From positions 1 to 44,676 of the forward strand of contig JACOSX010000131.1 of NCBI GenBank assembly GCA_016178625.1: DNA of 44,676 nucleotides. Reading direction: 5' to 3'. The notes beneath the pieces were generated by a model. That model was not told the DNA's origin, searched no databases, and worked only from the letters and a program-made list of their open reading frames with translations. The stretch is from Ignavibacteria bacterium. Lineage in GTDB: Bacteria; Bacteroidota; Ignavibacteria; UBA10030; SZUA-254. Position 1 is the first letter of the stretch, and every line of letters begins with the position of its first letter. A program made the translations under genes and the position numbers. Shown piece after piece: positions 1 to 44,676 of this stretch.

Positions 1-109
1 ATGGTGCTGTCTCCTTTTATTTGATTAGAATTTGTGGTTTGCTCACTTCAAATCTAACCAACCGGAGCGGCACCTCCTAATTTTTACACAAATATACGGA
101 CTTCATCCC
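1..109 (-). mobile_element. Possible edge of an inserted element interrupting the histidine kinase
   Basis: Kinase homology stops abruptly after the H-box (codons down to about position 107), and the next ten codons match no kinase continuation before a TAG at 77-79. On the minus strand the sequence that follows is non-coding: a short GC-rich segment able to form a weak GGAG/CTCC hairpin (about 62-76), then an AT-rich stretch, then AAAAGGAG about 8 bases before the edge, where the last two bases are AT. If the next base outside is G, a start codon with a good ribosome-binding site lies exactly at the edge, as expected for a transposase gene. This is inference; no terminal repeat, target duplication or transposase is visible. 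A simple deletion or assembly join would look the same. Confidence 0.25.
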
Positions 110-1978
110 AAGGAGATTATTGAAATCATGTGCGATGCCTCCGGCGAGGGTACCGAGGTTCTCCATCTTTTGCGCCTGTCGGAGCTGGTCCTCAAGTCTC
201 TTCCGTTCAGTGTTATCGAAGATGTATGTTTTGATTTCAACAAGTTCACCGCGATCATTGAATGTGCCGACGACGTTCTCGACAACGTAGACTTGTTTGC
301 CATCGACCCGATGGAATTCGACTTCGTAGTATTCAATCTTCCTTCTTTTCTGGAGAAGTTTTAGCATCGCCTTATACGACTCAGGGTTCGGGTAGAGCGA
401 ATTCATATTGAAGTTCAATGCATCATCAACTGTGGCAAACCCGAAGATGCGTGCAAACGCCGGATTACAATTAAGGATTGTTCCAGAAGGAGAGGAAGTG
501 ATAACACCAGTTAAGTCTTCTTCAAAAAATCTCCGATACCTTTCCTCCGACAATCTCAGCGCCTCCTCTGCATGCCTCCGCTCAGTAATGTCACGTGATA
601 CCGAGCTAAACCCGTGAACGGCACTTTTTTCCCCGTTATGAATTAAGCTGCTCGTTGTTTCGAACCAGATGTATTCTCCATCTTTCCGACGGAAGCGATA
701 GGTAATTGTCTGGGTACCTGTTTCTTCCAACATTGCCTTATGAGCCCTGTTGACTGCATCGATGTCGTCAGGATGGAAAAACTCAAACTTTGAGTGTCCT
801 AACAGTTCATCTGGCTCATATCCAAGGAGTGTTCGACACGCTGGGGAAGCGTAGAGGTAGACACCTTCTGGTGTATGAGTTGAGATCAAATCGGTGGAAT
901 TCTCGGCAAGTAGTCGATATCGCGCTTCGCTTTCCTGCAATGCCAGCTCAGCCCGCCTGCGCTCGCTGATATTCCGCCCAACGCCGACAAAACCGATGAT
1001 CTCTTCACTGGCAAGGACCGGAGTAAAAGAGAAATCCATTGAGAGACTTGTACCACTTTTCGCGAGAACATCAACTGTGAAGAAACCTTCGCGAACTTTA
1101 TTATTGTTAAGAGTAGTTTCCCGATATTGTTCAAGGTACCTTTTTTTATTGGGTTGAATGAGATCAGTCAAATGTTTCCCAATCAATTCCCTTTCCTGGT
1201 ATCCCAAAAGTGGTAGGATTGCACCTTGAGCCATCTCGATCTGAAAGTCTTCATTCGTTTTGACGAGAATGTCATTCATCGCAGCGAGAGCAGATTTCAT
1301 GGCTTGATATGGCGTGTTCATCGTAATCCGATGACGGAAGACGAAAAATACGACCATCGCCAATGCCGTTGTCGAAGTAATTGCATACAACTCAAAGCTC
1401 TTCTCGGAAAGGACAGAGAAAATCGACAAGGTAAATGGCGTCGGAAGAAGCAGCATGAGGAACGCAAAGGAGGTGAACAACAAATTCGTTTTCATCCCTT
1501 TCTCTCTGAATCCACCGATGAGTGAGTACAGCAGCGCCACACCGATGCTGAACAGAATCGACATCCACGTAAGATAGTACACGTATCCGCCTACCGTAAT
1601 TCCCGACGTAGTGATAAACGGATTCGGAATGAGCTTCAACAGAACGAGTGTATAGCTGAAAAGTCCCGCGAAATAGATGGCAGCAATAATTGACTTAGAT
1701 CGTAATATCTCGTATCGCTTTACGAAGATCACCATGAAGTGGAGGAAGAAGAAAGGAAAAACCGAGTAGAGAAAAGCACTTAATTCTCCCAACACCCGAT
1801 GGAGCGTTGGCGATATTGATACGTTGTAGAGATAACCTGATACGCCTAGGAATAGCAGTGAACACACACAGAAAGGGTAAAACTTCCCCAACACATTGCG
1901 ATGAGATTTCACCAACACCAATAGTGCGAGGACGAAATTTACCACACTGTAGACGAGCGAAACGTAGAAGTAGATCAT
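77..1978 (-). CDS. Membrane PAS sensor histidine kinase, truncated after the H-box
   Basis: The first ~215 residues hold about seven hydrophobic segments, resembling the 7TM sensor region found in front of some histidine kinases. Three PAS/PAC modules follow (about 225-345, 345-470 and 475-595), each ending in a typical PAC stretch such as GRNISERRRAE. Then comes the start of a HisKA dimerisation domain with LAGGIAHDFNNLL; the phospho-acceptor is His617. The family continues with the rest of HisKA and an HATPase domain of some 200 residues; here only ten unrelated residues precede a stop. The protein can therefore sense and dimerise but not autophosphorylate. The ATG start has AAGGGG about seven bases upstream and a TTGACA promoter 37-65 bases upstream. 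Probably a disrupted gene. Confidence 0.85.
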   Translation of the reverse strand: MIYFYVSLVYSVVNFVLALLVLVKSHRNVLGKFYPFCVCSLLFLGVSGYLYNVSISPTLHRVLGELSAFLYSVFPFFFLHFMVIFVKRYEILRSKSIIAAIYFAGLFSYTLVLLKLIPNPFITTSGITVGGYVYYLTWMSILFSIGVALLYSLIGGFREKGMKTNLLFTSFAFLMLLLPTPFTLSIFSVLSEKSFELYAITSTTALAMVVFFVFRHRITMNTPYQAMKSALAAMNDILVKTNEDFQIEMAQGAILPLLGYQERELIGKHLTDLIQPNKKRYLEQYRETTLNNNKVREGFFTVDVLAKSGTSLSMDFSFTPVLASEEIIGFVGVGRNISERRRAELALQESEARYRLLAENSTDLISTHTPEGVYLYASPACRTLLGYEPDELLGHSKFEFFHPDDIDAVNRAHKAMLEETGTQTITYRFRRKDGEYIWFETTSSLIHNGEKSAVHGFSSVSRDITERRHAEEALRLSEERYRRFFEEDLTGVITSSPSGTILNCNPAFARIFGFATVDDALNFNMNSLYPNPESYKAMLKLLQKRRKIEYYEVEFHRVDGKQVYVVENVVGTFNDRGELVEIKTYIFDNTERKRLEDQLRQAQKMENLGTLAGGIAHDFNNLLGMKSVYLCKN

Positions 1979-2014
1979 TCCATACCCCTTGTTCAGGTCA
2001 TTATTAGCTCGTCA

Positions 2015-2043
2015 AAATTATGGTATTTATTCTAATGTGTCAA
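2015..2043 (-). promoter_or_regulatory. Sigma-70-type promoter of the PAS kinase gene
   Basis: On the minus strand a perfect -35 TTGACA (2038-2043) is followed by exactly 17 bases and TAATTT (2015-2020). Transcription would start near 2008, giving a leader of about 30 bases. It lies between the terminator of the respiratory operon and the kinase start. The -10 matches the consensus at three of six positions, so the call rests on the -35, the spacing and the position. Confidence 0.45.
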
Positions 2044-2093
2044 GGAAGGGTGTGAGACAGATCGTGTTTGAGATAGGACGGGGATCACATAAA

Positions 2094-2125
2094 ACAAAAA
2101 AGCCCCCAAAAACGAGGGCTTTGAC
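2094..2125 (-). terminator. Rho-independent terminator of the Rieske/cytochrome operon
   Basis: Read on the minus strand, AAGCCCTC and GGGGGCTT form an 8-bp stem (with one G-U pair) around a short T-rich loop, followed by TTTTTTGTTTT. It lies about 20 bases after the stop of the octahaem cytochrome gene, so it should end the respiratory transcript before the kinase promoter. Confidence 0.8.
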
Positions 2126-2143
2126 ATTCTTGATTAGGGGGTA

Positions 2144-4729
2144 TTACTTCGACTTCGCTACTGTCAACACGTAGTCTCGCAACGCTTTGATCTGCTCTTT
2201 AGCGTCACCTCCAAAATCCTGTGAGAACGGTGATGGTTCTTTCAAATCTGGATAAAATTGTGGCATCTTTGTTCCGGGTTGAATCGATTGCGGATCAGCC
2301 ACCCAATCTAGAATCCAGTCTGGTTTCAGTCTACCCTTTGCCATTGCAAGATTGGGTGCGAGATCAGCGAACGACTTACCCTCTGGGATCTTGCCTGTGT
2401 AATGGCAACTGAGGCACTGCAAATCTTCAAATAGTTTTTTTCCAACAGACACATATTTCTGGTCTGGCTGAAATGCCCGATAATCTCTCAACTCAAGATC
2501 TTTCTTGTGCAATGCGAGGAAGTACTTGCTGATCGTCGTGATCTCTGAATCGTTCAGGCTGAACGTCGGCATCCGGATCTTTAACCATGGTCGGATTGGC
2601 ATAGGACCCTTCAAAAAATCATGGAGCCAGGGTTCTTGCACTTTCGATCCTTCCGGGAACAAGTACGGTGGTGCCATTGCCTCGTCGTCGAGTGTCGCTT
2701 TGATCGATCCACCGATCTCCTCAATTTTATGGCAATTGATGCAATTGTAATATTGTGTGACTCGCCGACCTGTTTCAACCGCCTGCAAGGTCTTATCAAA
2801 CGGCTGATGATACTGTTCTTCGGCACCTTCTTTGGTCATCCCACGGAGTAACGTACGGAGGGTAATAATTTCGCTATCGCTGAATGCAAAGACTGGCATT
2901 TTTGAAACAATGCGATCCGTTGCATATTGTCGCGCATCTTGAATCTTACCGAAGATCCAATCATCCCAGTTGTGGAGAACTTTTGTGTCACCAAAGTCAA
3001 TTTCATCTACTCGTTTCCTACCGATGTTCGATAGCGCAACACTCACTCGACCTTCCTTTTCCATACCCTTGATCGTGTGACAGCCTGAACAACCGAACTC
3101 TCGAATAAGCTTATCGCCGCGTTTGATGAGATCAATGTTGTCAAGCGCTATCTTTTTCTGCTCAAACTGACGATCATCTTTTAATGTCACGAGATAGGCA
3201 ACAACATCACGTGCCTCTTGATCGGTCAGACGCAGATTAGGCATACGAGTCGTGGGCCTATATTGTCGTGGATTTTTTATCCACTCAAACATCCAGTCAG
3301 GATCCAGCTTACTTCCGGCACGGGTTAGTTCCGGAGCAACGTCATAACTGAATCCGCGTTCCTGACGCATTCGGGTATCATCCCCAACCACATGGCAGCC
3401 CTTGCAACCGATCGTTTCCACGAGTTCTTTGCCGTGAGCCGCATTTCCCCCTGCACTGATTCCGTGTTGCAGATGATACGATGCATCTTTACTCACGCTC
3501 CATAGGTAAGCAACGATTGCTCCTGCTTGGTCATCATTAAAGCGGAAGTTCGGCATCCGCGTGTGCGGATTGTAGTCCTTTGGATTGCGGATCCATCGGA
3601 AGAGCCACTCAGCTTTTGTCTTCGCTCCGAGTTGGTTTAATTCAGGACCGATCTTCGCCAGGTCTGTGAATCCTTTAATCTCATGACATCCAAAACATCC
3701 GGCTTCGGAGAGAATCTGTTTCCCTTTATTGAAGCGATCAGCAAACTTTACATAAGATTGATCCGTGTGGCAGCTATTGCACGAGGCATATACTTCTTTT
3801 CCCTTGAGGAGAGGCCATTCCCAGTAACGATCTTCATTGCCGTGTGCCATTCCCGCTGTCAGGCCTGGGCCCTGACCACGATGGCAAGGTGTGCAGCCGA
3901 ATACTTCGGGATTATGAATCTTCAATAATTCCGGTACAGGGTGCATCGTGTACGGCTGAGGAACATCTTCCATCAGATCATCTTTCCATCCCAGATGGCA
4001 TGTCTGACATCGGTCGATACGGGCTTTGGGGATACCAAAATTGGAACGATCAAAATTATTCATCATCACCTGTCGAATTTGGATTGATGATGCCTTTGCT
4101 TTTTCAATTTTCGATGTTGCCAAATCGATGGACGCGTATAGATCTTTCACCTTCGATCGGACAGCTTTGATCGCATTCCGGTAACCATTAACAATTTTAT
4201 TTAGCGAGTCGTGTCTAGCCGTGAGTTGCTCCACTCTGGTGTTATAGTTTGCCATTTGAGCGGTAAGCTCTTGGACCTGTCTCTTATACCCAAGATCCTC
4301 TTTGCCTTCGTGGATCGATTTCTTCCAGAAGTAATACGCTTCGTCGCCACGACTCTTCGCAAAGGTATAATCTCTGTTTGCGTCAAGGAGCGTTTCCTCA
4401 AGTGTCATCACTTCTTTTTGAAGACCGACTACTTCAGGAGAGTTGAGTTTTTCTTCAGCCTCCTTCAGCTCACCGTTGACTTGAGTCAGTGTTGCAGAAT
4501 CGAGACCGGAGATAGACTCTTTCAGCTTCTCTTCCCACTTTTGCTGGCTCAACACGAAGTATTGTTCCTGAGTTTCTTTCCAGGGTCGTCGCGTTGAAAT
4601 TTCATCGACCACTGCCCACATCGTCCCGAGGAACAACAGCATCGAAAGGGTCAAGTACAACTTGCTGTAGTTGCGTGTCTCTATGGGCGTGTCAGCCCGT
4701 TTACTAAAAAATGTGAACAAACCTTTCAT
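2144..4729 (-). CDS. Membrane-anchored octahaem cytochrome c of a Rieske/cytochrome b complex
   Basis: 861 residues. One membrane segment (about 23-42) anchors the protein. A long charged stretch (about 50-220), likely coiled coil, follows. Eight CxxCH haem sites are visible: 241-245, 279-283, 317-321, 345-349, 442-446, 547-551, 663-667 and 772-776. The last five lie in repeated cytochrome-c-like modules, each followed by an RMP or KMP motif (about 391, 495, 609, 719, 820) whose Met is a likely distal ligand. The first three sites show no such partner and may be bis-His. The gene starts 16 bases after the subunit IV-like gene, so it is probably the electron-accepting subunit in place of cytochrome c1 or f, carrying electrons from the Rieske centre to periplasmic acceptors. 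The partner and acceptor are inferred. Confidence 0.9.
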   Translation of the reverse strand: MKGLFTFFSKRADTPIETRNYSKLYLTLSMLLFLGTMWAVVDEISTRRPWKETQEQYFVLSQQKWEEKLKESISGLDSATLTQVNGELKEAEEKLNSPEVVGLQKEVMTLEETLLDANRDYTFAKSRGDEAYYFWKKSIHEGKEDLGYKRQVQELTAQMANYNTRVEQLTARHDSLNKIVNGYRNAIKAVRSKVKDLYASIDLATSKIEKAKASSIQIRQVMMNNFDRSNFGIPKARIDRCQTCHLGWKDDLMEDVPQPYTMHPVPELLKIHNPEVFGCTPCHRGQGPGLTAGMAHGNEDRYWEWPLLKGKEVYASCNSCHTDQSYVKFADRFNKGKQILSEAGCFGCHEIKGFTDLAKIGPELNQLGAKTKAEWLFRWIRNPKDYNPHTRMPNFRFNDDQAGAIVAYLWSVSKDASYHLQHGISAGGNAAHGKELVETIGCKGCHVVGDDTRMRQERGFSYDVAPELTRAGSKLDPDWMFEWIKNPRQYRPTTRMPNLRLTDQEARDVVAYLVTLKDDRQFEQKKIALDNIDLIKRGDKLIREFGCSGCHTIKGMEKEGRVSVALSNIGRKRVDEIDFGDTKVLHNWDDWIFGKIQDARQYATDRIVSKMPVFAFSDSEIITLRTLLRGMTKEGAEEQYHQPFDKTLQAVETGRRVTQYYNCINCHKIEEIGGSIKATLDDEAMAPPYLFPEGSKVQEPWLHDFLKGPMPIRPWLKIRMPTFSLNDSEITTISKYFLALHKKDLELRDYRAFQPDQKYVSVGKKLFEDLQCLSCHYTGKIPEGKSFADLAPNLAMAKGRLKPDWILDWVADPQSIQPGTKMPQFYPDLKEPSPFSQDFGGDAKEQIKALRDYVLTVAKSK

Positions 4730-4745
4730 ACGATCCGATCAAAGA

Positions 4746-5630
4746 TTAGATGTTGAACCAGGGGGTGACCAGAATATACTTGATGTTAAAGGCGATGCGT
4801 AGGATCATCTTGATCGGCAACGCGGTCATCGTCAGGAACAAAAATGCGATGATGTTGTATCGAAAGAACCCGAGTTTCTTCATAATCTCAGAGTTCTTCT
4901 TTTGGAACCAGTAAAGACCAATCAACGAGTAGTATCCAACCACAATCACGACACCGAAAATGAGGGCTGCAGGATTGAGACTATTGTCTGCTTTCCGGGT
5001 GTGAATACCGAAGAACTCTGAAAGATCAACATTCGTTAACGCGACAACCCGGTGCGTATCCCATTCTTGCCACGGGAAGAAGAAATACCAGCCAGGTCCA
5101 CGCCAAAACGTGCCGAGAACGATCAGCGAAACCCATAAAATCAAGAATCCAAAACAGAAGGTCAGGACAGAAAACTTCCTTTCCTTGAACGTATAGTATC
5201 CATTGCCTTTTTCGTTGATGTCGATATAAGGAATCGCCATCAATCCAACGATAATCAAACTCGGCATAACGACACCGGCAATCCACGGGTCGAAGTAGAC
5301 AAGCATCTCCTGGAGTCCGAGAAAGTACCAAGGTGCCTTTGAAGGGTTAGGGGTGAGTGTCGGATTTGCCGCTTCTTCAAGCGGCGCATCGATCAGGAAC
5401 GACCAGAATACAAGGATCACCATCACGAAGAGTGCACCTAAAAATTCCACACGGACCAAGTTGGGCCACACTTGTATCTTCTCACTGAGTTTCGCTTCGT
5501 CGAGATACCCTTGGCGATCATTCTTCAACGCCTTGTAGAACGACCACCATGTGTAAACGATGACGAGAACCAACAAGCCGACGATCGGAATGTTATCCGG
5601 CTTATGAATTAATTCCCAAACATTGTGCAT
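4746..5630 (-). CDS. Cytochrome b C-terminal subunit (subunit IV-like, extended)
   Basis: 294 residues with about six membrane segments, against three in the ~160-residue chloroplast subunit IV. The quinol-site loop reads NPSKAPWYFLGLQEML, so the PEWY motif is replaced by APWY. PEWY is associated with ubiquinone/plastiquinone enzymes and variants with menaquinone users, which suits a menaquinone-based chain (inference). The extra C-terminal helices resemble helix H and beyond of longer cytochrome b proteins. It lies 26 bases after the b6-like gene and 16 before the octahaem cytochrome gene. Together with the b6-like protein it forms the membrane core that oxidises quinol and recycles electrons to the quinone-reducing site. 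Confidence 0.88.
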   Translation of the reverse strand: MHNVWELIHKPDNIPIVGLLVLVIVYTWWSFYKALKNDRQGYLDEAKLSEKIQVWPNLVRVEFLGALFVMVILVFWSFLIDAPLEEAANPTLTPNPSKAPWYFLGLQEMLVYFDPWIAGVVMPSLIIVGLMAIPYIDINEKGNGYYTFKERKFSVLTFCFGFLILWVSLIVLGTFWRGPGWYFFFPWQEWDTHRVVALTNVDLSEFFGIHTRKADNSLNPAALIFGVVIVVGYYSLIGLYWFQKKNSEIMKKLGFFRYNIIAFLFLTMTALPIKMILRIAFNIKYILVTPWFNI

Positions 5631-5656
5631 TGATAGTGCCTATCCTTATGAACAAG

Positions 5657-6433
5657 TTATTCTTTTCCGTTCGACGTCGGACCGGAGATGCCTCCATCTT
5701 TTCGGATTCTCCAGAAATGGACAGCCATGAAGACTGTCGCAATCAGGGGCAGGAAAATACAATGACCCACATAGAACCGAAGAAGAGTCGGCGGTCCAAC
5801 TTGCGTTCCGCCGAGTAACACAAACCGCACATCATTGTCAATCCGCATTCCAAGTTCGGGACCAAACGGACCTTGATGACCGAGCAATGGAGTTGCTCGC
5901 GCCATGTTGGTGCCAACTGTCACTGCCCATATCGCAAGTTGATCCCACGGAAGAAGGTATCCGGTGAAGCTGAGTAGTAAGGTCAAAACAAGCAGAACCA
6001 CACCCACGACCCAGTTAAATTGTCTGGGTGGTTTGTAAGATCCCGTCAGGAAGACGCGAAACATATGGAGCATGACCGTGATAACCATCGCGTGCGCTGC
6101 CCATCGATGCATATTTCGAATAAGAGGGCCGAACGCGACGTCGTTCATCAAGTATTTCATGTCCTCGTATGCGTACTCAGCGGCCGGACGATAGTAAAAC
6201 ATCAGGATCACTCCCGTGATCGTCAAGACCAGAAAGAGGAGAAACGTGATTCCCCCCATTCCCCATGTGAACCCGATGTTCGTTGCGTGGCGAGGGATGC
6301 GCACCGGATGTAAGTGTAGAAAGACATTATCAACTATCTGTAGCGCGCGATTTCGATTGGTGTCTTGGTAGTTATGACGGAAGATGGACTTCCACACTTC
6401 TGTCTGTTGAAGCTTTTCACGAATCTTGAGCAT
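5657..6433 (-). CDS. Cytochrome b N-terminal subunit (b6-like)
   Basis: 258 residues, four membrane helices. The haem b ligands are His109 and His123 (in MHRWAAH and LHMFR) and His224 and His239 (in YVGHC and AVHFW). The second pair is 15 residues apart, as in b6 and Rieske/cytb enzymes of the b6f type; mitochondrial bc1 has 14. The Cys that binds the extra haem c of b6 (in the FYCLGG region) is absent: the local sequence is FTWGMGGI. Split cytochrome b plus a Rieske protein upstream defines a quinol:cytochrome c reductase. The gap to the Rieske gene is 28 bases, consistent with one operon. Confidence 0.92.
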
Positions 6434-6461
6434 TCTTGTTCCTTGAGGAAAACTGATCAGC

Positions 6462-7118
6462 TTAGCTGTACTTCAGGTACGAATCAGGATTAATCCACTC
6501 CCCTTTTTCGAAGAGGAACTTGATATTTCGATCAATGAGCAGCTGTCCATCATCAGCTAAAGATATTTTCAACCGCTCAAGCGGACGAGGTGCCGGACCC
6601 TCGAAGTTAATCCCTGAGCGCCGGAAACCGCTTCCATGACATGGGCATTTGAATTTATTTTCGGTGGAAAGCCATCGTGGAGTACACCCGAGATGCGTGC
6701 AGATTGCGGAGAGCGCGTAGAATCCTTCACCCTCACGAACAATCCACACGCGATAATCATCCTTATACTTTTCACTCACCTCATCGACGAGATAGTCTTG
6801 TGGAAATCCTGCTTTGAATGCAGAAGGTGGTTCGTATAAAATGCGAGGAAACATCATTCGGAGTGTGCCCACGGTCGACGTTGCAAGGAACACAAAAAAC
6901 GCTGCCCATCCTGCCACAGAGAAAAAGTTGCGTCTGCTGATGCGCCATATACCCGGATCATCTTCGGGTGGACGATCTTGTTTAGGTTTCTTAATCCCAG
7001 CTGCTGCCGGTTTCACTGATGTGGGAGGTTTCGGTGCTTCAACGAACGCAGGGGTTGCAACTCCTTGAGGCTTCGGCGTTTCCTTTGCTTCTACCTTCGA
7101 TTCACTTGGATTGTCCAT
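6462..7118 (-). CDS. Rieske iron-sulfur protein with Tat signal anchor
   Basis: 218 residues. A proline/lysine-rich cytoplasmic tail (1-55) precedes a twin-arginine motif [11 protein letters not shown] and one membrane helix (about 65-90), as in Rieske proteins exported folded by Tat and left anchored. The cluster-binding motifs are CTHLGC (140-145) and CPCHGS (158-163): Cys140, His142, Cys158 and His161 should hold the 2Fe-2S cluster and Cys145/Cys160 the disulfide. It is the first gene of the operon and passes electrons from quinol to the octahaem cytochrome. The ATG sits about 37 bases after the predicted transcription start. Confidence 0.93.
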
Positions 7119-7162
7119 TATTGCATTCGTTGTGATTAAGATCGACGACTTGAAAGTGGAAA

Positions 7163-7191
7163 AATATAGTAAAAAAAACGAAATTAGTCAA
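7163..7191 (-). promoter_or_regulatory. Sigma-70-type promoter of the respiratory operon
   Basis: On the minus strand TTGACT (7186-7191), exactly 17 bases containing a run of eight T, then TATATT (7163-7168). Both hexamers match the classical consensus at five of six positions. The start would fall near 7155, giving a 5' leader of about 37 bases before the Rieske ATG. No operator-like repeat is obvious. Confidence 0.6.
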
Positions 7192-7252
7192 ACGAAGTTA
7201 AGCATGTATTCCTGATCTCGTCGACATCAGCTTCTCCATCGTTCATCCATGT

Positions 7253-7281
7253 TTGCTTCTCTTGCTATGAAAGAGTATATT
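7253..7281 (+). promoter_or_regulatory. Likely bshC promoter
   Basis: TTGCTT (7253-7258), 17 bases, TATATT (7276-7281). The -10 is strong and the -35 weak. The expected start near 7288 leaves about 22 bases before the bshC ATG. It is divergent from the respiratory promoter with some 60 bases between the two -35 elements. Confidence 0.45.
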
Positions 7282-7309
7282 TTCCAACATCAAAGATCAC
7301 CTCCTCATT

Positions 7310-8959
7310 ATGAATTCAACAACCTGGATTGACGTCAACGATCTCCCACATTCTGTGGGCGGATTCTCTCTCCTGTTTTGTGATTATCTGAATGACTTTC
7401 AAAGAGTCCACCATTATTTCGAGACCGACTTCCATTCCCTTCAACAAATTCCGAAGCTTGCCGACCGGTTGCGCCAGCATTATTCGCACCGATCTCTCCT
7501 TGTCGAGATTCTTACTGAACAAAACCAGAAGTTCGGCGTAGGCGTCTCGACCTTAGAGAACATCAAACATCTCGCCGACGAAAAAACATTCGCTGTTGTC
7601 ACCGGGCAACAACTCGGTATATTGGGCGGACCGCTTTATACGGTGTACAAGGCTATTACTGCAATCAAGCTCTCAAAGCAGCTTTCTGTTAATTTCCCCG
7701 AGTACAAGTTTGTTCCGGTATTCTGGCTTGAATCGGAAGATCATGATTTCGAAGAAGTGAATAAGGTCGGAATTCTTAGTACCGAGCATGTGCCCACAAA
7801 GATCGAGTACCTCCCACATGGCAAGCCCTTGCAGAAAAATCCCGGTCCGATTGGGGAGCTCCGTCTTGATGGTTACCTTGATTCATTCTACGATCAGCTC
7901 CAAAAGTCTTTGGGAAACTCGGAATTCAAGAAACCCCTTGTAGAGTTATTGGCAAGCGCGTATAAGCCAGAGGCGAGCTTTGAGCAGGCGTTTGCCGTAC
8001 TGATGAATACGCTATTTGACGGAGAGGGGTTAATCTTCATCTCACCAAATGACAAGCGTCTCAAGACTCTTCTTGCTCCCATCTTCCAGAAGGAAATTCA
8101 AGAATTTCCACGCGTTTCTCAACTCATCATTCAACAGAGCGCAGAATTGGAGAACCGATACCATGCACAAATTAAGACAAAGGCGCTCAATCTCTTTCAC
8201 TTCTTCAAAGGCGGTCGCTACTTTATTGAGCCGAGAGAACATGATTTCAGTCTTCGCGGAACCAGGCACTTCATTCCAAAGGATGAACTCCTTCGCATCG
8301 CTACCGAAACTCCAGAATTACTCAGTCCCAATGTTGCATTGCGTCCAATCTGTCAAGACACGATCCTTCCAACAGTCGCGTACGTTGCTGGACCGTCCGA
8401 GATTGCTTACTTCGCACAGTTAAAGAGTGTCTACCAGTATTTCGGCATCACGATGCCGATGATTTATCCGCGAGCCAGCACCACCATCCTTGAAGAAAAG
8501 ATCGAGAGAATAATGGAAAAATATGAATTGGACATTCTTGATTTCTTCGGTGATCCGGAAAAAGTCAATAACAGGGTTATCGAGCTGGCGTCGGAGGTGA
8601 GAGTTGATGAGATGTTCCAGAGCGCGATTCAGCGGGTCAACGATCAAGTGAATGAGATGCGGTTTGGCTTGAACTATATTGATTCCACCTTATTGGGGGC
8701 GTTAGAAACTACTCGGTCGAAATTGGAGTTTCAACTACATGCACTCAGAGAAAAAACGATGGCAGCACAAAAGCAAAAACATGAAGTTGCACTGCGGCAA
8801 GTTCAGAAAGCATCTCACAGTATCTTTCCGAACAAGAATTTCCAGGAACGTGAACTAAGCATTGTCCACTTCATGAATAAACATGGACTTGAGTTTGTCC
8901 GATGGCTACTCAATGAGGTGCACATCGGTCACTTCAAGCACCAAGTTATCCGTCTCTAA
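7310..8959 (+). CDS. bshC: Bacillithiol biosynthesis cysteine-adding enzyme BshC
   Basis: 549 residues, close to the usual ~540. Family hallmarks are TGQQLGILGGP (98-108) and FWLESEDHDFEEVN (138-151), and a long C-terminal helical region. BshC adds cysteine to glucosaminyl-malate, the last step of bacillithiol synthesis in the cytoplasm. Bacillithiol is the main low-molecular-weight thiol in many Bacillota and Bacteroidota. The bshA and bshB partners are not in this window, which is common because bsh genes are often scattered. The ATG at 7310 lies about 22 bases after the predicted promoter start and shows no good Shine-Dalgarno. The next gene downstream is an outer-membrane barrel, probably cotranscribed but unrelated in function. 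Confidence 0.92.
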   Translation: MNSTTWIDVNDLPHSVGGFSLLFCDYLNDFQRVHHYFETDFHSLQQIPKLADRLRQHYSHRSLLVEILTEQNQKFGVGVSTLENIKHLADEKTFAVVTGQQLGILGGPLYTVYKAITAIKLSKQLSVNFPEYKFVPVFWLESEDHDFEEVNKVGILSTEHVPTKIEYLPHGKPLQKNPGPIGELRLDGYLDSFYDQLQKSLGNSEFKKPLVELLASAYKPEASFEQAFAVLMNTLFDGEGLIFISPNDKRLKTLLAPIFQKEIQEFPRVSQLIIQQSAELENRYHAQIKTKALNLFHFFKGGRYFIEPREHDFSLRGTRHFIPKDELLRIATETPELLSPNVALRPICQDTILPTVAYVAGPSEIAYFAQLKSVYQYFGITMPMIYPRASTTILEEKIERIMEKYELDILDFFGDPEKVNNRVIELASEVRVDEMFQSAIQRVNDQVNEMRFGLNYIDSTLLGALETTRSKLEFQLHALREKTMAAQKQKHEVALRQVQKASHSIFPNKNFQERELSIVHFMNKHGLEFVRWLLNEVHIGHFKHQVIRL

Positions 8960-9047
8960 CGGTATAGCGCTTCTTCAAATCAAATCGCTCTCGTTGGATC
9001 TTCCAGCGGGAGATCAAACATTTCCCACTTCCCTACGGAGTCACTCT

Positions 9048-10337
9048 ATGGCTGTTTTAGGTTCTGCGCACAGGGCTCGTGTGCGTCTCTTCAGAGACAC
9101 AATCTTGTTCCTCACATATTTGAGCACGACATCTGCTTTATCACAACAGATAGCCGACAGTTCTGCCTCACTTCGGAAGAATGCATTACGGGCGTATATT
9201 GATTGCACTCACTGCGATCTCGATTATATTCGGTCGGAGGTCACGTTCATCAACTATGTCCGCGACCGCTCCGAGGCGCAACTCCATACCCTGATTACCA
9301 CTGAACGAGCCGGTAACGGAGGTGTCGCCTATACCTTCACATTCATCGGCCAACAAGAGTTTCTCGGAGTAAACGATACGCTTACCTACATTTCCAAACA
9401 ATCAGACACAGAGGAAATTATTCGTGCGGGGTTGGTGCAAAGCCTAAAACTTGGATTGATCCGATACGTTGAGCGAACTCCACTGGCGCATAACCTTTCC
9501 ATTGGCTACGAAATCCCTTCAAAGACAGCAGAAGTCCAAGATACATGGGATTATTGGCTGTTCTCGATCAACGCCAACGGATCATTCAGCGGCGAACAGC
9601 AACAAACATCACGGTTTCTTTCCGGTTCCTTCTCCGCTAATCGTACAACTGCCGATCTTAAAATCAACATTTCCGGTCGTGTCAACAATCGCGAAAACAA
9701 TTTCGAAATAGATGATACGACTGAAATAAAAAACATCTCGCGCCGCCTCGGCTTTGAAGGTTCTGTCATATTCAGCCTTACCGATCATTGGTCTACAGGA
9801 GCCTCAACGGAAATCACCTCAGCAACATTCAACAACCGCAAGGTCTTAATCGATCCTGCAGTCGGTCTCGAGTATAACCTCTTTCGGTACTCAGAATCGA
9901 CACGCAGGCAGCTTCGCTTCGGTTACGAAATCCATTACAATTATGTGGAGTACAATGAAGAGACAATTTATTTCAAGAATGTCGAACGCCGTGTGAATGA
10001 AAAGATTTCGGCGACCCTCGAAGTGAAGGAACCATGGGGTACGGCAGCAGCCTCTCTTGAAGCCTCGCACTATTTCCATGATTTCAATAAGAATCGCATT
10101 GAACTCTTCGGCGAGCTTTCCTACCGTCTGATTGAGGGTCTGTCGATCCGCTTGTTCGGCAGTGTGTCAAGGATTCACGATCAGCTGTTTCTCCCAATTC
10201 GAGGGGCTTCTACAGAAGAAATTCTTCTGCAACAGTCTCAACGCGCAACTCAGTACGAGTACTCTACCTCCATTGGGTTCAGTTACAGTTTTGGTTCAAT
10301 CTATAACAATGTCGTTAATGCCCGCTTTGGAATGTAG
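9048..10337 (+). CDS. Putative outer-membrane beta-barrel protein
   Basis: 429 residues from the ATG at 9048, which gives a signal peptide (hydrophobic core DTILFLTYLSTTSALS, cleavage near SALSQ). The open frame extends further upstream but that part overlaps the end of bshC and lacks signal features. The mature part is rich in alternating hydrophobic/polar strands with aromatic girdles (for example FRYSESTRRQLRFGYEIHY), typical of a barrel. The general look recalls DUF481-type outer-membrane proteins, but the assignment to a named family is uncertain. The N-terminal ~90 residues contain a CTHCD pair of cysteines. Function unknown. Confidence 0.75.
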   Translation: MAVLGSAHRARVRLFRDTILFLTYLSTTSALSQQIADSSASLRKNALRAYIDCTHCDLDYIRSEVTFINYVRDRSEAQLHTLITTERAGNGGVAYTFTFIGQQEFLGVNDTLTYISKQSDTEEIIRAGLVQSLKLGLIRYVERTPLAHNLSIGYEIPSKTAEVQDTWDYWLFSINANGSFSGEQQQTSRFLSGSFSANRTTADLKINISGRVNNRENNFEIDDTTEIKNISRRLGFEGSVIFSLTDHWSTGASTEITSATFNNRKVLIDPAVGLEYNLFRYSESTRRQLRFGYEIHYNYVEYNEETIYFKNVERRVNEKISATLEVKEPWGTAAASLEASHYFHDFNKNRIELFGELSYRLIEGLSIRLFGSVSRIHDQLFLPIRGASTEEILLQQSQRATQYEYSTSIGFSYSFGSIYNNVVNARFGM

Positions 10338-10355
10338 ATCCCTTCTTGTATTGAA

Positions 10356-10372
10356 GCGGGTAATGTTCCCGC
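10356..10372. terminator. Weak hairpin between convergent genes
   Basis: GCGGG and CCCGC form a 5-bp stem with a 7-base loop in the 60-base gap between the barrel gene (+) and gpmI (-). There is no T-tract on either side, so this is at best a weak bidirectional stop signal. Confidence 0.2.
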
Positions 10373-10397
10373 GTGGATGGATCACCATGGAAGGATA

Positions 10398-11936
10398 TTA
10401 TATGTCTTCGATCATCGATACTCCGTCCATCTCCTCGGGTGCCGGAATACCCATTAACTGAAGTATCGTCGGGGCGATATCCGCAAGCTTCCCCTCTCTC
10501 CGAAGTGTGACTCGCAAGCCATCTCTCGCAACGATAAAAGGGACCCAGTTGGTTGTGTGTGCTGTGTGAGGACCGCCGTCATCATCCACCATTTTATCGG
10601 CATTCCCATGGTCTGCGGTGATCAATACCGTATAACCTTTCGCGAGTGCTGTTGGAACAACCTTGTTCAAGCAATCATCAATGACCTCGACCGCCCGGAT
10701 CGTCGCCTCAATCTTTCCAGAGTGACCAACCATATCAGCATTCGCGTAATTCATGACGATGAACGCGTACCGCGAAGACGCAAGCGCTTCGATGGCTTTG
10801 TCGGTAATACCATATGCACTCATTTCCGGTTTCCGGTCGTACGTCGGTACACCGCGTGGTGAAGGAATGAGGACGCGGTCTTCCCCGGGAAAGGGGTCTT
10901 CTCTTCCTCCATTGAAAAAGAAAGTTACATGCGCGTACTTTTCTGTCTCAGCGAGATGAAGCTGCATCAATCCCATAGTGGAGATTATCTCACCAAGTGT
11001 CTTCGTGAGGAATGTGGGAGGAAAAGCGACAGGACAGTGGAAATCTTCATGATACTGCGTCATCGTAGCATAATACAGATCTAATTTGCGTCGTGGAAAT
11101 TTATCAAACTCCTCTTCGATAAAAGCTCGTGTCATCTGTCGCGGTCGATCTGTCCGGAAATTGAAAAAGATTATTGAATCGTGATCTTGAACTGAGCTAA
11201 CCTGCTTCCCATTGTATCCGACGACGATGGGTAAAATAAATTCATCTGTGATCCCTCGTGCATATGATTGTCGAACAGCTTCGAGCGGATCCGTTGTTTG
11301 GAGTCCTATACCTTCGGTCATAGCCCGATATGCCTTTTCAGTGCGATCCCATCGGTTGTCGCGGTCCATCCCATAGTATCGTCCTGTGATTGTTGCGACC
11401 GCACCCACGCCAAGCTCCCTCATTTTGTCCAGAAGGTCGGCGATATACTTCACGCCGTTCTCGGGTGGAGTATCTCTCCCGTCAAGCAAGGCGTGGACGT
11501 AGACTCGTTCAAGCTGATGTCGTTTAGCCAACTCAAGTAAGGCATAGAGATGCGTGTTGAGACTATGAACACCTCCCTCGGAAAGCAATCCGATATAATG
11601 GAGTGATGAGTGATGGTGTTTCACATTATTGATCGCACCGACGAACGCATCCTTCTGAAAAAAATCGCCCATGCGAATAGATCGGTTGATGCGGGTAATC
11701 TCCTGATAGACAACCCTTCCTGCGCCGATATTCATGTGCCCAACCTCAGAATTACCCATCTGTCCGGTCGGCAAACCAACATCTTCACTTGATGCGTTGA
11801 TCGCCGTCCACGGATATGTTGCAAAGAGATGATCGATGAATGGCTTCTTGGCTTGTGCGATCGCATCGATCTTAGGGTTTTTCCCGAGTCCGAATCCATC
11901 GAGAATAATAAGAACGACCTTAGTGGAAGGATCCAT
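10398..11936 (-). CDS. gpmI: 2,3-bisphosphoglycerate-independent phosphoglycerate mutase
   Basis: 512 residues, the normal length. The alkaline-phosphatase-superfamily core starts at LIILDGFGLG with metal ligand Asp13. The phospho-serine motif GQMGNSEVGHMN places the catalytic Ser at 63. The metal-binding C-terminal motif ITADHGNADKM and the HTAHTTNWVP segment are present. The enzyme interconverts 3- and 2-phosphoglycerate in glycolysis and gluconeogenesis using manganese. It is separated from pnp by a long hairpin and appears to be a single-gene unit. Confidence 0.95.
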   Translation of the reverse strand: MDPSTKVVLIILDGFGLGKNPKIDAIAQAKKPFIDHLFATYPWTAINASSEDVGLPTGQMGNSEVGHMNIGAGRVVYQEITRINRSIRMGDFFQKDAFVGAINNVKHHHSSLHYIGLLSEGGVHSLNTHLYALLELAKRHQLERVYVHALLDGRDTPPENGVKYIADLLDKMRELGVGAVATITGRYYGMDRDNRWDRTEKAYRAMTEGIGLQTTDPLEAVRQSYARGITDEFILPIVVGYNGKQVSSVQDHDSIIFFNFRTDRPRQMTRAFIEEEFDKFPRRKLDLYYATMTQYHEDFHCPVAFPPTFLTKTLGEIISTMGLMQLHLAETEKYAHVTFFFNGGREDPFPGEDRVLIPSPRGVPTYDRKPEMSAYGITDKAIEALASSRYAFIVMNYANADMVGHSGKIEATIRAVEVIDDCLNKVVPTALAKGYTVLITADHGNADKMVDDDGGPHTAHTTNWVPFIVARDGLRVTLRREGKLADIAPTILQLMGIPAPEEMDGVSMIEDI

Positions 11937-11985
11937 TGAGTGTATGATTTAGAAACGTTGGAAGTGATTCGAATATAATAAAGGA

Positions 11986-12029
11986 ATGCCCGTATGACCA
12001 GAGATCGAGTCTATGATCATAACGGGCAT
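11986..12029 (-). terminator. Long hairpin after pnp, probable terminator of the rimP-pnp operon
   Basis: ATGCCCG pairs with CGGGCAT, and inside it TATGATCA pairs with TGGTCATA (one G-U, one bulged T), giving about 15 bp around a 13-base loop. It begins some 17 bases after the pnp stop. The tail is only moderately T-rich (TCCTTTATTATATT), so it may act as an RNA-stabilising hairpin as much as a terminator. Confidence 0.55.
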
Positions 12030-12046
12030 GTTCGTGCTCTGAGGAA

Positions 12047-14308
12047 TCAGTTGCGATGTTCGCGGTGATGTCCGCCGCCGCGGTGCCCACCTCCTTCACG
12101 ACCTCCATCCCGGCGCGGCGGGCGATTCTTGCGCTCTGCTTCACGCGCAGCTTCAGCATCCGCGTCATAGCCCGGCATCAGCGCCTTCCGACTGAGATTA
12201 TATCGTCCTTCTTCGTCTTTCTTGATGAGCTTGACTTCCACTTCATCGCCAACGTTGACCACGTCAGTGACCTTGTTGACTCGATTCATATCAAGATGAG
12301 AAATATGGACGAGGCCTTCTTTTCCAGGGAGAAATTCAACGAAAGCACCGAAGTCCATGATGCGTGTGACCTTCCCGTGGTATGTTTTCCCGACCTCAGG
12401 TATCTCGACGATCTTATTGATCATCTGCAGTGCCTTGTTACTTCCCTCTGCACTGACGGAAGCGATCACGACAGTACCGTCATCTTCGATGTTGATTTCC
12501 GCGCCCGTGTCCTTAACGATCTGCCGAATCATTTTTCCACCGGGTCCGATGACCGCGCCGATCATGTCGACCGGGATCTTCAAGGTAGTGAGACGTGGCG
12601 CGTATTGTGAAAGCTCTTTGCGTGGCTCGCGGAGGACTTCCGACATGCGGTCAAGAATGTGCAGCCGACCGTCGCGCGCTTGAGCTAATGCTTGCTCGAA
12701 TATTTCGAACGAAATCCCCTGGATCTTTATGTCCATCTGGAAACCGGTGATTCCGTCCTTTGTTCCGGCAACTTTGAAATCCATGTCACCAAGATGATCT
12801 TCATTGCCAAGGATGTCACTGAGGATTGCAACACTGTCTCCCTCTTTGATCAAGCCCATCGCAATTCCAGCGACTGGCTTCTTTAAGGGCACTCCAGCAT
12901 CCATCAACGCCAGTGAGCCGGCGCAGACGGTTGCCATCGAGGATGAACCGTTCGATTCAAGAATGTCGGAGACGATACGAATCGTGTACGGAAATTCCGC
13001 TTCAGGTGGAACGAGATTCTTGAGTGACCGCTCAGCTAAATTCCCGTGACCGATTTCTCTCCGACCAGTGAACCCAAGTCTTCCAACCTCGCCCACTGAG
13101 AACGGTGGAAAGTTGTAATGAAGCATGAACCGCTTGGTCGATTCGGGAAGTAGTCCGTCAAGGATTTGTTCATCCATTTTTGTCCCGAGGGTGGCTGTGG
13201 TCAGACTCTGAGTTTCACCACGGGTGAAGAGTGCCGAACCATGCGTTCGGGGCAAGACCCCGACTTCAGACGTAATCGAACGAATATCCCGGACTCCCCG
13301 TCCGTCGAGTCGTTTGCCAGACTCCAAGATCATCTTGCGCATTTCTTCATACTCGATGTCATGTAGAATTTCGTTGATGAACTTCGCTCGTGATTCAAGA
13401 AACAATTCAGGGGACTCAATCGTTTCTATTCCGGCGGCGGAAAGATTAAGACTACTCACTTCAGCTTTCAAGGCGTCGAACGTCATGGTCCGGATCGTTT
13501 CGTTCGCTTTGCTCCGTGCATCTTTCATGAGCACTTGCTGGGTCACCTTCCGGATCTCTTGACGCGCAATCTTGGAGACGACGTCTGCCAACAACTTCTT
13601 GAGAGGATTCGATGCGACATCACGTTTCGTTCTGCCGCATTCTTTCCGCAGATCGGATTGCAGATCGCACAGCTTGCGAATGTTTTCGTGAGCAAATTTC
13701 AATGCCCCAAGCATATCCTGCTCGGTGATTTCCTTGGCTTCGCCCTCAACCATAACGACGGAAGTCTTCGTACCCGCGACTGTGACATCCATATCGCTGG
13801 ATTCTAATTGGCTGAAGGTCGGGTTGATGATGAGCGTCCCGTCAACTCTTCCTACGCGGACCTCTGCTATTGGTCCATCGAAGGGGATATCAGATATCAT
13901 CAGGGCTGCCGACGCGCCAATCGCCCCGAGAATATCTCCATCGTTCTCCAAGTCAGACGAAAATACGGTCAACATCACCTGTGTCTCGTTTCGGAACAGT
14001 TCCGGGAACATGGGACGAATGGGTCGATCGATCAATCGCGATGAGAGTACTTCCTTTTCTGAAGGACGCCCTTCACGTTTCAAAAATCCGCCCGGAATCT
14101 TTCCGGCGGCGGCCGTTTTCTCCCGATATTCAACTTGCAGAGGAAAGAAATCTTTTCCTTCGTCCGCTTCCCGGCTCGCTACCACCGTGGCAAGAACCAT
14201 TGTATCTCCGTAGCGCACCATCACTGATCCATCGGCTTGCTTTGCTAACTTTCCTGTCTCGATGGACAATGTTCGTCCCCCAATCTCAATTTCCTTCTGT
14301 ACTACCAT
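12047..14308 (-). CDS. pnp: Polyribonucleotide nucleotidyltransferase (PNPase)
   Basis: 753 residues from the ATG at 14308. The open frame runs 36 codons further, but those residues do not look like PNPase and the family begins with the equivalent of VVQKEIEIGGRTLSIETGKLA. Two RNase PH domains flank a helical domain. The second carries the GHGNLAERSL segment and the phosphate-site region near ESNGSSSMA. A KH domain (IGAVIGPGGKMI) and an S1 domain (KVTRIMDFGAFVEF) follow. The Gly/Arg/His-rich tail is extra. The enzyme is a trimeric phosphorolytic 3'-5' exonuclease of the RNA degradosome. The rpsO-pnp order is classical. The stop codon is TGA. Confidence 0.96.
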   Translation of the reverse strand: MVVQKEIEIGGRTLSIETGKLAKQADGSVMVRYGDTMVLATVVASREADEGKDFFPLQVEYREKTAAAGKIPGGFLKREGRPSEKEVLSSRLIDRPIRPMFPELFRNETQVMLTVFSSDLENDGDILGAIGASAALMISDIPFDGPIAEVRVGRVDGTLIINPTFSQLESSDMDVTVAGTKTSVVMVEGEAKEITEQDMLGALKFAHENIRKLCDLQSDLRKECGRTKRDVASNPLKKLLADVVSKIARQEIRKVTQQVLMKDARSKANETIRTMTFDALKAEVSSLNLSAAGIETIESPELFLESRAKFINEILHDIEYEEMRKMILESGKRLDGRGVRDIRSITSEVGVLPRTHGSALFTRGETQSLTTATLGTKMDEQILDGLLPESTKRFMLHYNFPPFSVGEVGRLGFTGRREIGHGNLAERSLKNLVPPEAEFPYTIRIVSDILESNGSSSMATVCAGSLALMDAGVPLKKPVAGIAMGLIKEGDSVAILSDILGNEDHLGDMDFKVAGTKDGITGFQMDIKIQGISFEIFEQALAQARDGRLHILDRMSEVLREPRKELSQYAPRLTTLKIPVDMIGAVIGPGGKMIRQIVKDTGAEINIEDDGTVVIASVSAEGSNKALQMINKIVEIPEVGKTYHGKVTRIMDFGAFVEFLPGKEGLVHISHLDMNRVNKVTDVVNVGDEVEVKLIKKDEEGRYNLSRKALMPGYDADAEAAREAERKNRPPRRDGGREGGGHRGGGHHREHRN

Positions 14309-14366
14309 GTGTGTATCTGCTTTCTTCTGATTTCGTTCATTAAACACCTGCCTCATGCAGCGTGTA

Positions 14367-14636
14367 TTACTTACGTAGATCGAGTTCTTGAATGATCTTC
14401 CGATATCGATCGACACTTTTTTCTTGGAGGTAATCCAATAATTTTCTCCTTTTACCCACCATTTGCAATAAGCCTCGACGCGAGTGATGATCCTTCACGT
14501 TCTTATCGAAGTGGCTCGAAAGTTCGTTGATCCTGGTCGTCAGCAGGGCAATCTGCACTTCTGGTGAGCCGGAGTCCTTCGGCGACTTACCATATTTGGT
14601 CATGATATCTTGTTTCTGTGCTTTCGTCAGTGGCAT
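14367..14636 (-). CDS. rpsO: 30S ribosomal protein S15
   Basis: 89 residues when started at the ATG at 14636, exactly the usual length. A TTG two codons upstream keeps the frame, but AAAGGAG lies seven bases before the ATG and decides the start. The ribosome-binding site is inside the last codons of ribF, whose TGA (14639-14641) ends two bases before the ATG, so translation is probably coupled. Typical S15 features are [17 protein letters not shown], the [16 protein letters not shown] segment that binds 16S rRNA, and [11 protein letters not shown]. Confidence 0.97.
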
Positions 14637-14638
14637 CT

Positions 14639-15598
14639 TCAATCTCCTTTATGACTGATCTCTGATAACTGTGTTGTTGTTATATAATTCATACATTGGG
14701 CACGATCTTGGCGCAGCTGTGTAATTAATTCATCCTGTGATAAAAACTTTTTTTCCGGACGCAACCGCTTCAGAAACTGAACCCGGAGTAAGGAACCATA
14801 AATGATTTTATTGAAATCAAAGATATTGACTTCGATCGTCCGCTTGAGCTCGGTGTGAAATGTCGGCCGTGTTCCAATATTCATCATGCCATAGTATTGG
14901 TTTTCGCCGACCAGCACCGAAACGCAATAGACTCCTTCAGCCGGAATCAGTTGAAAAGAATGGACCGGATCGAGATTCGCTGTTGGGAATCCGATCTGCG
15001 TCCCACGACGATCACCTTGCACAACGTTCCCCGTGATGGAGTAGGGTCGCCCGAGAAAGATCTCGGCGCGTTCTACATCGCCTTGTAAAAGCATTTCGCG
15101 TATTTTGGAGCTGCTTACGGCTTCACCATCAATTGAGACAGGTTCAACCACGGCAACCGAAAAATCGAATGTTTTGCCTAATGCCTGCAACTCTTGAATT
15201 CCCCCTTCGCGATCTCTCCCGAACATATGGTCGTGACCGACAATGACTTCGCTGACGCCAACACCCCTGACGGCATATCGTTCATAGAATTCCTGTGAGG
15301 TCTGTCGCGAGAATTCGTACGTAAACTCTAATACAACCGTGATATCCACAGCCAATTGACCGATGAGGTCAAGCCGTTCCTCCAATGGTGTGAGGAGCTT
15401 GATTGGTCCTCGTCCCACCACTTCACGTGGATGTGGCTCGAACGTAACAATGACACTTCGACCATGATGGGATCGCGCGCGCGTCACCAATTCCTTGATG
15501 ATAGAACGATGGCCGAGATGGACGCCATCAAACGTTCCGACCGTAAGAACGGAATTCTTGTCATGTGTTAGCTCCTGCACCGAACGTACAACGATCAT
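14639..15598 (-). CDS. ribF: Bifunctional riboflavin kinase / FMN adenylyltransferase
   Basis: 319 residues. The N-terminal FAD synthetase domain has [14 protein letters not shown] (about 21-34) and a nucleotidyl-transferase-type HxGH. The C-terminal riboflavin kinase domain has [17 protein letters not shown] and the GFPTANL motif. The protein makes FMN and then FAD. It lies between rbfA and rpsO, as in many bacteria, except that truB is missing from the preceding gap. The end overlaps the ribosome-binding site of rpsO. Confidence 0.95.
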
Positions 15599-15655
15599 TG
15601 CCCCGAATCCATCTGATAACTACTTTGCTTCAACCTGTCCGGCATCTCCGGTGTC
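15599..15655 (-). other. rbfA-ribF junction where truB is absent
   Basis: The gap is only 57 bases. It contains a 16-codon open frame starting at ATG 15647 whose TGA overlaps the ribF ATG (ATGA), which looks like a translational-coupling arrangement or a scar. Nothing in it resembles TruB. Confidence 0.4.
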
Positions 15656-16015
15656 TTACGTTCCGGTATCATCCCCATTTTTACGGATCTGTTTCAACAG
15701 TTGCTCAATTTTTTGAACGCGGTCCATCGTTTCATCCATATAGAATTGGATGGAAGGAGTGAACTTTAAGCGCAGGTGTGAACCGATGAATGATCGGATC
15801 TCTCCTTTATGGCCTTCGAGCATATGCATCGTGACGGTTTTGACTTCCGATGTCCCCATGATGCTTACATAAATCTTAGCAATCCGCAGATCGGGAGTAA
15901 CATGGACATCGGTGACGGTAATGAAGCCGTAGGCTGGGTCGCGGTATTCCCGCGAAAAATATGTTCCGACCTCTTCCTTGATTAGCGATGCGACACGTTC
16001 GGTTCGTAATGACAT
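15656..16015 (-). CDS. rbfA: 30S ribosome-binding factor A
   Basis: 119 residues with the RbfA pattern: RTERVASLIKEEVGTYF at the N-terminus, VTDVHVTPDLRIAKIYVSI in the KH-like core, and IRSFIGSHLRLKFTPSIQFYMDETMD before the variable tail. RbfA helps mature the 5' end of 16S rRNA and is needed for late 30S assembly and cold growth. It begins nine bases after infB, in the same operon. Confidence 0.95.
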   Translation of the reverse strand: MSLRTERVASLIKEEVGTYFSREYRDPAYGFITVTDVHVTPDLRIAKIYVSIMGTSEVKTVTMHMLEGHKGEIRSFIGSHLRLKFTPSIQFYMDETMDRVQKIEQLLKQIRKNGDDTGT

Positions 16016-16024
16016 GTGCGTTCC

Positions 16025-18709
16025 TCATGTTAGCTTTCGCATTGTTTCGACGACCTTAAACGCTTCAAGCGTGTCTCCAACTTTAAGATCGTTGAATCCT
16101 TCAAGACCAATGCCACACTCAAATCCGGCTTCGACTTCCCGGACATCATCTTTGAATCGCTTCAGTGAAGCGAGACCGCCCTCAAACACGACGATGCCGT
16201 CACGGATCAATCGTACTTTGTTCCCGCGAGCGATCTTCCCGTCTTGCACGTAACATCCAGCAACTGTTCCAATCTTCGGTACCTTGAATGTATCTCGAAC
16301 TTCTATTGTCGCTGTGATCTCCTCGTTCTTCTCGGGTGTCAATAAACCTTCAAGCGCTTTCTTCACATCTTCAATAGCATCATAAATAATATTGTACAGA
16401 CGGATATCGACATTTTCCTGTTCGGCAAGTCTCCGGGCATTCAAGTTCGGTCTAACGTGGAAACCAATGATCACTGCATTTGATGCGGCAGCAAGCAGTA
16501 CGTCGGATTCGGAGATTGTACCGACCGCATGATGAATCACGTTAACTCGTACCTCAGCATGTTCGATCTTCATGAGTGAGTCAGCCAGCGCGCCAATTGA
16601 TCCATCCACATCTCCCTTAACAATCACCTTCAGTTCCTTGATTTGGCCTTCCTGGATCTTTTTCGAGAGATCATCCAGTGTAACGCTGCGGATCAACCGG
16701 AAATCTTGCTCTCGTTTAAGTTGCTGGCGGCGTAAGCTAATGTCGCGCGCTTCGCGATCTGCCTCCACAACGGCGAAACTGTCACCCGCTTGCGGAACCC
16801 CGTCGAAACCTAAGATCTGTGCCGGTGTCGATGACTTCGCAACCTCGATACGTTTGCCTCGTTCATCGTACATCGCGCGAACCTTTCCACTTTGAATTCC
16901 GGCAACAAACGAGTCTCCAATTTTGAGCATACCTTTTTGGACAAGAACAGTCGCTACTGTTCCTTTTCCTTTGTCGACTTTTGCTTCGATGACCGCTCCT
17001 CTCGCCGAACGGTTGGGATTTGCCCTGAGGTTGAGCACGTCCGCTTCGAGAAGTATCTTCTCAAGAAGCAGATCTACGTTTTTCCCTGTTCGGGCGGAAA
17101 TTTCCACACACTGATATTTCCCCCCCCACTCTTCTACAAGAACATTTTTCTCAGAGAGTTGTTGTCGAATCCGATCGGGATTTGATTCAGGCTTATCAAT
17201 TTTATTGACGGCAATAACAATGGGGACGTTTGCAGCCTGCGCATGGCTAATTGCTTCAACGGTTTGAGGCATCACACTATCATCTGCTGCAACAACAAGA
17301 ACAACAATATCCGTGAGTTGTGCGCCCCTGGCGCGCATAGCAGTAAATGCTTCATGACCCGGTGTATCAAGGAAGGTGATACTTCGCTTCGCATCAATCG
17401 AGACCATGTAGGCACCGATGTGCTGGGTAATGCCGCCTGCTTCCCCGGCAACAACATTACTTCGACGGACGTAATCCAGAAGCGAGGTTTTTCCGTGATC
17501 AACATGCCCCATGATTGTCACAACAGGTGGACGAGGTTCGAGGGCGCTCTCGTCGTCTGGCACATCGGCAACAATGTCTTCCGTTAACTCTGAGAAGAAC
17601 CTCACCTCATATCCAAATTCGTCCGCCACGAGTTGAATCGCATCCTTGTCGAGCCGCTGATTGATCGAGACCATGAGCCCCAGCTCGATACATTTCTTGA
17701 TGACATCAGCAACCCCGACGCCCATCAGATTGGCAAGCTCGTTGACAGAAACGAATTCTGTTACACGGAGAATTGACTTTTCTTTTTCTAGTTCTTCCAG
17801 GTGTCGCTGTTCTTCCATCATGCGCTTCTCTTTACGTTTCCGTTTGAAGGCAGCGCGGGAAACGACACCACTCTCATCCATTTCTGCGAGCGTTCTCTTG
17901 ATTGCTTCTTCAACTTCTTCCTGATCGACCTCGCGGTATTTGAGCTTTCTCTTCTTCTTCGACTTTCGAAGCAGCTCATCGGTTTCTTCCACAACTGGTG
18001 TGGGTGCCTCGGTCCGAATCCTTTTTTTCTTTTTCTTTTTCTTTTTCTGCTCTTCTTCCGTGGTAGCGCTCTGATCTGTATCCGCGGGCGCCAAACCCTC
18101 ATGCACAGCATTGGATCTGTTTACTTCCTCAAGATCGATCTTCCCTTTGATCTTCAAGCCCATCTTCGTGGCGCGACGGGCAACGAATTCTGCCTCCTTC
18201 TTCCCTTTGGTCGGTACAGATTCGGGAGTGCCTTTGTCGGCAATTTCCGGCGCAATAAGTTCAGGAGACGACGCCTCGGACTCCACAGCAAGTATTTCTT
18301 CCGAAGTCGCCACATCCTCATCGGTTTGTACTTCAGCAGGGACAAGGAACTTTGGCTGTACGGATACCTCAGGGGGAGTAGTCTTTGGGACCTCGCGAGA
18401 CTCTGCAGCCTTTGGTTTCCTTCCTACCTTGGACTTAGGGAGTTCCTCAACAACGGCTGTCGGTTTGACTTCCACCTTTTTACGCGAATCTCGGATTGTT
18501 TGGATCTTCCGATGATGCTTTTCAGCAACCTCTTTCTCTTTCTTGAAGTGGGATAGGATGTCGTGCATCATTGCGTCATCCACCACGGACATGTGCGTTT
18601 TCACAACATGACCCCTCTTTTTCAGATAATCCATCAACGTCTCGTGGGAGATATTGATCTCCTTCGCGATCTGATAGATTTTCTTCTTGGGTTGCGATTT
18701 ATCTATCAT
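16025..18709 (-). CDS. infB: Translation initiation factor IF-2
   Basis: 894 residues. The N-terminal part (1-310) is charged and variable, with a run of eight lysines near 220 and an IF2_N-like start (KKKIYQIAKEINISHETLMDYL). The GTPase domain begins with G1 GHVDHGKTS near 400, then DTPGHEAF (G3) and NKIDKPE (G4). Domains II-IV follow, ending in the fMet-tRNA-binding C-terminal domain with EVEAGFECGIGLEGF. IF-2 brings initiator tRNA to the 30S subunit. The gene lies 12 bases after nusA and uses a TGA stop, which shows TGA is a normal terminator in this genome. Confidence 0.97.
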   Translation of the reverse strand: MIDKSQPKKKIYQIAKEINISHETLMDYLKKRGHVVKTHMSVVDDAMMHDILSHFKKEKEVAEKHHRKIQTIRDSRKKVEVKPTAVVEELPKSKVGRKPKAAESREVPKTTPPEVSVQPKFLVPAEVQTDEDVATSEEILAVESEASSPELIAPEIADKGTPESVPTKGKKEAEFVARRATKMGLKIKGKIDLEEVNRSNAVHEGLAPADTDQSATTEEEQKKKKKKKKRIRTEAPTPVVEETDELLRKSKKKRKLKYREVDQEEVEEAIKRTLAEMDESGVVSRAAFKRKRKEKRMMEEQRHLEELEKEKSILRVTEFVSVNELANLMGVGVADVIKKCIELGLMVSINQRLDKDAIQLVADEFGYEVRFFSELTEDIVADVPDDESALEPRPPVVTIMGHVDHGKTSLLDYVRRSNVVAGEAGGITQHIGAYMVSIDAKRSITFLDTPGHEAFTAMRARGAQLTDIVVLVVAADDSVMPQTVEAISHAQAANVPIVIAVNKIDKPESNPDRIRQQLSEKNVLVEEWGGKYQCVEISARTGKNVDLLLEKILLEADVLNLRANPNRSARGAVIEAKVDKGKGTVATVLVQKGMLKIGDSFVAGIQSGKVRAMYDERGKRIEVAKSSTPAQILGFDGVPQAGDSFAVVEADREARDISLRRQQLKREQDFRLIRSVTLDDLSKKIQEGQIKELKVIVKGDVDGSIGALADSLMKIEHAEVRVNVIHHAVGTISESDVLLAAASNAVIIGFHVRPNLNARRLAEQENVDIRLYNIIYDAIEDVKKALEGLLTPEKNEEITATIEVRDTFKVPKIGTVAGCYVQDGKIARGNKVRLIRDGIVVFEGGLASLKRFKDDVREVEAGFECGIGLEGFNDLKVGDTLEAFKVVETMRKLT

Positions 18710-18721
18710 AATTCTCTTTGT

Positions 18722-20131
18722 TTACACTTCAGACTGTTGTGATTCCTTCTTCTCATTCTGAACTGGCTGAACTGGCTGAACTGGCTGAACTGGCTGAACT
18801 GGAGTATCTTCCGTAGATGAATCCTTCGCTTCTTCTACAGACTCCGTTTTTGTTTCAGACGCTTTTTCAATCTCTTCCTCCTCTTCGTCTTCTTCCACTT
18901 CCGCATCTGCGAGTTCTCGCTTCATCATCTCCCTAATAGACTTTACCTTTTCTTCAGTAAGGCCCTCTATTTCCAAGAGATCATCGAGGGGAGCTTCAAT
19001 TACTTTCCGCGCAGTTTCATATCCTTCGTCGATGAGACGCTCCAGCAACGGCTCACCCAATTCTTCTCTGAATTCCTCGAGATCCATATCGTACTCTTCT
19101 TCGCCACCTTCTTTGACCAGATTTATTTCGTAACCGCTCAATTTAGAGGCGAGACGAATGTTTTGCCCATTCCGACCGATAGCAAGAGAGACCTGGTCTT
19201 TATCCACGAGAACATTTGCCATTTTTGCAGCTTCATCGACTTGGACACTCTTTAACTTTGCCGGGGCAAGTGCTCGTTGAATGTAAATCGTCGGATTATC
19301 AGAGTAGTTGATGACATCGATGTTCTCGTTATTAAGCTCTCTGACAATCGCGTGGATGCGAACACCTTTCATGCCTACACATGCTCCGACTGCATCGATC
19401 CGATCATCATGCGATTCAACAGCTACCTTCGACCGCTCGCCTGCCTCTCTGGCGACTGCTTTAATCTCAATGATTCCATCATAAATTTCCGGAATTTCAA
19501 TTTCAAACAACTTCGCCAGGAATTTTGGATCGGATCGCGAGATCACTACAACGGGAGAGGAGGCATTTTTGCGCACTTCCTTCAAGAGTGCACGGATTGT
19601 TTCGCCCTTCCGATATCGCTCTTTTGCGATCTGTTCATTTTTCGGAAGTTGCAACTCGTTACGATTGTGGTTAACGAGAATTTCTCCTTTTCGAATTTGA
19701 TAGATTTCTCCAACTATGATCTCACCAATTGAGTTACTGTACTCGTTGTAAACAATTTCCTTTTCAACTTCTTTGATGCGTTGATTAAGATTTTGCTTAG
19801 CACTCACGACCAGCCGTCGACCGAAACTCTGAAGATCAATAACCTCCACAAAGTCATCTCCAACTTCAAGTGGCTCATCGGTCTTCTTGCGAACGCTCTC
19901 AATATCGATTTGGATGCTTGCATCAGTAACAGTTTCGACAATTTGTTTTTCAAGATAAATCTCGATGTCTCCCTTATCCATATTAACCACGACATCGAAG
20001 CGAGCTTCCATGCCGTATTTCTTCCGAACCATCATTGAGAATACATCTTCAATGATTCCCGTTAACATATCTTTATCGATTCGTTTCTCTCGCACCATCT
20101 GAGAGAAGGATTCAACAATTTCGTAGTTCAT
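18722..20131 (-). CDS. nusA: Transcription termination/antitermination factor NusA
   Basis: 469 residues. NusA_N (1-125), S1 (about 135-200) and two KH domains (about 230-345, with GACVGMKGVRI and LAIGRNGQNIRLA) are all present. A helix-hairpin-helix-like stretch (LLEIEGLTEEKVKSI) and an acidic tail follow. The tail ends in five tandem Pro-Val-Gln triplets encoded by a 45-base repeat. NusA binds RNA polymerase and modulates pausing, termination and rRNA antitermination. The gap to rimP is 49 bases. Confidence 0.96.
   Translation of the reverse strand: MNYEIVESFSQMVREKRIDKDMLTGIIEDVFSMMVRKKYGMEARFDVVVNMDKGDIEIYLEKQIVETVTDASIQIDIESVRKKTDEPLEVGDDFVEVIDLQSFGRRLVVSAKQNLNQRIKEVEKEIVYNEYSNSIGEIIVGEIYQIRKGEILVNHNRNELQLPKNEQIAKERYRKGETIRALLKEVRKNASSPVVVISRSDPKFLAKLFEIEIPEIYDGIIEIKAVAREAGERSKVAVESHDDRIDAVGACVGMKGVRIHAIVRELNNENIDVINYSDNPTIYIQRALAPAKLKSVQVDEAAKMANVLVDKDQVSLAIGRNGQNIRLASKLSGYEINLVKEGGEEEYDMDLEEFREELGEPLLERLIDEGYETARKVIEAPLDDLLEIEGLTEEKVKSIREMMKRELADAEVEEDEEEEEIEKASETKTESVEEAKDSSTEDTPVQPVQPVQPVQPVQNEKKESQQSEV
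18758..18802 (-). repeat. Five perfect 9-bp tandem repeats in nusA
   Basis: The unit CTGAACTGG (plus strand) is repeated five times without a mismatch, encoding five PVQ triplets in the NusA tail. Being a multiple of three, changes in copy number would keep the frame, so the site may vary between strains by replication slippage. Confidence 0.95.
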
Positions 20132-20180
20132 ACAAACCTCTATAAGAATAAAACATGAAGATGTCCGCTTGACATCTGTG

Positions 20181-20633
20181 TTACCAAGCTGCTTTCACCC
20201 GCGCCTCAATAATGCTCAGTACAGGAATCTCGCGCCTGTCACCATCTTGGAGTCGGAGCACAATCTGAGCAGATGTGGCTTCCATCAATTCACCCTCGAT
20301 CTTTTCATTTCGGAGATCACCGCGGTAGGTGACTGCAAGTTGTCGACCAATATTTTTCTGATACTGGCGAGGGAATCTCAATGGTCGATCAATTCCCGGT
20401 GACGAAACAACAAGATGATATCGACGTTGGAGTATGTTCGCTTTGTCAAGTGCCTGTGATAAATCACGACTGATTTCAGCACACAACTCTGTGGTTATTC
20501 CGGTATCAGTATCAACAAAAAATTCCAGAACTTTACCAGCATCGTTTCCTCTAAATGCGAGGTCGACAACAAAAGCTCCTTTTGCGCTAACAATTGGCTC
20601 AGTGATCTCAGCTATCTTCTTCAGGTCGTACAT
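20181..20633 (-). CDS. rimP: Ribosome maturation factor RimP
   Basis: 150 residues from the ATG at 20633; a TTG four codons upstream is less likely. The pattern ITEPIVSAKGAFVVDLAF at the start, FFVDTDTGITTELCAEISRDLSQALD in the middle, and YHLVVSSPGIDRPLR is diagnostic of RimP. The protein assists 30S assembly. It is the first gene of the rimP-nusA-infB-rbfA-ribF-rpsO-pnp operon. Confidence 0.94.
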   Translation of the reverse strand: MYDLKKIAEITEPIVSAKGAFVVDLAFRGNDAGKVLEFFVDTDTGITTELCAEISRDLSQALDKANILQRRYHLVVSSPGIDRPLRFPRQYQKNIGRQLAVTYRGDLRNEKIEGELMEATSAQIVLRLQDGDRREIPVLSIIEARVKAAW

Positions 20634-20677
20634 CTGGAGTTCCAAATAAAGCGTTTACAAATGCCTTAAATTTATCC

Positions 20678-20704
20678 AAAAAAAAAGTCCCATTGGTGGG
20701 ACTT
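20678..20704 (-). terminator. Strong Rho-independent terminator before rimP
   Basis: On the minus strand AAGTCCCA and TGGGACTT make a perfect 8-bp stem with a CCAA loop, directly followed by a run of nine T. It lies 64 bases after the thioesterase stop and about 45 bases before the rimP start. It therefore closes the acyP-to-thioesterase operon, and could also act as an attenuator for rimP. Confidence 0.92.
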
Positions 20705-20721
20705 TGAATCGAGGACGTGTT

Positions 20722-20750
20722 AATATAAGAATACTATTTCTCAATTGCAA
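20722..20750 (-). promoter_or_regulatory. Promoter-like element just upstream of the terminator
   Basis: TTGCAA (20745-20750), 17 bases, TATATT (20722-20727) on the minus strand. A transcript from here would start near 20715 and meet the strong terminator after about a dozen bases. It may be a chance match in AT-rich DNA, or an attenuated promoter for the rimP operon; no better rimP promoter was found. Confidence 0.3.
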
Positions 20751-20767
20751 ACCGAAAATTCGGTAGA

Positions 20768-21229
20768 CTATGTAAATAAGATCGGTCCTTGGATAGCAAC
20801 ATTATCGCCTTCAAATTGGCGAATTTTGTTGCGGAAATCATCATTTACGGGTATCGGATTATTTGTGCGCGGATCCAGCCATACATGGACAGCGGTGTTT
20901 TCCGAAACCAGTCGCTTGCTCGTAGCTTCTTCCATCAATCCTTCAAAAGCAAAGCTGGAGTTTCGGATATAGATGATCCGAGTATAGATATTCATTACTT
21001 CGTCAAACCTAGCAGCAGCCTTATAGTCAATCTCATTCCGGACAAGAACGATCCTTGAATCATTTTTTATTGCGTTCAGATCAACCCTGATGCCGATGTG
21101 TTTAAGGTATTCTACACGTCCGACTTCAAAGTACAAAAGATAATTGGCGTTATGTACAATACCTTGCCAATCTACCTCATAGTTTCGGACACGAATTTGT
21201 ATTCGATGTTTAAACTTAGATTGGTCCAT
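20768..21229 (-). CDS. Acyl-CoA thioesterase of the 4HBT/YbgC family
   Basis: 153 residues with a single hotdog fold. The family signature RVRNYEVDWQGIVHNANYL includes the catalytic-type Asp of 4-hydroxybenzoyl-CoA thioesterases, and YFEVGRVEYL follows. Such enzymes hydrolyse acyl-CoA or acyl-ACP thioesters in the cytoplasm; the substrate cannot be read from sequence. Its start is four bases after the ltaE stop. It is the last gene of the acyP operon and is followed by the strong terminator. Confidence 0.88.
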   Translation of the reverse strand: MDQSKFKHRIQIRVRNYEVDWQGIVHNANYLLYFEVGRVEYLKHIGIRVDLNAIKNDSRIVLVRNEIDYKAAARFDEVMNIYTRIIYIRNSSFAFEGLMEEATSKRLVSENTAVHVWLDPRTNNPIPVNDDFRNKIRQFEGDNVAIQGPILFT

Positions 21230-21233
21230 CTAA

Positions 21234-22265
21234 TCACGAGAATAAAGATTGAAAAACAGATACTGCTTCAGTTACTTCATCCATCGAAACATCGAGATGC
21301 ATAACTGCCCGGATAGAAGAAGAACGTTCGGGTGTTAAGAGAATTCCTTTTGATTTCAAGAGGTTCAAGACTTCATCTTGAGTTTTTCCCGTCTTCATGA
21401 TGTCGACAAAAACCATGTTTGTCTGCACTTCGTTCATATCAATCTCGAGCTGCTTAAGAGAACCCAATCCGAGTGCAAAGGTCGAAGCTTTCTGATGATC
21501 GTCATTTAATCTCTCTATGTTATGATCAAGTGCGTAAAGCGCGGCGGAAGCCAAGATGCCAGCCTGTCGCATACCACCTCCGAACAGCTTACGATACTTC
21601 CTCGCCTGCTGAACAAACTCGCGGTCACCGATAATTATCGAGCCAACGGGAGCACCGAGCCCTTTCGAAAAACAGACGGAAAGGGAATCGAAGTGCTGCG
21701 CGTATTCTTTTGGGGAGATGCCGGTAACGACACAGGCATTCCAGATTCTAGCGCCATCAAGATGCATGGCAATTTTCTCCGAAATGGCAAACGCTCGTAT
21801 ACGTTGCATTGCTTCAATCGGAACAATAGAACCAGCAGATCGTCCATGAGTATTCTCTACGCAAATGAGTCTCGTGGTTGGAAGGTAATATGCTTTCGGC
21901 CGAACAGCCTGATGGATTTGTTCAACCGTTATTACTCCCCGCCGGCCAGCGATGGTTTTCATTTGTACACCAGACAGGAGTGAAGGAGCGGCGGTTTCAT
22001 ACACAAAGATGTGTGATTCTTGCTCAACAATGATCTCATCTCCTGGCTGCGTATGCACTTTTATACATATTTCGTTTCCCATTGTGCCGCTTGGAACAAA
22101 GAGAGCTGCCTCTTTTCCAAACATTGCAGCGACTCTTTGCTGAAGTGCGTTGACGGTTGGATCCTCGCCGAAGACATCATCTCCAACATCTGCTCTCATC
22201 ATGGCTTCAAGCATCTGGCGCGAGGGTTTCGTCACGGTGTCACTTCGGAGATCAATGTACTTCAC
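21234..22265 (-). CDS. ltaE: Low-specificity L-threonine aldolase
   Basis: 343 residues, normal for this PLP enzyme. The start [12 protein letters not shown] and the [10 protein letters not shown] segment are typical. The DGARIWNA motif contacts the cofactor, and the Schiff-base lysine is Lys201 in [10 protein letters not shown]. It splits L-threonine/allo-threonine into glycine and acetaldehyde. The first codons overlap the end of lnt by 14 bases, so the two are translationally coupled. Confidence 0.93.
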
Positions 22266-23901
22266 GGAGTTCCCTTAATCGTACTTGGTTATAGAATTTT
22301 CTTCCCAAAGAGGCCGCCAACAAGAACACGCTCAAGAGCATGGTGAGTTCAGCAAGCCAATCACCATGCATGGTGTAGAATGTTACCTCAACCTGTGGCT
22401 CAATGGTTCCGACTAATGCGGCTTGAGTATACATCTCGGTGCGTTGTAATATATGACCAAAAGGATCAATGATGCAAGAAATCCCGCCATTCGCACATTG
22501 AATAACCCAGCGATGATTTTCAATTGCCCGTAAGACGCCGAACTGTACATGTTGATATGTTCCGGAGGTGTTTCCCCACCAGCTATCATTCGTGATAACG
22601 GTGAGGAATTGAGCGCCTCTCCGAACAAACGCGGCAACAAGGCCTGGGTAAACAGATTCATAACAGACCATATTCGAAAATGAGATTGAATCACCGTGGG
22701 CTGTCTTAAAGTGAAAGACGGTTGTATCTTTTCCATGTGCCCATCCTCCCAATCCGAAATTCCATTGCATGGCATTCAGAAAACTTAGTGCCTCGGAGAA
22801 CGGGACACGCTCTGCAAAAGGAACAAGAATGATCTTTGCATATTTCTGAATTTCATTCCGATGCGGTTCAATTAATATGGAACTGTTGAACGTATCATAG
22901 CGCTGTCCGCTTGGAGATATCTTACTGCTTCGCGGAAACGGATCTCCTTCATGATAAAAAATAACATCGGGGATCCCGGTCAACAAATTGATCCCCAAGG
23001 AATCAACTTGATTCTTTATAAGATAGAGGTATTGCCGATTGTTAGGATGAAGAATATAAAACGGCACAGCCGTTTCTGGCCAGAGCAAAAGATCAACTTG
23101 TTTTTGAGCACCCTCCTTTGTGAGGTGTTGCAAGACACCAAGTTGCATTTCAGCGTTGCCTTGCCACTTCTCAAAAGGATCGATGTTCGGTTGGATGCAT
23201 CCCACATTGATTTTAGTGTCCACTGGAGAAGGTGAAGATACGAGCACATGGTCGCCATAAACCCGAGGAAGAGCGTAGAGAGATACAAACGCGAGCAGCG
23301 TCGCAACAGATTGGAGTGAACTGATTTTCCATTTCTTTCCTGCAAGTTTTGAATAAAGAAAATGCCCAAGAACATTGAGAACCGTGAGCCAGAATGAGAT
23401 TCCGTATACTCCGGTGTATGAAGCAATCTGCACGACTGAGAGATCATACGTCTGTGTATTTCCCACGGTCAGCCAAGGGAAACCTATCTCAAAAAGGGAG
23501 TGAAGATACTCGAACGAGACCCATACGAGTGGAAACGCCATAAGTGCAACCCCAATGCCGAGATGTCGGCGAATGAACATCAGGGCAACGATTGGCACAG
23601 AGAAAAAGAATGGGTGCACCAGCAATAACATCCCACCTGCTAACATCAGATAAATATCCTTCGCGTGAGTGAAGCCTCCCGTCCAGTACAACGCGATAAC
23701 ATTGAAAATAAAAAAAGTAAGATAGGAATAACGAACAACTTCCCCGTACTCTATGAGCGAATCAAAAAGAATAAGGAACGGAACAAAGCAACATACCGCG
23801 AGGATACCGGAAGGAATTGGCGGAAACGAACACCCGAGCATTACACCTGAGAGGGTTGCAAGAAATATCCTACGCCGCGACGATTGCAGGTTAGCGATCA
23901 T
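22252..23901 (-). CDS. lnt: Apolipoprotein N-acyltransferase
   Basis: 549 residues. About six to seven membrane helices in the first 215 residues are followed by a periplasmic nitrilase-type domain and a final C-terminal helix. The Glu-Lys-Cys triad can be seen as Glu276 (WPETAVP), Lys356 ([14 protein letters not shown]) and Cys413 (VCYESVYPG). Lnt adds the third acyl chain to the N-terminal cysteine of lipoproteins, which fits the lipobox genes at the right end of the window and a diderm envelope. The gene lies 14 bases after the PAP2 gene. Confidence 0.95.
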
Positions 23902-23915
23902 GACTTCCGAGATGA

Positions 23916-24515
23916 TTACTGGAGAGGCTCATCAATCGAGAGGACTGGATATCGTTGAGCAAGCAATTCCCACACCGTGGTCAACGTCATCGAGCACATG
24001 ATTCCAATGAGTGCACCACCCAAAACATCGGAGGGATAATGCACACCAACCACCATCCGAGAAAGTCCCATCAACACTGCGTAGAGATAAAACAACCACG
24101 CCCAATTTCTATAATAGCTTGAAAAGAAAGCCGCGAACGCAAAGTTATTCACAGCATGAGATGAAGGAAAGGAGTATCCGCTTCCGCACGGGACTAATAG
24201 TCTTAGATGATCGAGAACTGGAACTCCATTCATTTCATGACATGGACGCGGTCGCGCCACGATCGGCTTGATGAGAGTGCTGCTCACCTGATCGCTCATA
24301 AATATGAGAGGGATAACAAGAATTCCAATAATTCTTCCTTTCTTCCCACCCTTCCAGAGCAGCAACAACCATATTGCGCCGAAGAGTCCTAATCCAACCC
24401 ACGATTTATTCCAATCGGTAAGAAGTGGCATCACCGCGTCAAATACTGGATTTGCTATTGTCCAGTTGAAAAAATAAAACAACGTCTTATCAATCGAATA
24501 CAGAAAATCAATCAC
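23916..24515 (-). CDS. PAP2-family membrane phosphatase
   Basis: 199 residues, about five to six membrane helices. The three phosphatase motifs are KPIVARPRP (83-91), SFPSSH (115-120) and SRMVVGVHYPSD (152-163). Likely substrates are undecaprenyl pyrophosphate or phosphatidylglycerol phosphate; sequence alone does not decide. It overlaps the preceding dedA gene by eight bases. The neighbouring DedA and Lnt genes point to envelope lipid metabolism; DedA proteins are now linked to lipid-carrier recycling. Confidence 0.9.
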   Translation of the reverse strand: MIDFLYSIDKTLFYFFNWTIANPVFDAVMPLLTDWNKSWVGLGLFGAIWLLLLWKGGKKGRIIGILVIPLIFMSDQVSSTLIKPIVARPRPCHEMNGVPVLDHLRLLVPCGSGYSFPSSHAVNNFAFAAFFSSYYRNWAWLFYLYAVLMGLSRMVVGVHYPSDVLGGALIGIMCSMTLTTVWELLAQRYPVLSIDEPLQ

Positions 24516-25125
24516 GTTGCTCTCCCCCTGGATTCTTTCTCAAGTAATATCTAACAAGCAGAATAAGTCCCGCCAACAAAATAATTCCCGTCATCACCTC
24601 ACTATAGGACTTCAGGTACGATGCGACTGCCTCCCAGTGCTCTCCAAGGGAATAACCCGTGTAGACCAGAATTCCATACCAAAAGAGTGAACTCACACAT
24701 GACAGGATGGACGTCTTAACGAAATCGAGTTCTGAGATACCCGCGAAGAATGAAACCACTGCTCGCGTCCCGGCAAGAAACCGATTCGCAACTATCAACC
24801 AATATCCATACCGCAAGAACCAATGCTCCATTTTGTGGAGCCCTTCAGGTCGGATGAATTTTATCCTCCCTGCTTCCAAGATCTTTCTCCCAAACCATTT
24901 TCCAATGCTAAACATCGTCATGAAGCCGAGCGTGCTTCCCGCGGTACCGGCGATTAATGCTACCACGAAATTTCCGCGGTCCATGGCTGCAAGCGCACCA
25001 CCAAAGACAACTATAGCATCACTTGGTGACGGTGGAAAGATGTTTTCGACGAAAGCGACAAAGAAAATGATCGCATAGACCCAGATGGGATCCAGTGAAG
25101 CCAGGTGGTGAATAAAATCGTTCAA
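24508..25125 (-). CDS. DedA/SNARE-associated family membrane protein
   Basis: 205 residues, four to five membrane segments. Family features are VENIFPPSPSDAIVVFGG with the early acidic residue, GSTLGFMTMFSIGKWFGR, and NRFLAGTRAVVSFFAGI, the conserved arginine-containing loop. DedA proteins act in membrane homeostasis and some translocate undecaprenyl phosphate. Its end overlaps the PAP2 phosphatase gene, so the two proteins may serve the same lipid carrier (inference). Confidence 0.9.
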   Translation of the reverse strand: MNDFIHHLASLDPIWVYAIIFFVAFVENIFPPSPSDAIVVFGGALAAMDRGNFVVALIAGTAGSTLGFMTMFSIGKWFGRKILEAGRIKFIRPEGLHKMEHWFLRYGYWLIVANRFLAGTRAVVSFFAGISELDFVKTSILSCVSSLFWYGILVYTGYSLGEHWEAVASYLKSYSEVMTGIILLAGLILLVRYYLRKNPGGEQRD

Positions 25126-25155
25126 GGGTTGTAGAAATAAACGGAAATTTACCGA

Positions 25156-25638
25156 TCAAGTAAATTCTTGGATCGACGCGATGGCATAGGCTGCAGCACC
25201 TTCTCCCATTCCGATGAAACCAAGTTCTTCATTGGTTGTGGCTTTCACGGAGACCTGGCTCACCTGTAAACCGAGAGAGAACGCAATATTCTCCCGCATT
25301 TTCTTGATATATGGAGCAATTTTGGGTTGTTGAAGAAGAACGGTTGAGTCTAAATTAATGATCTCGAAGTTGCTCGACCGTACTAGCCCACCTACGTGCT
25401 TAAGAAGGACAAGGCTTGAAATATCTTTGAATCGCGGGTCGGTGTCAGGGAAGTGCTTACCGATATCGCCAAGGGCAGCCGCGCCAAGTAGTGCATCGGC
25501 AAGAGCATGACACAGAACATCCGCATCTGAATGTCCTGTTAGACCTTTTACGAAGGGAATATCGACTCCTCCCAGAATCAACCTTCGGTTGATCACCATG
25601 CGGTGAACATCATACCCAAAGCCAAAGCGTATCTGCAT
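25156..25638 (-). CDS. ispF: 2-C-methyl-D-erythritol 2,4-cyclodiphosphate synthase
   Basis: 160 residues with the full IspF signature: FGYDVHR (metal ligands Asp and His), [21 protein letters not shown], and [28 protein letters not shown] near the C-terminus is also typical. The enzyme forms MEcPP in the non-mevalonate isoprenoid pathway, so the organism uses the MEP route. It lies 24 bases after acyP and 30 before dedA. Confidence 0.96.
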
Positions 25639-25662
25639 TGTTTAGCGAAAATCTCGTTATGC

Positions 25663-25935
25663 TTATCTAATTTCAAACCCGTGAAAGGAGTGTTCAGATG
25701 TCTTCCATTTCACTTTCACGTCCGATACATGAGCTGAGCGTGGTCCAGCTTTAACTTCCTCTATCAACGTCTCGATCAAGGAACGCACACCTTCGGTTTC
25801 TATTTCGACATCACCGTTGTAGAGATTTGTTACATAACCAACCAAACCCAGTCGTGTCGCCCAAGTGTGGACAAAGTACCGAAAGCCAACACCCTGAACC
25901 ATACCGCTTACGATGATGTTTGCTCCGACGTACAT
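25663..25935 (-). CDS. acyP: Acylphosphatase
   Basis: 90 residues from the ATG at 25935. The open frame continues to 25986, but that start lies within the promoter, so the shorter form is right. The catalytic motif GMVQGVGFRYFV contains the phosphate-binding Arg, and GYVTNLYNGDVEIE supplies the Asn. The enzyme hydrolyses acyl phosphates. It is the first gene of the seven-gene operon. Confidence 0.92.
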   Translation of the reverse strand: MYVGANIIVSGMVQGVGFRYFVHTWATRLGLVGYVTNLYNGDVEIETEGVRSLIETLIEEVKAGPRSAHVSDVKVKWKTSEHSFHGFEIR

Positions 25936-25957
25936 GCTCTTTATAATTCGCCTTGTG

Positions 25958-25986
25958 AAAATACAAGGAAATTGAGTGAAAGTCAA
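25958..25986 (-). promoter_or_regulatory. Promoter of the acyP-ispF-lnt operon
   Basis: Minus strand: TTGACT (25981-25986), 17 bases, TATTTT (25958-25963). Each hexamer differs little from the classical consensus. The start would be near 25951, about 16 bases before the acyP ATG. Confidence 0.55.
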
Positions 25987-26308
25987 ACATAGATTTTCCC
26001 TCAGGATTTCAGAGAGACTTGTCTAGAACAGAAGATAATATTATACTCGCAAATGTAAGCGATCATAACAACACAAAACCATAAATTTGATGTTGAGCAT
26101 TTCAACACGTTTTCTTCCATGAGGCGCGGCGGGTTACTCGTCAGGGAAAGGCATTCACAGTTGCACTGGGGGGAAACCTTTTTCAAGAAATATTGGTTGT
26201 GATAAAACGAGAGGCTTCATTGGATGCGTGACTGACCCTCGCGGTCAGAACAAAAAGAGATCACAGGCAACTAAAGCTTTTCCACCATCAACGCTTTGGA
26301 GGACGACC
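25987..26308. other. Intergenic region upstream of acyP
   Basis: About 320 bases between the acyP promoter and the small plus-strand ORF. A 6-bp hairpin (CTGACC/GGTCAG, 26232-26248) has no T-tail. A 61-codon minus-strand frame (26001-26186) shows no protein-like features. Nothing else was recognised. Confidence 0.4.
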
Positions 26309-26512
26309 ATGAAGCATAGCACGCCGACCATCAAGCAGCAGAAGCTGAGGCAGACGCTCCTGCACCAACGTTATCTCCGACGATACCGGGCAAACCTTCA
26401 ACACCTGATCTATTCTATGGAACATGGCTACGGTTTGAATGCATCTGAGGCAAAAATCTCTTCACTCAAGGAACTGCTCACAGGGATCGAACATCAGATG
26501 CGGCCAAACTAA
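26309..26512 (+). CDS. Small basic protein, 67 residues, function unknown
   Basis: The ATG at 26309 has GGAGG seven bases upstream, one of the best ribosome-binding sites in the window, and this decides the start over an upstream in-frame ATG at 26228. The product is strongly basic in its first half (repeated Lys/Arg/Gln, KQQKLRQTLLHQRYLRRYR) and predicted helical throughout, with no signal peptide. It could bind nucleic acid, but no family was recognised. It stands alone between two operons and converges with the EamA gene. Confidence 0.5.
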   Translation: MKHSTPTIKQQKLRQTLLHQRYLRRYRANLQHLIYSMEHGYGLNASEAKISSLKELLTGIEHQMRPN

Positions 26513-26564
26513 AAGCGGCGACGATTCTTATCTGTCATCGCCCGCTAACGCCGTAGTAATTCTT

Positions 26565-27482
26565 TCAATGTGAGGAGGTTATTTCCTGGATCACATTTCT
26601 CTTCAAACCAGGTATCTCATCCGAAAACTCTGAGAGCAATAACCCCGCAATGATCGCTCCTCCTCCGATCATTCCGCCAATACCAATGATCTCTCCCCTC
26701 ACGACGTAGGCGAAGATCCCTGCAATGACAGGCTCCATAGCAAAAATGACAGCCGCTCGCGTCGGGGTCGTATCTCCTTGATATCGGTTCTGTACCCCCA
26801 TTGCGATCACTGTGGCGAAGATTGTTAGGTACAGCAGTGAGGTGATATATTGGGCCGTATAATGCGCATCAATGTGTTCAAACAATAACGCGCAGGCCAT
26901 TCCCAGTACCGCACAGACAAGAAACATCACAAAGGTTAATTGCATTTTATCAGGCTCATCAGAAACAAAGTCCAAGTAGACAATGTAAAAAGCAAACATC
27001 AGCGCGCAGATAAGTGTGAGACCATCACCAATGTTGAATCCTCCGTCTGAAGGAGAAGTAAGCAAGTATAATCCCGTGGCAGCACAAATGACACCGATGA
27101 TATTTCCAACCTTGAGAGCTTTTTTCTGCAACTTGAGAAAGTGCTGAGCGATGAAATGGACGATGGGTGTGAGGACAACGAGCATTCCTGTAAAGAACGC
27201 GGATTTTGATGCAGTCGTGTACTGAAGCCCGACCGTCTGAAATGCAAAGCCGATATATAGGAACACACCAAGCACGCTGCCACTCGTGATTGCCGATCTG
27301 GGAATTCGAATGAGCCTTTTCGGAAAGAACGCGAACAACACTGCAGCAGAGAGGAAAAACCTCAGTGAAGTATAAAACAGCGGTGAGTTTTCGTCGAGAA
27401 CGGATTTGGTGATGACAAACGTGCTTCCCCAGACGAGGGTAATGGAAAGCAGAAGCAGCTCAGCGCGCCGTTGTTTCGACAA
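26565..27482 (-). CDS. EamA/DMT-superfamily transporter
   Basis: 305 residues, ten membrane helices in two EamA repeats. LVWGSTFVITKSVL begins the first, and FAMEPVIAGIFAYVVRGE marks the second, a typical DMT segment. These proteins export metabolites such as amino acids; the substrate is unknown. The first codon appears to be TTG, because no ATG lies upstream of the first helix. An 81-base gap separates it from the DUF362 gene. Confidence 0.9.
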   Translation of the reverse strand: MSKQRRAELLLLSITLVWGSTFVITKSVLDENSPLFYTSLRFFLSAAVLFAFFPKRLIRIPRSAITSGSVLGVFLYIGFAFQTVGLQYTTASKSAFFTGMLVVLTPIVHFIAQHFLKLQKKALKVGNIIGVICAATGLYLLTSPSDGGFNIGDGLTLICALMFAFYIVYLDFVSDEPDKMQLTFVMFLVCAVLGMACALLFEHIDAHYTAQYITSLLYLTIFATVIAMGVQNRYQGDTTPTRAAVIFAMEPVIAGIFAYVVRGEIIGIGGMIGGGAIIAGLLLSEFSDEIPGLKRNVIQEITSSH

Positions 27483-27563
27483 GATCAGATCGAGCTTTAA
27501 AGTTCGTAGTGTGAAGGTTTATCGATCCGGTTCAAATGCAACCCCGTGCTGAACATGGAGTTG

Positions 27564-28691
27564 TCAAGCGGAGGTACTCACGCCTTTCTCCGCCCACACC
27601 TCTCCTCGCTCATATTTCTGAAACAGTTCTCCCCAATGCGTGGAAATTTTCCATCGCTCAAAGATTTTCCTGTCTTTAAGAGGCCATCGATAATAGTCAT
27701 GATATGCTTCTGATCCGAAGATAAACGCGTGCACCATCGGAGTGTGAAAGAACAGGTTCTGCATTCCTTTGAGGGGTCCGAACCAGGCAAGATTTCCGAA
27801 GAGACTGACGCCATTGTTGCCAACAGTGAAACCCCACGATTCTTGTGAGATATCACTTCCTACAACTTCGATCTCCCTGATATCCCCAACGCCAAGTTTG
27901 TCTTGATGAGCAACGTTGATGTACTCGATACTCAATGGATTAAATCCCATCATCTTCGCGGCAACTGCATCGATCGCTACTTGATCGGCACTGGCAAGCA
28001 TATAATCTTTCACAACCGGATACATTGTGCGAGGACCGGGTCCGTTCCCCGCAGTGGTTCCATCCATGAGGGCAAAGATTCCGGGGTGAATTTCTTTCTG
28101 GATGGCAAGCAGGTCGACGAGCGTCTTGTGGATCCAGCTATGCGTGTAATGGCGCTTCGTATTCAGCAATCCGCCAAATGCATTCTTCATTGCGCCGGTG
28201 GTAGTCGTGTAGATGTGACACTTGACTGTTGGGAGATGAACGATGTTTTTGCCCAAGAAATATTCCGGGATCGTGATTCCTTCTGGATAAATCTTATCCA
28301 GCACATGCATCGAGGTCTTGGGCTTATACGTGATCCATTGAATATCCTCTTCTTTGAAATTATATAGTACTGGAATATCATACCGCTTGAAAATCGGGAC
28401 GTAGTTGTTCAGATCTTCACCTTTGAAGGCGTTAGTCACGACGGTTTTATTCTGAACGCACACGAGCTCGCGATAGCCTGCGTTTCTCAGGGCAAGAATT
28501 GTTCCTTCCATCTGCCACGGAGTGGTGTTCGCTGCGGGAAATGGAAAATGCCACGAGATGTTATCCTTTATGATCGTGGTCGAGCCTTTCCTAAGCGTCT
28601 CCCCAACGCCTGCCATGTGCATGAGACGTTCAACGTCTTCCAGGATTGTTTCTGGTTGAACTTTTAAGACCGCAACTTTCGATTTTGCCAT
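27564..28691 (-). CDS. DUF362 domain-containing protein
   Basis: 375 residues. The N-terminal KVAVLKVQP stretch, KNIVHLPTVKCHIYTTTTGAMKNAFGGLLN and the DGTTAGNGPGPRT segment are the usual DUF362 landmarks. Many members carry a C-terminal ferredoxin domain; this one has no CxxCxxC cluster, so it is the iron-sulfur-free form. No signal peptide is seen. The function of the family is not established. It starts three bases after the prenyltransferase stop, so it is cotranscribed with UbiA and methylmalonyl-CoA mutase. Confidence 0.88.
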   Translation of the reverse strand: MAKSKVAVLKVQPETILEDVERLMHMAGVGETLRKGSTTIIKDNISWHFPFPAANTTPWQMEGTILALRNAGYRELVCVQNKTVVTNAFKGEDLNNYVPIFKRYDIPVLYNFKEEDIQWITYKPKTSMHVLDKIYPEGITIPEYFLGKNIVHLPTVKCHIYTTTTGAMKNAFGGLLNTKRHYTHSWIHKTLVDLLAIQKEIHPGIFALMDGTTAGNGPGPRTMYPVVKDYMLASADQVAIDAVAAKMMGFNPLSIEYINVAHQDKLGVGDIREIEVVGSDISQESWGFTVGNNGVSLFGNLAWFGPLKGMQNLFFHTPMVHAFIFGSEAYHDYYRWPLKDRKIFERWKISTHWGELFQKYERGEVWAEKGVSTSA

Positions 28692-28694
28692 ACC

Positions 28695-29576
28695 TTACTT
28701 CCTGTAAATGATAATCGACGCCGTGATAATCCACAGGACAATGTTGATTAACAACGGCCAATCCGTTAACGCTACCTTCGTAGGATTACCACCTTCTTCC
28801 TTCTTATGAACAAGATATAAATAACGAAAAATTCCATAAAGGACAAACGGCACCGTGTAGATGAGATTGGTCGTTCCAAATTTTTTTACCGTCTCCTCAG
28901 AGATCGTGTACAGTGCATACGACATGACCGTTGTGGCGGTGACGATCCCGATCATCTGATCGAGGAAATAAGGACTATAGTGTTCAAGAACCGCGCGATG
29001 GGTGTTCGCTTGCCCCTCTAAAACTGTTAACTCCTGTCTACGCTTACTGAATCCGAGGAAGAGAGACAGCAAGACCGTACAAATGATCAGCCACTCTGAC
29101 GTCGGAACGTTGATGAGTGCTGCCCCGGCAACTACTCGCAGCACGAAACCGGCAGCAATTGTCATTGCATCAAGGATGACGATCTGCTTCAACTTCAGCG
29201 TGTACGCCACATTGATGATGACATATGCGATGAGGATCCAACCGAATTCCATCCTCAAATAACACCCGCCAACAATTCCCGCGATAGATAACAATGCAGC
29301 AGCGCGGTATGCGGCGGAAACACTCAGCGTTCCGGAAGGAAGGGGTCGTTTTGATTTAACGGGATGGAGTTTATCTTTCTCCAGATCGATAATATCGTTA
29401 AGGATGTAAACGCTACTCGATATGAAGGAGAAAAGAAAAAACCCTTCAAGAGTCAGAACAAGATCGTCAGGATGGAACAAACGTCCGGAAAAGACGAGAG
29501 CTGCAAAGAGGAAGAAATTCTTGATCCACTGTTGAAGCCTCATCGAGGCAAGAATGTAGCCTACGGTGTTCTCCAA
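28695..29576 (-). CDS. UbiA-family prenyltransferase, decaprenyl-phosphate phosphoribosyltransferase-like
   Basis: 293 residues, eight to nine helices. The first Asp-rich motif reads NDIIDLEKDKLHPVKSKRP (60-78). The NDxxDxxxDxxHPxKxxRP form is characteristic of the Rv3806c-like group that transfers phosphoribose to polyprenyl phosphate; quinone and haem UbiA members differ here. The N-terminal LQQWIKNFF also fits. The first codon is TTG at 29576; an ATG at 29543 is an alternative. The product would feed arabinose-type glycan synthesis, but the epimerase partners DprE1/2 are not in the window. Confidence 0.85.
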   Translation of the reverse strand: MENTVGYILASMRLQQWIKNFFLFAALVFSGRLFHPDDLVLTLEGFFLFSFISSSVYILNDIIDLEKDKLHPVKSKRPLPSGTLSVSAAYRAAALLSIAGIVGGCYLRMEFGWILIAYVIINVAYTLKLKQIVILDAMTIAAGFVLRVVAGAALINVPTSEWLIICTVLLSLFLGFSKRRQELTVLEGQANTHRAVLEHYSPYFLDQMIGIVTATTVMSYALYTISEETVKKFGTTNLIYTVPFVLYGIFRYLYLVHKKEEGGNPTKVALTDWPLLINIVLWIITASIIIYRK

Positions 29577-29579
29577 GGA

Positions 29580-31244
29580 TTAGAATACAGCTGGTTCTTC
29601 GTACACTCCAAAGACCTCAGCGAGCGCGCTACACATTTCACCGAGGGTTACATACGCCTGGGTGCAATCAATAAGTCGCGGCATAAGATTGGAACCGTCT
29701 TCGCCGGCCTTTCGCAGTGCGTCCAACGTCTCGATAACTTTTTGTTGATCACGGGTCGCACGTACATCTGCCAAGCGTTTCTTTTGCTTCACCTCCACTT
29801 CAGGAGAGATCAATAAAATTGGAATTTCGATTTGTTCATGGTCTTCCACATAGTCATTGACACCGACGATGATCTTTTCCTTTCGATCCAACTCCTGTTG
29901 GTAGCGATACGCTGCTTCGGCAATCTCGCGTTGGAAAAATCCCATCTCAATCGCTGGGATGACTCCACCGAGCGAGGCAATTTTTTCGAAGTACATCTCA
30001 GCCTCCTTTTCCATCTTATCTGTTAATGCTTCGACAAAATAACTGCCCGCGAGAGGATCGATCGTGTTCGTCACCCCAATCTCGTGAGCGATAATCTGCT
30101 GGGTACGAAGCGCAATCTTCACTGCCTTCTCCGAGGGAAGAGCGAGTGTTTCATCCATTGAATTGGTATGAAGTGATTGGGTCCCTCCAAGAACGCCTGC
30201 AAGTGCTTCATATGCAGTACGGATGATGTTATTCTCGGGCTGTTGCGCCGTGAGAGTGCAGCCGGCGGTCTGTGTATGAAATCGCAGCATCCAGGATCGC
30301 GGATTCTTTGCGCCATATTTATTTCTTAAGCGTTTCGCGTAAATGCGCCGTGCCGCGCGAAATTTTGCAATCTCTTCAAAAAAGTCCAGATGAGAATTGA
30401 AGAAAAACGAAAGTCGAGGCGCGAACTCGTCTATATTCATTCCTTTTTCGAGACCCGCCTCAATGTAAGAAAATCCATCCGCGAGCGTAAAGGCAAGCTC
30501 CTGCACCGCCGTTGAACCCGCCTCTCGAATATGGTATCCGCTCACAGAAATCGGATTCCACTGCGGCATTTCCCGTGTGCAATACTCGAACATATCCGTA
30601 ATAATGCGCATTGATGGATGAGGTGGATAGATCCACTCTTTCTGAGCGATGTACTCCTTTAAAATGTCTGCTTGAATGGTTCCACGGAGCTGGTCTGGTC
30701 GCGCACCTTGTTTCTGCGCAACAACAATGTAGAACGCCAGAAGCATCGCAGATGGGGCATTGATGGTCATGGATGTCGAGATATCGCGAAGATTGATTCC
30801 CTGAAACAAAATTTCCATGTCGGCGAGGGAACTGACGGCAACTCCGCAGATTCCGACTTCACCTTCTGACTGAGGATCGTTTGCGTCTCGTCCCATCAAG
30901 GTTGGTAAATCAAAGGCAACAGATAACCCTGTCTGACCGTGCTCAAGCAAGTAATGGTACCGCTCGTTCGTATCTTCGGGAGTGCCAAAACCGGCAAACT
31001 GTCGCATGGTCCACAACTTTCCCCGGTACATGTTATGATGAATCCCTCGCGTGAACGGAAACTCACCGGGAAATCCAATGTCGGAAAGGTAATTCAGGTG
31101 GGCGATGTCATCAGGAGTGTAGAGCATCTCAATCGGTTCACCTGAAACCGTCGTGAACTTTATTGGCATCATCTTCGCGGCGCTGGCTTTGTCAGACCAC
31201 GATTGCTTCGCTGCCCGGATAGCATCTATTTGGTTTGTGCTCAC
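29580..31244 (-). CDS. Methylmalonyl-CoA mutase large subunit, catalytic domain only
   Basis: 554 residues, the usual length of the split alpha subunit. The substrate barrel begins with [31 protein letters not shown] (read in parts: TMRQFAGFG is diagnostic) and continues with [19 protein letters not shown]. The C-terminal B12-binding domain (DxHxxG) is absent, so it needs a separate small subunit encoded elsewhere. The enzyme interconverts succinyl-CoA and methylmalonyl-CoA. The start codon is GTG with GAAAGTG upstream. The prenyltransferase gene starts three bases after its stop. Confidence 0.92.
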
Positions 31245-31412
31245 CGATCACTTTCTAGTTGTACATAGATAACATCATGACCACATCAAGATACAAATTA
31301 TGGCCTATTTTTCAAAGTTAGAAACGAATATCACCCGACCCAAATCTTCGGCAGTGAATGATAAGTAGCGATACGTCATTCCTTACCCACCTATCAGATC
31401 AACCGATTCAGC

Positions 31413-31598
31413 CTAATTTGGTTTCTTATCGTAATCAGCAATGAATTTCTTGATCGCATCAAAATGTTCGACGATCAACTTTGCTTTCGCGATACCAAAC
31501 GAGAAAGGAAACCGGGAACCTGGGTTCAGGATGAGAATCTTGTTCCCTTTATATTCGTCTACAACGGGTTTGGACGACTGCTGAACGTTTTCTTCCAT
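31413..31598 (-). CDS. Conserved-looking small protein, 61 residues
   Basis: ATG at 31598 with AAGGGGA some nine bases upstream. A disordered N-terminus (about 1-15) is followed by a compact part with YKGNKILILNPGSRFPFSFG and an amphipathic helix AKLIVEHFDAIKKFI. The ordered pattern of hydrophobics and glycines suggests a real folded protein. The family was not recognised. No terminator separates it from the mutase gene 168 bases away. Confidence 0.7.
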   Translation of the reverse strand: MEENVQQSSKPVVDEYKGNKILILNPGSRFPFSFGIAKAKLIVEHFDAIKKFIADYDKKPN

Positions 31599-31724
31599 GG
31601 ATGAAAATCCCCTTGTGATTGTTCGACCTTAGAACATACGAAAACTATTGATGAAAGTACACTTCTTTGAGAGACTCGGAGCTCAACTATGGAGGCTGAG
31701 GAATTACAGATCATCGCATACGAC

Positions 31725-31753
31725 TTGCAATCAAAAGAAATAGAACTTACCTT
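31725..31753 (+). promoter_or_regulatory. Candidate promoter of the GH76-like gene
   Basis: TTGCAA (31725-31730), 17 bases, TACCTT (31748-31753). The expected start near 31760 would leave an 18-base leader before the GTG start, similar to other short leaders here. Both hexamers are imperfect. Confidence 0.35.
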
Positions 31754-31777
31754 TATGATCAAAATTCAGAAAACTCT

Positions 31778-33016
31778 GTGACGCATTCCAGGAAATCAAA
31801 AAAGCACCAGACACCAGCCTCGACACCAAAGAAGAACCCGCGAAAAGGTAAACTCATCTTTCTCTGGACAATGGTAATCTTCGTCGGAGCCCTGCTTATT
31901 CTCTACATGACTCATCGCTCTTCGATTGGAGATCAATCATCCCTAACTGTGGCAGTTCATGAGCCTCCAAGAGTCAAAAAGCATGTTCAGGATAAATGGA
32001 TTGAACGCGCGTACGCAATTGATGAGTTGTTCCACCTTGTGTATACACCCTGCTGGGAAGGGGCTTATGGAGCAATTGGTGATGCATATCTTTTCGCTGC
32101 CGCGCACGATTCCTCTCTGCTGAGGTTTCACACCGTTGAACATGATATGAGAAAGATGTGTACCGGAACATGGGTTGATGATCGGGCGTGGATTTGTCTC
32201 GCAGAGATGCAATGGTGGAATCTCACGGGAAGGAGTAACGCTGCTCTCGTCGATGACGCCAAACATCGATATCTTGAGGCGCGCGCTGAAGGAAGATTAT
32301 CCAACGCCGAAGGCTTTTGGAGCTGGTACAATTATCCACCGAGCGCTCAGGTAGACCAACGGATATTCACCAATGGTGCCATGAACCAGATGGCATCAGT
32401 CGCGTGTTGGCTTTACCAAGCAACTGGGGAAAAGCACTTTCTCGATGATGCCTTGCTCGTTTGGAATGGAGATAAGACAGCTCCAGGAATCGAACAAACT
32501 CTGTACAAGGGTCATGGCAAATGGGAAGGTCGGCAGGGTTTAGCGGCATTTGGCAAACAACTTGCGTGGGAAGGAAGCGAATATTGTTCAGTTGGTGCCG
32601 CATTATATCGTGCGACGAACGACACCAAGTACAAACGCATAGTCATAGAAACGGCAAAACGCATTATAGATCCGAAGAACGGATGGGTTGATCCCCAGGA
32701 TTACTATCAAGTTCAGATGGATGGCAATGGAGCGTTTGTCAACTATCTTCTCGATGCATATTTGATGGCTCCGGATGATCTGCGAGAGCTTCCCTCAAAG
32801 ATTGAAAAAATGCTCGAACATGTCTGGTCAAATCATAACGGAACCGCAAAGGTGACGTTACACCGGGAAAACGACCACGGCATTCGCAATGGCTGGAATC
32901 CTTATGGTGGCGAGGATGGATACGGTGTGGACGAAGTTGGTACGGTCCATGCACAGGCCGAGGCGGTGAGGGCGTTCGGGATGTTTGCATATGTGATGAA
33001 TCTTAGAACGAAATAG
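31778..33016 (+). CDS. Membrane-anchored GH76-like glycoside hydrolase
   Basis: 412 residues from a GTG. A basic N-terminus (1-24) and one hydrophobic helix (25-44) make a signal anchor. The rest is an all-helical (alpha/alpha)6-type domain. WVDDRAWICLAEMQWW (132-147) carries the adjacent aspartates (134-135) that are catalytic in GH76 alpha-1,6-mannanases. The later repeats (TNGAMNQMASVACWLYQATG and VGAALYRATNDTKYK) follow the family helical pattern. It probably acts in the periplasm on mannan-like glycans; the substrate is inferred. Related GH88/GH105 folds are an alternative. It is a single-gene unit between two minus-strand genes. Confidence 0.72.
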   Translation: MTHSRKSKKHQTPASTPKKNPRKGKLIFLWTMVIFVGALLILYMTHRSSIGDQSSLTVAVHEPPRVKKHVQDKWIERAYAIDELFHLVYTPCWEGAYGAIGDAYLFAAAHDSSLLRFHTVEHDMRKMCTGTWVDDRAWICLAEMQWWNLTGRSNAALVDDAKHRYLEARAEGRLSNAEGFWSWYNYPPSAQVDQRIFTNGAMNQMASVACWLYQATGEKHFLDDALLVWNGDKTAPGIEQTLYKGHGKWEGRQGLAAFGKQLAWEGSEYCSVGAALYRATNDTKYKRIVIETAKRIIDPKNGWVDPQDYYQVQMDGNGAFVNYLLDAYLMAPDDLRELPSKIEKMLEHVWSNHNGTAKVTLHRENDHGIRNGWNPYGGEDGYGVDEVGTVHAQAEAVRAFGMFAYVMNLRTK

Positions 33017-33046
33017 CCAGTGGAGCACATACTGACAGACTCGGCG

Positions 33047-33463
33047 TCAATGACGATAGTGCTTTACAATTTGTCGAACCCGTTCCGTTGAAATACCAAA
33101 CCTCGAGGAAGTCTCTTCAAGAGCGGCGCTCTCAATGTTCAAGTCGACGACTTCAGACAATGAAAGTTGACGCTCGACGTCACTGAAATAATGTGAGACC
33201 AATTCGGCAATTGGCTTGCTAATTGTTGAACAGAGTTCGAGGTGAAATGATCGAGGAAAGACAAGGTTGACAAGCTTCTGAAATTCTACTCCCCAGTCGT
33301 GCATCACACGCATGTCAAATCCCTCCTCCGAAAGGACTTCCGATACGACAAGGAGTTTTCCCTGCGCACCCCACCGGTCATACTTTTCGATGTACCGCAG
33401 ATAGCGCGACTGTATCTTTTTGATCAATCCAGGATCATCATATCGTTTACTTACCGAAACCAA
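33047..33463 (-). CDS. Small protein with sigma-region-4-like helix-turn-helix
   Basis: 138 residues. The start is TTG with GGGAG seven bases upstream. The last ~30 residues, ALEETSSRFGISTERVRQI, closely follow the sigma-70 region 4.2 pattern (LEEVGERFGVTRERIRQI), the part that contacts the -35 element. No regions 1-3 are present. Residues 1-100 are helical with no known domain. It could be a stand-alone DNA-binding regulator or an anti-sigma-like factor; that is inference. It has no obvious operon partner. Confidence 0.7.
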   Translation of the reverse strand: MVSVSKRYDDPGLIKKIQSRYLRYIEKYDRWGAQGKLLVVSEVLSEEGFDMRVMHDWGVEFQKLVNLVFPRSFHLELCSTISKPIAELVSHYFSDVERQLSLSEVVDLNIESAALEETSSRFGISTERVRQIVKHYRH

Positions 33464-33792
33464 TTCCTGACTCCCATGAAATCATCGTTCTTCTCCCTAC
33501 AGCAATATATCTTTGATCGCTCGGTGAGGGTTCCTTGATAATGCAAGATAGATAATCACGGATTCTCGAAGGTGATTGGTGGCACGTTTATCCGTGCAAT
33601 TGGCTGGTCGCCGCGGATGAATACCCCCCCAATAAAGCCTTTCACAATAATGATATGATGACAAAACCGAGTAAATCATTCATTTGATTATAGAAAGCGG
33701 CGAAGCCGCAACTATCTCCCACCACTTTAGCAATTCGACCACAATATCTTACGTGACTCGAGTGGGGTTGAGTGCTTTTACAGAGAATCTGT
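33464..33792. other. Intergenic region with weak hairpin
   Basis: About 330 bases downstream of the isoaspartyl peptidase gene. A GCGGC/GCCGC stem with a three-base loop (33698-33710) is followed on the minus strand by TTTCTATAATC and may be a poor terminator. No other gene or RNA was recognised. Confidence 0.35.
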
Positions 33793-34854
33793 TCACTCTT
33801 TATAGATCTTCACTACCGGTTTACCATCATCATCGATATATGCACGGTACATCCCGGGAGTATTGAAGGAGATAGCAATGTTCCCATCTTTATCGATGGC
33901 GATCACTCCACCATCCCCACCGATCTCAGGGAGCTTTTTCATGACAACTGTTTCTGAAGCTTGCCCCACCGACATTCCACCATATTCCATCATTGCAGAG
34001 ATGTCGTGTGCAACAACCGACCGGATGAAGTATTCTCCTGTCCCCGTTGCAGAGACAGCACATGTGTGGTTATTCGCATACGTCCCGGCGCCAATAATGG
34101 GCGAATCACCTACCCTTCCAAATCGCTTGTTGGTTGTTCCTCCCGTAGAAGTTCCAGAGGCAAGATTACCCATCCGGTCAAGTGCAACACATCCCACTGT
34201 ACCATGTTTCTTCTCCGTCGAGTCTGACAATGCTTTCTTCTGCTGTTCCAATGAATCTTTCGTCCGCGTTTCCTCCTCTTTAGCCTGCTGGAGCTGCTTC
34301 CACCGGCGCTCCGTGTAGAAATATTCCTGAGGAACAAAGTGCATTCCCCGCTCCCTGGCAAACACCTCAGCACCTTCCCCAACCAACAAAACGTGAGGTG
34401 AATGTTCCATCACCATTCGTGCAAGACTGATAGGATTCTTGATGTGCTTTACCCCGGCAACGGCTCCTGCTTTCAATGTCTTGCCGTCCATGATGGCTGC
34501 GTCCAACTCATTCGTACCATCATGAGTGAAGACTGCTCCTTTGCCGGCATTAAATAATGGAGAGTCTTCCAGAATCTTGATCGTCGTTTCGACGGCATCC
34601 AAACTCGACCCGTCCTTTTTGAGAACGTCGTACCCAGCCAAGAGAGCTTCTGACAGTTTATCTCGGTATTGCATCTCAAGCTCAGGGGTCATATTCGCTT
34701 TGAGTATTGTCCCTGCGCCACCGTGGATTGCAAGCCGAACGGAAGGCCCTGATCGTTGCTGGCGCGAGTGTGTAGTAGGACTGCTGATGACAATAAGTGA
34801 TAGCATAATGAGGATACAACAATGTGTGTTCAAGCTGATGATTAGTTTTCCCAT
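33793..34854 (-). CDS. Isoaspartyl peptidase / L-asparaginase, exported
   Basis: 353 residues. A signal peptide (about 1-25, hydrophobic CILIMLSLIVISS) directs it to the periplasm. The family start LAIHGGAGTI is at 41-50. The catalytic threonine is Thr219 in KHGTVGCVALD, generated by autocleavage into alpha and beta chains. STGGTTNKRFGRVGDSPIIGAGTYAN holds the substrate-binding residues. A charged linker (about 185-215) sits before the cleavage site. It hydrolyses beta-aspartyl peptides and asparagine. Confidence 0.94.
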   Translation of the reverse strand: MGKLIISLNTHCCILIMLSLIVISSPTTHSRQQRSGPSVRLAIHGGAGTILKANMTPELEMQYRDKLSEALLAGYDVLKKDGSSLDAVETTIKILEDSPLFNAGKGAVFTHDGTNELDAAIMDGKTLKAGAVAGVKHIKNPISLARMVMEHSPHVLLVGEGAEVFARERGMHFVPQEYFYTERRWKQLQQAKEEETRTKDSLEQQKKALSDSTEKKHGTVGCVALDRMGNLASGTSTGGTTNKRFGRVGDSPIIGAGTYANNHTCAVSATGTGEYFIRSVVAHDISAMMEYGGMSVGQASETVVMKKLPEIGGDGGVIAIDKDGNIAISFNTPGMYRAYIDDDGKPVVKIYKE

Positions 34855-34990
34855 GTCGTGTCAACTCCTCTATGAATGTTGAGTGTGCCTCACCTTCACA
34901 GTGGCACCAGATGAAGTTCCGAAGCCTGGTCCTCCAAAAGGTACTAAGATCTAATGAAGGAATCAATACTGCTCATTTAGAAATATATAG

Positions 34991-35021
34991 ATTATAATCT
35001 CATTTTTATCACGGCGTGATA
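34991..35021 (-). promoter_or_regulatory. Perfect -10 with palindromic operator-like element at the -35
   Basis: TATAAT on the minus strand at 34991-34996. Where the -35 would lie there is instead a 15-base palindrome, TATCACG-G-CGTGATA (35007-35021), centred near position -30. The -35 itself is not consensus. This arrangement is typical of a regulated promoter bound by a dimeric factor. The predicted start is near 34984, about 130 bases before the peptidase gene. Confidence 0.4.
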
Positions 35022-35070
35022 TGTTATTTTCTCTACATGATCTTAACAAGAAATCAACTCGCTCATTCCA

Positions 35071-35106
35071 AAAATGAAAAGCCGATCCTGTTCAGAGGAT
35101 CGGCTT
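35071..35106 (-). terminator. Rho-independent terminator of the secreted IPT/TIG gene
   Basis: Minus strand: AAGCCGATCC and GGATCGGCTT form a perfect 10-bp stem with an 8-base loop, followed by TTCATTTTT. It starts about 50 bases after the stop. Confidence 0.88.
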
Positions 35107-35155
35107 ATCAATGGAAAGTCTTTCATGCAGGCTCTGTGAGCGTGAGAGCTCAACC

Positions 35156-37996
35156 CTACTTGAGTAGCAGCATTTTCTTGAGGCTGACAAATGTTCGGCC
35201 CGATATGCCTTCATCCGGATCCCCAACTCCCTCTGCGACGAGACGATAGAAGTACACGCCAGAGGCAAGAGTGGCAGCGTCGAATTCAACGTCTTGTCTT
35301 CCATCATCCATTGATTCGTGATCGAGAAGTGTTGCCACCTCTTGACCGAGTAGATTAAAGACTTTCAGCGTAACAATTGCAGGATCGGGAAGCTCGAACT
35401 GAATTGTTGTCGTAGGATTGAATGGGTTCGGATAATTTTGGTCAAGACGATATTCCATCGGCTCAATCACTGTCCAGGCCTGCTGAAGAGGTGGAACCGT
35501 TGGTTCGATTGCACCGGGATTCGCCCGGAGGAACGGCACATCCTTCAAGGCTCGTACGCCCGTTAAACGAATCTTTTCACAACTCCAGTGGAATGTATCA
35601 ATTGGTCCGCTAAAGGATTCATTGATCTTCTTAAGAACTTTGTAATATTCCTCGGGAGTTGCAACGATGCCCTGTGAATTTGTACTGCATCCCATAAAGA
35701 ATTGTACCGCATCCGTTATCCGCTCCAAATCTTTCCCATCAAACGTTGGGTTGGTCGGATCAGTTTGATCTATATGATTATCATAGATCAATCCACGCCA
35801 ACCTCTTGGGAATTTGTCAAAAGTGCTCGCTATGATATTCAGATAGAAGGTCAATGCTTCGGCGAAAAGTTTATTGTTCATCTTTGTCGGTGGCAGACCA
35901 TTCTGTCGCTTTGTTATCGGTTTGCCGTTGTCCAAGGAGTCCAAGCAACTGGCGGTGCCGGTATGCAAGATACCTTTTGCGTTCAAGGTCTTCACAAGCT
36001 CTTTACAGTTCTTGATGACAACGGAATGGGGATCTATACCGACCAGAATTCCAAAAACCTGTTGCGGCTCTAAATCTTGACAGATATTCAAGAGATTCGG
36101 CATCGGTAACCGCGGCATATTAAGCCTGAAATCCTGATCCCCAATCTTGACAGTCGTTGTCTTCGGCGTGGTTGCCCACACCAATGTGACTTTCACTTGC
36201 TTCCCTTTGAATCCTCGCCCATCGACCTGGAATATCCTCCCACTGTCAATGGACGATCCGGGTGTGAACGTGACCTCTTTCAGACTATCCCATGAGAACA
36301 CCTGCAAGAGTTTTGTCGAGTCACTATAGATTTTGCCTCGAGTGAACATGGAAAACTTCAATGTCACCGCATTGGCTTTCCTCGGTGCTTGAATCAAAAA
36401 TTTAAAATCTACTTTATCCGGCTTGCATTTGATGGGTTTCAGCTTTCCTTTCGCATCTGTCGCAGTCGCCCATTCGAGCATCGCTGCAGTCCGATACTTA
36501 ACCGTATCCTCCGCGGCACCATTCAGCCAGACCGCCGTTGTGTCCTCACCGCCTTGAGTAACAAAGGTCATCACACCTGATGGAGGAGAACTGATCGCAT
36601 ATCCGGATGGGACATCCTCCGTCAATTGGTAGGTGTCTATCGGAAGCTGATCGAAACACACAAGACCGCTCGTGTCGGTCATGCCCGAAAAGGTGTTGCT
36701 GGTTCCCGTAAGATGGAACTTCACACCCGCCATCGGCACCTCTCCTGAATCGAGCTGTTGGTTATGATTTGCATCGAAGTATTTCTTCACACAAATTCTG
36801 CTGGTGATCTCATGGTAACCGAAATCAGCTCCCAGATATTTCTGACCTGTATTCAACGTGAGATCAAGCGGTTCAGTACCGCTCGACAATGCAAACGCTC
36901 CCGGTAGTGTACTTTCATCAACATCGATACGATACAATCCTCCGGGGAGATCGTCAAAAGTATAGTTACCGTTTGCATCGGTCGTCGCAGGCGAGTAAAT
37001 CACATCATCACCATTTCCCAATATCCCATCGTTTCCCGCCTCTTGTAGATTTACCGTAACACCCGCAAAGCCCGGTTCACCCGGATCAAATGAACCACTG
37101 CTATCAAGATCATTCCAGACAAGGTCGCCAATGCCGCCACCACGAAAGACAGTGAACGAATCCGTACTCGTGCCGGTACCTGCAGAATTTGTCACACTGA
37201 TCTTTCCGGTTGTTGCGCCTCTCGGCACTTTCGCATCGATCTCCGTCGATGAGTTGATAACAAATGGTGCACTCGTCCCGTTAAACTTCACACCTGTAGC
37301 ACCAGTAAAATTCATGCCCGTGATCATGACCATCTTCCCAATTGTATCGGCAGTCGGAGTGAAACCGGTGATAAATGGTACAACCACAAAATTACTTGCG
37401 CTCGTTCCAGTTCCTCCCTGATTTGTGACAGAGATCGGTCCCGTAGTCGCACCATTCGGAACCGTTGCTCGTATTTGTACAGTTGACATCACGAGAAATG
37501 ACGCTGCTTCAGTGCCATTGAATTTTACTGAAGACGCTCCTGTAAAATTTGCACCGAAGATGTTGACCAACGCTCCGGGAGCGCCTCCTGTTGGTGCGAA
37601 GCTTGTTATCCGAGGTGAGACAGTGAAGGTACCTGAGCTGGTTCCCACTCCACCGAGTGAGTTGGTCATGCTGATCTGCCCCGTGAGCCCATCGGGAGGA
37701 ACAGTGGCTCTCACCTGCATATCTGAATCAATGATGAAGGAGGCTGCCGCACCTCCGAACCGAGTGCTCACAACATCGGAAAAACCTGAGCCTGTAATCG
37801 TCACGACGGTTCCCGGCGAACCGGACGTCGGATTGAAGTTTGCGATTGTCGGCCCAGCGGCTGTTGCCATGCTCACAGAGAAGGCTGCCGCCGAGAGATC
37901 ATAGGGCGACTTCAGTCCTGTATTTGCTGCGAAGGTGGAAGTAAAAAAAGAGAACGTCAGGGTGCAAAAAAGAAGAACGATGTACCGAAATTTCAT
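35156..37996 (-). CDS. Secreted IPT/TIG and SdrD-B-like protein with C-terminal type IX-type sorting domain
   Basis: 946 residues. Signal peptide 1-24. Three IPT/TIG domains (about 48-125, 126-206, 207-283) repeat a GSPGTVVTITGSGF pattern. Two SdrD-B/prealbumin-like modules follow (about 287-395 and 396-495), starting with GIGDLVWNDLDSSGSFDPGE and a second with DANHNQQLDSGE, both calcium-binding-type Asp loops. The middle part (500-865) is unrecognised. The C-terminal ~80 residues begin LDQNYPNPFNPTTTIQFEL and end in KMLLLK, the sorting domain of secreted surface proteins in Ignavibacteria, Kryptonia and relatives. The protein is probably exported and attached to the cell surface. Its binding partner is unknown. 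Confidence 0.9.
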   Translation of the reverse strand: MKFRYIVLLFCTLTFSFFTSTFAANTGLKSPYDLSAAAFSVSMATAAGPTIANFNPTSGSPGTVVTITGSGFSDVVSTRFGGAAASFIIDSDMQVRATVPPDGLTGQISMTNSLGGVGTSSGTFTVSPRITSFAPTGGAPGALVNIFGANFTGASSVKFNGTEAASFLVMSTVQIRATVPNGATTGPISVTNQGGTGTSASNFVVVPFITGFTPTADTIGKMVMITGMNFTGATGVKFNGTSAPFVINSSTEIDAKVPRGATTGKISVTNSAGTGTSTDSFTVFRGGGIGDLVWNDLDSSGSFDPGEPGFAGVTVNLQEAGNDGILGNGDDVIYSPATTDANGNYTFDDLPGGLYRIDVDESTLPGAFALSSGTEPLDLTLNTGQKYLGADFGYHEITSRICVKKYFDANHNQQLDSGEVPMAGVKFHLTGTSNTFSGMTDTSGLVCFDQLPIDTYQLTEDVPSGYAISSPPSGVMTFVTQGGEDTTAVWLNGAAEDTVKYRTAAMLEWATATDAKGKLKPIKCKPDKVDFKFLIQAPRKANAVTLKFSMFTRGKIYSDSTKLLQVFSWDSLKEVTFTPGSSIDSGRIFQVDGRGFKGKQVKVTLVWATTPKTTTVKIGDQDFRLNMPRLPMPNLLNICQDLEPQQVFGILVGIDPHSVVIKNCKELVKTLNAKGILHTGTASCLDSLDNGKPITKRQNGLPPTKMNNKLFAEALTFYLNIIASTFDKFPRGWRGLIYDNHIDQTDPTNPTFDGKDLERITDAVQFFMGCSTNSQGIVATPEEYYKVLKKINESFSGPIDTFHWSCEKIRLTGVRALKDVPFLRANPGAIEPTVPPLQQAWTVIEPMEYRLDQNYPNPFNPTTTIQFELPDPAIVTLKVFNLLGQEVATLLDHESMDDGRQDVEFDAATLASGVYFYRLVAEGVGDPDEGISGRTFVSLKKMLLLK

Positions 37997-38182
37997 ATGA
38001 TACCCCCGTTATAGATTTAGAGTTTCATTCAGGCGCAGCAGACATTCGGTGATGGTGTTGAATGGTGCACAGTGACAGCACTACATTCGAAGTCCACACA
38101 ACCGTATCTGATGAAATTGTATTCGGGTCTGGGATAATGTGCTTTAAACTACTATTAATATCTAATAAAGTCAAGGGAAAAG
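37997..38182. other. Upstream region of the secreted IPT/TIG gene
   Basis: Holds the GGGGG ribosome-binding site close to the ATG, and a candidate promoter on the minus strand: TTGACT (38169-38174), 17 bases, TAGTTT (38146-38151), giving a leader of about 145 bases. It overlaps the beginning of the small plus-strand ORF at 38183. Confidence 0.4.
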
Positions 38183-38278
38183 ATGGTCATGCAAGCTGCC
38201 TGGAACTACCTCGATCCTGAGGAAATGAAATTGGTCAAGAATCAAGCTGAGGAGATCAAGAAGAAAAAGGTGTACTGA
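38183..38278 (+). CDS. Possible small protein of 31 residues
   Basis: The ATG at 38183 follows AGGGA closely. The product is MVMQAAWNYLDPEE followed by a charged helix ending in KKKKVY. A perfect 11-bp hairpin begins 12 bases after its TGA, so it has a gene-like ending. No family was recognised; it might also be the tail of a deleted gene. Confidence 0.35.
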   Translation: MVMQAAWNYLDPEEMKLVKNQAEEIKKKKVY

Positions 38279-38290
38279 CTCTATTTAAAT

Positions 38291-38324
38291 AACGGGGAGT
38301 AACCTCCGATAGATACTCCCCGTT
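38291..38324 (+). terminator. Hairpin after the 31-residue ORF
   Basis: AACGGGGAGTA and TACTCCCCGTT pair perfectly over 11 bp around a 12-base loop. The following bases (GTTCGATAAAAC) lack a T-run, so termination would be weak or factor-assisted. Confidence 0.45.
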
Positions 38325-38395
38325 GTTCGATAAAACTGAAACGGGTAAAACGTGGGAGTTGACAAAATAAATCTTACCCGATCACGAAAAATATC

Positions 38396-38424
38396 TTGAC
38401 TCTAAATCAAAATCTTTCTACACT
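38396..38424 (+). promoter_or_regulatory. Candidate promoter of the 38533 gene
   Basis: TTGACT (38396-38401), 17 bases, TACACT (38419-38424). The start near 38431 lies 18 bases before the ATG at 38449, which is the first start codon in this transcript. Confidence 0.4.
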
Positions 38425-38448
38425 ATCACAATCACAAAATTACACCTC

Positions 38449-38508
38449 ATGCGAATTCTCACTCCCGTTATTCCCGTTGTGATTTTCATCTGTGTGGTGC
38501 TGGGCTGA
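38449..38508 (+). other. Signal-peptide-like mini-ORF, in frame with the next gene
   Basis: Nineteen codons, MRILTPVIPVVIFICVVLG, then TGA at 38506-38508. The peptide has the basic-then-hydrophobic pattern of a signal sequence. The stop is in frame with the gene at 38533, which has its own signal peptide. It may be the remains of an interrupted 5' end or a leader peptide. Confidence 0.3.
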
Positions 38509-38532
38509 TTGCTGGGGACACTTGAGCAAAGA

Positions 38533-39144
38533 ATGCTGACAACCAGTACATTACAGAGGAAAACATTGTTATTCACGATCCTTTTGTTGACACTCTTGAT
38601 CTCAGAAAGGACGCGGGCCCAAGCGGACGCAACATTGGGGATTTACTTTCCTCTCGAGCTTGGGAATGAGTGGATTTACGACGGACACGAGACAATCCGC
38701 GTGGATACTGTGGTCTCCCGTCGTGGGCGGATGTATTACCATCTGACTGGCAGCCTACCGGTGTGGGTGAAGTACCATGGACGATACCGGAGTGATTACC
38801 TGCTCAGGAATGATGAGAAAGGAAACGTCTACGCTTTGGTTGGTGACGAAGAGAGACCCCTCATGCTCTTTGACCAGCGGGAAATATCGACTGAGAACTA
38901 CTTCGGCTGGGAGGATGTCCTGCTAGAGGCGGTGGTCGAACGGCCGCGAGGCAAGTTCCCTTTCAGGGACCGATTCTGCCCCGATGGTGTCGTTGTGGAA
39001 TATAATAGTCCTGCACAACGGGGAAAGACATGGGTATTCTGCAAAGATGTAGGACTCGTTTGGTTTGAAGAGTACGATCATGGCAGGTATAAGCGTTTCA
39101 CCCTGGCGTCGTATAAAGTGAAGAGAAAGGGTGAAAGAAAATGA
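38533..39144 (+). CDS. Putative exported protein with GNxW domain
   Basis: 203 residues from ATG 38533. The signal peptide is hydrophobic LLFTILLLTLLIS with cleavage near RAQA. The mature part starts with IYFPLELGNEWIYDGHETIRVD, a pattern repeated in the lipoprotein at 40054. Aromatic-rich strands and one CxnC pair (FCPD and VFCKD) suggest a secreted beta-sandwich. Family and function are unknown. The ATG has a weak ribosome-binding site. A TTG further upstream is less likely because it would put extra residues before the signal peptide. Confidence 0.7.
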   Translation: MLTTSTLQRKTLLFTILLLTLLISERTRAQADATLGIYFPLELGNEWIYDGHETIRVDTVVSRRGRMYYHLTGSLPVWVKYHGRYRSDYLLRNDEKGNVYALVGDEERPLMLFDQREISTENYFGWEDVLLEAVVERPRGKFPFRDRFCPDGVVVEYNSPAQRGKTWVFCKDVGLVWFEEYDHGRYKRFTLASYKVKRKGERK

Positions 39145-39546
39145 CCATGCAAGTAAAAGCAACATACATAATCTTTCTTCTTAGAAGGTTCTCTGCAACT
39201 TGCAATTGGAGATAAGAGAGATAAGCGCACTGTGTCGGCACCCAGACAATAACTGGATCAAAGCTCCCACCAAGTTGTTTGTATTGGTGCAGCGAGTTGG
39301 CAGCGAGAATTCACGACACCAACATATTTTGCAAACCCGTTCATTCAAAATCGAAGTAACGTCCTCGCGGTAGGGCAGTAGAATTTAGTTTACCACTATA
39401 ACAATATCGACAGGAAACAGATCACGATCACTCTCCTGAATCATATGGTCGATCCTCGTGCGTGATTTTGGTGTGTGAACCGATGGGAACGAGGTGCTTA
39501 TCTCTGACACCGAAAATGGCATCATGTACCACGGAAGGTAAATGGC
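39145..39546. other. Gene-free stretch of about 400 bases
   Basis: No convincing frame, promoter, hairpin with T-tail or RNA gene was seen. The only signal is GGAAGG 8 bases before the ATG at 39547, which serves the next gene. Confidence 0.5.
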
Positions 39547-39726
39547 ATGTTACATGGTAACATATATGATTGCATTCTGAAATCTTGTGCATCAAGATTC
39601 TTTTCAATCTCTGTCTTGCTACTTGGCATTTATGTTTTGCTTATATCGGCTGGATGCGGGTACACACTCATTAGGAAAGATACTGCAGCGAAATATACCG
39701 AACAGGATGTGTTACCCTCCGAGTAA
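39547..39726 (+). pseudogene. 5' part of a lipoprotein gene, ended by an in-frame TAA
   Basis: 59 codons from the ATG at 39547, with GGAAGG eight bases upstream. The hydrophobic stretch SISVLLLGIYVLLISAGC holds a good lipobox (ISAGC, Cys codon 39655-39657). The frame ends with TAA at 39724-39726 but continues open, in the same frame, through AAA TTG AAC ATG into the next feature. The two together would make a 166-residue lipoprotein. Confidence 0.6.
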
Positions 39727-39729
39727 AAA

Positions 39730-40047
39730 TTGAACATGCTCTGTTCCACTTGGAGAGGAGTCATAGTCACTCGGGATAACGGACAGACTGTGTCCACGGA
39801 TACCGTTTTAGCGTTCACAATTAATCGGGATGGAACTTGGTCGTTGAAAAATCAACTTGGCGTCTTTACAGGACAATGGTCATTCAGGGATGAAAAACCA
39901 GGGTTCTATTTTGCCCTACACTGTGATACCCCAAAGCCAGAATTTAACAAATACTTTGTCGGATATTTCAGAGACGGGGGTTTGGATCTTCACTCTACAC
40001 ACGAAGTACCCCATACGATCGATGTTAAATGGAAGTTAAAACGATAA
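39730..40047 (+). CDS. 3' part of the interrupted lipoprotein, lipocalin-like
   Basis: 105 codons if read from the TTG at 39730 (or the ATG at 39736), but more likely the continuation of the lipoprotein that starts at 39547. STWRGVIVTRDNG, TINRDGTWSL and GQWSFRDEKPGFYF show the repeated Trp-Gly strands of lipocalin-like surface lipoproteins. Alone it would have no export signal and no ribosome-binding site. The next gene begins six bases after its stop. Confidence 0.6.
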   Translation: MNMLCSTWRGVIVTRDNGQTVSTDTVLAFTINRDGTWSLKNQLGVFTGQWSFRDEKPGFYFALHCDTPKPEFNKYFVGYFRDGGLDLHSTHEVPHTIDVKWKLKR

Positions 40048-40053
40048 TCACCA

Positions 40054-40698
40054 ATGATACTCTGCCGAAATAGCTTAGCCTTTTGGTTGATCGGCGGATT
40101 AATTTTCGCTGGAAATTGTAGTCGAGAATCGAATCCGGTCGGCAACATAGACTGTATACGTGACAATTCAGACGGTCTCACACCGTTCAAGGTCGGCAAC
40201 AAATGGATCATTCGCTTCTATTATTACGATACCTCTGGTTCAGTAATTACAACATTCCTCGATTCATTTGTAGTGAGGAGAGATACCATAATCGGTAAAG
40301 AGAGGTGGTATAAGATTCCCGGATTAAAACCGGCTGATCTGGATACTCGTGACTGGTACACAAACAGAAGCGACGGTATATGGGTGCGACGAAGGTATTA
40401 TGATTCGAGCATCACGTATCTGACATTCAAGTTTCCGACAATGGAGGGAGATTCTTGGGGGAATCAGATTCATGATTCAACAAGAACAGTGTCGACGAAT
40501 GAAGTGATCGAGACTCCTTCGGGGATAGATACGTGCATTCACTATGAAGATCACTACCAATTCTCCCAGTTAGGCGATTTCCATTATTTCATCGCACCGC
40601 ACAAAGGCTGGGTTGTATTTGAAGAGTTTACGCAGACGAACAGCGGACGCCTTTACGTAGTCGCCAGAGATGTTCTCGTCAAAGCAATACTCAAATAA
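40054..40698 (+). CDS. Putative lipoprotein with GNxW domain
   Basis: 214 residues. The N-terminal hydrophobic segment ends in FAGNCSRESN, a lipobox-like site with an unusual Asn before the Cys, so lipidation is likely but not certain. The mature part begins LTPFKVGNKWIIRFYYYDTSG and has DSFVVRRDTIIGKERWYKIPG, parallel to the gene at 38533, which suggests paralogous domains. Function unknown. Confidence 0.7.
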   Translation: MILCRNSLAFWLIGGLIFAGNCSRESNPVGNIDCIRDNSDGLTPFKVGNKWIIRFYYYDTSGSVITTFLDSFVVRRDTIIGKERWYKIPGLKPADLDTRDWYTNRSDGIWVRRRYYDSSITYLTFKFPTMEGDSWGNQIHDSTRTVSTNEVIETPSGIDTCIHYEDHYQFSQLGDFHYFIAPHKGWVVFEEFTQTNSGRLYVVARDVLVKAILK

Positions 40699-40762
40699 GA
40701 AAATTGTAAAATGAATTCATAATCCACAAACAATTCCATATTCAAACCATTTATGAGGATGT

Positions 40763-42493
40763 ATGAAAAAGATCCAACTATTATTCACGCTCGCTTTTCT
40801 ATTACTAGCAAATGATCCAATGTGCCTGCATGCGCAATCGCGTTTTCGTGATGCCGCAGACTCACTCGACTGGTGGAACGCGCGCAGGTTTAACCTAAGC
40901 GGACTTCGTCCGTACACACGAAGAGAGATAGATTCAATGAAACAAGAATCTCTGCGGAAACAGTCTCCTCTTACTCCCGTGCCCCCAGACACAACGTTCT
41001 CTGTTGAGAACACAACCGGTAGTCAAGTCGAGGAAGCCAGATTCAAAAATGTCCGGACGGGAAATCAGTCGAGGTTTGAACCTATGATTGCCGTATCTCC
41101 TGTCAACGGTGATTATTTTTTCACAGCGTACGAAGGAGATCTCTGGACCAGTTGTCCGCAGGATAGCATTCCCGATGGCCCTCTCCGCGCTTTGGGTTCG
41201 TTCACAACAAACGGCGGTGCAACCTGGGTGGCTTCTGATATCCCCACATCATGGCTGAAGTACGCTGCGCAGGGCGATCCGGTCATTGCCTACGACGCCG
41301 ATGGGAATCTCTACTATGCATACCTCGATTTCAATAGTGCCTCCTCCCATGAGAATGCTATTATTGTCGGTCAATCAATTGATAACGGTGCGCACTGGTC
41401 GAACCAGTACATCGTGGCTGATAATGACACTCCCAGAACTACCACTGACAACGATAAGGAGTGGCTGGCCTGTGACGTTTCGAACAGCCAGTATCGGAAC
41501 AGCTTATACGTCTGCTGGACTTTGTTTTCCAACAACGAAGCAAATAAGCAGATCCTGTTTAGCTACAAGCGTCCTACAGTCGGCAACTTCACGACTCCAG
41601 TCCCGATTAGTTCCCAGGTTTCATCGCCCTTTCTTGTCCAGGGGTCCCAAGTTGTTGTTGGTAATGATGGCAAGGTGTATGTGTTCTGGTTGAAGCGGGA
41701 AGGGGTAGCGGACAAGGATTCGACGCTCACGGGGTCCTTTTGGATGAACGTGTCGATGGATGGCGGCAAAACCTTTAGCGGTGAGCGGCAATTGACCGAT
41801 CTTGGTACGGTGGTAGATGCGGAGTTACGCGTTGTAGGTGGGTTTTTCCAGCGCTCAAATAGTTTCCCTTCTGTTGCTGTGAGGCAAACGGGAGCGGGGA
41901 ACTACGAACTGTGCCTCGCGTGGTGCGACCTGCGAAATGGGAGGCCGCAAGTGCTTTTCTCGAAGTCGACCGACAATGGCGCACACTGGAATTTCCCCAC
42001 TCCAGTGACTCTCGGCGGAATGGAACAGTTTCTACCATCAATTACGGTGAACAGCCGAGGCATAATCAATGTTGCATACTTCGACCTCGTCGATAGATAT
42101 GGTAGTATCATTCAACTTTCTGTCGCTGAGTCGAAGGATGGCGGTGCCAGCTTTACGAACACTGCGACGCAAAATGGATCGTCCTCAGCATTGGGATTTA
42201 TTGGTGACTACATTGGTATCGCCTCGAACAATTACACGTATTGGGGCGTCTATCCAGCACTCCGCGGAGACTGCACAACAATTCCTTATCACAACGACAT
42301 CCTTGGTACGTATCGTGCGGTGAGCGCGATTGTGGAGAACGATCTTCCCCAAGTGTCTAATGATTCTATCCAATACGATGGTCGATGGCACCGGTCGTCC
42401 TATCCGACACCGTATCTTATTGCAGGGACCTTGAAGGTCATAAAAGCATCAAATCCCAAACAGGCGGGAGGCGAAACTTATTCGTTCAGCTGA
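40763..42493 (+). CDS. Secreted Asp-box (sialidase-like propeller) protein, 5' part ended by in-frame TGA
   Basis: 576 codons. Signal peptide about 1-24 (LLFTLAFLLLANDPMCLHAQS). Residues about 90-530 form a propeller with Asp-boxes of the SxDxGxxW/F type: SIDNGAHW, SMDGGKTF, STDNGAHW, SKDGGASF and a degenerate TTNGGATW. Such propellers occur in exported sialidases and binding proteins; catalytic sialidase arginines are not obvious, so function is open. The frame is closed by TGA at 42491-42493 within a repeat-type domain, but the same frame continues to the window edge. GAGG lies just before the ATG. The two parts should be seen as one gene. Confidence 0.85.
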   Translation: MKKIQLLFTLAFLLLANDPMCLHAQSRFRDAADSLDWWNARRFNLSGLRPYTRREIDSMKQESLRKQSPLTPVPPDTTFSVENTTGSQVEEARFKNVRTGNQSRFEPMIAVSPVNGDYFFTAYEGDLWTSCPQDSIPDGPLRALGSFTTNGGATWVASDIPTSWLKYAAQGDPVIAYDADGNLYYAYLDFNSASSHENAIIVGQSIDNGAHWSNQYIVADNDTPRTTTDNDKEWLACDVSNSQYRNSLYVCWTLFSNNEANKQILFSYKRPTVGNFTTPVPISSQVSSPFLVQGSQVVVGNDGKVYVFWLKREGVADKDSTLTGSFWMNVSMDGGKTFSGERQLTDLGTVVDAELRVVGGFFQRSNSFPSVAVRQTGAGNYELCLAWCDLRNGRPQVLFSKSTDNGAHWNFPTPVTLGGMEQFLPSITVNSRGIINVAYFDLVDRYGSIIQLSVAESKDGGASFTNTATQNGSSSALGFIGDYIGIASNNYTYWGVYPALRGDCTTIPYHNDILGTYRAVSAIVENDLPQVSNDSIQYDGRWHRSSYPTPYLIAGTLKVIKASNPKQAGGETYSFS

Positions 42494-44676
42494 TGGGTGG
42501 ATGAGAATAATGTTTTCATCAGCGGTACGCAAACGACAACGATACCGATTGAAAATCACACTTACACCGCGAAGTTCTCGACGAAGGTCGCCGTCACTCT
42601 GAAAAATGAATTCAAGGATCCAAACAATGTGATCAGTAACGGCGGGATCATCAATATCGACTTCGTTGACAAGAATACCGACTTGACCGGTGGAAAGTTT
42701 GACACGACGTATGGTAAAAATGAGCAGCACCGCTTCGAGGCAAAAGAGCAAACTCGTGGTGCGTATTACCGTGGATTTAACAATCTATCTAATCATGATG
42801 GGGGGTGGGTGTGCCCAGATAGTACAAGATATTTTCCCGTGATTTCAACTCCCGTTCAAGCAGGTACCTACACCGCCAAGTACCGGAACCGGTACGATGT
42901 CTCGGCAACAACAGCAACATATATCGAGGCAGGCAGCGGTGGCACTTACAATGTCAATGGAACGAATGTCGGAGCAATGTGGAGCGGAAACGTGTGGCAG
43001 TACGAGTCAATCACGCTCGAAGCCGTGCCGCCTTCAGGTTTCAACTTCCTCGTCTGGAGCGATGGGAATCAGACCAACCCCAGAACGCTTACCCCAACCG
43101 TTCACACCACGCTATACGCTGTCTTCAAACAACCGCTGAAATCGAACACCGCCACTGCCCTCTCCTCCAACGCCCAGCGCAAGCTTGCAAAGACCACACC
43201 ACCCACACCGAGCCAATCTTCCTTAGCGGCACCCTTCATGCTCTATGAAAGTAGCGGGAGCTCGTTCCTCAGTCGGAAGGACATCCTCGATGAATGGGAG
43301 CCGGAAATCTCCATAGGTGGTGTCCCAACTGCCACTTCCTTCTCACGCAATCCAACGCTTGTTCTCGATGATGTTGGTGTGAACGTTGGCGTCGTCTACG
43401 ACGAGGTCAACACGACCACGTCAACCCACACGATCCAGTACGACGCGTATGATGGTTCTACCGGATCGCCCCCTCTTTTTCCAATCCTCACCATTGACCA
43501 AATGAACGGATCGAGCGATTACCAGCCGATGACTTCCGCTGCCTGGACGCCACATGGGAACACCAAACCCTCGATGTTCTCTGCTACTTGGAGAAAGGAT
43601 AACAGTCTTTACTTTGGCTTGGGATCGTGGGTGAACGGTTTCCCATTTCAACAATTGAGTTGGTCAACCCCAATCGATCTGAACACAGTGGCACCCGGCG
43701 CTTTCAACGGTGCAACCAATCCAGCCATGCTGACGGCCATTTATCCACCGGCAACCACTCAAGTCCCTCAGTTCTACGTCGTGTGGGAAGATCCGAACCC
43801 TACAACAGGCGGCATAAAACTGATTAGAGGCGGCTATAACAATAGTACGTGGCCTCCGCAAGCATCGATCGTGGGATGGAGTCCGGGGCAGACTATTGCG
43901 GCCAACACTCCCACGGAAACGAACAGCAAGCCAACTATTGCAATCGATGGATCCACTAACGTCATGATCGCTTGGGAATACCGTAACACATCCAATGCAT
44001 CGAACCCAATCGGCGAGATCCGCGCACGTCTGTTTCAACCTGCTGATATTCTCGGACCGATGCAGTCGGTTGTAAGCGGCTCCGGCAGCTCGCTACCTTC
44101 AGTACCTTCTATTGCCGATTACCGGAACAGCACATCGAAACAGAATGACTTTACACTCGTCTGGTACACTAATCAAGGAACAGCAGTTGCTCATTACACA
44201 GGTGGAGGATGGGGAATGCCCTACTATGTCGATCCTAACGGGCGAAGCGTTAGCATACAGTCCTCTCTGAACGGATCCGAGGACACTCGCTCTATAGTCT
44301 ACATCGGTTCCTCCGGTCCACCGTACACGATCAACACAAAACTTATCCCGCCACCGACAACACTGTCAAGCGCTGTGACCATCGGTTGGAACATGACGAG
44401 CGTGCCCGCGGGCATGTACAACCTCGGGTTCTGGAACGTCTACCCCACGCATGTGCCGGGCAGTTACGCATTCAGCGCTCACGGTGGGAACTACGTCGAA
44501 GAAGACCCCCTCACGATCCGATCGGGCTACTGGGTGAAGTTCGTCAAAGACACGACAGCCAATTACACCGGTGGTCCGCTGGATAAGTTAACGATCAATC
44601 TCGCAGCCGGTTGGAACATGGTCGGGACGATCTCCAATCTTGTTCAGACCTCCGGCGTCTCGACGAGTCCTGCGGG
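42494..44676 (+). CDS. Continuation of the Asp-box protein after the TGA, open at the window edge
   Basis: 727 codons without a stop, in frame with 40763-42493. It starts with WVDENNVFISGTQ, completing the InlB-like repeat cut by the stop. A second, intact copy lies near 43000-43130 (FNFLVWSDGNQTNPRTLTP, then YAVFK). The remainder includes strand-rich repeats (for example WYTNQGTAVAHYTGGGWG). Near the edge two GWNM segments (GWNMTSVPAG, AGWNMVGTIS) resemble domains that precede type IX sorting domains in Ignavibacteria; such a tail is probably just outside. It has no ribosome-binding site of its own and no signal peptide, so it is not an independent gene. Confidence 0.75.
42500..42520 (+). 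other. Stem-loop directly after the in-frame TGA
   Basis: GATGAGAA and TTTTCATC pair over 8 bp (one G-U) around the loop TAATG, starting six bases after the TGA. It lies where readthrough-stimulating structures are found. The loop begins UA and the distance is short, which does not match the bacterial SECIS rule. Confidence 0.5.

Follow-up and report, generated by a model that had tools for sequence, protein, structure and literature searches.

In-frame stops in secreted-protein genes of an uncultured Ignavibacteria bacterium: probable gene breakage or consensus error

Genes at the locus

The window, that is, the whole stretch of DNA analysed here, is the entire contig C116 (44,676 bases) of an uncultured Ignavibacteria metagenome-assembled genome, which amounts to 3.36 Mb in 177 contigs and is 97% complete and 0.9% contaminated. 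The features of the window are listed in Table 1. None of the genomes compared with it was marked as belonging to the same genus.

Table 1 Positions of the genes, gene parts and in-frame stops discussed in the text
Feature	Position	Strand	Remarks
PNPase frame	12047-14314		Closest to Ignavibacteria/Bacteroidota metagenome genomes, up to 79% identity
Intact small exported protein	38533-39144	+	Own leader; TGA 38506 lies upstream and does not interrupt it
Probable 5' part, small lipoprotein	39547-39723	+	Leader with lipobox-like LISAGC
In-frame TAA	39724-39726	+	Between lipoprotein leader and probable domain
Probable 3' part, lipoprotein	39730-40047	+	105 residues, predicted beta-barrel
Intact conserved exported protein	40054-40698	+	Between the two broken frames; no stops
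5' part, interrupted large secreted protein	40763-42490	+	Hydrophobic leader and BNR propeller (PF13088, 5e-10)
In-frame TGA	42491-42493	+	Within the first of three B-repeat-like modules
3' part, same large protein	42494-44674	+	Open to contig end; without leader

The large gene consists of a single frame that starts at ATG 40763, is closed after 576 codons by TGA 42491 and then stays open for 727 codons until the contig end. This frame contained no stop in the 2,178 bases from 42497, where the other five frames contained 13-39. It was also the best of the six frames on both sides of the TGA in a dicodon model, for which the training set was the same window-genome sequences that were later scored. 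The Sec leader of the 5' part was recognized by its hydrophobic start (hydropathy only), and the first ATG of the 3' part lies 161 codons in. Differences at the first, second and third codon positions were 0.47, 0.42 and 0.74 between the 5' part and its relative in G004, and 0.44, 0.35 and 0.69 between the 3' part and that in G001. The third-position excess on both sides thus indicated long-term coding constraint. Ka/Ks was not measurable because the synonymous sites were saturated, dS being saturated or undefined in every pair compared. No second copy of the TGA 42491 junction was found in the window genome, and a further scan of genome contigs with the 3' part as the query gave no match.

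Relatives of the large protein

The same genome carries a paralogue on contig C15 whose single uninterrupted frame of 1,293 codons matched both parts, with identities of 30% to the 5' part and 39% to the 3' part. Elsewhere, intact related frames of 1,559 (G001), 1,609 (G011) and 1,179 (G014) codons were identified. The paralogue and these relatives carry both parts or the 3' modules; none is a close orthologue, and no true orthologue across TGA 42491 was available because all the compared genomes lie outside the genus. A type IX sorting tail ends three of the four relatives scanned (one below the cut-off), and the fourth, a subtilase-type protein, is without one. With one long frame, coding sequence on both sides of the stop, and an intact paralogue and relatives, TGA 42491 is a convincing interruption that is real in the sequence as given.

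The C-terminal region of the 3' part was found behind differing N-terminal domains among the relatives, and it is thus a shuffled module. This region, of about 100 residues (44330-44676, GWNMTSVPAG...GWNMVGTISN), occurs in many proteins across nearly all genomes of the same family. The window contig stops within it, as do several of the matching contigs. Adjoining the broken genes on the minus strand, 35156-37996 encodes an intact secreted protein of 946 residues with TIG, SdrD-like and type IX sorting domains.

B-repeat-like modules at the stop

By reading of the sequence, TGA 42491 would fall within the first of three tandem B-repeat-like modules. The Divergent InlB B-repeat profile (PF18998, Flg_new_2) scored 17.0 bits (E 0.0061) against a cut-off of 23.6 on the first module with both sides joined, whereas neither side alone was matched and the middle module gave no match. 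We also built a profile from ten intact modules, which were kept from 17 stretches found by motif after five unrelated ones and two shifted duplicates were dropped. It placed the stop just before a conserved Trp, at a position that is variable among the relatives. Its score at the stop was low (5.1 bits) and was reached by 13 of 1000 shuffles, and fold prediction of the junction was of low confidence around the TGA. The modules resemble InlB B-repeats in their aromatic/Trp core and in their tandem arrangement before a C-terminal propeller-like region. They differ in that all window matches lie under the curated cut-off and in that the middle module matches neither Pfam nor our own profile.

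Frames around TAA 39724 and TGA 38506

The small frames upstream comprise a leader fragment of 59 residues with the motif LISAGC, which we read as a lipobox, followed by TAA 39724, three bases, and the frame of the probable 3' part in the same phase. A model of the read-through product showed the leader, a linker and eight strands with modest confidence (mean pLDDT 62); it resembled small beta-barrels, none of the matches reaching E 0.001. The 97 other genomes searched within the order gave no homologue of the lipoprotein. The only match in a relative, in G005, was taken as chance, as it is antisense to another gene. From the sequence, TAA 39724 plausibly splits one lipoprotein gene, although this split is unproven. 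The 39145-39546 interval, about 400 bases without convincing coding between two exported-protein genes, is a possible relic on either strand.

TGA 38506 closes an ATG frame of only 19 codons, and the next gene has a hydrophobic leader from ATG 38533. Since that gene has its own start and leader, TGA 38506 is no evidence of an interruption. In the 40 codons past this TGA, the dicodon score was -0.08 in frame and 0.25 in another frame. Further upstream on the plus strand, 38183-38327 holds a 31-codon frame (MVMQAAWNYLDPEE...) followed by a G-rich inverted repeat (38288-38327), possibly the remaining end of a gene since lost, with its terminator.

A sequence-only reading of this stretch had described three interrupted secreted-protein frames. 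TGA 42491 bears this out and TAA 39724 is in frame with a plausible split, whereas the interruption at TGA 38506 proved spurious.

Stops in the rest of the genome

As a control, we scanned 20 stretches (320,319 bases) of the window genome for stops flanked on each side by at least 50 open codons and by sequence that is coding-like according to the dicodon filter. A looser dicodon scan had flagged far too many stops and was dropped in favour of this stricter one. The sample contained 546 stops with open flanks of this length, 24 of which passed the coding filter; 19 of these 24 had an ATG within 16 codons, as in adjacent genes. Two of the remaining five (L157 7428 and L158 10345) looked like known gene starts, which we take to be those of a LeuA-like and a FolC-like gene, respectively, and the other three separated shorter fragments (123/187, 51/84 and 181/52 codons). 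In the window, 5 of 60 stops passed, namely TGA 42491 and four ordinary gene starts; TGA 38506 and TAA 39724 both failed, the latter on its upstream side. In the window and the 320-kb sample together, TGA 42491 is the only such stop at which both fragments exceed 500 codons without a nearby ATG. Hence, there was no sign of a genome-wide code change or of a generally poor consensus.

Conservation of the neighbourhood

The gene at 40054-40698 has intact relatives with identities of 69% (G010) and 68% (G011). Its Ka/Ks between the window and G010 was 0.065, a value that rests on a dS of 3.7 and is not trusted. In G011, its relative is followed by one other lipoprotein-like gene and then by an intact protein of 1,599 residues of the same C-terminal family. 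The intact conserved gene and this gene order indicate that the neighbourhood is kept and not wholly decaying. The interrupted genes are therefore not consecutive, as had been claimed, and the idea of a decaying surface-protein cluster is not supported: TGA 38506 drops out as an interruption, and TAA 39724 and TGA 42491 are separated by a gene that is both intact and conserved.

At the opposite contig end, a PAS-domain sensor-kinase frame on the minus strand (77-1978) ends right after HDFNNLLG, without a kinase domain. The last 76 contig bases continue it in no frame, so there is a break either in the gene or at the contig end. The earlier statement that all housekeeping genes are intact holds by inspection, except that this frame stops inside a kinase motif.

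Discussion

Here, we propose that TGA 42491 is, with high probability, one recent nonsense change in a gene that encodes a large secreted protein of modular build, present either as a pseudogene allele of the sampled population or as a consensus error. The gene resembles bacterial nonsense pseudogenes in that a single in-frame stop interrupts a long frame under constraint, with coding sequence before and behind it, and it shows no difference in kind from them; the status of a true allele is putative here. Decay or sequence error, the candidates of the sequence-only reading, are the right ones in the case of TGA 42491, and probably also in that of TAA 39724.

The large protein would be modular, long-constrained and of the type that type IX systems export. 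It is similar to type IX substrates (Por_Secre_tail, PF18962) in its leader, BNR propeller and repeat modules, and its relatives end in a sorting tail as such substrates do; the window frame differs in that it is cut by the TGA and in that the contig ends before any sorting tail. Export by the type IX system depends on a Sec leader together with a sorting domain at the C terminus (PMC12618676). TGA 42491 would end translation inside the first B-repeat module. Because the stop parts the leader from the expected sorting domain, which would lie beyond the contig end, the 5' product would reach the periplasm and remain there without that domain, and export of the 3' part would fail.

The consensus-error branch of this explanation, in which low coverage or strain mixing made one or both stops and the living population is intact, is a substantial minority possibility. 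The genome was assembled from a metagenome into 177 contigs, the large gene itself runs off the end of its contig, the sensor-kinase frame at the opposite end of that contig is also cut, and the frame behind TGA 42491 bears no further decay, all of which are consistent with such an error. However, errors are not common in this genome, as a comparable stop is absent from 320 kb of it, and no repeat collapse was seen in the last 350 bases, which have no second genome copy.

For TAA 39724, the probable explanation is another event of this ordinary kind, in the gene of a small lipoprotein. Less probably, this stop lies between two genuine small genes, one for a short lipopeptide and one for a protein of 103-105 residues that is cytoplasmic or exported in another way. 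This alternative is favoured by the ATG three codons and the TTG one codon past the stop, by a 5' side that is not convincingly coding and by the lack of a homologue for either part of 39547-40047 in our searches. It is opposed by the arrangement of the two parts in the same frame only three bases apart, and a leader with a lipobox before a leaderless barrel-like domain fits one lipoprotein.

Pseudogenes are reported to make up 1-5% of gene-like sequences in most prokaryotes (PMC522871). Two broken genes in about five exceed the mean expected from this background, at a site picked after the fact. Two stops this close, somewhat above the low background rate, speak to that extent against ordinary breakage as the best explanation.

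A programmed event in the large protein, such as selenocysteine insertion, suppression, leaky read-through or phase-variable silencing, is very unlikely. TGA is the stop most often recoded and the frame after TGA 42491 is well kept, as such an event would have it. Nevertheless, TGA is frequent as a stop in the window, closing 11 of its 27 open segments of at least 200 codons (all frames counted), and the relatives have no stop at this place. The window genome gave no match to selA, in a search whose control passed the cut-off in only 1 of 14 genomes, and a tRNA-Sec search, which was unspecific and positive in 14 of 14 controls, gave nothing over the cut-off. The eight tRNA loci examined had ordinary anticodons, none of them stop-reading. 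A selenoprotein calls for selenocysteine machinery in the genome and a phase-variable gene for a slippage repeat or an invertible segment at the switch, and our searches gave neither. Slippage in a repeat does not yield a stop that leaves the frame unshifted. The earlier suggestion of phase-variation-like silencing is thus not supported: no slippage repeats or inverted arms were found at either stop, the only tandem repeat found was a 14-nt, two-copy array (43398-43425), and the frame is unshifted. Least credible of all is a leaky or regulated stop at TGA 42491 that would yield two forms, one periplasmic and one a read-through surface form with the sorting domain.

A programmed switch is unneeded to explain the stops, which look like an ordinary, already known kind of gene breakage or consensus error and not like a new mechanism. 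Their significance is small outside annotation, where automatic annotation would list two unrelated hypothetical proteins for one large secreted protein. If the stop is real, it would add one more case of turnover among the surface-protein genes of an uncultured lineage.

Follow-up and report, generated by a model that had tools for sequence, protein, structure and literature searches.

Background

The closest described counterparts of the gene examined here are cargo proteins of the type IX secretion system that carry BNR (PF13088) and InlB-like (PF18998) repeats together with a Por_Secre_tail domain (PF18962). The gene has the domain make-up of these relatives and, as in its own-genome paralogue C15, a propeller followed by a later block; it differs from them in that it contains an in-frame stop and that its C-terminus lies past a contig edge. 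A second point of comparison is provided by nonsense-interrupted genes and young bacterial pseudogenes (surveyed in Belinky et al. 2021, PMC7918605), with which the gene has in common a single in-frame stop in an otherwise intact frame; the same paper also reports in-frame stops under purifying selection as widespread in bacteria. Finally, tRNA-Trp variants with a 4-bp anticodon stem have been reported to read UGA (PMC13092985). Those variants likewise concern an in-frame UGA, whereas in the genome studied here the anticodon stem of the tRNA-Trp has the regular 5 bp.

A single TGA within a long open frame

The window, by which we mean the whole stretch of DNA that was analysed (44,676 nucleotides), is the entire contig C116 of a draft genome that comprises 177 contigs and 3.36 Mb and is 97% complete. 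As the sequence-only reading had described, a frame beginning at 40763 runs for 576 codons to a TGA at 42491-42493, beyond which no other stop follows for the 727 codons up to the contig edge at 44676. The features of this region are as follows:

40763 to 42490, plus strand: 5' half, with a signal peptide (MKKIQLLFTLAFLLLA...HAQ), a BNR propeller (PF13088) and the beginning of an InlB-like repeat
42365 to 42613, plus strand: InlB-like (Flg_new_2-type) repeat 1, residues 535-617, split by the stop; matched by an independent repeat profile with 37.8 bits across the stop
42491 to 42493, plus strand: in-frame TGA (residue 577), one residue ahead of the conserved Trp in repeat 1
42494 to 44674, plus strand: 3' half, still open where the contig ends, with the remainder of repeat 1, a weak repeat 2 and repeat 3, as well as a second beta-rich block and a C-terminal block of WNM type
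42935 to 43156, plus strand: intact repeat 3 (the second copy of the earlier reading), residues 725-798, 53.0 bits with the repeat profile

In Markov sequence of matched composition, the probability that the frame would stay open for 727 codons is about 4e-11. Codon scores were alike on the two sides of the TGA, and no further lesion was present in the 3' half, whose second beta-rich block is common to C15 and to contig C158 of G001, a Bacteroidota metagenome-assembled genome. No contig in the same genome was found to overlap the window's end and thereby supply the C-terminus; the sorting domain of the interrupted gene is presumed to lie past the contig edge.

The two halves read as one protein

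To follow the repeat across the stop we used a profile that was iterated from a repeat of an own-genome protein, C30, and its relatives, with the loci of the interrupted gene left out. With the two halves joined, this profile ran through the stop (residues 535-617), whereas the halves taken apart scored 4.4 and 18.0 bits. The segment across the stop, scored alone, reached 44.6 bits, as compared with 12.7 bits for the best of 2000 shuffles. Additional domain matches lay at residues 645-717 (weak) and 725-798, the latter being the intact downstream counterpart that had been proposed from the sequence. The placement of the stop directly before the conserved Trp of the repeat also held up. The Pfam models gave a consistent picture: BNR_2 scored 39.6 bits against a cut-off of 31.4, and Flg_new_2 passed its gathering score only with the halves joined (25.4 vs 23.6), so that by Pfam the gene encodes a BNR and InlB-like repeat protein.

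Homology therefore carries on past the TGA in the same frame, as detected by a profile built without the interrupted gene, and intact counterparts that lack the stop are found both among the repeats of other genes and in the uninterrupted C15, on the basis of domain order and the repeat profile. Judged from these comparisons, the two halves belong to one interrupted gene and clearly once formed one protein, as had been suggested.

The residue that preceded the stop is a different matter. The earlier list of source codons (CGA, GGA and TGG) proved incomplete: in relatives, the column before the conserved Trp is variable (S, N, G, D, R and others), and because of this variability the original residue cannot be read from homology. 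An Arg that stood opposite the stop in a forced alignment with C15 was dropped, as the alignment of the junction was not significant against shuffles. For the same reason, C15 supports the order of the parts and not the residue.

Relatives of the interrupted protein

The protein belongs to a BNR-propeller, InlB-like-repeat family in which a type IX secretion sorting domain stands at the end of nearly every complete relative; about 18 complete propeller relatives were found, and nearly all of these continue into that domain. In C15 the propeller and the later block are present in one uninterrupted frame of 1293 codons, with the sorting domain at its end. The interrupted protein is itself a putative type IX secretion cargo. 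Its signal peptide was recognized by eye, and sorting-domain matches number about 115 across the genome. Scans of the genome collection yielded no close relative other than G001, in which C158 is the closest related contig as judged by the C-terminal block.

Separately, we observed at G000:C30:39854-40075 (L071, L120) a frame of 3487 codons that carries a sorting domain in addition to numerous InlB-like repeats.

A recent nonsense mutation as the probable explanation

The sequence-only reading had left mutation, base-call error and local readthrough as options, and the first two of these remain. We consider it very probable that the TGA reflects a recent, ordinary nonsense mutation, present as a young pseudogene or as a strain polymorphism, or else, with less likelihood, a base error in the assembly. 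Under this explanation a single TGA interrupts a secreted BNR-propeller and InlB-like-repeat gene in mid-domain, and translation would stop there to give a truncated product of 576 residues that ends halfway through a repeat. Such a product would retain the propeller and a repeat fragment, would lack the rest of the repeat and the presumed C-terminal sorting domain, and, given what that domain usually does, would be expected to lose export or anchoring. Loss of function is thus predicted, as is the recency of the lesion: should the 3' half now be evolving neutrally, the stop would be younger than roughly 1-4% divergence, with the qualification that a functional read-through gene would likewise show a clean 3' half.

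An error of assembly or base-calling, or a consensus of mixed strains, would mean that the real genome contains an intact gene. This possibility, which also forms a share of the explanation above, is the less likely one, yet it deserves serious weight. The genome is a 177-contig draft and apparently a metagenome bin, and several other long repetitive genes look broken too, one of them by a frameshift at a run of eight C. Against an error at this site, the TGA at 42491-42493 is not at a homopolymer, and model matches over almost the full length were obtained for the conserved genes checked on this contig (pnp, ribF, infB, nusA, gpmI, bshC and others).

Other broken secreted-protein genes

Several of the sorting-domain matches in the genome lie in broken genes. 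In one of these (L140, G000:C45:27639), homology crosses an in-frame TAG and a frameshift is present upstream; in sorting-domain genes on C21, C143 and C159, homology switches frame, which indicates frameshifts. A frameshift near CCCCCCCC, at the run of eight C mentioned above, divides a paralogue of the second half (L180, G000:C143); it may reflect an error in sequencing the homopolymer, decay of the gene or a phase-variable tract, and the literature searched yielded nothing relevant on phase variation at homopolymers in type IX cargo. In another case (L142, G000:C59:17771-17950), a sorting-domain remnant sits directly behind an apparent acetyl-CoA carboxylase beta subunit gene (accD), with the rest of its own gene absent.

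The lesions among the sorting-domain genes involve differing stops and differing kinds of change. Because other secreted-protein genes are broken by TAG, by frameshifts or by reduction to a remnant, the lesion in the window is neither unique nor TGA-specific in this genome. Whether secreted-protein genes break more frequently or assemble worse is a choice for which the comparison is too small. That several large genes of this class are broken in various ways calls for caution when such genes are counted or compared in draft genomes.

Decoding of TGA

RF2 is present in this genome, and of 107 long frames in a 337 kb sample of it, 46 terminate in TGA; infB, ribF and pnp, which had been cited as examples of genuine TGA termination, do all end in this codon. 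The 34 tRNAs detected in the genome include a single tRNA-Trp, whose anticodon is CCA; none of them carries the anticodon UCA or is of the suppressor type. Matches to SelB fell below the cut-off, the best being an EF-Tu-sized frame of 404 codons, and those to tRNA-Sec did so as well. We therefore found no basis for recoding of UGA as either Trp or Sec; the absence of recoding machinery is strong but not absolute, as the genome is 97% complete.

These results weigh on the proposal that local readthrough of the TGA, functional or tolerated, yields some full-length protein, which we regard as improbable. The clean downstream frame is in its favor, as is the reported prevalence in bacteria of in-frame stops under purifying selection (PMC7918605). 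However, in addition to the lack of a suppressor-type tRNA, the anticodon stem of the tRNA-Trp (GCGGU/ACCGC) forms the ordinary 5 pairs, unlike the UGA-reading 4-bp variants (PMC13092985); RNA folding near the stop, including a hairpin after it, is unremarkable (z -1.7 to 0.1); and the same stop was not found in any related genome. Readthrough, as offered by the sequence-only reading, left no sign, although it may occur by chance at a low basal level. It is even harder to credit that the TGA is kept as an inefficiently read stop, one that would limit how much full-length cargo is made or exported and would leave the truncated propeller as a second product.

Two genes or one

Two separate genes that share a frame by chance are highly improbable as an account of the locus. 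Some findings do lean that way: the C-terminal block is modular, as on G001 contig C158 it sits behind a different, protease-like N-terminus; one of the about 18 complete propeller relatives (L025, 398 codons) ends 32 residues past the propeller without a sorting domain; and one pair of genes that share a frame exists in the sampled genome, on C55. The C55 pair had been considered as a second interrupted gene, a candidate that we rejected as the second gene there has its own signal peptide. In the window, by contrast, the boundary falls in mid-domain, a signal peptide is missing from the second half, and the nearest start codons are a GTG at 42497 and a first ATG at 42977 that is within a later repeat. 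It had been proposed that homologues ending at the stop would indicate two genes; among those found, none starts at this position, and L025 is the one that ends shortly past the propeller.

Insertion of selenocysteine, for which the only point is that the codon is TGA, has a negligible probability, given the sub-threshold SelB and tRNA-Sec matches and the absence of Cys among the common residues of the pre-Trp column in relatives. In light of the evidence for a nonsense-interrupted gene, annotation should mark the locus as a single interrupted gene and not as two genes or a recoded codon.

Additional observations

Elsewhere in the genome, the first 1000 bases of two contigs (L174, G000:C19; L181, G000:C90) both encode near-identical ends of a sorting-domain protein, which we read as a contig-edge repeat, either duplicated or collapsed. 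Within the window, 2.8 kb upstream at 39547-40047, a lipoprotein-like signal (LISAGC) is followed about 25 residues on by an in-frame TAA (39724-39726), with a compact domain beyond it in the same frame; this region is possibly a second interrupted gene, or else two small genes.
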